From: an uncultured Verrucomicrobiota bacterium
GTDB lineage: Bacteria; Verrucomicrobiota; Verrucomicrobiia; Limisphaerales; UBA9464
Direction: 5' to 3'
DNA length: 37,505 nucleotides
Assembly (NCBI GenBank): GCA_903842505.1
Contig: CAIMMI010000116.1
Location: 1-37,505, forward strand
In this document: positions 1-37,505 of the stretch, one piece after another
Position numbering within the stretch: position 1 is the first letter of the stretch
Layout of the letters: each line of letters opens with the position of its first letter
Notes under the pieces: model-generated
The model's input: the letters and a program-made list of their open reading frames with translations, nothing else
Database searches by the model: none
Told to the model about the DNA's origin: nothing
Program-made: the position numbers and the translations under genes

Positions 1-3000
1 GCCTGGCCCGCCGCCCTCGCGCTCGTCGCCTGGATCTTCGCCCTCACCCGCGGCCCGGGCCTCACCCGCTCGCTGGCCGTCGCCCTCGGATGGACGTTCC
101 TTGCCTGGGCTGCCCTCCGACTCCCCGCGGACACCCGCCCCTTCACGCTCGTGATCGCCGCCTTCGCCGCCATCCATCTCGTCCTGCCCGCCCTGGCCGC
201 CGCACGGCGCACCTCGAGCACGCCGCCACCGTCCAACCCGACGCCCACGCCCACCCCTCCAGACCCGACGTGCGGTCCGTCGCCCACTGCCGCCGCCGCA
301 GCCGTCCTCCTCGGCCTCGGCCTCTGGGCCTCACCCCACCGTCTGGAGGCCGCCACCACCCCCACGGCCCTCGCCGAATCCATCACCCACGACGTCCGCG
401 TCGAGGAGGGCTTCGCCACCGCCACCACCCGCATCCGCTGGAACGCCACCCGCAACCAGTCACTCCCCATCCTCTTCGATCCCGCCGTCCTCATCCGCGC
501 CAACTTCCCCACCAACGCGCTCCGCCTCATCCAAGCCCCGACCGAGTCGCGCCGCGGCCACCAACTCCTCGCCCTCACCAACGGCACGGTCGACATCGAC
601 CTGACGTTCCAGTTCCGCACCACCGTCCGCGACGGTGTCTCCGGCTTGGTCCTCCCGACTCCCCACGGTCTCGTGAACCGCGTGAACCTCACCCTCGCAG
701 ACCTCGACGTCGACGTCTTCGCCCCCGACGCCGTCTCCATCGACCGCCAGAACTCCACCAGCAACACGACCATCGTCCGCATCATCCTCGCCCCCGCGAC
801 GGATCCCTGGATCGCCCGGCGCCCCCGCTCCCGCGACCTCCAGAACGAGAAGCCCCTCTTCTACGCCGACACCACCCACCTCTTCACCCCGACCGCCGGT
901 CTCGTCGAGGGCCTGCACGTCCTCCAGATCCGCCCTGCCCAGGGCCAACTCTCCGAACTGCTCCTCGATATCCCGACCGGTGCCACCATCACCGACGTCG
1001 CCGACGCCAACCCCGCCCCGGCCCCGGCCCCAGCCGCCAACATCGACGCCAAGCAGAACCGCCCCACCCCCGCACCCAGCGTCTCGCTCTGGCGCTTCGA
1101 CCCGGACACCCGCCGTCTCCGCATCACTCTCGCCCCGGCCCAGTCCCGCCCCTTCGCGCTCGTCGTCCGTTCCCAGATCGCCACCGGCGCCCTTCCCGTC
1201 GAGCAACGCGTCGAGGTTCCCACGGTCGTCGGCGCCGCCGGACAGGTCGGCGCCGTCGGCATCGCCACCGGCAACGAGGTCCAGCTCGACAGTGTCGTCC
1301 TCGACGCCCTCTCGCCCCTCAACCTTGAAGATTACCCCGCCGCACCGGTCCAGTACCTCCAGTCCCGCATGCCCGGCCTGGCGCTCCGCCGCGCCTTCCG
1401 CCACACCGAGGCCCGCGGCTCGCTCACCCTCAAGGCTTCCGCCGTTGAACCCGACATCCGCGTCGAGACGCAGGACACGCTCTCGCTCGGCGAAGACCGC
1501 ACGGTTCTCGCCTCCAACCTCAAGATGACCGTCACCCGCGCCGGCATCTTCCGCGTCAGCTTCGCCCTCCCCGCCGGACTCGACGTCGAGTCGATCACCG
1601 GTCCCGCCCTCAGCCACTGGACCGAACTGAAGTCCACCACCGAACGGATCATCACGCTCCACCTCAAGGGACGCACCGAGGGCGAACATCCGTTCTCGAT
1701 CAACCTCGCCGGGCCCGGCACGCGGGGCCTGAAGTCCGTCGCCGTTCCGCGCCTCGTCCTCCGTGAGGCCGCCAAACAACGCGGCCAGCTGGTCATCGTT
1801 CCCGAACAGGGCCTCCGCCTTCAGGTCGGCCAACGCGACGGCGTCACCCAGCTCGATCCCGAAAAGGCCGGCATCCGGCAGAAGGGCGTGCTCGCCTTCC
1901 GTCTCCTCCAGCCGAACTGGAACCTCGCGCTCGATCTCGAACAGGTCGACGCCTGGGTCCAGGTCACCAGCCTTCAGCACGTCCAGGTCACCGAAGCCCA
2001 GCTCAAGGTCACCGCCAACCTCCGCTACCAGATCGAGAACACCGGCCTGAAGTCGCTCTTCGTCCGCGTTCCCACCAACGCCACCGGCCTCCGACTCCGC
2101 GGGGACCAGGTCGCCGACTTCGTCGCCCAGCCCAACTCCATCACCAACGGACTCCAGCTCTGGGAGGTGAAGCTCCATCGCCGGGCCATCGGCAAGTACG
2201 ACCTTCAGGCCACCTGGCAGACTCCCCTAGCCGAGGCCGCCACCAACACGGTCATCCAGGGCATCCTCGCCGCTGACGCCCGACTCCAGCGCGGCTTCGT
2301 CACCCTCCAGTCCGCCGGACGCCTCCAGCTCACCACCACCATCCTGCCCTCCGCACTCCAGCCCGCCGAGTGGCAGTCGATCCCGCGCCCGCTCCTCCAG
2401 GACCTCGACACGGCCACGGCCAACCTCACCTACCGCCTCGTCGAACCCAACTTCTCGCTCCCGCTCGGACTCGTCCGGCACGAGGCCGCCCGTCTCCTGC
2501 CCGCCCGCGTCCATCAGGTGACCCTCACTTCCGTCATCTCCGACGAAGGCGTCATGCTCACCCAGGCCCGCATCGAGATCGTTCCCGGCGACAAGCGTCT
2601 CCTCCAACTGACCCTTCCCGCCGACGCCCGATTCTGGTTCGCCTTCGTCAACCAGAACGGCGTCTACCCCTGGCGCGAACAGGACCGGATCCTCATCCCC
2701 CTCGAACAGCAGTCCCGCGCGGACAAACCGACCACCGTCGAATTCTTCTACTCGTCCCGCATCGGCGACGCCGCCTCGCGCAAGCTCGACCTTGCGCTCA
2801 ACGGACCGAAGTTCGACCTCCCCCTCGAGGACATCACCTGGCAGGTCTACCTGAACTCCAAGTGGACCCTCGAAGACTGGTCCGGTTCCCTCCAACTCCA
2901 GTCCACCGACACCGGCAGCACCGCCACTGTCGACGTCCAGTCCTACCTCCAGGGCGAGCAGGTCCAGAACCAGGCCAAGACCAAGGCTGCCGAGGAAATG

Positions 3001-3570
3001 CTCCAGATGGGCAATCGCTTCCTCGTCGAGGGCGATCCCCAGAAGGCCCGGCGCGCCTTCCAGAACGCCTTCGGCCTCAGCACCCACGACAACGCCTTCA
3101 ACGAGGACGCCCGCGTCCAGCTCCACAACCTCAAGGTCCAGCAGGCCCTCGTCGGCCTCAACATCGGTCAGGCCGCCGTCGCCGGCGAATCCGCGCCCGC
3201 CGCCGGCAACCTCCGACAACTCCGCAACCGCTCCGAGGCCAACTACACCCAGCAGGAAGCCAAGGAACTCTTTGCCCTCAACGGTGCCGCCGACAACGCC
3301 ACCCTCGAGAAGCTCGCCGAGCGCATCATCGAGCAGCAGGACGCCGCGCTCCCCTCCCCCACCGCCATCCGCGCCTCCATCCCCCAGCAAGGCCGCATGC
3401 TCACCTTCAAGCGATCCGTCCAGGTCGAGACCTGGACCGACCTCAACCTCCGCCTCGCTGCCCGCTCCACCAACGCCCCCAACCGCGTCGGCCGCTTCGC
3501 CGCCTTCGCTGCCCTCGGACTGGTCCTCACCGCCCTCGTCCGCTTCACCCGCCCCCGCGCCAAGGTGTAG
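1..3570 (+). CDS. Large membrane-anchored protein, 5' end outside window
   Basis: The frame is open from base 1 to the TAG at 3568-3570, so the start lies upstream; the GTG at 151 falls inside a hydrophobic stretch and is not a credible start. The first ~70 visible residues form two or three membrane segments, a Pro/Thr-rich linker follows, and another hydrophobic stretch ends near codon 117 (HRLEA). The next ~900 residues are a beta-rich, presumably extracytoplasmic region. Near 2980-3180 a helical stretch resembles a TPR pair (AEEMLQMGNRFLVEGD, then KARRAFQNAFGLS). The protein ends with a membrane helix and a basic tail (RFTRPRAKV). I do not recognise a named family. Large proteins of this shape occur in Verrucomicrobiota and Planctomycetota, where function is unknown. 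A role in envelope assembly is only a guess. Coding is certain from length and codon bias. Confidence 0.85.
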   Translation, partial: AWPAALALVAWIFALTRGPGLTRSLAVALGWTFLAWAALRLPADTRPFTLVIAAFAAIHLVLPALAAARRTSSTPPPSNPTPTPTPPDPTCGPSPTAAAAAVLLGLGLWASPHRLEAATTPTALAESITHDVRVEEGFATATTRIRWNATRNQSLPILFDPAVLIRANFPTNALRLIQAPTESRRGHQLLALTNGTVDIDLTFQFRTTVRDGVSGLVLPTPHGLVNRVNLTLADLDVDVFAPDAVSIDRQNSTSNTTIVRIILAPATDPWIARRPRSRDLQNEKPLFYADTTHLFTPTAGLVEGLHVLQIRPAQGQLSELLLDIPTGATITDVADANPAPAPAPAANIDAKQNRPTPAPSVSLWRFDPDTRRLRITLAPAQSRPFALVVRSQIATGALPVEQRVEVPTVVGAAGQVGAVGIATGNEVQLDSVVLDALSPLNLEDYPAAPVQYLQSRMPGLALRRAFRHTEARGSLTLKASAVEPDIRVETQDTLSLGEDRTVLASNLKMTVTRAGIFRVSFALPAGLDVESITGPALSHWTELKSTTERIITLHLKGRTEGEHPFSINLAGPGTRGLKSVAVPRLVLREAAKQRGQLVIVPEQGLRLQVGQRDGVTQLDPEKAGIRQKGVLAFRLLQPNWNLALDLEQVDAWVQVTSLQHVQVTEAQLKVTANLRYQIENTGLKSLFVRVPTNATGLRLRGDQVADFVAQPNSITNGLQLWEVKLHRRAIGKYDLQATWQTPLAEAATNTVIQGILAADARLQRGFVTLQSAGRLQLTTTILPSALQPAEWQSIPRPLLQDLDTATANLTYRLVEPNFSLPLGLVRHEAARLLPARVHQVTLTSVISDEGVMLTQARIEIVPGDKRLLQLTLPADARFWFAFVNQNGVYPWREQDRILIPLEQQSRADKPTTVEFFYSSRIGDAASRKLDLALNGPKFDLPLEDITWQVYLNSKWTLEDWSGSLQLQSTDTGSTATVDVQSYLQGEQVQNQAKTKAAEEMLQMGNRFLVEGDPQKARRAFQNAFGLSTHDNAFNEDARVQLHNLKVQQALVGLNIGQAAVAGESAPAAGNLRQLRNRSEANYTQQEAKELFALNGAADNATLEKLAERIIEQQDAALPSPTAIRASIPQQGRMLTFKRSVQVETWTDLNLRLAARSTNAPNRVGRFAAFAALGLVLTALVRFTRPRAKV

Positions 3571-3572
3571 GC

Positions 3573-3696
3573 CCGGGTGCCCTCACCCGGCGGTGCTTCT
3601 CTGTAGGCCGCGTGCCCCCACGCGGCGTTGCCCCTCTCTACGCCGGGTGCCCTCACCCGGCGTTTCCTCTCTGTAGGCCCGGGTGCCCTCACCCGG
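3573..3696. repeat. Array of four evenly spaced hairpins
   Basis: Four short perfect palindromes sit directly after the stop codon at 3570: 3573-3590 (7-bp stem), 3607-3626 (8-bp stem), 3641-3662 (9-bp stem) and 3679-3696 (7-bp stem). All have a four-base loop, CCCT or CCCC. Their centres are 35, 35 and 36 bp apart and the spacers share a CTCTCTGTAGGC-like sequence. The first could help terminate transcription of the upstream gene, but the regular phasing suggests a repeat family rather than a simple terminator. Confidence 0.8.
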
Positions 3697-3745
3697 CGAT
3701 CCCAATCCCCAACGGGGCGAACGGTGACCACACGCACCCTGTTCC

Positions 3746-3826
3746 CTGTGCCCTTTCAGGGCACAGAGGAGTTGTGTGGCGTGGCCCCCGGGGTTCCACC
3801 CCGGGCTTTCAACGGTTGCCCCGTTG
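3746..3826. repeat. Further intergenic hairpins
   Basis: Three more stem-loops follow the array: 3746-3766 (9-bp perfect stem, loop TTC), 3787-3805 (8-bp perfect stem, loop TCC) and about 3810-3826 (CAACGG/CCGTTG). The sequences differ from one another, but the density of hairpins is well above that of the coding regions. With the array before them and the direct repeats after them, they fill the gene-free interval 3571-4138, in which I see no open frame worth calling. Confidence 0.6.
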
Positions 3827-3854
3827 GGGAACGAGCGCAGACGCTTCCCCACCT

Positions 3855-4120
3855 CGCAGCCCCAATCCTCTTTCGGCACCACGCCCCAGCCCTTTACCGA
3901 TAAGGGCCGAAAGATTCGGACACGCCCAAACGGCACTCTCCCCGCCGCCCCTTTTTTCGCCCGCTTTCGTTTCTTTCGGCCACCCCAGCTCGCAGCCCCA
4001 AAACCCTTTCGGCCTCACGCCACCGCCCTTTGCCGAAAAGAACGAAAGAAGCCAAAAGATCCGGACCGCCCCCTCTTCTTCTCCCTCTTTCGTTTCTTGT
4101 GGCCATCCAATCTCCCCAGC
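3855..4120. repeat. Two tandem ~135-bp repeat units (left of TA module)
   Basis: Unit 1 (3855-3990) and unit 2 (3991 to about 4118) both begin CGCAGCCCC, continue through a CTTTCGGC motif and end in TTTCGTTTCTT followed by a GGCC-rich stretch. Within the units, TTTCGTTTCTTTCGGC (about 3965) and GCCGAAAAGAACGAAAG (about 4033) are near-perfect inverted copies, so the array can fold. A related copy lies on the other side of the toxin-antitoxin genes at about 4853-4950. Confidence 0.65.
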
Positions 4121-4138
4121 ACCTCCGCGCCCGGGAGG

Positions 4139-4570
4139 CTACGCTCGTCTGTGACGTGCAGGGCTGCCCCGCATCGAACAGGATTCCAGGTATCGGGTGT
4201 GCAGCACGTCGGCCAACTGGCGCTTGTCGAGCCGACGGAGTGCCACATCGATCATCGCCCGTTCCAAGGCCTCGGGTGCCGATGCAATGGAAACTCCATT
4301 GATTTCCAAGAAGACAAGAGCTGCAGCAGCGGCAACCCGCTTGTTGCCGTCGACGAACGCCTGAGCCTCGGCGAGGTGGAAGGCGTAAGCGGCCGCGATA
4401 TCGAACAGATCGCCACCCACATACCAGAAGGCGTTCCGTGCGGAAGCGAGGGCGGAATCCACAAGCCCAGGCTCCCGTACTCCCGCCTGCCCGCCGTGTT
4501 CCGCCAGGGCACGGTCGTGGAGTCGATTTACCTGCGCCAGGGTCAGGAATCTTGGTCCGTCCGTCGTCAC
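4139..4570 (-). CDS. doc: Doc-type (Fic fold) toxin of a toxin-antitoxin pair
   Basis: A 143-residue protein, the usual size for death-on-curing toxins, which in known members inhibit translation by phosphorylating EF-Tu. The family loop is clear at residues 70-79 (QAFVDGNKRV) after the helix AYAFHL, followed by the ALVFLEINGV helix. The usual His two residues before the Phe (HxFxDGNKR) is Gln70 here, read from codon CAG. The start is GTG at 4570, sharing the four bases GTGA with the antitoxin stop, so the two genes are translationally coupled. The last ~18 codons are Arg/Ser-rich and run close to the repeat array, so the C terminus may have been remodelled. Family assignment is firm; activity is uncertain because of Gln70. 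Confidence 0.88.
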   Translation of the reverse strand: MTTDGPRFLTLAQVNRLHDRALAEHGGQAGVREPGLVDSALASARNAFWYVGGDLFDIAAAYAFHLAEAQAFVDGNKRVAAAAALVFLEINGVSIASAPEALERAMIDVALRRLDKRQLADVLHTRYLESCSMRGSPARHRRA

Positions 4571-4791
4571 TGCGCGAGGCGTTGGAGCAGTTCGCGATGT
4601 TCCGTGAACACACGATCCGCAGCCGATGCGAATTCCTCCTCGGAAGCTTCCCGCACCACATGGTTGGAATCAGAGGGCGCGGACGAAGCACGGTTCAACT
4701 CCGCAGTACGGTTCGTCACCGCGGTCAAGACCCGGGCGAGGTCAGCAGCCGGCAGACGCCGGATTTCATCGATGACTTCGGCAACACTCAT
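4567..4791 (-). CDS. Probable antitoxin of the Doc pair
   Basis: A 74-residue acidic and helical protein (MSVAEVIDEIRRLPAADLAR at the N terminus) placed immediately upstream of the Doc toxin and overlapping its start by four bases. Position and size fit a Phd-like partner, which in this family binds the toxin through its C terminus and represses the operon through its N terminus. I chose the ATG at 4791. The frame stays open to 4932, but the extra residues are Lys/Arg-rich and are encoded by the repeat unit, so they are unlikely to be translated. Sequence alone does not place it in a named antitoxin family; the call rests on context. Confidence 0.7.
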   Translation of the reverse strand: MSVAEVIDEIRRLPAADLARVLTAVTNRTAELNRASSAPSDSNHVVREASEEEFASAADRVFTEHRELLQRLAQ

Positions 4792-4852
4792 TTCATAAGC
4801 AAACTCACGCAGCCCAAGCGCACCGTCAATCCCCAGCTCCAGACGTGGGCCC

Positions 4853-4950
4853 CACCCAAACGCCACCCTCCACACCGCCCCCTTTTTCGCCCTCTTTCGT
4901 TTCTTTCGGCCACCCCAGCTCGCAGCCCCCAATCCTCTTTCGGCCTCGCG
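4853..4950. repeat. Direct-repeat copy right of the TA module
   Basis: This stretch repeats the junction of the units found at 3855-4120. Positions 4894-4929 are identical over 36 bases to 3964-3999, and similarity extends on both sides (ACCCAAACG..., then ...CTTTCGGCCTC). The two identical cores are 930 bp apart, same orientation, with both toxin-antitoxin genes between them. Confidence 0.8.
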
Positions 4951-4954
4951 CGCC

Positions 4955-5161
4955 TCACCGGGTCTGGAATGCGGTGGACTTCATGACCGCATGGACCAAC
5001 GCGTGCACCCGGTACTCACCCCGCTTCAACACCTCGGCCGCGCCCTCGATGCTCCGAGGGTCCGACTGACCTTCCCGTTGTCCCGGAGCAGCGCGGCAAA
5101 GAACGCCTTGGGCTCCTCGGCCTTGCTCCGTTTCTTTCGACCGGATGCCGCCGCCGAACAC
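4955..5161 (-). pseudogene. Possible C-terminal fragment of a DUF1585/DUF1592-type protein
   Basis: The last ~30 codons (LKRGEYRVHALVHAVMKS, then TAFQTR and stop) resemble the C-terminal end of the large DUF1592/DUF1585 cytochrome-linked proteins common in Planctomycetota and Verrucomicrobiota, which typically close with a YRF..LV..IV.S..F..R pattern. Upstream codons in this frame look non-coding. A neighbouring frame (RKKRSKAEEPKAFFAALLRDN) reads better, suggesting a frameshift. Only ~200 bp separate it from the amt stop, so any gene here is a remnant. The resemblance is from memory and short, so the family name is tentative. Confidence 0.3.
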
Positions 5162-5195
5162 CGCTGAAACCAGCGCCCGGCGGCGACCCCATGCA

Positions 5196-6596
5196 TCAGA
5201 GCGTGTACCCCTCCTCGCCGTGCTCCGCGAGGTCGAGTCCCTGGTCCTCAGTCTCCTCGGGCACCCGGCACCCGATGGTCTTGTCGATGACGAAGTACAG
5301 CACCACGGTCACAACGACGGACAGCAGCAGGATCAAGCCGCCTGCCTTCAACTGCTCGATCCACAGCCCGCCACCCACCAGTGCCTTGATCCGCGGGGCG
5401 TCGAGGTTCGGGTTCACCTCCGAGGTCGCGAGGATTCCCGCCATCACCGTTCCCAGCGTCCCACCCACGGCGTGGACACCAAACGTGTCCAGCGAGTCGT
5501 CGTATCCGAACCAACCCTTGAGCTTCGCGCAGGCCACATAGGTCGAGATCCCCGCCACCAACCCGATCACCACCGCGCCGGTCGGCGTTACGAACCCGGA
5601 CGCCGGCGTGATGGTCGCCAACCCGGCAACCGCCCCGGAACACATACCCAGGATCGAAGGCTTTCCCCGCAGGAACCATTCAATCAACGCCCACACGCAC
5701 AGGCCCACCCCCGCACTCAGCGTGGTGGCCACAAACGCATTCGAAGAAACAACGTCCGCCGCCACCGCAGAACCCGCGTTGAACCCATACCAACCGAACC
5801 AGAGCATCCCCGTGCCCACCATGCAGAGCACCATGTTGTGCGGCACGATCGGCTCCCGGCCGTATCCCCTCCGCGGCCCAAGCAAAAGACACAGCACCAG
5901 CGCGCTCCATCCCGACGTCATGTGCACCACGATCCCACCCGCGAAATCCACGGCCTTGATCTTCGCACCGTCGTTCCAGAGCCCGTTCATCCACCCATCT
6001 GCACCCCACAGCATGTGCGCCGACGGAAAATACACGACGAACATCCAGACCGTGCAGAACACCATCAGGGCCTTGTACCGCATCCGCTCCGCAATCGCCC
6101 CGACGATCAATCCGGGCGTGATGATGGCGAACATCAATTGGTACATCGCGTAGATGTTGTGGGAAACCCAGGCGCCGTAGTCCGCATTCGGTGCAGCCGT
6201 CACCCCCTTCAGGAAACTCCACCCCAACCCGCCCAGGAACGGAGACCCCTTGCTGAAGCTCAACGAATACCCGCATGCCCACCAAATCACCGTGACGATC
6301 CCCGCCAACCCGAGGCATTGCGCCAGCACGGACAGGACGTTCTTCCGCCGAACCAATCCGCCATAGAACAGCGAAAGACCCGGCAAGGTCATGAACAGCA
6401 CCAACCCGGCACTCATCATCATCCAACCGTTGTGCCCCGGCCCCGGATTGCCCGCCAGGCTCGTCGCCGGCGCCCCGTTCTTGAAGTACGCCTCCAGATC
6501 CGCCAACCGCTGCTCGACCGTCGGATCCGCCGCCCGCAAACCCGTCAGGCCGCCCAGCAGACCCATCATCAACACCCAAAACAGGAACTTTTTCAT
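5196..6596 (-). CDS. amtB: Ammonium transporter AmtB
   Basis: A 466-residue Amt/Mep/Rh channel that carries ammonium/ammonia across the inner membrane. An N-terminal signal peptide (MKKFLFWVLMMGLLGGLTG, ending near RAA) is followed by a short periplasmic linker and the conserved membrane core: GLSLFYGGLVRRKNVLS in helix 1, ADGWMNGLWNDGAKIKAVDF, MLWFGWYGFNAGSA, and in the second half DDSLDTFGVHAVGGTLGT with the second pore histidine. The cytoplasmic C tail ends in acidic residues. It lies 33 bp downstream of the PII gene on the same strand, the standard glnK-amtB arrangement, in which PII plugs the channel when nitrogen is plentiful. No truncation is seen. Confidence 0.96.
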   Translation of the reverse strand: MKKFLFWVLMMGLLGGLTGLRAADPTVEQRLADLEAYFKNGAPATSLAGNPGPGHNGWMMMSAGLVLFMTLPGLSLFYGGLVRRKNVLSVLAQCLGLAGIVTVIWWACGYSLSFSKGSPFLGGLGWSFLKGVTAAPNADYGAWVSHNIYAMYQLMFAIITPGLIVGAIAERMRYKALMVFCTVWMFVVYFPSAHMLWGADGWMNGLWNDGAKIKAVDFAGGIVVHMTSGWSALVLCLLLGPRRGYGREPIVPHNMVLCMVGTGMLWFGWYGFNAGSAVAADVVSSNAFVATTLSAGVGLCVWALIEWFLRGKPSILGMCSGAVAGLATITPASGFVTPTGAVVIGLVAGISTYVACAKLKGWFGYDDSLDTFGVHAVGGTLGTVMAGILATSEVNPNLDAPRIKALVGGGLWIEQLKAGGLILLLSVVVTVVLYFVIDKTIGCRVPEETEDQGLDLAEHGEEGYTL

Positions 6597-6629
6597 CGCT
6601 TGTACCCCCGGATCATCCGACTCCCCCCC

Positions 6630-7031
<402 letters not shown>

Positions 7032-7264
7032 TCATGAATAGGACTCATGATAATCGATAGTTCCATTAGCAACCCTCCCCTTCCCGGATCACGCAATCCT
7101 ACGAATGGAATCTCCCCGTCGCCCGTTTCGAGTCCCCCCGATCACGCCTCCGAATGTCATCGCCCGCGCTGCCGCCAACGACGACGGCCAGACACGCCCA
7201 CCGAAACTCGGATGCCGATCGCTGAGTAACGGATTGCCCCCACCCGTTCCCTGAGGTAGCACCC

Positions 7265-8476
7265 GTGTCTCAGGAAATGCGCTTTGTCTTCCTCACGCTG
7301 GGCTACCATCCGGATCTCGATGGCGGTGGGTACCGCTACGCGACCGAAGTGGCCGAACGTCTGGCAGGCCGCGGCCACGAGGTACACGCTGTCTTTCCGA
7401 ACCCCCGCAACTCACTTCCAGCCAAGGAAGTCCGACGGGGCGTCGAACTCCATCGCGTTCCCGACGGCACGGGTTCGTTCTTCGCGAATTGGCGCTCGGA
7501 GAATGCCGCCGCCCGATCGGTCCTCGAGCAACTCCTTCCGCCAGGCCACGCACCGACGCTTCTGGCCACCCATCAGGCTTACTTCGAGGCCGCGGCCCGC
7601 GGTCGGTCCACGGTCTTCATGTTCCAGGGCGCCTGGGGACTCGAGTACGCGTTCAGCCAACAGGCCAAGCCTCGGGGACTCGTGCGCCGCCTCCTGGATC
7701 CCTGGATCAGCCGGCAACTCCACCGAACCGAGGGACGCGCCCTCGCCGCCGCGCCCAGGATCTTCGTCGCATCCCAGTACACCCAACGTCGCCTTCCCAT
7801 CTGGCATCCCCGGGTCAAATCACCCGTCCAGGTCGTCTCGGGCGGTGCCAATTTCACCCAGTTCACCCCACCTGCCGACCGCCCGGCTACCCGCTCCCGG
7901 TGGAAGCTGAATCCATCCGAATTCCTCTTCCTCACCGTCCGGCGCCTCGACCCACGCATGGGGTTGGCTTCCTTGATCGAAGCCTTCGCCCAGGCCTCGG
8001 CCCGGCATCCGAACGCCCGCCTTTGGCTGGCTGGCCGTGGCCCCCAACAGGCGGAACTCCAGTCGCTCATCGAGTCCCGACGACTGTCGGACCGCGTCCG
8101 ACTTCTGGGTTTCGTGCCGGAATCCGACCTCGCTTCGCTCTACGGCGCTGCCGATGTCACCCTGATGCCGTCCCTGGACCTGGAGGGCTTCGGCCTGGCC
8201 ACCGTTGAATCGCTGGCCTGCGGAACGCCCGTCCTCGCCTCCGACGCCGGTGCCAACCCCGAACTGGTCGGCCCGCTCGACGTCTCGCTGGTCTACCCGA
8301 CCAACGACCCGTCGAGTCTGGCCAAACGTCTCGCCAACCTTCTGGACGGCAGCCTCCCCCTGCCACCCAGGGAGCGTTGCGCCGCGTACGCCAGGAATTC
8401 TTTTCCGTGGGACCGCCCGGTCCTCGCCTTCGAAGAAGCCTTCGATCAGCACGCCTTGGGAAGGCCGACCCGATGA
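7265..8476 (+). CDS. GT4 family glycosyltransferase
   Basis: A 403-residue GT-B fold enzyme, probably transferring a sugar to a lipid-linked or surface glycan at the cytoplasmic face of the membrane. The N-terminal half opens with RFVFLTLGYHPDLDGGGYR (glycosyl_transf_4 type). The C-terminal half has the EX7E element EGFGLATVE (Glu307, Glu315) and the following SLACGTPVLASDAGANPE loop that holds the nucleotide sugar. The GTG at 7265 is preferred over the ATG four codons later because GAGG at 7253-7256 is well spaced for it. The stop overlaps the next start (ATGA at 8473), so this is the first gene of a coupled operon. Donor and acceptor cannot be told. Confidence 0.93.
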   Translation: MSQEMRFVFLTLGYHPDLDGGGYRYATEVAERLAGRGHEVHAVFPNPRNSLPAKEVRRGVELHRVPDGTGSFFANWRSENAAARSVLEQLLPPGHAPTLLATHQAYFEAAARGRSTVFMFQGAWGLEYAFSQQAKPRGLVRRLLDPWISRQLHRTEGRALAAAPRIFVASQYTQRRLPIWHPRVKSPVQVVSGGANFTQFTPPADRPATRSRWKLNPSEFLFLTVRRLDPRMGLASLIEAFAQASARHPNARLWLAGRGPQQAELQSLIESRRLSDRVRLLGFVPESDLASLYGAADVTLMPSLDLEGFGLATVESLACGTPVLASDAGANPELVGPLDVSLVYPTNDPSSLAKRLANLLDGSLPLPPRERCAAYARNSFPWDRPVLAFEEAFDQHALGRPTR

Positions 8477-9603
8477 GGATTCTGGAACTCGGCAAATTCT
8501 ATCCGCCCGAGCGGGGCGGCATGGAAACCCTTCTCCAGATCTGGGCAGAGGGCTTCCGCGACCAAGGCGCGCATGTCACCTGCGTGGTCGCCAATCGAAC
8601 CCCCGACTCCGTCATCGAGCGTCAACCGGGTCTTGAAATCCACCGTCTCGCCAGTCGCGGGCAACTCCTCTCCACCTCGCTCTGCCCCCAATACCCGGGC
8701 GCCACCCGCCGGTTCCACACCGACGTCATCCACGCCCACTTTCCCAACCCACTCGCCGACCTCGCCGTCATCCGCGCCCCCAAAAATGTCCCGGTCGTCG
8801 TCCACTGGCACAGCGACATCGTCCGACAAAAGGCCGTCCTGCGACTCTACAAGCCGATTCAGGATGCCATGCTCCGACGGGCGGATCGCATCGTCGTCGC
8901 CACCCCACAACATCTGGAGTACTCGGACTGGCTTGGCGCCTGGCGGCACAAGGTCGAAGTGATCCCGTTCGGCCTCGACCTGGATCGGTTTGCCAAAACT
9001 CCAGCAATCGAACGGAAGGCGGCCACCTTCCGGGAAGGGGTCGGAAGCCGGATCGTCTTCCTCAATATCGGCCGTCTCGTCGGCTACAAGGGCCAGCGGT
9101 ACGCGATCGAGGCCCTGCAGTCCGTGCCAGCCGCCCTGCTCTGGCTCGTTGGCACCGGTCCGCTCGAAGCCGAACTGAAACAACTCGCAGCCCAACTCGA
9201 CGTCTCGGATCGGGTCCGGTTCTGGGGCGATGTCCCCGATGCAGACCTGCCTGCCCTCCTCCATGCCTGCGATGTCTTCCTCTTCCCGTCCATCACCCCC
9301 AACGAAGCCTTTGGCCTCGTGCTGGTGGAGGCCATGGCCTGCGCAAAGCCACTGGTAGCTTGTAACCTCCGCTCCGGAGTGCCATACGTCTGCCGCTCGG
9401 AAGACAACGGACTGGTGGTTCCTCCCATGGATCCGGCGTCCCTCGCGTCGGCAATGAAGGAGTTGATTGAATCACCCGACCTGCGTCATCGACTCGGCCA
9501 GAGAGGCCAGTTGCGAGCTCAGGGTGAATTCAGCAAAAGCAGCATGATCGACAGGCATCTCTCTCTGTTCCGTAAACTCGGGGCGAAGGATTCCCCGGCA
9601 TGA
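8473..9603 (+). CDS. GT4 family glycosyltransferase
   Basis: A 376-residue GT-B glycosyltransferase. The start is the ATG at 8473, which overlaps the previous stop by four bases and gives the typical opening MRILELGKFYPPERGGMET, a glycine-rich acceptor-side loop. The C-terminal domain carries NEAFGLVLVE (Glu278, Glu286) followed by AMACAKPLVACNLRSGVPY. A longer in-frame reading from 8377 runs antisense-quality sequence and was discarded. Its stop overlaps the next start (ATGA at 9600). Being sandwiched between another GT4 and a WecA-like enzyme points to assembly of an O-antigen or exopolysaccharide repeat unit. Confidence 0.93.
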   Translation: MRILELGKFYPPERGGMETLLQIWAEGFRDQGAHVTCVVANRTPDSVIERQPGLEIHRLASRGQLLSTSLCPQYPGATRRFHTDVIHAHFPNPLADLAVIRAPKNVPVVVHWHSDIVRQKAVLRLYKPIQDAMLRRADRIVVATPQHLEYSDWLGAWRHKVEVIPFGLDLDRFAKTPAIERKAATFREGVGSRIVFLNIGRLVGYKGQRYAIEALQSVPAALLWLVGTGPLEAELKQLAAQLDVSDRVRFWGDVPDADLPALLHACDVFLFPSITPNEAFGLVLVEAMACAKPLVACNLRSGVPYVCRSEDNGLVVPPMDPASLASAMKELIESPDLRHRLGQRGQLRAQGEFSKSSMIDRHLSLFRKLGAKDSPA

Positions 9604-10706
9604 CCCAGTACAAGACGTATCTGGGTGTCTTCCTGCTGGCAGCTGTCACCAGCTACCTGCTCACCCCTCACGTCATCCGCCTCGCCATCCGCTGGGGCGC
9701 CGTCGATCACCCCAACGCCCGCAAGGTCCACAACCGCGTCATGCCCCGCATGGGAGGCCTCGCGGTCTATATCGCCTTCTGCATCCCCTGGGGAGCCCTG
9801 TACCTGGTCGACAATGTGGTCTCCGCAACCTTCCGGGACTTCGAGATCCGCTTCGGCTCCCTGATCGCCGCCGCAACGGCCATGCTGCTCCTCGGAATCT
9901 ACGACGACATCAAGGGCGCGGATGCCCCCAAGAAGTTCCTCGTTCAGGTCCTGACCGCGATCGGCCTCTGGTTCGGAGGCGTTCGCATCGAGGACCTCAA
10001 CCTCCCCTGGGGCCAGTCCATCGCCCTCGGCTGGATCAGCCTTCCCACGACGATCCTTTGGGTCGTCGGCGTCACCAACGCCATCAACCTCCTCGACGGC
10101 ATCGATGGCCTCGTCGCCGGGGTCACCACCGTCATGGCCCTCTGCCTCGCCATCATCAACGTCCTCTCCGGCAATATCCTCATTGCCCTCCTGACCCTCA
10201 GCCTCGCCGGCGCCTGCCTCGGATTCCTTCCCTTCAACCACTCCCCAGCCAAGGTCTTCCTCGGCGACACCGGCTCCCTCACCATCGGAATGGTCCTCGC
10301 CGGCATCGGCATCCTCTCCCTCTACCACGAGGGCCGCCAGGCCGCCGGCCCGCTGCTCTCCATCCCCCTCATCCTCTTCGGCCTCCCCCTCTTCGACACA
10401 CTTCGTGTCATGGTCCAGCGCACCCTCCGCGGCCGTTCGATGTTCGAAGCCGACAAGAACCACGTCCACCACCGCCTCCTCGAGATGGGCATGGACCACC
10501 GCCAAGCCGCCTGGACCCTCTACGGCGTCGCCGCCGGACTCGGCGCCACCGCCATCCTTCTCTCCCGACTCGAACACGGTCGCCAACTGATCTTCAGCGC
10601 CATCTTCGCCGCCCTCGCCGCTGGCATCTACGCCGTCTGGCGCCTCCGCCTCCGGGACCGCTTCCTCGACGAATCCGGGCCCGGGGACCCGCCCGCGAAA
10701 CCCTGA
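9600..10706 (+). CDS. WecA/MraY-like undecaprenyl-phosphate phosphosugar transferase
   Basis: A 368-residue polytopic membrane enzyme of the PNPT family, which moves a phospho-N-acetylsugar from a UDP-sugar to undecaprenyl phosphate and so starts a lipid-linked glycan. Visible family motifs in order: HPNARKVHNRVMPRMGG (37-53), YDDIKG with the Asp pair at 102-103, NAINLLDGIDGL (160-171), FLGDTGSLTIG, and the cytoplasmic ADKNHVHHRLL typical of WecA/TagO/WbpL rather than MraY. About eleven membrane helices. Coupled by ATGA to the upstream glycosyltransferase. Exact substrate (GlcNAc-1-P or other) is not decidable. Confidence 0.92.
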   Translation: MTQYKTYLGVFLLAAVTSYLLTPHVIRLAIRWGAVDHPNARKVHNRVMPRMGGLAVYIAFCIPWGALYLVDNVVSATFRDFEIRFGSLIAAATAMLLLGIYDDIKGADAPKKFLVQVLTAIGLWFGGVRIEDLNLPWGQSIALGWISLPTTILWVVGVTNAINLLDGIDGLVAGVTTVMALCLAIINVLSGNILIALLTLSLAGACLGFLPFNHSPAKVFLGDTGSLTIGMVLAGIGILSLYHEGRQAAGPLLSIPLILFGLPLFDTLRVMVQRTLRGRSMFEADKNHVHHRLLEMGMDHRQAAWTLYGVAAGLGATAILLSRLEHGRQLIFSAIFAALAAGIYAVWRLRLRDRFLDESGPGDPPAKP

Positions 10707-10784
10707 GTCCATCCCCCGGACGACGGATGCCCGGAAACGGAGAATCCCGTTGTCAGCGCCGCTTCCATCCGAAAGCTTTGCCCC

Positions 10785-11474
10785 GTGAAGCAGACGTTCG
10801 CGGAACTCGGCTACCCGGGCCGCCTCATCGCCGTTGAAGGCCTCGACGGCTCGGGCAAGTCCACCCAGATCTACCTCCTCAAGCGCTGGCTCGAGATGCA
10901 GGGCCTCAAGGTGTTCTTCAGCGAATGGAATTCCTCCGCTCTCGTGAAGTCCGCCACCAGCAAGGGCAAGAAGCAGAACCTCCTCACCCCAACCACCTTC
11001 TCCCTCATCCACGCCACGGACTTCGCCGACCGCTACGAACGCCAACTCGTCCCTCTCCTCAAGGCCGGCTACATCGTCCTCTGCGACCGCTACATCTTCA
11101 CCGCCTACGCCCGCGACGTCGTCCGCGGTTGCCCACCGGAATGGGTCCGCGGACTCTACAGCTTCGCTGCCCTCCCCGACCTGACCTTCTTCTTCAAGGC
11201 CAGCCTCGACGTGTCCCTCTCCCGCATCCTCGACAACCGCCCCACCCTCAAACACCACGAGGCCGGCATGGACCTCAACCTGTCCCCAGACCCCTACGAG
11301 AGCTTCCGGATCTTCCAGGGCCGCATCTTCGAACAGTACCTCGCCATGAGCACCGAGTTCGGCTTCGTCCTCATGGACGCCAACCAACGGATCGAGGAAC
11401 AGCAGGGCATCGTCCGCAAACTCGTCGCCAGCCACGTGAACCTCGAACAGTACCGCCTCGCCAAGGCCGCCTGA
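10785..11474 (+). CDS. Thymidylate kinase-like protein (tandem copy 1)
   Basis: A 229-residue P-loop kinase of the thymidylate kinase fold. Walker A GLDGSGKST is at residues 19-27 with Lys25 present, and the DRY motif that contacts the nucleotide is at 101-103 (CDRYIFTAYARD). The region PDLTFFFKASLDVSLSRIL matches the family, while the LID segment (RPTLKHHEAGMDLNLSPD) is longer than that of classical dTMP kinases. The GTG start has no clear ribosome site; it lies 78 bases after the upstream gene. Followed 35 bp later by a diverged paralogue. It could be the cell's dTMP kinase or a paralogue with another nucleotide substrate. Confidence 0.85.
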   Translation: MKQTFAELGYPGRLIAVEGLDGSGKSTQIYLLKRWLEMQGLKVFFSEWNSSALVKSATSKGKKQNLLTPTTFSLIHATDFADRYERQLVPLLKAGYIVLCDRYIFTAYARDVVRGCPPEWVRGLYSFAALPDLTFFFKASLDVSLSRILDNRPTLKHHEAGMDLNLSPDPYESFRIFQGRIFEQYLAMSTEFGFVLMDANQRIEEQQGIVRKLVASHVNLEQYRLAKAA

Positions 11475-11509
11475 CCCCGCCCGCCGCCTCCCCCACCCCC
11501 TTCCACACC

Positions 11510-12280
11510 ATGCCCCGCAGCAAAACCCAACCCCCTTCACGCCAGACCCGCCGCGATGACACGGCCTCCGTCCTGGTTCCCAAGGTCACCCCGAAACGCT
11601 TCTACGGGCAGGGCATCCCCGGCCTCGATTCCGAAACCCTCAACGGAAAACTCATCGCCGTCGAAGGCGCCGATGGCTCCGGCCGCTCCACCCAGATCGC
11701 TCGCCTCGTCCAATGGCTCGAAGCCACCGGTCACCACACCATCCAGGTCGGCCTCAAACGCTCCACCCTCGTCTCCGAGGAACTCGAACAGGCCCAACAG
11801 GGAAACATCCTCGCCCGCACCACCCTCGCCCTCTTCTACGCCACCGACTTCGCCGACCAACTCGAGAACTCGATCCTCCCCGCCCTCCGCGCCGGCTCCA
11901 TCGTCATCGCCGATCGCTACATCTACACCCTCATGGCCCGCGACCTCGTCCGCGGCGTCGACGAAACCTGGCTCCGCAACCTCTACGGCATCGCCCTCGC
12001 CCCGGACGCCGTCTTCTACCTCGAGGTCCGACCCGAACTCCTCGTCCAACGCGTCTTCGCCAAGAACCAGTCGCTCGACTACTGGGAGTCTGGCATGGAC
12101 CTCGGCCTCTCCCGCGACATGTTCGACAGCTTCCTCCGCTACCAGGGCCTGATGCGCGACACCTTCCGCCGCCTCCAGCAGACCTACGGATTCGACATCA
12201 TTGACGGCGAACGCTCCCCCGACGCCATCAACCAGGAACTCCAGACCCGCATCGAGGCCGTCCTCGCCGGCAAGGCCTGA
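11510..12280 (+). CDS. Thymidylate kinase-like protein with altered Walker A (tandem copy 2)
   Basis: A 256-residue paralogue of the preceding gene: same layout with EGADGSGRST (P-loop residues 53-61), ATDFAD, ADRYIYTLMARDLVRG and SGMDLGLSRD. The Walker A lysine is Arg59 (codon CGC), unlike copy 1. About 45 extra N-terminal residues are basic and Pro-rich at first (MPRSKTQPPSRQTRRDD), then contain KRFYGQGIPGLDSETLNGKL. The ATG at 11510 is the first sensible start; the frame is open further upstream, but that part reads copy 1 out of frame. Because TMK-fold kinases are dimers, a heterodimer with copy 1 is possible, but this is inference. Confidence 0.85.
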   Translation: MPRSKTQPPSRQTRRDDTASVLVPKVTPKRFYGQGIPGLDSETLNGKLIAVEGADGSGRSTQIARLVQWLEATGHHTIQVGLKRSTLVSEELEQAQQGNILARTTLALFYATDFADQLENSILPALRAGSIVIADRYIYTLMARDLVRGVDETWLRNLYGIALAPDAVFYLEVRPELLVQRVFAKNQSLDYWESGMDLGLSRDMFDSFLRYQGLMRDTFRRLQQTYGFDIIDGERSPDAINQELQTRIEAVLAGKA

Positions 12281-12289
12281 ACCGCGGAA

Positions 12290-12378
12290 TGGAGGAGCGA
12301 AGGAACAGGGCTGTTTACAACCACGAGAGCGATGGCAGCCACGATCGGTCTTCCCTGCGCCTCTGCGCCCCTGCGGGA
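12290..12378 (+). repeat. Intergenic repeat, copy left of RAYT element
   Basis: Contains GCGAAGGAA, a GTTTAC box and then TGCGCCTCTGCGCCCCTGCG (12356-12375). The same order of blocks recurs in the same orientation at 13745-13841, on the other side of the transposase. The 23 bases from 12356 to 12378 are identical to 13819-13841. Confidence 0.75.
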
Positions 12379-12417
12379 CACCCCATCCGTGTCATCGGTG
12401 CCCCCTGCGGTTCCAAC

Positions 12418-12440
12418 GGTAGCGCAATGGGGTCAGTCCC
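12418..12440 (+). repeat. Extra copy of the RAYT terminal sequence
   Basis: These 23 bases are identical to 12556-12578, the left end of the RAYT element 138 bp away, and share the CAATGGGGTCAGTCCC core. They lie in the otherwise gene-free interval 12281-12581, which is noticeably more AT-rich than its surroundings around 12470-12550. This could be a solo REP-like end left or copied by the transposase. Confidence 0.85.
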
Positions 12441-12561
12441 TGGTTGGGCAACGGTGTCTGGCATTCGAATCTAACCGCTATGTATAATATGTGTGGAAGC
12501 GCTTTGATTGACCGCCATAGCGTTTACTATGACCGTTGACCGTTTGAAGACCTGTGGTAGC

Positions 12562-13688
12562 GCAATGGGGTCAGTCCCGTATTATTTATATTTCCCCCGG
12601 ATTCCTTCCACGAACTCCTTCAGTTCCCCACGTTCCTCGGCCAGTCGCCAAAACCGCCGTACGCCCTGCGCCAGGGAACCGTACTGGACCCCAGGCATCT
12701 TCCCGGCCACTTCCACCAGGCGCCACCCCAGATGCCTGGTCGCCACCGCCACCACCCCGTCCCGGCCCCAATCCCCATGTCCTTCACACATCTCCTGCCA
12801 GGATCGGCCTCGCAGGGATTCCGCCGTCGACACGATCTCCGGCCAGTCGGGCCTGACACGCCGGGCCGCTGCCACCACCACCCGCCGCGCCTTCTCCGGA
12901 TCCTTCGCCGCTTTCCGGATCAGCCCTTCCGCTTCCCGGGTTTCCCCCAGCACGACCCCTCCCACCAATCCCTCCCACGGGTTGTCCAATCGCCCCTGCC
13001 GGATGGGTGCCTCCGTGTAGGCAACCAGTGCAGCCCGCCTCTGCCGAGCCCGGCTCCCGTCGTTCTCGCCGAGCAACCGTTCCAGATTCAGCCAACCCGG
13101 TGCCGGCTCCAGACCGGCGTACACCCGCCAGGAACTCCAACCGTACTCCCTCAGCGCCGTCACCCGTCGAGCGACCAACTCCGCTCCGGGGTCCGGACAC
13201 CCCATGACACGCGCCCGTCGTTGATCTTCCTTGGACAACCCCAGTCCTTTGATCCGCACCGGATTCAGGTGAAGGTACCGGCCGACTTCCTCCAACCGCC
13301 CCTCATCCTGGATCAGTGCCGACTTGAATCGTCCCTGAAAGACGTGGCCCCTTCTTCGATGCGCCCAGTTGAACCGAACGGAATAGCTGGTCTGCAGCCA
13401 CCGAAGGGTCTCGCTGACGTCCGTCCGACGACAACGCAACAGCAGATGGTAGTGATTGTCCATCAGCACGAACGCATGCACCTCGGCGCCGAACCGGTCC
13501 GGCAGTTCCGACACCAACCCGAGGAACGCCCGGCGATCGTCGTCCCGGCGGAAGAGGGTCTCCCCGCCATTCCCACGGCTCATCACGTGATACCAACCAT
13601 CAACAACATGGATGCGAAGCGGTCGTGCCATCCGGCAAGGCTGCGTCTCAACGGCCAATTGTCAATAGTACGGGACTGACCCCATTGC
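12562..13688 (-). mobile_element. RAYT element bounded by perfect 20-bp inverted repeats
   Basis: Positions 12562-12581 and the reverse complement of 13669-13688 are identical over 20 bases (core GGGGTCAGTCCCGTA). The left copy abuts the stop codon of the transposase and the right copy lies 37 bp upstream of its start, so the pair frames the gene exactly. At the right end the 16 bases 13681-13696 are duplicated in tandem at 13697-13712. A third end copy is at 12418-12440. This matches the known association of RAYT proteins with REP-like palindromic ends. No target duplication is evident. Confidence 0.85.
12582..13631 (-). CDS. REP-associated tyrosine transposase (RAYT, Y1/HUH)
   Basis: A 349-residue single-strand DNA transposase/nuclease of the Y1_Tnp superfamily. 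The start ATG at 13631 gives the classic opening MARPLRIHVVDGWYHVMSRG. The metal-binding HUH pair is His60-Tyr61-His62 in MDNHYHLLL, and Tyr83 (TSYSVRFN) is the likely nucleophile, followed by RRGHVFQGRFKS and YLHLNPVR. The long C-terminal region (about 180-349) ends in a DnaA-like helical segment seen in larger RAYTs. All catalytic residues look intact, so it may be active. A TTG start nine codons upstream is less likely. Confidence 0.95.
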   Translation of the reverse strand: MARPLRIHVVDGWYHVMSRGNGGETLFRRDDDRRAFLGLVSELPDRFGAEVHAFVLMDNHYHLLLRCRRTDVSETLRWLQTSYSVRFNWAHRRRGHVFQGRFKSALIQDEGRLEEVGRYLHLNPVRIKGLGLSKEDQRRARVMGCPDPGAELVARRVTALREYGWSSWRVYAGLEPAPGWLNLERLLGENDGSRARQRRAALVAYTEAPIRQGRLDNPWEGLVGGVVLGETREAEGLIRKAAKDPEKARRVVVAAARRVRPDWPEIVSTAESLRGRSWQEMCEGHGDWGRDGVVAVATRHLGWRLVEVAGKMPGVQYGSLAQGVRRFWRLAEERGELKEFVEGIRGKYK

Positions 13689-13721
13689 TTTACAACCCCA
13701 TTGCTTTACAACCCTTCGCGT

Positions 13722-13749
13722 CCTCGCGGCTTCGCGCGAAGCCGCGAGG
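13722..13749. repeat. 28-bp perfect palindrome
   Basis: The 14 bases CCTCGCGGCTTCGC are followed directly by their reverse complement, giving a perfect 28-bp palindrome with no loop spacer. It lies 9 bp after the tandem duplication at the right end of the RAYT element, in the gene-free interval 13632-13988. The rest of that interval holds a repeat copy and no credible gene. Confidence 0.85.
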
Positions 13750-13841
13750 GTGCGAAGGAATGAAGGTTGGGTTTACGACAACGGCAGGGCAGCGACGGGA
13801 ACCACGTTCCGTCTTCTCTGCGCCTCTGCGCCCCTGCGGGA
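13745..13841 (+). repeat. Intergenic repeat, copy right of RAYT element
   Basis: Same-orientation counterpart of 12290-12378, with the blocks GCGAAGGAA, GTTTAC and the GCGCCTCTGCGCCCCTGCGG core in the same order. The RAYT element lies between the two copies. Confidence 0.75.
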
Positions 13842-13988
13842 AACCACCCCCCCCTCAGCGCCTCCGCGTGAGACAATCCCCTCGTGGACCTGGGCAACCC
13901 CTTCACGTGGGTGCGCCCGTCCACTCGAACGCCTCCAACCGCCCCCGCCCCACATCTCCTTCCAATCGCCGCGTCGCCGCTGGAAACC

Positions 13989-14657
13989 TCAATCCTTCGG
14001 CGTGAATCCCAGGACCACGTCGAAGCGCGCCAGCAGTTCGCCCGCCTTCGATCCCGGCAGCGGGGCGAACGGCACGATCAGGGACGCCCGCGCCTTCGCA
14101 TCCTGGATGCCCTTCAGGACTCCATCCTTCTCGTTGCCAGCCTCACCACGCACGTAGCACTGCGTCGTGAACTTCGCCTGCCCCGGAATCTTCACCGAGT
14201 AGTGGATGTGCGGCGTCCGACCCGGGTACGGCACCGGCCGGATGGTCCGGAACTGATACTCGCCGCTGGATCCGGTGAGGAACCGGCCGAACCCCTGGAA
14301 ATGCGGATCGCGCTTGCCCGCGTTGTCACTGCCCTTGTGCAGGTAGACCCCATTGGCATCGGCCTGCCAGATCTCCACCACCGCGTTGCGGATCGGTTCG
14401 CCCCGGGCATCGAGGATCCGACCGCCGAGCCACGTCACGATTCCGGCCGACGGCGTCGTGGAATCGTTCAGCACCAGCAGGTCGTTGTCGGTGTCGAGTG
14501 GCAACCGATCCGGATAGAACGGTCCCTCCGTCTGCGAAGGCGTCAGCGTCAACGCCTCGGCGTAGAGGCCGGGCACGGTGAAGAAGCCTGCCGCAAGGCC
14601 AAGCCGCCCCAGAAACCGCCGCCGTCCCGATTGATCCAGACCCAGGTCCTTGTTCAT
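13989..14657 (-). CDS. Exported intradiol ring-cleavage dioxygenase
   Basis: A 222-residue protein of the protocatechuate 3,4-dioxygenase beta-subunit family, Fe(III) enzymes that cut catechols between the hydroxyls. The four iron ligands are identifiable: Tyr105 (NGVYLHKGSD), Tyr144 (VPYPGRTP), His150 and His152 (PHIHYSV). The N terminus (SGRRRFLGRLGLAAGFF) is a Tat-type signal, so the protein is likely folded before export. No alpha-subunit or beta-ketoadipate genes are nearby; its only partner is the ThuA gene 61 bp downstream on the same strand. It therefore belongs to the stand-alone exported group whose substrate is unknown. Confidence 0.93.
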   Translation of the reverse strand: MNKDLGLDQSGRRRFLGRLGLAAGFFTVPGLYAEALTLTPSQTEGPFYPDRLPLDTDNDLLVLNDSTTPSAGIVTWLGGRILDARGEPIRNAVVEIWQADANGVYLHKGSDNAGKRDPHFQGFGRFLTGSSGEYQFRTIRPVPYPGRTPHIHYSVKIPGQAKFTTQCYVRGEAGNEKDGVLKGIQDAKARASLIVPFAPLPGSKAGELLARFDVVLGFTPKD

Positions 14658-14718
14658 TCGAATCCTTCCCGTTCAAACCGACACCACCGTCACGGAAGCC
14701 ATCCTCAACCCGCACACC

Positions 14719-15522
14719 TCACTTCCCGGCAGGAGCCACCCGATAGAATCCGGCGCCTTCCTTGCCGGGGTTCGCCGCCCACACGATCCCGCGGGACAAC
14801 ATCTCGAGGAACACGGGATCCCGGAACGTATCGTCCGAGTGCCCGTACGTCGTGCCGAACACCCGCGTGCCATGGTAGTTGTTCTCCCAGACCACCGGTT
14901 GGTCTGCACCGGTCTTTTCGCTCCGCGACGTCGCCAGCGCGCGCGCGTTCGGCGACATCCGTTCGATCACGTACAGCTCGTCCATCGCCGTCACCCACTT
15001 CTCCGGGATGCCCAGCATCGCCGGATGCTTCCGATCCATCACATGCACCGGATACCTGCTCTGGTGCTCATGGTACCGGCTTGTCACGCCGAGGAACTCA
15101 CGCCAGTCATCGAACGACGTCGCGCGATACGTGTGCATTGCGCAATGCACCACCACGGCCGGCGTCCCCGCCTTGTGGGCCGCCGTGATCTTCCGGATGT
15201 AGTCGATGTCCGCCGTGTCCGCGAAGCACTCGTTGTGCACCACCACGTCGTAGGGCTTCGACCAGTTCGGATTCTCGTACAGTCCGATCTTTCCCTGCGT
15301 TCCCGTACCGCCCTCATTCACCACCGTGAAACGCACATCTGCCCGCTTGCCCACCGCGTTGGTCAACTGGGCTGATTGAAAGGGATAATTGTGGCAGCAA
15401 CCGCCGGTGATCAGGAGGACCTGGATCGGCTTGCCCGTATGCAACCGTGCGGGCTCATCCGCCGCCGAAAGGCTCACTGCCGCCAATGCCAAGATACCTG
15501 CAACCCATGCTCGGAGAATCAT
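14719..15522 (-). CDS. Exported ThuA-like domain protein
   Basis: A 267-residue protein with signal peptide (MILRAWVAGILALAAVSLSA) and one ThuA-like domain, a glutamine-amidotransferase-like flavodoxin-type fold. Landmarks are VLLITGGCCHNYPFQ after the signal, DVVVHNECFAD, AVVVHCAMHTYR, GVTSRYHEHQSRYPVHV, and GTTYGHSDDTFRDP near the end. In Verrucomicrobiota and Planctomycetota these proteins are abundant and linked to sugar catabolism, but the reaction is not established. A paralogue with the same motifs lies at 32154-33296. Likely cotranscribed with the dioxygenase. Confidence 0.92.
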   Translation of the reverse strand: MILRAWVAGILALAAVSLSAADEPARLHTGKPIQVLLITGGCCHNYPFQSAQLTNAVGKRADVRFTVVNEGGTGTQGKIGLYENPNWSKPYDVVVHNECFADTADIDYIRKITAAHKAGTPAVVVHCAMHTYRATSFDDWREFLGVTSRYHEHQSRYPVHVMDRKHPAMLGIPEKWVTAMDELYVIERMSPNARALATSRSEKTGADQPVVWENNYHGTRVFGTTYGHSDDTFRDPVFLEMLSRGIVWAANPGKEGAGFYRVAPAGK

Positions 15523-15626
15523 GGGCGCACCCTACGCCAGCCCGATCGGGTCGGCCAAGGCCGTTCCCGGAGAGTTCCCGGTTTCCAGATGCCAGTTTCC
15601 AGAGAGGTCCAAGCCCTTCCACCGCT

Positions 15627-15965
15627 TCACCGAGGCAAAACCTCTTCCGGCAAACGCCCGCTCAACGCCCCCAAAAGCTCCCCGATCAACTCCGGATCAT
15701 CCGCCACCCATTCGTCCGGCACATGCAGGCATTCGATGTCCCGCCCGGCCAGTTCCTCTCCGAAACGGTCCCGCAGATACGCCGCATGTTTGCGCTCCAT
15801 CACAAAGATCCGGTCCGCCCAACCCAACAGTCCAGCGGTCACCCGGACCCGCGCTCCCGGCTCCGTCCCCGCCGACCTCGCCTCAACCCCGGACACGCCC
15901 GCAAACAAGCGTTCGGCGGTGGGACTCCGCCACTGGTTCCGACTGCAGATGAAGAGGAGCTTCAA
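15627..15965 (-). CDS. Low-molecular-weight phosphatase-like protein (COG4551-like)
   Basis: A 112-residue protein with the CX5R signature at residues 7-13 (ICSRNQWRSPTAERL), the pattern of predicted tyrosine phosphatases of the COG4551 group. This differs from classical LMW phosphatases (CxGNxCRS) in lacking the second cysteine. An acidic C-terminal region (HVPDEWVADDPELI) may supply the general acid. The proposed start is TTG at 15965, directly before KLLFICSRN; no ATG or GTG lies close by in frame, and the frame further upstream reads non-coding sequence. Substrate unknown. Confidence 0.7.
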   Translation of the reverse strand: MKLLFICSRNQWRSPTAERLFAGVSGVEARSAGTEPGARVRVTAGLLGWADRIFVMERKHAAYLRDRFGEELAGRDIECLHVPDEWVADDPELIGELLGALSGRLPEEVLPR

Positions 15966-16023
15966 GCGCCCCGGAGATACCCCGCATCGCCGGCCCGTGT
16001 CAGCCCTGAACCCGGATCCATCC

Positions 16024-16048
16024 GGTGGGGCGAGACTCCGTCGAGCCG
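16024..16048 (+). repeat. Single terminus of the GGTGGGGCGAG repeat family
   Basis: GGTGGGGCGAGACTCCGTCG followed by AGCCG matches the ends of the MITE-like elements at 17058 and 19418 (in the form seen, reverse-complemented, at the right end of the 17058 copy). No second end is recognisable nearby, so this is a solo end or decayed copy between the phosphatase-like gene and the methyltransferase gene. Confidence 0.6.
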
Positions 16049-16176
16049 CTTCGCGCCCTTTGGCTCGCCCTCCCAAAAGGCGACGCGGACGTCGCCGCCC
16101 CGTTGCTTTGCACACTCGACTCCCCATGGACGCCACCCACCCCGGCACGCCATGCTCGTCCTGCCGACCGCAACGC

Positions 16177-17022
16177 ATGATTCCAACGCACTTCAAGGGC
16201 TGGGCCATCCCGGGCCCCATTCCTCCCGGGGCCACCGGTCTGGGACCCGAACCGGGCCCAGGCGAAACGCTCGATTCCATCAGCGGTCGTTTCCGCCTTT
16301 TCCAACTGACCGACGGACACCGCTTCTCGACGGATGACGTCCTCACCGCCTGGTACGGCACCTCCGGCTGTCCCTGCGCACGGACCGTCCTCGACCTGGG
16401 CAGCGGCATCGGAACCGTGGGCATGATCGCCGCCTGGCGGTTCCAAGGCGCGCGCTTCGTCACGGTCGAGGCCCAGGAAGCCAGCGTCGCCCTCGCCCGC
16501 AAATCTGCTGCCTGGAACGGCCTCCTCGACCGTTACGACATCCGCCTCGGCGACCTCCGCGATCCGAGCATCCTTGGGGCCGACGAGCAGTTCGACCTCG
16601 TCCTCGGCAGCCCGCCCTACTTCCCGCTCGATGCCGGCGTGAAGAGCGAACATCCGCAACGCCTCGCCTGCCGGTTCGAGATGCGCGGCACCGTTGTCGA
16701 CTATTGCCGCACGGCCGCCGATCACCTCGCACCGGGCGGGGTCTTCGCCTGCGTATTTCCGATCCGGCCCGAGGAGCAATCGCAACGGGTGCTTCAAGGT
16801 GCGACCCAGGCTGGCCTGTCCATCGTCCGCCAGCGTCCCATCGTCCTGCGAGAGGGCGAGGACCCCCTGCTTGGACTGTTCCTGATGCACCGAGCGGTCG
16901 ACCTGCCGGAACGGTTCCGTAACCAGACCCACACCGAACCCCCGCTCTGCATCCGGCGCGCCGACGGCTCGGTGTCCGTCGAGTACTCCGCCATCAAGCT
17001 GTCGTTCGGCTTCCCGCCCTGA
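16177..17022 (+). CDS. TrmN6-like SAM-dependent methyltransferase
   Basis: A 281-residue class I methyltransferase resembling the tRNA1(Val) A37 N6-methyltransferase group (COG4123). The target-recognition opening GRFRLFQLTDGHRFSTDDVL precedes the SAM loop DLGSGIGTVGM (73-83), the acidic VEAQ ribose contact (97-100), and the catalytic SPPY (145-148) where TrmN6 has NPPY. Ser is tolerated at this place in related N6-adenine enzymes, so activity is plausible. The ATG at 16126 would add 17 Cys/Pro-rich residues; I prefer 16177. Actual RNA or other target is not proven by sequence. Confidence 0.85.
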   Translation: MIPTHFKGWAIPGPIPPGATGLGPEPGPGETLDSISGRFRLFQLTDGHRFSTDDVLTAWYGTSGCPCARTVLDLGSGIGTVGMIAAWRFQGARFVTVEAQEASVALARKSAAWNGLLDRYDIRLGDLRDPSILGADEQFDLVLGSPPYFPLDAGVKSEHPQRLACRFEMRGTVVDYCRTAADHLAPGGVFACVFPIRPEEQSQRVLQGATQAGLSIVRQRPIVLREGEDPLLGLFLMHRAVDLPERFRNQTHTEPPLCIRRADGSVSVEYSAIKLSFGFPP

Positions 17023-17057
17023 ACCGATCTGGCCGAGGGAACCGTCCCACGGCGAGC

Positions 17058-17192
17058 GGTGGGGCGAGTGTGATCACGAGCCGCTCAAAAGTTCCGAGTT
17101 TCAAGATGCAAGTTTCAAGCCCGGCCCCTGCTTGAAACTTGAAACTGAAATCTTCGATCTCCTGAGGCGGCTCGACGGAGTCTAGCCCCACC
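17058..17192 (+). repeat. MITE-like 135-bp element, copy 1
   Basis: Begins GGTGGGGCGAG and ends in TAGCCCCACC; about 27 bases at each end are imperfect inverted copies of each other. Inside, 17109-17120 (CAAGTTTCAAGC) and 17130-17141 are a perfect 12-bp inverted repeat with a 9-base loop. A same-length copy lies at 19418-19552. No coding capacity. Confidence 0.8.
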
Positions 17193-17234
17193 TTCGAGGG
17201 TTGCCCTGCGGCACTTCGCGCCTAGGCTTCACCC

Positions 17235-17534
17235 ATGGGCGACTCAAAGAAGGACAGCAAACCCGGGAAATCCGGGAAATCCGGGAAGGCTGGCAAGGCG
17301 CTGATGCTCGGCGTCGGTCTCGATTCGGATGGCCACAAGCGCGTGACCACGGGCAAGAACTTCGCCCTCGTCGGCGGCACCGCTGAGACCCATGAGGCGA
17401 TGGCTGAGAAGGCCATCAAGATCAACGAGAAGCTCGCCCGCCGCGGCAAGGAACTCCACGAAGTCTCCCACGAGGAATTCAGCGACATCGCCCACGAGGT
17501 CGGGCTTCGACGGAACGATCCCGGACGGAACTGA
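17235..17534 (+). CDS. Small conserved-looking protein of unknown function
   Basis: A 99-residue protein. The first ~22 residues are a Lys/Gly/Ser tail (KPGKSGKSGKAGK) built from a threefold 9-base DNA repeat (GGGAAATCC), so likely disordered. The remainder is compact: LMLGVGLDSDGHKRVTTGKN, then ALVGGTAETHEAMAEKAIKI and a charged helix ending DIAHEVGLRRN. No signal peptide or membrane segment. I do not recognise the family. The alternative minus-strand reading of the same stretch looks like a shadow, because codon use fits the plus strand. Confidence 0.7.
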   Translation: MGDSKKDSKPGKSGKSGKAGKALMLGVGLDSDGHKRVTTGKNFALVGGTAETHEAMAEKAIKINEKLARRGKELHEVSHEEFSDIAHEVGLRRNDPGRN

Positions 17535-17540
17535 TCGGCA

Positions 17541-18791
17541 TCACGGCCGGGCCACGCCCGGAGCCGGCGCGTTCGTCAGCGGTGCCTGACGGATCGCCCG
17601 GACGTCCGGCTTCTTCGCCAGCCACGTCCGTCCTTCCGGGGCCGCGAGGAACTCCACGTACTGCGGTTGCGTCTGCACGATCTCCCTCGGGTCCACTGGC
17701 AGATGATCGCTCACCAGGTCGAGGATCCGTGCGATCTCCTTGAACTCCTTTGCCCGGATTGCGATTCCCAGCAGTGCATCGTAACCGGTCGCCAACTCGG
17801 GCTCTGCACGCACCGCCTCCATTGCCAATTGCCGACCGATCGCCACCTGCCCGGCTCGCGCCAATTGCGCCCCCCGAAGCGCCCGCAGGTGAAGGTCGTT
17901 CCCGATGAACTGCTCGATCCGCTCCAGCGCGGCGGCCGAACGTTCATGCTCCCCGCGCACAGCCAGTTTCTCGAACGTCACCAGATCGAGCCCTGGATCC
18001 CCCGGATACCGTTTCGCCCAAGCCTTGCTGGCCAACCCGAACTCCAACGGTTCCACCGCCAGGCTCGCCACCAACTCCATCTGCAACAGCGTCCGATCCT
18101 CCTTCAACGTCTCCGGAAGCCCCCGGTAGGCATCCACGAATTCCAGATACTTCCGCTGCTGCATGAAGCCCAGCAACCGCTCCACCGTGGCCGCCTGCCG
18201 TACCAACTCGGCCGGTGCCCCCTGCAGCTTCGCCGCCGCCCCAGGACCCCGCTTGCCTTCGCTCAGCAGGTACAGCCAACGGATCGTCGAACTGAGCCAC
18301 TCGCCCTGCGACACCACGAAGACATCCGTCACCGCCACCTCTCCACCCGACTTCGGCTCAATCAGGTACCGGTGATAGTTCACCGCTCCGTCGGGAAGCA
18401 GGCCACGGAACACCAACCCTCCCGCCCCATTCGTGCGCACCACCCCGAGGAACCGGTAAGTCGTGAACCCCTTCAACACATGCTGGATGCTCGCGGTCGC
18501 TCCCTTCGCATACTGGGACACGAATTCCTGCCGCTCCTGCTCCTCCCCGGGCAACCCCGCCAACGCCTTCTCGGCCAGCAACCGCAGATCCATCCGTGAA
18601 GTCACTGCCGTGACCTCACCCTTCCTGACCAGGAGTTCCCACTCCGCCCCGACCCGTTCCGCAGCCCCGGAGGCCACCGGCGCCGTCGGCAGGATCGGCT
18701 GTTGTCCCATCACGACTCCTGCCGCCGTCGCCAGCAACACGGCCAAGCAAAGCCGCCCGCATTCCAAAACCAGATTCTTCCGTGCCATCAT
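17541..18791 (-). CDS. Exported protein with TPR-like helical region, function unknown
   Basis: A 416-residue protein with signal peptide (ARKNLVLECGRLCLAVLLAT, ending near VMGQQ). A middle segment (about 70-190, TASIQHVLKGFTTYRFLGVV and YHRYLIEPKSGGEVAVTDVF) looks beta-rich. The C-terminal half is made of helical pairs (FEKLAVRGEHERSAAALERI, MEAVRAEPELATGYDALLGI) like TPR repeats. The start at 18791 overlaps the stop of the DUF4870 gene (ATGA), so the two are translationally coupled. It may use these repeats to bind partners outside the cytoplasmic membrane; nothing specific can be said about role. Confidence 0.85.
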   Translation of the reverse strand: MMARKNLVLECGRLCLAVLLATAAGVVMGQQPILPTAPVASGAAERVGAEWELLVRKGEVTAVTSRMDLRLLAEKALAGLPGEEQERQEFVSQYAKGATASIQHVLKGFTTYRFLGVVRTNGAGGLVFRGLLPDGAVNYHRYLIEPKSGGEVAVTDVFVVSQGEWLSSTIRWLYLLSEGKRGPGAAAKLQGAPAELVRQAATVERLLGFMQQRKYLEFVDAYRGLPETLKEDRTLLQMELVASLAVEPLEFGLASKAWAKRYPGDPGLDLVTFEKLAVRGEHERSAAALERIEQFIGNDLHLRALRGAQLARAGQVAIGRQLAMEAVRAEPELATGYDALLGIAIRAKEFKEIARILDLVSDHLPVDPREIVQTQPQYVEFLAAPEGRTWLAKKPDVRAIRQAPLTNAPAPGVARP

Positions 18792-19192
18792 TTGATGAGC
18801 CGAAGGATGTACGGATACCGATAGAAACCGCCAGACCAAGCCTGCGCCGATGCCACGATCACCAGCACCAGATGCGCCGCCACCAATACGAGACTGGCAA
18901 CCCCAGCCACCCACATCCCAAGCCCGCACGTGAGCACCCCGACAACAAACCCTCCCACCACCAGACCCACCTGATAGATCAGCATCGACAGGTTCAGGTT
19001 GATCGACTCTTTCCCGTGCTGATCCACCGAGGGGAACCGCTCCCGTTGGATCATCCAGACGATCAATGGGCCCAGAATGAATCCCACCCCCGTCATCAGA
19101 CCGGTCAGGCTGATGGCATGGACGAGGGTGTTCCACAACCGGGTTTCCGAGTGGTCAGGTCCCGACTGCGGGAGAGGCGAAACATTTTCCAT
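18788..19192 (-). CDS. DUF4870 family membrane protein
   Basis: A 134-residue integral membrane protein with the Tic20/DUF4870 layout: an N-terminal soluble part, a first hydrophobic stretch with HAISLTGLMTGVGFILGPLI, the conserved polar link WMIQRERFPSVDQHGKESIN before NLNLSMLIYQ, then two more hydrophobic stretches and a short tail (GGFYRYPYILRLIK). Function of DUF4870 proteins is not established. It is the first gene of a two-gene unit with the exported protein downstream. Confidence 0.9.
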   Translation of the reverse strand: MENVSPLPQSGPDHSETRLWNTLVHAISLTGLMTGVGFILGPLIVWMIQRERFPSVDQHGKESINLNLSMLIYQVGLVVGGFVVGVLTCGLGMWVAGVASLVLVAAHLVLVIVASAQAWSGGFYRYPYILRLIK

Positions 19193-19279
19193 GTCGGTCG
19201 ATGCTGACGGGATTCGCAGGATTCAAAACTGGAATTTCATGGGTGCTGTCCAACGGTTGCCAGAGTCGCCCCGAATCCG

Positions 19280-19399
19280 GAGGGACCCGACTCCGTCGAG
19301 CCGGGCAGCGGCAAGATTGAAGGCCCAGGTTTCAAGCGGGGGCTTGAACCTTGAGACTTGGTGCTTCCTCACGGCTCGAACGGAGGGTCTCGCCCCACC
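19280..19399 (+). repeat. Diverged copy of the MITE-like element
   Basis: Ends in GGGTCTCGCCCCACC like the other copies and contains TTTCAAGC...GCTTGAA internally (around 19330-19350). Its left end (GACCCGACTCCGTCGAGCC at about 19287) has lost the GGTGGGGC tip. It lies only 18 bp from the next copy, and together they occupy most of the gene-free interval 19193-19592. Confidence 0.6.
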
Positions 19400-19417
19400 C
19401 CGTGAGGCAGCAGTTAG

Positions 19418-19552
19418 GGTGGGGCGAGTGTCCTCATGAGCCAGTCGCGAGTCCCAAGTTTCAACATTCAGTTTCAAGACCGGCTCCCGCTTCGAACTTG
19501 AAACAGAAAACTTCAAACTCCGCGGCGGCTCAACAGCGGGCATGGCCCCACC
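19418..19552 (+). repeat. MITE-like 135-bp element, copy 2
   Basis: Same length, ends (GGTGGGGCGAGTGTCCTCAT and GGCCCCACC) and internal block order (GTTTCAAG, then CTTGAAAC) as the element at 17058-17192, in the same orientation. Internal identity is partial, so the copies are old. Confidence 0.8.
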
Positions 19553-19592
19553 CCCTTGTTGGGATGCGCCCAGGCACACCGCCAAGTCCCGG

Positions 19593-22500
19593 CTACGGTG
19601 CCGACAACCGGTAGTAACGGGCTTCCCCTCCCAGTCCATCGGTGACCGATTCCTCCCCTCCGGTCCCGCGCGCCGGGACGTCTGCCAACACCCGCTCCGG
19701 CCCGCCCAATTGATCCCGCACCAGCACCCGCACCGCGCGCCCCGGGATCCGTGTCCAGACCAACCGCACCCACCCGTCCAAGCCCACCTCCGCGCGCAAC
19801 GTCATCACCGATGCCGCCGACAGCGGATCCGTCCCGGCCAGGAATTCTCCCGCGTTGCTGACGCCATCCCCGTCCCGGTCTGCCCTGCCCGTGTCCGTCG
19901 GGGCGCCGCCCACCACCAACCCCACCCGCGTCTCCCACACATCCGGCAGGCCATCCTGATCCTGATCGCCTCCCGGTCCCGGCAACGACGCCCGATCCGG
20001 CTGTCCCGGCGAACCTCCCACCTCAGCACTCAAACGCCAGAGGCCAGCATCCAGGGCTCCCTCGTTCCCCGGCACGAGGCTCCACCCTCCGCCATCGGCC
20101 AACGGTTCCACGGCATCGTCATAGGCCATGCCATCCACCCATTCACCCACCGGTCCCCGGAGTTCAACGCTATCTCCCTCATTGGCCAACCGCCCAGAAA
20201 ACTCGCCCGCCACCAGAAGGCCTGGCGACACCGCCCCGTAGGCCGCGCGGTCTGAAACCACGATGCAGCGTTCCCCAGGCGCAAGGCGCGCCAACGTGTT
20301 GCTACCCGCGAACTGGAACTGGATCCCGCCCCCCAACTGCCACCCCGTCAGAGACACCGGCACCGTACCCAGATTGGAAACCTCCAGGAACTCCGACGCC
20401 CCCTCGGCGGCCGGATGATAGTGCACCTCCGTGATGCGCAGCGCCGGACGCTGCAGGACCAGGATGTTCGTCAGCGGCCCACCCCAACGACTGTTCGGCG
20501 TGCCCGTCCGATTCACGGTCGAGTAGTTCCGTGCGATGACCCGTGTGTTGCGGGTGAAGGCCGGAGGCGCAATGGGATCATAAAGTCGCGCCGTCCCCGA
20601 AATCCCGCCCCCTGACAACCGCGGATCCGTCCCGTCCGTCGTGTAGTAGACGACCACTCCGGCATTCGTTGGCGGAACCAAGCCGAGCCGGATCTGCGCC
20701 CCACCGGCATCAATCACCGCCGTTCCCGCACGCGCCATCGGCACGAACCGCGTGTCGATGAAGTCCAGACGGTTCGACAGCCAGTTCTTCGAGTAGGTGA
20801 TCTCCGTCGCGTACGTCCCGCCCCGATACGTCGTACCCCACTTGGCGCGTTCGCGGGGTTGGGCCTGCTTCAATTGCCCCGTCAACCCATCCAGCCGCAC
20901 GAACGAATTCGACAGCGACAGCGGGCCTTCCCGCATCGCCTGGTACCGATCAATCCATCGCTGCGTGAAGTCCGGGTCACTGAACAACCGCGGCCACCAC
21001 GAGAACGAAAACAGGTTCGCTCCCCACGTCCTCGGATTCACGTCACGCCCGTCCGTGGAACCCAGCGACCGATCAAAATCCCACACCGGGCCGAACGTCA
21101 GCTTCCCATCCCGTGGCTTGTACAGGTAGGTGCTCAGCACCAACGCATCCACATTGAACGCCACCGAATTCAGGATGTGGAAGTCGATGCTCGGATCGAC
21201 GTCGAGGTACCGCGCATACCCGTTGGTCGGATTCCGGTAATTCACTCCGTTCAAGGCCGTCGAGAACTGCGAGAAGAACCGCGAGACATAAGCCCGCTGT
21301 GCGGCCCGGTCCGCGCGCTTGATCTCGGGCTCCTTCGGATCGACGTACATCATCGTCGTTCCCGCTGCCGAAAAGCCGGCGTCGCCCGGATCGGCCCGGT
21401 CGACCTTGAACAGGTACCCGCCAGTCACCTCGGGTTCCAACGCGTGCTCCGGTTCCAGCTTGTCCACGTCCACGCGGTTCTTGCCGCGCTTCACCTTTTC
21501 CTCGAGTACGTAGATCCCATTGTACGAGGTCGTCGACACCGCCCCCACCCCGGTCTGCACCAGATAGACCTCCACGAACCGCGTCCGCGACGCGTAGTAT
21601 CCGAGGTCCCGCGCCAACCCGTACATGAAGGGATTATGCGTCATGATCGGGTCAAAGACGTTTGGCGCATAGAGGACCCAGTCCGAATCCTCCGGCATCC
21701 CCAGCCACGCGATGTCCCGGTCGAGCTCGAACTCGTCGCGGAACTCTACCTTCAGGCTGACCTTCGGCAGGCCTTCCGTGCTCGACCCACGCGACGCCAG
21801 CACAGCCCGCGCCGAAAGCGTCGGAGGGTTGGTCATCGAGGTCACTCCCCCCACCGGCTCGAACAGCTGCACCGTCCCCGCCACCCCAAGCGTGCTTGGC
21901 CTTCCCCTCCCGTAGTTGTGCAGCAGGAGCACCGGAAGGTCCGACCGGAACTGGGCTGCCCCCACGGACAACGGCGTGTACGCGGCGCTCACCGGCGGTC
22001 CCGGCAGTCGCCCCGGCGAGAAGGTCCGCGCCCGAAGCACCACGGCCGACCTGAAGGTCAACGGCCCCTCGTACACCGGCGACGAAACCCCGGGCAGCGT
22101 GTTGTTCGTCGTGAACCGGATGACTGCGTTGGTATCCACCTCCGGCATCCGCAACGACACCGTGACGGCTCCCGAATAGGTTCCCGCCGGCTGACTGACC
22201 TCCAATGCCGGCGCGTAACCCGAACCCGAGGCGCTGTTTGCTGCCCCTGGCGTCGACTTGTCGAAGTACCCCACAATCTGCGGGGCTCCCCCCGCCCGCC
22301 CATAGGAGACATCCTTCGTCTGCACCGGATACTTCGGTGCAAAGGCCGACACCACCTCCCCCGCCGGATTCACCAAGCCGAGATACTCGCCCCCGGCATC
22401 GAGCTTGAAATTCGTGTGCAACCGGCCCGGCACGTTCGTTCGGTTCTTCTCCGATGCGTACACGAGCAGGAAACCCCGCGCCGGCAGCACCACATCCGGG

Positions 22501-23546
22501 AACCGCCACTTGAAAGGCGTCCCAACCGCATCACTCAATCCCCAGCCCAGCAACCGGACATCCCGAGTCGAAGGGTTGTGCAACTCGATCCAGTCGACGT
22601 CGTCGCCATTTTCGTCGCGAAGGGTCCGGTCGTTGTCCGCCATGAACTCCGAGATCACCACCGCGTCCGGTGGCACCACGTCATTGACCGTGTAGCTCCA
22701 CGCATCGCCTGCAAAGGCGTTCGGCGGCGTCGACCGATCCGTGATCGCGGCATCCGGCCGCCACTCGATCCGGACATCGGACCGATCCACGGCCGACACC
22801 GTGAACTGATATTGATCCGGCCCCAACGGCGTCACCGCCACCGCCGGAACTCCATTGACCAGCAGGTCGCCCGCATCCACCCCGCGCACAGGCTCGCTGA
22901 ACAGCACCTCCACCTCCGTCAACTCCGGCACTACCGCCCCGGGTTCGGGCAACATGCGCACGAGCAACGGAGCCTCAACATCCGGATCCGCCTCCAACCA
23001 GGCCAGCCAGCGCAGCGGAGTCACCGCGCCCTCCGGCAGGATCATGGCCGCGATCACGTTCGTCCCCGGTCGTAACGACGGAAGTTCCGACCGCGCCAGC
23101 ACCGCGCCCAAAACTCTTGGCGTCGATACCCCGTCCTGCGGGCGGCCCAACGGATCATTCACCGCTGGATTGAGCCCGTTCCGCCAGACCTCAACCCCGT
23201 TCAACCACACCACCACGCCCCCGGCCACGGATCCGTTGAACCGGTAGGTCGAATACTGGTCTGGATTCGGGATCACCACCGTGGTCCGCACCAGCAACCC
23301 TCCCAACTGCGACGGGAGCAGGACGCCACCGCCGGGCAACCCGCGCTGCAGCGGACCCGGACCCAGACTCCAACCCGAAGCCAATCCATCGTACTCCACC
23401 TCCCGCCACATCCCCGGGCTCAATGGATCCGGGTCCACGTCCGCCAACCGCCAGTGCCACGAGGCATTGCTCGGCAGGAGGACCGCCGCCTCGACCCCGG
23501 AAATACCGAAGACCAGCCACCAGAACAGCAGGCGGAGTGAATGCAT
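19593..23546 (-). CDS. Giant exported CotH / lamin-tail domain protein
   Basis: A 1317-residue secreted or surface protein. Signal peptide 1-20. An N-terminal jelly-roll-like part (about 60-180) is followed by a bacterial Ig-like segment (about 190-280, LFSEPVRGVDAGDLLVNGVP), a first lamin-tail domain (about 292-400, VVISEFMADNDRTL), a chitobiase/C-terminal-like segment (about 440-520), the CotH domain (about 535-890, with FGPVWDFDRSLG near 820 as the kinase-like active-site motif), a second chitobiase-like segment, a second lamin-tail domain from about 1035 (LRITEVHYHPAAEG) and thrombospondin-3-type calcium repeats near 1195-1235 (DQDQDGLPD, DRDGDGVSN). CotH in spore coats is a protein kinase; for these large proteins the target is unknown. 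No frameshift seen. Confidence 0.92.
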   Translation of the reverse strand: MHSLRLLFWWLVFGISGVEAAVLLPSNASWHWRLADVDPDPLSPGMWREVEYDGLASGWSLGPGPLQRGLPGGGVLLPSQLGGLLVRTTVVIPNPDQYSTYRFNGSVAGGVVVWLNGVEVWRNGLNPAVNDPLGRPQDGVSTPRVLGAVLARSELPSLRPGTNVIAAMILPEGAVTPLRWLAWLEADPDVEAPLLVRMLPEPGAVVPELTEVEVLFSEPVRGVDAGDLLVNGVPAVAVTPLGPDQYQFTVSAVDRSDVRIEWRPDAAITDRSTPPNAFAGDAWSYTVNDVVPPDAVVISEFMADNDRTLRDENGDDVDWIELHNPSTRDVRLLGWGLSDAVGTPFKWRFPDVVLPARGFLLVYASEKNRTNVPGRLHTNFKLDAGGEYLGLVNPAGEVVSAFAPKYPVQTKDVSYGRAGGAPQIVGYFDKSTPGAANSASGSGYAPALEVSQPAGTYSGAVTVSLRMPEVDTNAVIRFTTNNTLPGVSSPVYEGPLTFRSAVVLRARTFSPGRLPGPPVSAAYTPLSVGAAQFRSDLPVLLLHNYGRGRPSTLGVAGTVQLFEPVGGVTSMTNPPTLSARAVLASRGSSTEGLPKVSLKVEFRDEFELDRDIAWLGMPEDSDWVLYAPNVFDPIMTHNPFMYGLARDLGYYASRTRFVEVYLVQTGVGAVSTTSYNGIYVLEEKVKRGKNRVDVDKLEPEHALEPEVTGGYLFKVDRADPGDAGFSAAGTTMMYVDPKEPEIKRADRAAQRAYVSRFFSQFSTALNGVNYRNPTNGYARYLDVDPSIDFHILNSVAFNVDALVLSTYLYKPRDGKLTFGPVWDFDRSLGSTDGRDVNPRTWGANLFSFSWWPRLFSDPDFTQRWIDRYQAMREGPLSLSNSFVRLDGLTGQLKQAQPRERAKWGTTYRGGTYATEITYSKNWLSNRLDFIDTRFVPMARAGTAVIDAGGAQIRLGLVPPTNAGVVVYYTTDGTDPRLSGGGISGTARLYDPIAPPAFTRNTRVIARNYSTVNRTGTPNSRWGGPLTNILVLQRPALRITEVHYHPAAEGASEFLEVSNLGTVPVSLTGWQLGGGIQFQFAGSNTLARLAPGERCIVVSDRAAYGAVSPGLLVAGEFSGRLANEGDSVELRGPVGEWVDGMAYDDAVEPLADGGGWSLVPGNEGALDAGLWRLSAEVGGSPGQPDRASLPGPGGDQDQDGLPDVWETRVGLVVGGAPTDTGRADRDGDGVSNAGEFLAGTDPLSAASVMTLRAEVGLDGWVRLVWTRIPGRAVRVLVRDQLGGPERVLADVPARGTGGEESVTDGLGGEARYYRLSAP

Positions 23547-23606
23547 GGAATTCAGGCGAGGCTGTCAGACGCGTTCGGAAAAGGAAGCGCACTTCCTCAA
23601 AACCCC

Positions 23607-23631
23607 GGTGGGGCGAGTGTCCTCACGAACC
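23607..23631 (+). repeat. Solo GGTGGGGCGAG repeat end
   Basis: GGTGGGGCGAGTGTCCTCAC followed by GAACC is identical to the left end of the 19418 element except at two positions. It sits between the CotH-type gene and iscX; no partner end is found. Confidence 0.65.
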
Positions 23632-23681
23632 TCCTTCTCGCCTATTTGACGACCCCGCCCCTCAGCGGCAATCCTTCACCC

Positions 23682-23882
23682 GTGAAACTGACCTGGAAAG
23701 ACCACGAGGAGATCGCCTGGGCCCTGATCGACAAGTTCCCGGATCAGGATCCCCTGCGCCTCAGCTTCCCCAAGCTCCACAAGATGGTCCTCGAACTCGA
23801 AGGCTTCTCGGACAAGCCCGACGCCTCCAACGAGAAGATCCTCGAGAACATCCAGATGGCCTGGTACGAGGAAAAGCAGTAG
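23682..23882 (+). CDS. iscX: IscX family iron-sulfur assembly regulator
   Basis: A 66-residue acidic protein, the same length as E. coli IscX. Family landmarks are LTWKDHEEIAWALIDKFPDQ at the N terminus, the RLSFPKLHKMVLELEGF stretch, and SNEKILENIQMAWYEEK at the end, the latter two matching the F(T/S)xxHxxxxxLExF and ASNEKILExIxxxW patterns. IscX binds IscS and iron and modulates Fe-S cluster assembly. The start is GTG at 23682; the frame continues upstream to 23541, but that part is antisense to the CotH-type gene and the repeat. No other isc gene is nearby. Confidence 0.93.
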   Translation: MKLTWKDHEEIAWALIDKFPDQDPLRLSFPKLHKMVLELEGFSDKPDASNEKILENIQMAWYEEKQ

Positions 23883-23905
23883 CCCGTGGGCGGTTGGATC
23901 CGCCC

Positions 23906-24049
23906 CTACCGGACACCCTTCTGGATGCCCTCACCGGCGTTCTCCACGTCCTTGCCGAATCCTTCGGCCGTCTTGCAGCCAAGACTGGAGACGACCAACA
24001 ACACGAGGGAGAAGAATACGATACCGAGGCGCTGGATGGTCTTGTTCAT
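23906..24049 (-). CDS. Entericidin-like small lipoprotein
   Basis: A 47-residue open frame from ATG at 24049 to TAG. Residues 1-24 are a lipoprotein signal (VFFSLVLLVVSSLG) with Cys25 in the lipobox SLGC. The mature part is only 23 residues (CKTAEGFGKDVENAGEGIQK and GVR), matching the small EcnA/EcnB-like lipoproteins, which have the C-x-T-x-x-G-x-G-x-D pattern. In E. coli the pair acts as a toxin and antidote on membranes; here there is one copy. It lies head-on against iscX and about 170 bp downstream of the metal-efflux operon on the same strand. Confidence 0.85.
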   Translation of the reverse strand: MNKTIQRLGIVFFSLVLLVVSSLGCKTAEGFGKDVENAGEGIQKGVR

Positions 24050-24222
24050 GATTCAGGGGCGAGGCCAGTTCGACCGTCGCTCCCCCATCCAAGCCCAAGC
24101 CCAACGGAACTTCGATGGGGTGTCCACCCCGTCCAAGGCGGGGAGCGCCCCAACACCCATAGCCTGCCGCGCCCTTGGAAATCCGAGCCGTGTTCGGCGG
24201 CGGAAAAGCCCCGGAAGGGAGC

Positions 24223-24678
24223 CTAGGGCTTGGCCGGCTTCGCGGGGGGACACTTGCAGAGCCACTCGGCGTTCTGGCAACCCGAGCAGATCGCGGCATC
24301 ATACTCGATCCGTGCCGTGATTGACTTGGCCTTGGGCCCATCCTTGAACTGGAAGGCCAGGAGGTAGCTGTCGCCCTTTGGTGCCTGGAAAACGAAGTGA
24401 TTGCCTTCGCGCTCGACCTTCGGCTTCTCCGGCTTGCTGCGGCTGCCGCCCGTGACGACGAGACTCTGCTCCGTCAGCGCGACCGGCTTGAGCGCCTTGT
24501 CGAGGAGTGCCACGTGGAACCGGCCGTCCTTCAGGGTGACCTCCCCGTGCAGGGATTCGTCCTTGCTGAACTCGACGACGCGCCCGCCATTGGGCCCCAG
24601 TTCAACGCCGCCGTGCCCCAACGCTCGAACTACGCCGAGCCAGAGCGCGGCGAACAGGATGATATACGATTTCTTCAT
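24223..24678 (-). CDS. Exported small protein with C-terminal Cys motif, last gene of efflux operon
   Basis: A 151-residue protein with signal peptide (MKKSYIILFAALWLGVVRAL, then GHGG). The body is a beta-rich domain (PNGGRVVEFSKDESLHGEVT, FHVALLDKALKPVALTEQS). The tail has four cysteines at 131, 134, 141 and 143 (CSGCQNAEWLCKC), a possible metal site. The start ATG at 24678 overlaps the CzcA stop by four bases, so expression is tied to the pump. Family not recognised. A role in periplasmic metal handling is inferred from the operon and cysteines. Confidence 0.8.
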   Translation of the reverse strand: MKKSYIILFAALWLGVVRALGHGGVELGPNGGRVVEFSKDESLHGEVTLKDGRFHVALLDKALKPVALTEQSLVVTGGSRSKPEKPKVEREGNHFVFQAPKGDSYLLAFQFKDGPKAKSITARIEYDAAICSGCQNAEWLCKCPPAKPAKP

Positions 24679-27600
24679 GGTACTTGGATGGACTGCTGCT
24701 TCAACGCGGCCGATCGGCCGAAAAGATAGAACATCGCCGGAGTCACGCCCAGCCCGAGCAAGGTCGAACTCACCAGACCTCCGACGATCACCACCGCCAC
24801 CGGATGCAGGATCTCCTTGCCCGGTTGATCGGCTGCCAGCACGAGCGGCACCAACCCGATCCCCGCGCTCAGGGCGGTCATCAGCACCGGCACAAGGCGT
24901 TCGCACGTCCCTCGGATGATCATCGCCCGCGTGAACCCCTCGCCCTCCTGCTCCATCAGGTAACGGTAATGCGAGATCAGCATGATGCTGTTCCGCGCGG
25001 CCACCCCGGCCACAGCGATGAACCCCACCAGCGTCGCGATGCTGATGTTGTCCACCAACCACCACGTCAGGAGCACGCCGCCGACCAGCGCCAGCGGGAT
25101 GTCCAGCAGCACCTGCAACACGAGGTACGGGGAACGGAAATGCCCGTACAACAGGAACGCGATGACACCCAATACTCCGAGGCTCAGCCACCCGATGCGT
25201 CGGGTCGCATCCCGCTGAGCCTCGAACTCGCCCTCGTACCGGACCCAGTAGCCTTCCGGCAAGGGCACCCGTTCGGCCACCTCACGGCGCAACCGATCGA
25301 CCAGCGATTCCACATCCCGGGCCGACGGCTTGATCGCCAGCACAAACCGTCTTTGGTTGGCCTCGCGGAAGATCACGTTCGGCCCGCGCGCGGAGCGCAC
25401 CTCCGCCACCGACGACAGCGGCACGCGCCGCCTAACCGGTCCGGCCTCGTGGACCTCCACCGGCAACTCCGCGATCCGTTCCGCCGCATCCCGCCATTCC
25501 AGCGGCAACCGCATCACCAGATCCACCGTCCGTGCCCCATCCCGCAGGGTGGCCAACGTCCTTCCACCCACCAGTGAGGACACCTGCGTGTTCAACGTCC
25601 CCGGCGTGATCCCGTGGGCTGCAGCCCGGTCCCGATCCACCTCGATCCGCAATTGCGGGAGCGTCGACTGCTGGTCGAGCTTGCAGTCCTCCAAGCCCGG
25701 GATCGAACGCGCCACCGCCTGGATCCGCGTGCCCAGATCCCGCAACCGGTCCAGGTCCGGACCGAAGACCTTCACCGCCACCGGCGCTGACACCCCGCTC
25801 AGCATGTGCCCGATCCGATCCGCCAGAGGTCCCATGACCACGCTGAAAGTCCCGGGAATCGCACGCATCCGGGTCCGCACTTCCGCCAGGATCTCCGCCC
25901 GCGAACGCCCCGTCACACCACCACCCGGTTCCCGGAAATCCACGTCGAACTCCACCGTCGACACCGGCACCACATGGTCCCCGCGTTCGGCCCGTCCGAG
26001 CCGACGCCCCACGGTCCGGACCTCCGTGATCTCCATCAACCGGGCCTCCGCGATGTCGGAGATGCGATTCATCTCTTCCAGCGACGTACCCGGCGCTGCC
26101 GTCATCGAAACAAGAGCCGTCTCCTCCCGGAATACCGGCAGGAAATCCTTTCCCAGTCGCGGATAGATCACGCACGCGCCCGCCACGGAAAGTCCCACGC
26201 ACCCGAACAGCAGCAGCGGCCGGTCCAGGGCCACCCGCAGGAGCGTGTGCTGCAGCAATCCCTTCAAACCGGATACCAGCCAACCATCGCGATGCGCCCC
26301 GCCGGCCGCCGGCGCCAGGAACATCGAGCACAGCACCGGGATCACCGTCAGCGAAACCACGAACGAAGCCACCATGCTCACGATCGTCGCCACGGCGATC
26401 GGAGCGAACAGCCTTCCCTCCACCCCGCTCAACCCAAGCAGTGGCAGGAAGACCAGGATGATCAGCACCGTGGCGTACAGGATCGACCCTCGCACCTCAC
26501 CCGATGCCCGGGCAATGACCTCCAACCGAGGCAACAGACCGCCCCGCCCAGCGTTCTCCCGCAACCGCCGATGGACGTTCTCCACGTCCACGATCGCGTC
26601 ATCCACCACCATCCCGATCGCCACCGCCAACCCGCCGAGCGTCATCGAATTCACCGAAACTCCCAGCACCCGGAACGCCAGCACGCTCACCACGAACGAC
26701 AGCGGCATCGCCATCAGGGTGATCAGCGTCATCCGAACGTTGAGGAGAAACAAAATCAGCACCAACGCCACCAGGATCGCCCCGTCCCGGATCGCCTCCC
26801 GCAGGTTCCCGATCGCCCGCCCGATGAAGTCGGACTGCCGGAACAACACAAAGGCCTCCACCCCGGATGGCATCGCGGGCTTCAACTCCGCCAGCGCCGC
26901 CTCCACCTGTGCGGTCAAGGTGAGGGTGTCAAACCCCGACGCCTTGGTGATGCTCATCACGATCCCGCGGACCCCGTTGATGCTCCCGTCACCGCGCATG
27001 GGTTCGATCCCCCAGACGACCTGCGCCACGTCCGAGATCCGCACCGGCGTTCCTTCCACAACCTTCACTACCGTCCGCCCAATCAAATCGAGGTCCACGG
27101 TCATTGCCAGATTCCGCACCATCGTCTCCGTTGAACCGCTCTGGATGAATCCGCCCGTGCTCGTGCCAGCCGCCTCCGTCGCCGCCTTCTCCAACTCCTC
27201 GAGCGTCACGTCGTGCAGCAACAGGCGGGCCGGGTCAGGTTGGACCTGCACCTGACGGATGCCGCCTCCCATGTTCAACACTTCGGCGATTCCAGGAATG
27301 CCCTGCAGGCGGGGGCGCACGACCCAGTCGGCGATTGTCCGGACCTCCGGCGGCGCCACACTCGCGTTCGTGCTGCGGAGCCCGATCAGCAGGATCTCAC
27401 CCATCAGGCTCGCCTCGGGCGTCAGGAACGGATCCACGCCGGTCGGCAGGGCTGTCCGTGCCGCCTGCAAGCGTTCGCGCACCAACTGTCGCGCCCGGCG
27501 AAGGTCTGTTCCCCAGCCGAACTCGACGTAGACGAGGGACAGGCTGATGTCGGAGTTGGACCGCAACCGGGTCACGCCAGCCACGCCCATCAAGGTCCGC

Positions 27601-27809
27601 TCGATGGGAACCGTCACGGCGGCTTCGACCTCCTCCGGCGCCAGGCCGGGCGCCTCGGTCAGGATGATCACGGTGGGCTTCGTGAGGTCCGGCAGGACCT
27701 CCACCGGAAGCTCCCGCGCCACCCAAAACCCCAGTACGAGCGCCAGGAGGGAGATTCCGACCACCGCCGCACGGTTCGCCAACGCCAGCCGGATCAACCT
27801 ATCCAGCAC
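24675..27809 (-). CDS. czcA: CzcA/CusA-type RND efflux pump
   Basis: A 1044-residue inner-membrane RND transporter, the size of heavy-metal pumps. The start is GTG at 27809: GGGAGG lies a few bases upstream and VLDRLIRLALANRAAVVG is the standard opening. This overlaps the adaptor gene by 11 bases; the ATG at 27830 is less likely. Twelve membrane helices and two large periplasmic loops are visible. Helix 4 has GMVVDDAIVDVENVHRR with Asp403 and Asp404 for proton transfer; metal pumps often have VDG(A/S) here, so VDDA is closer to the drug-pump pattern and the substrate is less certain. Second in a CBA operon and coupled to a small Cys protein. Confidence 0.92.
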   Translation of the reverse strand: MLDRLIRLALANRAAVVGISLLALVLGFWVARELPVEVLPDLTKPTVIILTEAPGLAPEEVEAAVTVPIERTLMGVAGVTRLRSNSDISLSLVYVEFGWGTDLRRARQLVRERLQAARTALPTGVDPFLTPEASLMGEILLIGLRSTNASVAPPEVRTIADWVVRPRLQGIPGIAEVLNMGGGIRQVQVQPDPARLLLHDVTLEELEKAATEAAGTSTGGFIQSGSTETMVRNLAMTVDLDLIGRTVVKVVEGTPVRISDVAQVVWGIEPMRGDGSINGVRGIVMSITKASGFDTLTLTAQVEAALAELKPAMPSGVEAFVLFRQSDFIGRAIGNLREAIRDGAILVALVLILFLLNVRMTLITLMAMPLSFVVSVLAFRVLGVSVNSMTLGGLAVAIGMVVDDAIVDVENVHRRLRENAGRGGLLPRLEVIARASGEVRGSILYATVLIILVFLPLLGLSGVEGRLFAPIAVATIVSMVASFVVSLTVIPVLCSMFLAPAAGGAHRDGWLVSGLKGLLQHTLLRVALDRPLLLFGCVGLSVAGACVIYPRLGKDFLPVFREETALVSMTAAPGTSLEEMNRISDIAEARLMEITEVRTVGRRLGRAERGDHVVPVSTVEFDVDFREPGGGVTGRSRAEILAEVRTRMRAIPGTFSVVMGPLADRIGHMLSGVSAPVAVKVFGPDLDRLRDLGTRIQAVARSIPGLEDCKLDQQSTLPQLRIEVDRDRAAAHGITPGTLNTQVSSLVGGRTLATLRDGARTVDLVMRLPLEWRDAAERIAELPVEVHEAGPVRRRVPLSSVAEVRSARGPNVIFREANQRRFVLAIKPSARDVESLVDRLRREVAERVPLPEGYWVRYEGEFEAQRDATRRIGWLSLGVLGVIAFLLYGHFRSPYLVLQVLLDIPLALVGGVLLTWWLVDNISIATLVGFIAVAGVAARNSIMLISHYRYLMEQEGEGFTRAMIIRGTCERLVPVLMTALSAGIGLVPLVLAADQPGKEILHPVAVVIVGGLVSSTLLGLGVTPAMFYLFGRSAALKQQSIQVP

Positions 27810-28983
27810 GGGGCCCTCCCTTTCCGGCATCCACGTCAGTTCCTGCCCGGCGCCCCGTTCCGATCCCCAGCAAGAGCAACACCAACAATACCCCATTCCC
27901 GGCCAGGGAGAACCACAGCAATGCTGAACGACCGCCGGCACCCGCCGACGCCCCGTGCCCGGCCACGTCGTGGGCATGGCCCGCTTCGCCGGAAGCGCCA
28001 GCCACCTTTTCGCTGCCGTCCTCGTTGTGCTCGTGCCCATGCGCCGCATCGAGCGCGTCCTTCAACGAGACATTTCCCTTCCCCGCATACGCCAGCGAAT
28101 AAGCCCCGGCTGTCACCACCCGGTCCCCCGGGAACAACCCCTCCGGAATCTCCGCATACTGATCGTTCACCGCTCCCACCACCACCGGCACCTTCACGAA
28201 CGCATTGGTCACCGCGTCATCCGCCACGAACACAAACCGGTTCGCACCTTCCCCCTGCACCGCCGACCTGGGAACCGACATCAGCCCAGGCCGAGTCCGG
28301 GTAACGATATCAAACTCCACGCGCATCCCGGGCCGCAGCCACGTCCCCTCGTTGTCGACGTAACAGGCCGCCTCCAGCGTCCCGGAATCCGGATCCGCCA
28401 TCACCCCCAGATGCGCAATCTCGGACTCCCAGACCTCACCCGGCCAACCCGGCGAGGTCACCCGCACCTTCAAGCCACGCCGGAGCCGGTTGGCATGGTG
28501 CTCCGGGACCCGTGCCAAGGCATGGACGCGCGAAAGGTCGACGATCGCCAGAAGGGGCTTTTCAGGACTCACCGGATCGCCCGGCGACACCGAGAGCTCC
28601 ACCACGTACCCCGCGATGGGCGCCACCAGCGTGACCCGGGGCGGCGGATCCCCCGCCTGCCGGCTCTCGACCACCACCAGCGGATCGCCCGCCTTCACTT
28701 CGTGGTCCACGACCGCCAACACCTGGACCGCACGCCCCGCCACCCGACTGCTCACGAACTGCCGCTTCCCAGGAAAAACTTCAGCCCGACCCAGCACGTG
28801 CAGCGTCTCATCAAACGTGCGCTCCTCAGCCTCGGCCATCTCCAGACGCAGGTTCTTCACCCCGGTCGCGTCCAGGAACACGGTATTCGCCAGACGCGCC
28901 GCCTTCTCGGCATCCACCGCGCCGAGCCGCCCCAGAGCCACCAGCGCCAGCGCCCATCCCATCCATCGGATCCGCCCGTTCAT
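27799..28983 (-). CDS. czcB: Efflux RND periplasmic adaptor (CzcB-like) with His-rich tail
   Basis: A 394-residue membrane-fusion protein linking pump and outer-membrane channel. Signal segment at 5-25, then lipoyl-like halves (VAGRAVQVLAVVDHEVKAGD, VAPIAGYVVELSVSPGDPVS) and a beta-barrel with LRPGMRVEFDI. Unusual is the C-terminal end: residues 314-344 are His-rich (HGHEH, GHAHDVAGHGA) and 353-374 form a hydrophobic helix (SALLWFSLAGNGVLLVLLLL), followed by a basic tail. Most adaptors lack a second membrane helix. The start overlaps the upstream TolC-like stop (ATGA), and its own stop overlaps the pump start. Confidence 0.92.
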   Translation of the reverse strand: MNGRIRWMGWALALVALGRLGAVDAEKAARLANTVFLDATGVKNLRLEMAEAEERTFDETLHVLGRAEVFPGKRQFVSSRVAGRAVQVLAVVDHEVKAGDPLVVVESRQAGDPPPRVTLVAPIAGYVVELSVSPGDPVSPEKPLLAIVDLSRVHALARVPEHHANRLRRGLKVRVTSPGWPGEVWESEIAHLGVMADPDSGTLEAACYVDNEGTWLRPGMRVEFDIVTRTRPGLMSVPRSAVQGEGANRFVFVADDAVTNAFVKVPVVVGAVNDQYAEIPEGLFPGDRVVTAGAYSLAYAGKGNVSLKDALDAAHGHEHNEDGSEKVAGASGEAGHAHDVAGHGASAGAGGRSALLWFSLAGNGVLLVLLLLGIGTGRRAGTDVDAGKGGPRAG

Positions 28984-30233
28984 GGTTTCCCTTCCTTTCC
29001 GATCGTTCCCGTCGCCATCCCCACCCTTCCCCGAGCCAGCTCCACATCCCGCAACGCGTCCACGCGCATCGACTCCGCCTGGAACCGACCGTCCCGCGCC
29101 TGCAGCAGGTCCGTCAGTCCCGCCTGTCCTTCCGACCGCATCCGCGCGATCGTCGCCTCCACTTCCCGCGCCGCCGGCAGCAAACGTTCATCCACCCCTT
29201 TCAACGACGCCTCGGCCACCCGGAGTCGTGCCCAGGCGGAATCCACTTCGGACCGGATCCGTACCTCCACGGCACGCGACTCCAGTTCCAGCCGCGACAC
29301 TGCCTCGCGCGCCTCCGTGATCCGTCCTTGGTTCCGGTTCCAGAAGGGCAGCGGCAGGGAAATCTGCAAACCGACGAAGTTGTCCCGCTGAAGGCCGGTG
29401 GGCGCGTCCTCGGATCGTTGGAGCTGTCCTGCGAGCCCCAGGCCCACGTCCTGCCAGCGGCTCGCCTTGGCCAGCGCCAGCGTCAACTCCGCCACACGGC
29501 GTCGCGCGAAAGCCAGGTGCAGGTCCGGTCGTACGCCACCAGATCCCTCCGCATCCGTCGGCGCAGGAACCAGGGCCCCCAGTTCCCCCGAGATGCGGAT
29601 CGGGTAAGCTTCGTACATCCCCAGAAGCGTGCGAAGCTGCCCCTCCTGAGCCGCCAGCCCAGACTCGAGCTGCCGCATCGCCAAAATCAACCGTTCGGAC
29701 TCAACCCGGAACCGGGTCGCGTCGACCGCAGATCCCTCTCCCTTTCCCGCCGCCGCCGCCGAGACGCAAACCAGTTCCTGACTGTTGGTCCATTGAAGGG
29801 CCTTCAACTGCCGTTGTGAATCGAGCGCCAGCCACCCCACCGCCCCTTCCAGGACTTCGCCGGCCAACCGACGTTCCCGATCCGCCACCTCCGCCTCTGC
29901 CGCCTCGATTCCAAACTTCGAAACCGCCTTCTCCAGCTTCAAGCGCGACGTCAGCGGAAACCGCTGAACCAACGACAACGTCACGAATCCCTCCCGGCCC
30001 CGGGTGTTCGGATACATCCCCGTCTCCAGTTCGGGATTGGACAAGCGGCCGGCTTGGTCCGCCCGCGCCCTGGCCTCACGGATCACCACGCGCGCCGCCA
30101 CCAACTCGAGATTGTTCGTCCAGGCCCGCGCGATCGCGCCGTCGACACCCAAGACCTCCCCCGCCAGCAGGCGACAGCCCAGCAACCCGCAAACCCACGG
30201 AAGTGTCAACCGGGTCCAGGAAAATGGATTCAT
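28980..30233 (-). CDS. czcC: TolC-family outer membrane channel (CzcC-like)
   Basis: A 417-residue outer-membrane efflux protein with two OEP helical-barrel repeats (about 40-220 and 250-410). Typical blocks are LSNPELETGMYPNTRG, VQRFPLTSRLKLEKA, LQISLPLPFWNRNQGRITEA and RSEGQAGLTDLLQARDGR. A hydrophobic leader lies at 8-24; an ATG at 30251 would add six residues and cannot be excluded. First recognised gene of the operon with czcB and czcA, overlapping czcB by four bases. Substrate is probably a divalent metal, inferred from operon type and the His-rich adaptor. Confidence 0.92.
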   Translation of the reverse strand: MNPFSWTRLTLPWVCGLLGCRLLAGEVLGVDGAIARAWTNNLELVAARVVIREARARADQAGRLSNPELETGMYPNTRGREGFVTLSLVQRFPLTSRLKLEKAVSKFGIEAAEAEVADRERRLAGEVLEGAVGWLALDSQRQLKALQWTNSQELVCVSAAAAGKGEGSAVDATRFRVESERLILAMRQLESGLAAQEGQLRTLLGMYEAYPIRISGELGALVPAPTDAEGSGGVRPDLHLAFARRRVAELTLALAKASRWQDVGLGLAGQLQRSEDAPTGLQRDNFVGLQISLPLPFWNRNQGRITEAREAVSRLELESRAVEVRIRSEVDSAWARLRVAEASLKGVDERLLPAAREVEATIARMRSEGQAGLTDLLQARDGRFQAESMRVDALRDVELARGRVGMATGTIGKEGKP

Positions 30234-30273
30234 GCAGCGGGAAGGACCCATGCAGGCCCAGCAACGAACGGAA

Positions 30274-30372
30274 TCAACGGAAGGAAAACGAGGGATCGAG
30301 GCGGCAATGCAGGCTCGCGGGCAGCCAGACCGCCATCACCACCAACCAGAGGCATCTCTTCCACCAAAACAC
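30274..30372 (-). CDS. Possible small leader peptide ahead of efflux operon
   Basis: A short frame from GTG at 30372 encodes about 32 residues, mainly one hydrophobic helix (CLWLVVMAVWLPASLHC) and a short tail ending at 30274, 40 bases before the czcC start. A strong GGGAGG is about 20 bases further upstream, too far to be ideal. Small exported proteins with a WLPA..HC pattern occur ahead of metal-pump operons, but this recollection is not firm. Could be a genuine short gene, a decayed one, or chance. The surrounding gene-free stretch 30373-30704 shows only short CTTTG/GAGTCC repeats near 30545-30580. Confidence 0.3.
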   Translation of the reverse strand: MFWWKRCLWLVVMAVWLPASLHCRLDPSFSFR

Positions 30373-30651
30373 TTCACGACCACTACGGGCACCCACCTCC
30401 CTTGGCAAGCTTCCACCCGGAGGTTTGCCGGATCGCGCCCACGTCGCCCCTCCGCCCTCAGCAGTCGGGGAATTCAGCCCACCGGGACAGCGATCGTTCA
30501 GAGCCACCCACTATCCACAAGATGTCACCTCAGGAACACGGGTTGCTCCAAAGGACTCAGGCAAAGGGCGGGACTCAAAGAAATGTCGGGAAGTTTTTCG
30601 GGAATTATCGGAGAGAACGTCCTCGATCCGGAGGGGGCCTTTCATCTGATT

Positions 30652-30674
30652 CTGACCGGTCTTGGACCGGTCAG
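30652..30674 (-). terminator. Perfect 10-bp hairpin after tRNA-Asp
   Basis: CTGACCGGTC and GACCGGTCAG flank a three-base loop. It begins about 30 bases after the tRNA 3' end on the minus strand, so it may end the tRNA transcript. There is no T-run after it, so intrinsic termination is not assured. Confidence 0.5.
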
Positions 30675-30704
30675 GAAAGACCCCCTGCAATGCCGCGGGA
30701 AAAG

Positions 30705-30781
30705 TGGCGGGAGTGGCGGGGCTCGAACCCGTAACCTCTGCCGTGACAGGGCAGCGCTCTAACCAATTGAGCTACACCCCC
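30705..30781 (-). tRNA. tRNA-Asp (GTC), CCA encoded
   Basis: Read on the minus strand, the 7-bp acceptor stem (GGGGGTG with CACTCCC, one G-U pair), D arm (GCTC...GAGC), anticodon stem CTGCC/GGCAG with loop CTGTCAC and a T arm (TTCGAGC loop) fold a standard cloverleaf of 77 bases. The anticodon is GTC, decoding GAC and GAT. Discriminator base G and the CCA end are encoded at 30708-30705. The outermost T-stem pair is A-C and thus unpaired. Confidence 0.95.
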
Positions 30782-31087
30782 GCGGGCGGCGCGCTTTGTA
30801 CAGGATCCATGGACCCCGTCAAAATCATTTCTCAGATTTCTGCGCGCTCACGTTGGTCTCGCAACTCAACGGTCTGAGAATATGGATCCGGGCCGAAAAC
30901 GCCAAGGAGGTGGGGGTGGGGAACCCCGCTGAAGAAACGTTCCGCAGCCCGAATCGAGTTGAGGTTAGGAACGACGTCGGGGAAGTCAATCCAGCGCTCA
31001 GAAAATGTTCACCTTCTCCCAAAGGATGCCCGCAACCCGACCGGGGCAATCCGCTGAATCCCGGCAGCTACCTGCACAGCCCCCACC
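30782..31087. other. Gene-free interval, nothing recognised
   Basis: About 300 bases between tRNA-Asp and the chelatase-like gene. I find no credible gene, palindrome array or repeat copy. It presumably includes the tRNA promoter, but no clear -35/-10 pair could be assigned. Confidence 0.5.
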
Positions 31088-31936
31088 CTAGCCCGCAAGC
31101 TCGCCCACCCGTTCCAGGATGACCTCCGTGAGGCTCGGTTCATCACCGATGCTCCGGCTGTACCAAACCCAGTGTGCATCGTGAAAAACCGGGCTCGGCC
31201 AAGTAGGCTCCCGTCGCTCCAACCTCGCCCGGACGTCCACCGGATCCGCGCCGAGCAACACCGGGATATCTTCATGGCTGTGGAGACCATCGCTTACAAA
31301 AAACGGGACCATGACGATGTGTCGGGTGCCGGCGAGTCGGTAGCAGTCCGCAATCCGCGGTTCTTCCTCCATGAACACGCCGTGCACGTCGTGGAACTGG
31401 CCACCGGCCCGCAATCGTTCCACCTGATCCTCAATAGCCCGTCGTGAGTTCTCCGAGTTCCCGGTCCCGTGACCGGCGATGAAGAGCGAGAGGTCATCCG
31501 GCGCGGGAACCCCGTGAGGCGCGGGATTCAATTGAACCACCTCCAGCGCGCGCCGCACGAGCAGTCGCGTCATCGAAGAATGGGTTCCCACCGGTCCGCA
31601 GTAGCGGACCTCGTGCCGTCCAACCTGACGGATGCGTTCAAAGCCCGTAACGCCGGGCGTTGTCAACCCAAGCTCCCGGGGGATGACCTGTTCCGTGAAG
31701 TAGCCTTCGGAGATGAACAACGGAACGACGTATACCCGGGGATGCCAGATTCCGCGCAGGACTCCGGCAATGGATGGCTCCTGCTTCCAGTACGCCTCCA
31801 GCACCTGCTCAAAAACACCGGACGCCCGCAGCGCGTCCGCGTGCTGCCGCGTCGGCGTGCAGGAGTCACGGTTCTGGGTCGAGCCGTGCCCGATCAGCAC
31901 GAGCGCGGCTCCGGGATGGGAATGCGAGGGCAACAC
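31088..31936 (-). CDS. Two-domain CbiX/SirB-like chelatase
   Basis: A 282-residue cytoplasmic protein with two tandem CbiX-type domains. Each starts with the metal-site histidine: His17 in LVLIGHGSTQN and His156 in LFIAGHGTGNSEN. A second metal-site His in the C-terminal half is likely within SDGLHSHEDIP (219 or 221); the N-terminal half has SEGYFTEQVIP instead, so only the second half looks fully equipped. CbiX/SirB proteins insert cobalt or iron into sirohydrochlorin. No cobalamin or siroheme genes and no cobalamin riboswitch are near, so the metal and porphyrin are undetermined. Confidence 0.85.
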   Translation of the reverse strand: MLPSHSHPGAALVLIGHGSTQNRDSCTPTRQHADALRASGVFEQVLEAYWKQEPSIAGVLRGIWHPRVYVVPLFISEGYFTEQVIPRELGLTTPGVTGFERIRQVGRHEVRYCGPVGTHSSMTRLLVRRALEVVQLNPAPHGVPAPDDLSLFIAGHGTGNSENSRRAIEDQVERLRAGGQFHDVHGVFMEEEPRIADCYRLAGTRHIVMVPFFVSDGLHSHEDIPVLLGADPVDVRARLERREPTWPSPVFHDAHWVWYSRSIGDEPSLTEVILERVGELAG

Positions 31937-32040
31937 GGCCGGAATCTGTATTCGTCCGTCCGGATCTCAAACCGGGAATTCCACCTCCTGGCCTGGCAAG
32001 GCTTGGGATCGGGATCGGGAAGCGCGGAAACTTCCACGCA

Positions 32041-32064
32041 GCTCGTGAGGACACTCGCCCCACC
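32041..32064 (-). repeat. Solo GGTGGGGCGAG repeat end, reverse orientation
   Basis: The reverse complement reads GGTGGGGCGAGTGTCCTCAC then GAGC, the same end as at 19418 and 23607. A second, looser motif (GGTGGGCGAGACCCC near 32099, with GGTGTCTCGCCCC near 32129) lies just beyond. The interval 31937-32153 has no gene. Confidence 0.6.
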
Positions 32065-32153
32065 ATTGAACCGTCCCGTGCCCGCCCCGCCCACCCTCGG
32101 GTGGGCGAGACCCCTATCGAACCACTGGGTGTCTCGCCCCTGCCCGGCTTCGG

Positions 32154-33296
32154 CTACTGCACTCCGTATCCCACGGCCGGCTTGCCGTTTTCCTGCAGCT
32201 TGCCCGCGGACCACAGCAACCCGCGCGTCAGCAGGTCCAGCACGGCCGGATCCTGCAGCGTGTGATTGTAATGACCGATCGTCGTGCCGAACACCCGCCC
32301 CTTGCCGAACTGATTTACCCAGACGTTCACCTCGGCACGCTTGGTCTCGTGCGACCAACCCGTTGCGAGGGGCGTGGCCGTCGGTTCCACCTTCTCGATG
32401 TTGTAGAGCTCTTCCTTCGGGGTACGCCAATTGGCCGGGAAACCGATCATCACCGGGTGCGCCGGTGCCACATTGGTCATGGCATAGTCGAAGTGGGATC
32501 CATGCCGATGGCTGGTGACGCCCACAAAGCGGAACCAGTCGTTCGTCGGGGCGCGGTAACAGTGCATCGCGCAGTGGATCACCACCGCCGGCACACCATC
32601 GCGATGCGGCTTCACGATGCGCTCGAGCCAGTCGAGCTCCTTCTCGTCGGCGAAGCATTCATTGTGCAGGACGACGTCGTACTTCTTCGCCCAGTCTTCG
32701 GTCTTGTAGACGGAGACCTTGTGCTTCGTGCCGGTCTGGCCGGGATCCATCACAATGTCCCAGGTGATGTTGGCGCGCTTCGAGATGCCCTCGGTCAGGA
32801 TGGTGGATTGGCCCGGATAGTCATGACAGCAACCGCCAGAAATCAGCAATCCCCGCAGCGGTCGCGCCGTCCCGGGCTTGCGCTTGTAGGTGGCCAGGAC
32901 ATGCGAGTCGCCCCCGTCGGAGGCGAACTTGTCCGGGCGGGACCCTCCGGCCATATCCGCCGCCAACCGCCATCCATCCGCCGTCGTCTCGACGATCCCC
33001 ACCAGCGTGCGACCGACATTGCGTCCTTCGACCTCGGTCAGGTCGATCTGGGCCGGGGTCTTCGACGTGTCGAGTTTCAGGGTGCCACGGGCCGTGTTGT
33101 CCCCCATGCGAAAGGTGTACTTGCCGTTCCCGATCTCGAACTCGGCGGAGTTCACGGAATCGTCATCAACGGCATTTCCGCCGACTTCGATCCGGGTATG
33201 CACCCAGGTACCGGCCAGGTCAGAGGATTCGATCGCAAGGGAAACCCCGGGCCTCAAGGCCAGGGCAACAAGGATGGCGGAGAGTAATTGCTTCAT
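32154..33296 (-). CDS. Exported TIGR03067-like plus ThuA-like fusion protein
   Basis: A 380-residue protein. Signal peptide MKQLLSAILVALALRPGVSL. Residues about 24-140 resemble the TIGR03067 domain of Planctomycetota and Verrucomicrobiota: DLAGTWVHTRIEVGG, GTLKLDTSKTPAQIDL and GGSRPDKFAS. Residues about 148-375 are a ThuA-like domain with GLLISGGCCHDYPGQS, DVVLHNECFAD, AVVIHCAMHCYR and GTTIGHYNHTLQD. The same landmarks occur in the single-domain ThuA protein at 14719-15522. Start chosen at ATG 33296, which gives the signal; upstream codons to 33413 lie in the divergent gene's 5' region. Function unproven. Confidence 0.9.
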   Translation of the reverse strand: MKQLLSAILVALALRPGVSLAIESSDLAGTWVHTRIEVGGNAVDDDSVNSAEFEIGNGKYTFRMGDNTARGTLKLDTSKTPAQIDLTEVEGRNVGRTLVGIVETTADGWRLAADMAGGSRPDKFASDGGDSHVLATYKRKPGTARPLRGLLISGGCCHDYPGQSTILTEGISKRANITWDIVMDPGQTGTKHKVSVYKTEDWAKKYDVVLHNECFADEKELDWLERIVKPHRDGVPAVVIHCAMHCYRAPTNDWFRFVGVTSHRHGSHFDYAMTNVAPAHPVMIGFPANWRTPKEELYNIEKVEPTATPLATGWSHETKRAEVNVWVNQFGKGRVFGTTIGHYNHTLQDPAVLDLLTRGLLWSAGKLQENGKPAVGYGVQ

Positions 33297-33397
33297 GGAA
33301 ACAGCCCCGAGGCTGGCCGGCTCCCGACGCATTGGAAGCCGTAATTTTAAACCTCTGCGGAATTGGCCGGACCCATCGAAGCTGTCAGGGTCCACCC

Positions 33398-34480
33398 ATG
33401 CGCTCGGCCGCATGGCGACTACTTCGGCTTCTGATTCTCGCTGGACTCTCCGGATGCCTTCGCCTGCTTGGCGTGGTGGTCATCGGCCCCGGCGGTCCGG
33501 ACCGCAATACCACCGAGCCCATCGGCTCGCGCGCCGGCTCCGGATGGCAGTGGACGGGCCAGTTCAACTTCTTCTGTGGAGTCCCGGTCGGTCCTTCCTC
33601 CTTCCTGACGGCTGGCCATTTCGGCGGAAATGTCGGCGACCGCTTCACCTATCGGGGCAGGAGCTACCGGACCGTGGGATTCGAGGCGGATTCGTCCTCC
33701 GACCTTCGCCTCTGGCATGTCAGCGGGGTTTTTCCCACAACGGCGACCGTCGCCACCGAGGACCTTCGACTGGGAGAGCTCGTGGTGATCATCGGACGCG
33801 GCGCGCCCAAGGGATCGGAGATCCTCGCCGACCGGGGAGTAGGACCGGCTCTGGCGGGTTGGAATTGGGGCAACCTCGATGGACGTCAGCGCTGGGGAAC
33901 CAATGCGATCGCCCAGCGTCTCGACGGCTCCGCAGTGGGTCTGTTTGGCCCGCTGGTCCGCTGCAGCTTCGATGGGGGAATCGGCGACGACGAAGCCTGT
34001 ATTTCCGGCGGCGACTCCGGTGGTCCCATGTTTGTCCGTCGCGGACAGACCTGGCACCTCGCCGCAATCCAGTTCGGCGTGGAGGCTGCTTTCAATACCA
34101 CCGCAACCGGCCCGGGGGCCAACGGCCTGATCTTCGACTTCAGAGGCCTATACCGCGGATCCGAAGGCAACTGGCAACTGGAGGCCTTCGAGGCCAGCAA
34201 CCCTGTGCCGACCTCGTTTGTCTCCACCCGGATCATGCCCAGACGGGCCTGGCTCGACGCCGGCCTCGCGAAGGCACCCGCGCCTCCCACCTTGCAGGAC
34301 GCTCCGGCTCCGGAGGGGCCCTTTACAAATACGGAAAGTGCAACCCTGGACCCGGTATCGCGGACATTCCGGGTCCCGCGGACAGAAGACGCCCGCTTCT
34401 TCCGGCTCCATGGAACCGCCGGACTGGTGATCACCCATGTGCAAGGCGAGGCGAATCACCTGGTACTCGAGTATGACTGA
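33398..34480 (+). CDS. Trypsin-like serine protease, probable lipoprotein
   Basis: A 360-residue protein with the chymotrypsin-fold triad: His74 (FLTAGHFGG), Asp102 (SSSDLRLWHV) and Ser207 (SGGDSGGPMF). The start at 33398 puts a hydrophobic leader (RLLRLLILAGLSGC) with Cys20 in a lipobox LSGC, so lipid anchoring is likely. A further ATG at 33332 would spoil the signal. The C-terminal ~80 residues (TESATLDPVSRTFRVPRTED, ARFFRL) form an extra small beta domain. The stop overlaps the next gene by eight bases, so both are coexpressed. Substrates unknown. Confidence 0.88.
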   Translation: MRSAAWRLLRLLILAGLSGCLRLLGVVVIGPGGPDRNTTEPIGSRAGSGWQWTGQFNFFCGVPVGPSSFLTAGHFGGNVGDRFTYRGRSYRTVGFEADSSSDLRLWHVSGVFPTTATVATEDLRLGELVVIIGRGAPKGSEILADRGVGPALAGWNWGNLDGRQRWGTNAIAQRLDGSAVGLFGPLVRCSFDGGIGDDEACISGGDSGGPMFVRRGQTWHLAAIQFGVEAAFNTTATGPGANGLIFDFRGLYRGSEGNWQLEAFEASNPVPTSFVSTRIMPRRAWLDAGLAKAPAPPTLQDAPAPEGPFTNTESATLDPVSRTFRVPRTEDARFFRLHGTAGLVITHVQGEANHLVLEYD

Positions 34481-35828
34481 GCCTGGCAACACGTCCCCAG
34501 TTGCCCGCCGCCCGCCACACCGCGGCATTCATTGGGTTGCATTCCTGTCCTGGATCTTCCTGACGTTCCCTGCGCGCCCGGCCGGGTTCCGATTCCCACT
34601 GGAGCAGGGCAAGTTCTATCGCCTTGAAGGAACGACCAACGCGGACAGCTGGACCCTTCTCGAACCTGCCATCTTCGGCGACGCCCCAGAATGGGTACGT
34701 TCCAGATCCGACTACCCTGCCGCAATCCGGGATGTCCGCCTCGTCCGTGAATCGGTCGTCGACCTCAACCCCGCTCTGGAAAAGCTCCGGGCCAAGCACG
34801 GGGTGCCCGCACTCGCTGCGATCCTCGTCCGGTCCAACCGGGTGATCGCCGCGGGCGCGGTCGGTCTGCGGGTCCACGGATCGGAAGTCCCGGTCGAAAT
34901 GGGTGACCTTTGGCACCAAGGGTCCATCACCAAATCCATGACCGCGACGCTGGCCGGGATCCTCGTCGACGAAGGTCGGATCCACTGGACGAGCACGCTC
35001 GGCCAGATCCTGGGCTCAAGGGTACCCGGCATGCACGAGGACTGGCGTGACGTGACACTGGGACAGTTGCTCCGTCACCGGAGCGGAGCCCCGGACCAGG
35101 ATGAACTCGTCCGGAACAAGGTCTGGGACGCGATCTGGAATCAGCGTGGCCCCATGTCGGGGCGCCGGCTTCACTGGTTGACCGCCGTCACGACCAACCC
35201 TCCCCCAACCGCGCCGGGAACCCGCTTCGTCTATTCCAACACCGGTTACGTCTTCGCCGGCATGATGCTCGAACAGGTTTCCGGACAACCGTGGGAAGAC
35301 CTCCTCCGAACCCGACTCTTCCTGCCCCTGGGCATGCGCACCGCCGGTTTCGGTCCGCCCGCAACCCGCGGCCACACGAACCGGCCGTGGGGCCATGAGT
35401 GGATCCATGGCAAGCCCTCGGGGATCCCACCCGGCCGCAACGCCGACAACCCCCAGTCTCTCGGTCCTGCAGGCACGGTCCACGGCTCTCTCTTCGACCT
35501 GGCGAAGTACCTGATGTTCCACGCCCGCCCCGCCGAGGGCGAGGGTGTCCGCCTGGTTTCGCCGGAAACGTTCCAACGGTTGCATGAAGCGCCGGTGGGA
35601 GAGTCCTACGCCTTCGGCTGGCACGTCATGAACCGCGCCTGGGCCGGCGGGGACGTCTTGCATCACACCGGATCCAACACCCAGTGGTTCAGCAACGCCT
35701 GGATTGCTCCCGGCAAACAGGCCGCCCTGATCGCTGTAACCAACATCGGCGACGGCTCTGGAAAGAAGGCGTTCAACGTCACGGACGAGGCCCTGAGCCG
35801 CATGATCGCCAACCACGTGGGCCGCTGA
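34473..35828 (+). CDS. Exported beta-lactamase-family serine hydrolase
   Basis: A 451-residue protein of the class C beta-lactamase/esterase/peptidase family. Ser151 and Lys154 form the SxxK motif (GSITKSMT), Tyr254-Asn256 the YxN motif (YSNTGY) and His398-Gly400 the HTG (KTG-equivalent). A hydrophobic stretch (WVAFLSWIFLTFP) near residues 21-33 suggests export. Start at ATG 34473, overlapping the protease stop by eight bases. Such proteins include peptidases, esterases and transferases; antibiotic hydrolysis should not be assumed. Together with the protease it may process extracellular peptides or esters. Confidence 0.9.
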   Translation: MTEPGNTSPVARRPPHRGIHWVAFLSWIFLTFPARPAGFRFPLEQGKFYRLEGTTNADSWTLLEPAIFGDAPEWVRSRSDYPAAIRDVRLVRESVVDLNPALEKLRAKHGVPALAAILVRSNRVIAAGAVGLRVHGSEVPVEMGDLWHQGSITKSMTATLAGILVDEGRIHWTSTLGQILGSRVPGMHEDWRDVTLGQLLRHRSGAPDQDELVRNKVWDAIWNQRGPMSGRRLHWLTAVTTNPPPTAPGTRFVYSNTGYVFAGMMLEQVSGQPWEDLLRTRLFLPLGMRTAGFGPPATRGHTNRPWGHEWIHGKPSGIPPGRNADNPQSLGPAGTVHGSLFDLAKYLMFHARPAEGEGVRLVSPETFQRLHEAPVGESYAFGWHVMNRAWAGGDVLHHTGSNTQWFSNAWIAPGKQAALIAVTNIGDGSGKKAFNVTDEALSRMIANHVGR

Positions 35829-35919
35829 AGCTCCACGGAAGCGGATTTGCCAGCCGACCCTCATTCCGCCAGGGTCCCGCCGTTCCACCGCCCGTTCGCC
35901 TGGCGCAATTCCTGTCGTC

Positions 35920-37505
35920 ATGATTTCTGCATTTCATTCACGCCTGCCCCGCACCGTCATGCTGTGGGTGACCTCCACCGGCCTGCTCCCCGCCGCCGTG
36001 GTCATCAACGAAATCCATTCAACCCCCGACGTGGACCAGGAACGGGTCGAGTTCGTTGAACTCTTCAATGACGACACCCAAACGGTGAATGTCGCCGGCT
36101 GGCGACTCGCCGGCGGCACGGAGTTCGTCCTGCCTCCGGGCACATCCATCGCCCCGGGTCAGTTCCTCGTCCTCGCACAGGATCCGGCCGCCCTGCGCCA
36201 GAAGTACGGCTTTGCCTCCGCCCTCGGCCCATGGACCGGGCGACTCAGCGGACGCGGTGAACGCGTCCGACTGCTGGATGCCGCCGGTGCTGAGGTCGAC
36301 AGCGTCAATTACGAACTCGGCTTCCCTTGGCCGACGGTCGGCGATGCCCCGGGCAATTCCCGGGAACTGATCCATCCGTCCCTCGACAACACCCTCGGCG
36401 GCCATTGGCGTTCCTCCACCGCTGCCGCCACTGTCCTTCCCGACATCCCCCTCCTCGCCTCCGCCGGAATCTGGAAATACCGCAAGGGCACCAACGAACC
36501 TTCTGCCTCAACCGGGACCTGGCGGACGATCCAGTTCAACGATTCCACCTGGGCCTCCGGTACGGCCCCCGTTGGGTACGATCCGGATGTTCTGGGGCCC
36601 GCCACCACCGGCGGTACCCGTTTGGATGACATGCGGAACGGCTACAGCACCTTCTACCTGCGCCGAACGTTCGATGCACCCGGCTCTCCTGCCTACAAGC
36701 TCGCACGACTCGAAGCGCTGTTCGACGACGGCTTCAAGGTCTGGATCAACGACACGCTCGTCCTCGCCCGCGATATGGACTCGTCGGAGGTCCCGTTCAA
36801 TGGCGTATCGACCAGCGTCCGCGAAAACAACACCTACGAACCGATCGATGTTCCCATCCCAACCGGATTGCTCCGGGAATCCGGGAACGTCATCGCGGTC
36901 CAAGTGGCCAACGCCAGCATCGGCGGCAGTTCCGACTGTTTCTTCGACTGCCGCCTGACACTCATTGGCGGAACCACCGGACAGGGGCCCACGCCCGGCC
37001 TCGTCAACCGCACTTTCACCACCAACGCGCCGCCCGCCCTCCGACAGGTCAGCCACACACCCGAACAACCACGCTCCGGCCAACCCGTCGTCATCTCCAT
37101 CCGGGCAACCGATCCCAACGGCATCAGCCAGGTCCAGTTGCAATATCAGGTCGTCCGGCCGGGCGAATACATCCGGTTCGATGCTCCCGAGTACACCAGC
37201 AACTGGACGACCGTCCCCATGAACGATGCGGGCGCGTCCGGTGATGCCCTCGCCGGTGATGGCAACTTCGCTGCAGTCATTCCCGGCTCGACCCAAACTC
37301 ATCGTCACCTCATCCGCTACAGGATCAGGGCAACGGATTCACTCGGGGCCACGGTGGTCGTCCCGTACAAGGATGATGCAGGCCGAAACTTCGCCTACTT
37401 CACCTACGACGGCGTCCCCGCGTGGACCGGAGCCATCCGCCCGGGAGCCGCCGGAACCATCGGGCAAGCATTCACCCTCTCCACCAATGAGATGAACCGA
37501 CTCCC
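35920..37505 (+). CDS. Lamin-tail domain exported protein, 3' end outside window
   Basis: The frame is open from ATG at 35920 to the window end (528 codons visible). Signal peptide about 1-26 (TVMLWVTSTGLLPAAVV). A lamin-tail domain follows (about 27-130: VINEIHSTPDVDQERVEFVE, LFNDD, GWRLAGGTEFVLPPG). Next is a jelly-roll segment (about 188-350: FNDSTWASGTAPVGYD, FDDGFKVWINDTLV) and an Ig-like region (about 365-480: PPALRQVSHTPEQPRSGQPV). The visible end (FAYFTYDGVPAWTGAIRPG) is typical of the lead into a CotH domain, so the missing part probably holds one. Related in design to the 1317-residue protein. Confidence 0.9.
   Translation, partial: MISAFHSRLPRTVMLWVTSTGLLPAAVVINEIHSTPDVDQERVEFVELFNDDTQTVNVAGWRLAGGTEFVLPPGTSIAPGQFLVLAQDPAALRQKYGFASALGPWTGRLSGRGERVRLLDAAGAEVDSVNYELGFPWPTVGDAPGNSRELIHPSLDNTLGGHWRSSTAAATVLPDIPLLASAGIWKYRKGTNEPSASTGTWRTIQFNDSTWASGTAPVGYDPDVLGPATTGGTRLDDMRNGYSTFYLRRTFDAPGSPAYKLARLEALFDDGFKVWINDTLVLARDMDSSEVPFNGVSTSVRENNTYEPIDVPIPTGLLRESGNVIAVQVANASIGGSSDCFFDCRLTLIGGTTGQGPTPGLVNRTFTTNAPPALRQVSHTPEQPRSGQPVVISIRATDPNGISQVQLQYQVVRPGEYIRFDAPEYTSNWTTVPMNDAGASGDALAGDGNFAAVIPGSTQTHRHLIRYRIRATDSLGATVVVPYKDDAGRNFAYFTYDGVPAWTGAIRPGAAGTIGQAFTLSTNEMNRL

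Follow-up and report, generated by a model that had tools for sequence, protein, structure and literature searches.

REPINs are extragenic elements in which an inverted pair of arms and a spacer form a predicted hairpin. In the cited sections of the paper describing them, clusters with a regular order consist of tandemly repeated units that take in flanking sequence, solitary arms occur as remnants and compensatory changes are common (PMC3116915). Another group of small intergenic palindromic repeats, the GTAG/CGTC-tagged REPs and MITEs, is known in Verrucomicrobia and Planctomycetes, and the same cited portion gives bacterial MITEs as 70-300 bp long with terminal inverted repeats of 15-30 bp (PMC3733652). 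At folA-apaH in E. coli, a toxin-antitoxin (TA) pair and REP sequences are alternative contents of the locus, according to the relevant part of a 2020 review that calls the movement and integration of TA modules unelucidated (PMC7167474). Among the papers that literature searches listed, no title or abstract opening described the element reported here or TA pairs in repeat arrays of Verrucomicrobia. Integron cassette arrays, which have attC sites and an integron integrase, are another setting in which TA pairs occur.

We analysed a window of 37,505 nucleotides, one whole contig from the genome of an uncultured Verrucomicrobiota bacterium (5.2 Mb in 362 contigs). Between a 1139-aa gene and an ammonium transporter gene (amt), the window holds a TA pair surrounded by a repeat array. 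The 36-bp core of this array represents one of the two arms of a hairpin element, so the whole is best read as REPIN-like elements clustered in tandem, with the pair lodged among them. The features are as follows.

3847 to 3982, plus strand: repeat unit A, 136 bp; left arm degenerate, right arm (3965-3982) intact
3964 to 3999, plus strand: left 36-bp core, by exact match
3983 to 4118, plus strand: repeat unit B, 136 bp, in tandem with A, by repeat comparison
4030 to 4105, plus strand: complete two-armed hairpin element within unit B, 76 bp, by arm search, element extraction and folding
4139 to 4570, minus strand: Doc-family toxin, 143 aa, with glutamine replacing the motif histidine (PF02661, TIGR01550)
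4567 to 4791, minus strand: likely antitoxin of 74 aa and no known family, its gene sharing 4 bp with that of the toxin, by open reading frame (ORF) and position
4848 to 4951, plus strand: right repeat, a copy of the A/B junction without the left arm, by repeat comparison
4894 to 4929, plus strand: right 36-bp core, by exact match

The first-pass annotation had described identical 36-bp cores on both sides of the TA genes, two tandem units of about 135 bp on the left, and both genes wholly between the cores; direct comparison and the ORF coordinates (4139-4791) bore this out. The cores match over exactly 36 bp, with the next base differing on either side, and the left units, which begin at 3847 and 3983, are spaced by 136 and are 83% identical over 58 nt. 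No exact direct repeat in 3571-5195 is longer than this 36-bp match, and in 200 dinucleotide shuffles of that interval the longest repeat had a mean of 11.0 and a maximum of 14. It lies within a wider match of 97 nt at 89.7% identity between the flanks (3925-4020 and 4855-4951). Elsewhere in the genome the left array has just two matches, of 38 nt each; since the match between the flanks far exceeds any other genomic copy, both flanks derive from one local array. An inverted arm lies at 4030-4047 and a third arm copy, absent from the first-pass annotation, at 4088-4105, and the whole window contains four arm matches at up to three mismatches, compared with 0.07 expected. The TA segment lies where the pattern of the array would place the first half of another unit.

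The element to which the core belongs is a two-armed hairpin of 62-128 bp, TGGCCGAAAGAAACGAAAG...CTTTCGTTTCTTTCGGCCA. From 53 stretches we extracted 27 distinct two-armed elements, including unit B and a copy on contig C337, using 18-nt arms with up to three mismatches, a procedure that produces terminal inverted repeats of 15-30 bp by construction. Nearly all 27 pair end to end in the predicted hairpin fold. Arm pairs in the opposite order occurred three times; one of these falls between units A and B of the window, and another falls between the two members of a further tandem pair of elements, in L283. Within elements the arms do not covary (20.70 of 24, compared with 20.91 for shuffled pairs; 4,552 of 5,000 shuffles reached the observed value). 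The elements look conserved as DNA sequence, a point weakened by their having been selected on arm similarity.

A function of the hairpin as RNA was considered and rejected on the lack of arm covariation, the lack of Rfam support and the occurrence of terminator-like sites at chance frequency. At the gathering score, Rfam matched nothing in the window but a tRNA elsewhere in it, and nothing in 11 foreign stretches; matches in 3560-5210 were all below threshold.

The element is dispersed. At up to two mismatches, the 18-nt arm was found at 13 sites in this genome, compared with 2 for a reversed control; three sites are in the window and ten are spread over seven other contigs. On contig C298, two direct copies (58 nt, 88%) bracket an AAA_14/DUF4143 ATPase gene. 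On C337, an inverted arm pair lies between xseA-like and thioredoxin-like genes. A further copy adjoins a PIN toxin gene, and the remaining copies adjoin ordinary-looking genes (names of the C337 genes and of these last read from sequence). Within the order, 6 of 58 genomes contained the arm at up to one mismatch, and this genome accounted for 7 of the 15 sites. An exact 19-nt search of a species-genome collection returned 25 stretches, 15 from Verrucomicrobia, 8 from Planctomycetes and 2 others, the last of which look like chance matches in coding DNA. In eight of the genomes behind these stretches, a search at up to two mismatches gave arm-site counts of 31, 22, 6, 6, 20, 10, 4 and 2 (reversed controls, 0-3), and in the richest, G444, 28 of the 31 sites form 14 minus-then-plus pairs 50-202 bp apart. 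The genes flanking the 25 foreign stretches, as read from crude gene calls, are mostly ordinary-looking; a PDDEXK_3 gene beside the element in L172 is an exception.

Set against the described systems, the window array resembles REPIN clusters in its inverted arm pairs with a spacer, predicted hairpin and extragenic position, and in being tandem with flanking sequence and single arms, as far as the cited sections of PMC3116915 describe them. It differs from REPINs in its low copy number, in the lack of arm covariation and in the lack of an adjacent RAYT gene: of the two RAYT genes in this genome, neither has an arm beside it at up to two mismatches, and the 25 foreign stretches gave no RAYT match. 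With the tagged REPs and MITEs of PMC3733652 it shares small size, palindromic form, intergenic position and occurrence in Verrucomicrobia and Planctomycetes, to the extent covered by the cited portion. Unlike these, within 12 nt outside the arms GTAG/CTAC occurred in 0 of 27 elements and CGTC/GACG in 1 of 27, and target-site duplications of 4-9 bp were found in none of the 27, with those of 2-3 bp at chance. We therefore call the elements REPIN-like only: they have the structure described for REPINs and lack the RAYT link and the tags. As at folA-apaH, TA genes and REP-type repeats are found in one intergenic region; there they are alternative contents in the account cited (PMC7167474), whereas here the pair lies inside the repeat array.

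Separately, one of the two RAYT-type transposase genes is in the window (12582-13658, minus strand, PF01797; segment 12294-13860). It carries inverted repeats of its own (GGGGTCAGTCCCGTA), and direct repeats of another family (97 nt, 78%) lie on both sides of it.

The toxin matches Doc models above their cut-offs (PF02661, E = 2.2e-12, 48.1 bits against a curated 24; TIGR01550, E = 2.6e-14, 53.4 bits against 38.65). Its motif, QAFVDGNKR, departs from the catalytic-histidine pattern HxFx[D/N][G/A]NKR, with glutamine aligned to His66 of P1 Doc; glutamine is at this position in 14 of 37 homologues. P1 Doc H66Y is called non-toxic in the cited part of PMC2686095, and the relevant section of PMC4454073 already describes a glutamine clade of Doc, possibly not catalytically dead. 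This clade, D2, consists of single-domain Doc proteins with the motif Qx[F/Y]x[D/E][G/V]NKR, which the window toxin shares; likened to it by motif and domain layout rather than by a tree, the histidine-to-glutamine variant appears to be of this already published kind. In L056 and L057 (G004:C293 and G026:C1), the glutamine-type Doc ORFs are about 200 aa longer than usual, with a C-terminal extension.

The ORF at 4567-4791 is likely the antitoxin, judging from its position and its resemblance to genes beside related Docs, to two of which its C terminus has weak direct matches. Against Pfam at E≤0.001 it matched no family, and in NCBIfam it matched only a weak, unrelated model far under its cut-off. 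Plasmids and phages carry Doc relatives (1,591 and 57 records, respectively, all below 60% identity), and a related antitoxin had no match among plasmids. A tie of glutamine-type Doc to one antitoxin type and an upstream histidine was apparent by eye in relatives, with one intermediate (L060), and was rejected as a rule: among nine glutamine-type loci on viral contigs, from a search pattern that favoured glutamine, the antitoxin was AbrB-like in four and the histidine was absent in six.

To the left of the array is the 1139-aa gene (151-3570, plus strand, no family match), and to the right is amt (5196-6596, minus strand). We compared the amt stretches of 18 relatives, some of which stop 1-2 kb past amt; in 0 of the 18 was the 1139-aa gene beside amt, and Doc was likewise found in none. 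In G006, the nearest species compared, the 1139-aa gene (94%) and amt (91%) are on separate contigs, so the site is a synteny break; the array was absent beside either gene within the stretches read, and one distant Doc relative is on a third contig. The first-pass annotation had proposed looking in related genomes for sites with the array and without the TA genes, and neither amt nor the 1139-aa gene led to a clean empty site; no allele with a complete array lacking the pair was found among the 18 amt stretches and the relatives of the 1139-aa gene. By this comparison, the TA pair was likely gained in this lineage. Third-position GC is 0.68 for the toxin and 0.64 for the antitoxin, compared with 0.90 and 0.84 for the neighbours, although crude gene calls across the window span 0.61-0.90, a range that covers the pair's values. 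At 3566-3698, 3' of the 1139-aa gene, there is also a separate tandem array of a 35-bp palindrome (CCGGGTGCCCTCACCCGG), and similar sequence lies 3' of the gene's orthologue in G006.

We examined in three ways whether repeats are linked to TA or other accessory genes, scoring a gene as bracketed if its two flanks shared a direct or inverted match at E<1e-4 (1,500-bp flanks in relatives and 1,200-bp flanks in this genome). In relatives, 5 of 28 Doc, 4 of 24 PIN and 2 of 28 amt loci were bracketed, as was 1 of 102 random intervals from 17 amt stretches, after loci with short flanks had been dropped (6 of 30 PIN and 1 of 29 amt). TA loci together (9/52) differed from random intervals (P = 0.0003) but not significantly from amt (P = 0.18). 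The accessory set of this genome comprised 7 of its 12 PIN genes, 8 of its 10 DUF4143 genes, both RAYT genes and its one Doc; 8 of these 18 genes were bracketed, or 6 of 16 once the two cases to which the repeats themselves had led, the window pair and C298, were set aside. Random intervals in the same genome gave 21/271, 10/250 and 7/236 (3-8%). The 6 of 16 exceeded the proportion for ordinary genes from crude gene calls (6/61, P = 0.014) but not that for ordinary genes with at least 100 bp of spacer on both sides (3/13, P = 0.34), the comparison that we take as the fair one, though small. With this control of 13 genes, the excess seems to follow isolation in spacer DNA rather than TA identity. 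Because copies of the element adjoin ordinary genes too, a TA-specific repeat link is not established. The outcome that the first-pass annotation had named as speaking against its reading, repeats widespread between ordinary genes and unlinked to TA presence, is largely what was found, with the reservation that the decisive matched control comprises just 13 genes.

Several other loci showed repeats of their own. A 30-nt direct repeat (87%) of unrelated sequence tightly brackets the Doc pair at L117 4745-5486 (G021:C6). At L083 371-2012 (G055:C12), Doc has a tRNA-Thr gene on one side and, on the other, 37 nt that repeat part of that gene exactly, an arrangement that resembles the trace left by tRNA-targeted integration, and at L119 3939-5316 (G007:C138) it lies between 339-nt copies (86%) of a coding stretch read as hsdM-like. 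By eye, several bracketed TA loci (L072, L142 and L144) resemble coding duplications. The Doc pair at L108 99-2779 (G049:C202), which has an AbrB-like antitoxin, has further tandem repeat copies nearby, unrelated in sequence to the window element, and at L198 423-1935 (G000:C229) the left repeat beside a DUF4143 ATPase gene abuts the ORF called for that gene.

Taken together, we consider it fairly likely that the TA pair lodged in a pre-existing REPIN-like tandem cluster in tolerant spacer DNA, with no need for the repeats to have moved it. Against this reading stand the enrichment of bracketing around accessory genes relative to the 61 ordinary genes and its strength relative to random intervals. 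That enrichment would fit a rival in which the repeats act as portable homology: the pair would have come on DNA with a repeat copy, exchange with a repeat in the chromosome would have left a direct copy on each side, and the repeats would thereby capture and release accessory genes. Both copies here are indeed in direct orientation, direct copies of the same element bracket the ATPase gene on C298, and other repeats bracket other accessory genes (129 nt at 89% in L198; 157 nt at 85%, also direct, in L108). However, the enrichment was not significant against gap-matched genes, TA loci in relatives did not differ significantly from amt, the C298 case was located via the repeat itself, and the flanks do not amount to a pair of full copies, since the right one has no left arm; we regard such capture as unlikely. 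Extended to short two-armed repeats common to Verrucomicrobia and Planctomycetes as portable recombination sites, through which small accessory modules such as the Doc pair and the C298 ATPase gene would pass in and out of intergenic sites like cassettes, carrying no recombinase themselves, the idea attracts little of our confidence.

The flanking repeats might instead have arrived independently on each side of an older TA pair, as the dispersal of the element in this genome would allow. This is already disfavoured, and we think it quite improbable: the 97 nt shared by the flanks include sequence outside the element, whereas other copies share 38 nt. The left arm of unit B (4032-4057) and the right arm at 4885-4910 are inverted relative to each other (81% complementarity over 26 nt, with 827 nt between them), as if the pair were cargo between the outer arms of one enlarged element that moved as a composite. 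Unit B is already a complete short element by itself, however, such a composite was detected nowhere else in this genome, and the 27 elements gave the target-site result above, which makes cargo of this kind very doubtful.

Under the preferred reading, in which the pair settled into an existing cluster, two-armed elements, short and dispersed across many intergenic sites, would have been duplicated in tandem into 136-bp units. A mobile Doc-type TA pair would then have settled in the cluster between the 1139-aa gene and amt, taking the place of one unit's front half, with array sequence staying on both sides. Repeat-rich spacers would tolerate insertions, which would suffice for the bracketing with no special mechanism. 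The first-pass annotation had suggested that the module inserted within a repeat array or moved with it. The 97-nt, 90% match of the flanks and the replacement of half a unit favour insertion, and the absence of the array beside the neighbours in the G006 stretches read and the position of most copies beside ordinary-looking genes leave joint movement without support. The data show the array, the two-armed element, the identity of the toxin and copies next to ordinary genes. As no allele with a complete array and without the pair was found, we infer that the pair entered an array already in place, that it came by transfer and that recombination may delete it. Unequal recombination between the 36-bp cores would remove a 930-bp segment that carries both genes, and loss of the TA pair in this way is plausible. 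Here the hairpin repeats are probably just tolerant spacer DNA, and a TA pair inside a tandem hairpin cluster offers a concrete place for testing repeats as landing or exit sites.

Follow-up and report, generated by a model that had tools for sequence, protein, structure and literature searches.

In the BIMEs of E. coli, two REP subtypes, Y and Z, alternate in inverted and head-to-tail orientation at fixed spacings. Among Verrucomicrobia, GTAG-tagged REPs are known from Opitutus terrae, and the available part of that study already describes conserved spacers and heterodimers in inverted orientation, as well as REPs that sit within larger palindromes (Di Nocera et al. 2013, PMC3733652). A Y/Z2 REPtron is mentioned in PMC6006769, and in TnpA-REP subclass 2.4 the gene for the transposase contains inserted REPs (Quentin et al. 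2018, PMC6006769). Here we analysed a window of 37,505 nucleotides, the whole stretch of DNA under study, from an uncultured Verrucomicrobiota bacterium. Its repeated elements are very probably REPs and REPINs of the GT[AG]G superfamily; inverted pairs of the subtypes A and B make up REPINs of ~60 or 135 bp.

The first 135-bp REPIN of the window (17058-17192, plus strand) consists of a REP-A (17058-17083, plus strand), inverted 7-bp-periodic arrays of AAGTTTC and CTTGAAA (17089-17150, plus strand) and an inverted REP-B (17168-17192, minus strand). The REP-A has two mismatches to the consensus, with a head, GTG-TGAT-CAC, that retains the stem, and the REP-B has one. The arrays were detected by TRF (rows 17089-17119 and 17131-17150) and by lag-7 autocorrelation, and the element folds as a single hairpin (z -6.8 versus shuffles). 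The second 135-bp REPIN (19418-19552, plus strand) also folds as a single hairpin (z -5.3 versus shuffles), with a REP-A at 19418-19443 and a degenerate REP-B end at 19526-19552. A decayed REPIN (19279-19399, plus strand) carries a REP-B with four mismatches at 19279-19303 and a degenerate right end at 19372-19399. Its distance from the 19418 copy, 18 nt, matches the regular spacing of the family, so it fits the head-to-tail rule described below. Single REPs were found at 16024-16048 (plus strand, REP-B, exact consensus), 23607-23632 (plus strand, REP-A, two mismatches) and 32039-32064 (minus strand, REP-A, one mismatch), and at 15573-15602 (plus strand) there is a heptamer array, (AGTTTCC)n, that lacks REP units (TRF period 7, 4.3 copies). 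The end motif matched five times in the window, four of these being units of the family, versus 0.44 expected from shuffles. The minus strand at 19593-23546 encodes a 1317-aa protein with CotH kinase, lamin-tail and chitobiase C-terminal domains.

A preliminary description of the window had reported two copies of 135 bp ending in GGTGGGGC/GCCCCACC, a third that has decayed, and solo ends near 16024, 23607 and 32041; all of them were located, and the solo ends are the single REPs B, A (plus) and A (minus). It had also given the two 135-bp copies the same inverted ends. The ends are inverted and related but not equivalent, one being A and the other B. The block noted at 15574 is present and related to the 135-bp interior, but it consists of 7-bp tandem repeats and has no REPs. 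The proposed family of ~135-bp elements was correct in that a sharply bounded 135-bp class exists, but this is one of two main sizes, the other being ~60 bp, and many units are alone.

The basic unit of the family is a single 25-nt tagged hairpin, not the 135-bp element. It consists of an imperfect hairpin of 19-20 nt, GGC-GA-[3-bp stem, loop]-GA-GCC, preceded on its 5' side by a GTGG tag, and the GA/GA internal mismatch in the stem is conserved. Two related yet distinct subtypes of 25-26 nt each were recognised. Subtype A is GGTGGGGCGAGTGTCCTCACGAGCCG, with the hairpin GGC-GA-GTG-TCCT-CAC-GA-GCC; subtype B is GGTGGGGCGAGACTCCGTCGAGCCG, with the hairpin GGC-GA-GAC-TCC-GTC-GA-GCC. Folding reproduced the stems of both exactly, and the apical-stem difference between them is compensatory. 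Compensatory changes, which the preliminary description had proposed to look for, were also found across genomes. In 70 distinct 25-nt units from many genomes, collected with a search pattern that left the apical region free, apical pair 2 was Watson-Crick in 64% versus 25% with partners shuffled (maximum 43%) and apical pair 3 in 79% versus 41% (maximum 60%), percentages that come from related sequences and from a shuffle that ignores kinship. The apical-stem combinations included GCG/CGC, GAC/GTC, GTG/CAC, GAG/CTC, GGC/GCC and GCC/GGC. Both the fold and this covariation relative to shuffles point to an imperfect palindrome of the 20-40 nt kind with conserved structure. In both subtypes GTGG immediately precedes GGC...GCC on its 5' side, and relatives have GTAG variants; the tag is that of the GT[AG]G superfamily.

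The host assembly has 5.21 Mb in 362 contigs and is 95.6% complete. The organisation of units was counted in 1.24 Mb of the 5.2 Mb of host sequence, partly picked around hits, so the unit density there is an overestimate. This part contained 216 units (116 A and 100 B), 73 of which were single, with no second unit within 300 bp. The arrangement that defines REPINs, two inverted REPs, was found with tags outside in 49 pairs, and A was paired with B in 46 of them. The gap within these pairs had modes at 9 nt and at about 73-84 nt; the former gives the ~60-bp REPIN and the latter the 135-bp element, which is laid out as REP-A, inverted 7-bp-periodic arrays and inverted REP-B. When 26 long elements were aligned, conservation dropped sharply at the tag on both sides, and the 135-bp class is therefore real. 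The uniform length of genomic copies that the preliminary description had proposed to check was not seen, since element lengths differ across the family while their boundaries are sharp. A further 16 pairs had tags inside. All 16 joined A with B and 14 of them were spaced by 17-19 nt, which indicates head-to-tail arrays.

The 7-bp-periodic (AAGTTTC)n arrays are a separate module or repeat family that also occurs inside the 135-bp class. In the 1.24 Mb of the host (G000), 93 heptamer-array clusters were found, 64 with a REP at most 100 bp away and 29 without. An outer palindrome arm, GCATCTTGACACTGCCCC, bounds some pairs as well (left in 22, right in 16 and both in 12 of 47 pairs). This arm is repeated genome-wide, with 102 matches (<=3 mismatches) versus 1 for the control, and at one locus (L043:483-653) an arm pair encloses a different, GTAG-type REPIN. 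For these two reasons it looks like an independent palindrome entered by REPINs, much like a common target for their insertion. The standard description of REPs includes neither the GA/GA mismatch nor the long heptamer interior, and both count against a plain REP reading.

The family is abundant in the host. The pattern GGTGGGGCGAGN{7,8}CGAGCC has 310 exact matches in the host genome and its reversed control has 0. In contrast, any of the 57 relatives searched has at most 42 exact matches. At L276 of the congener G002, the ortholog of window 17022-17235, the window element is missing and a different, GTAG-tagged REPIN is present instead, in sequence too diverged for a base-exact boundary; the orthologous gap has thus been used by two REP families. 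No polymorphic REPIN site was found, and movement of the family itself was not observed.

The search for a matching transposase, also proposed in the preliminary description, led to RAYT genes with these ends in relatives, HuH/Y1 transposases rather than ordinary TIR ones, but to none in the host assembly. The first was found in a contig named as a Verrucomicrobia MAG (L150, CAIVQH010000018.1). This locus has a REPIN upstream, a RAYT with HuH (DHLH) and Tyr motifs, a REP downstream and a further REP within the gene, in its reading frame. When 320 genomes of the order were searched at the protein level only, related RAYTs turned up in 74, a weak hit to the host contig C245 included. Many of the genes are flanked by GT[AG]G-tagged hairpins, and the hairpin type broadly tracks the protein tree. 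In one RAYT clade (support 0.94), GTGG-GGC-GA REPs flank 11/11 genes, so that the same REP accompanies a cognate RAYT in relatives; at the flanks of several RAYT genes outside this 11-gene clade no REP was recognised. The exact unit A flanks L304 and the exact unit B flanks five genes (L289-L292 and L310). At L287 the flanking copies are slightly degenerate, at L310 the upstream unit alone was found, and L150 and L288 are near-identical genes that do not count as independent. L285, L304 and L150/L288 carry an in-frame REP, translated as RLAGTLAPP, that separates the HuH motif from the Tyr motif. The HuH motif DHLH and the Tyr motif YVQENP were found in L286, L290, L291, L304, L285 and L288. 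The best family match of the clade proteins is the REP-associated tyrosine transposase (NF047646, REP_Tyr_transpos; E 9e-16 to 2e-19), with NCBIfam scores of 58-70 bits that are below the curated cut-off of 80, and the E. coli TnpA-REP structure 4ER8 is matched as well (E 1.6e-4). The taxonomy of these relatives rests on named contig records, mostly Verrucomicrobia, and on the RAYTs of L150 and G028, which match at 94-98%; G028 is a genome of the family to which the host belongs. In the congener G003 a RAYT relative is broken by one stop. IS200-type and RGYLPH-type Y1 genes of relatives were rejected as partners, as the REPs near some of them (G043:C176 and G042:C74) are one-sided and not immediately flanking.

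In the host assembly, the protein search found no member of the 11-gene clade, and the only RAYT found is the distant C245. Because the assembly is 95.6% complete and in 362 contigs, a RAYT gene in a gap is possible; unless this is the case, the REP population of the host was probably inherited and is now orphaned. Three kinds of Y1-like gene in the host were considered as partner and rejected. First, the window itself contains a TIR-flanked Y1/RAYT-like gene (PF01797; 12582-13658, minus strand; flanks 12555-12580 and 13666-13700). Its TIRs are GCAATGGGGTCAGTCCCGTA..., an extra repeat copy is at 12417-12440, and a similar gene with related TIRs is on G000:C21; the flanking TIRs of both (GCAATGGGGTC...) are unrelated to the REPs. 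Second, C245 (L269, G000:C245:1-1060) carries an apparently intact RAYT flanked by its own GTAG-GCCCGGGTGCCCTCACCCGG REP family, which has 38 copies (<=2 mismatches; control 0) and a cluster in window 3566-3698. Third, C309 (L237, G000:C309:7773-8330) encodes a RAYT-like protein next to a ruvC-like gene. It has kept HuH and lost the usual Tyr motif, which excluded it as partner. A single REP-A is upstream of this gene. Other congeners have similar proteins, so this one may be domesticated.

These genes bear on two other accounts of the host population. One, which we consider unlikely, is that this population, with its 310 copies against <=42 elsewhere, has lost its cognate RAYT and was amplified by a non-cognate Y1 or kept by a host function, the heptamer insert and the outer palindrome being part of the adaptation. 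The other, decidedly unlikely, is that a non-cognate Y1 resident in the host, either the GTAG-RAYT of C245 or the TIR-flanked gene of the window, mobilises the REPINs in trans. No other Y1 protein with an apparent catalytic core was found in the host assembly, and the REP head of C245, GTG-CCCT-CAC, resembles the GTG-TCCT-CAC of subtype A. However, the flanks of both genes carry other repeats, stem and tag differ, and each tnpA-REP has been reported with its own REP family (PMC6006769).

The location of the units bears on a rival reading, in which the hairpin is not mobile and the host maintains it to terminate transcription, to stabilise mRNA or for DNA topology. Of 199 good units, 149 were outside called ORFs though ORFs cover 87% of the sequence, and the true extragenic fraction is probably higher, because the simple ORF caller over-extends start sites. 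With 310 exact copies, the family is thus of many copies and mainly extragenic, as REPs are. There is a slight excess in convergent-gene gaps (34/134 units versus 22% of intergenic length). This location and the very stable fold would suit a host hairpin, but such a reading is highly improbable: exact copies are patchy among congeners (0 to 310; absent or rare in the others), an Rfam search of the window matched a tRNA alone and none of the elements, and in relatives the units go with RAYT genes. The hairpins could have a host role as well as REPIN mobility. Contig breaks at REPs are modestly enriched only, with a unit within 150 bp at 8/103 contig ends versus 2.7 expected.

The preliminary description had considered the elements MITE-like, nonautonomous mobile or folding elements between genes, and they are non-autonomous, dispersed, foldable and mostly intergenic. 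But a classical MITE, i.e. a DDE transposon with GGTGGGGCGAG terminal inverted repeats cut down to 135 bp by deletion, is very improbable despite the sharp boundaries and inverted ends of the 135-bp class, given that the unit is a lone 25-nt hairpin (73/216 alone), that head-to-tail arrays and a 60-bp class exist, that no excess of 4-9-bp direct repeats, as target-site duplications would leave, was found at the boundaries of 47 pairs, and that the same units flank HuH/Y1 transposases in relatives.

For the REP/REPIN reading, a mechanism can be proposed by analogy with work on TnpA-REP and REPINs (PMC6006769, PMC3116915). A RAYT of the clade would recognise the tag and hairpin on single-stranded DNA and would cut and rejoin at the tagged hairpin, and REPINs would be copied or moved in trans without target duplication. 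The negative direct-repeat test is consistent with this last step. Once placed, the hairpins may behave in DNA or RNA like any other REP/BIME structure.

In conclusion, our results describe a REP/REPIN family that is new, large and apparently orphaned, and that belongs to a known kind. They resolve hundreds of unannotated repeats of an uncultured Verrucomicrobiota into one REP family and a partner transposase clade, which includes REP insertions inside the transposase gene. A host with hundreds of REPINs and no cognate RAYT in its assembly, whose congeners have few REPINs or lack them, offers a natural test of REPIN persistence versus decay, and a tag and hairpin type that broadly follow RAYT phylogeny provide a panel for how RAYTs read hairpins. 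The family is notable for its copy number, its composite anatomy and the apparent absence of the transposase in the host. Literature searches, with most subscription papers outside their coverage, returned no description of the GTGG family, the partner RAYT clade or the composite structure, and the GTGG family was not found in the available part of Di Nocera et al. 2013 (PMC3733652).

As far as the available part of that study goes, the window family resembles the GTAG-superfamily REPs in its short tagged hairpins, extragenic bias, and singles and inverted heterodimers whose spacers are conserved and some of which sit within larger palindromes, but differs in the GTGG tag, the GA/GA stem mismatch and the heptamer-array spacer. 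The same part describes TIRYT genes, which the window Y1 gene at 12582-13658 resembles, its TIRs with GGGGTCAG fitting the published GGGGWSAS; these TIRYT-like repeats are unrelated to the REP/REPIN elements. Clade RAYTs share with subclass 2.4, in some of the genes, an in-frame REP between the HuH and Tyr motifs, but have DHLH and YVQENP where subclass 2.4 has NH[IFV]H and YIxNNP (PMC6006769), and because both motifs differ they were given no TnpA-REP subclass. Like published REPINs (Bertels and Rainey 2011, PMC3116915), the elements are two inverted REPs that form one long hairpin, non-autonomous and RAYT-paired; unlike them, they include an extra 135-bp class with a repeat-derived interior, in a host assembly without cognate RAYT. 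With E. coli BIMEs the family shares two related, alternating REP subtypes at fixed spacings, and it differs from them in its sequence and in its longer, structured spacer.
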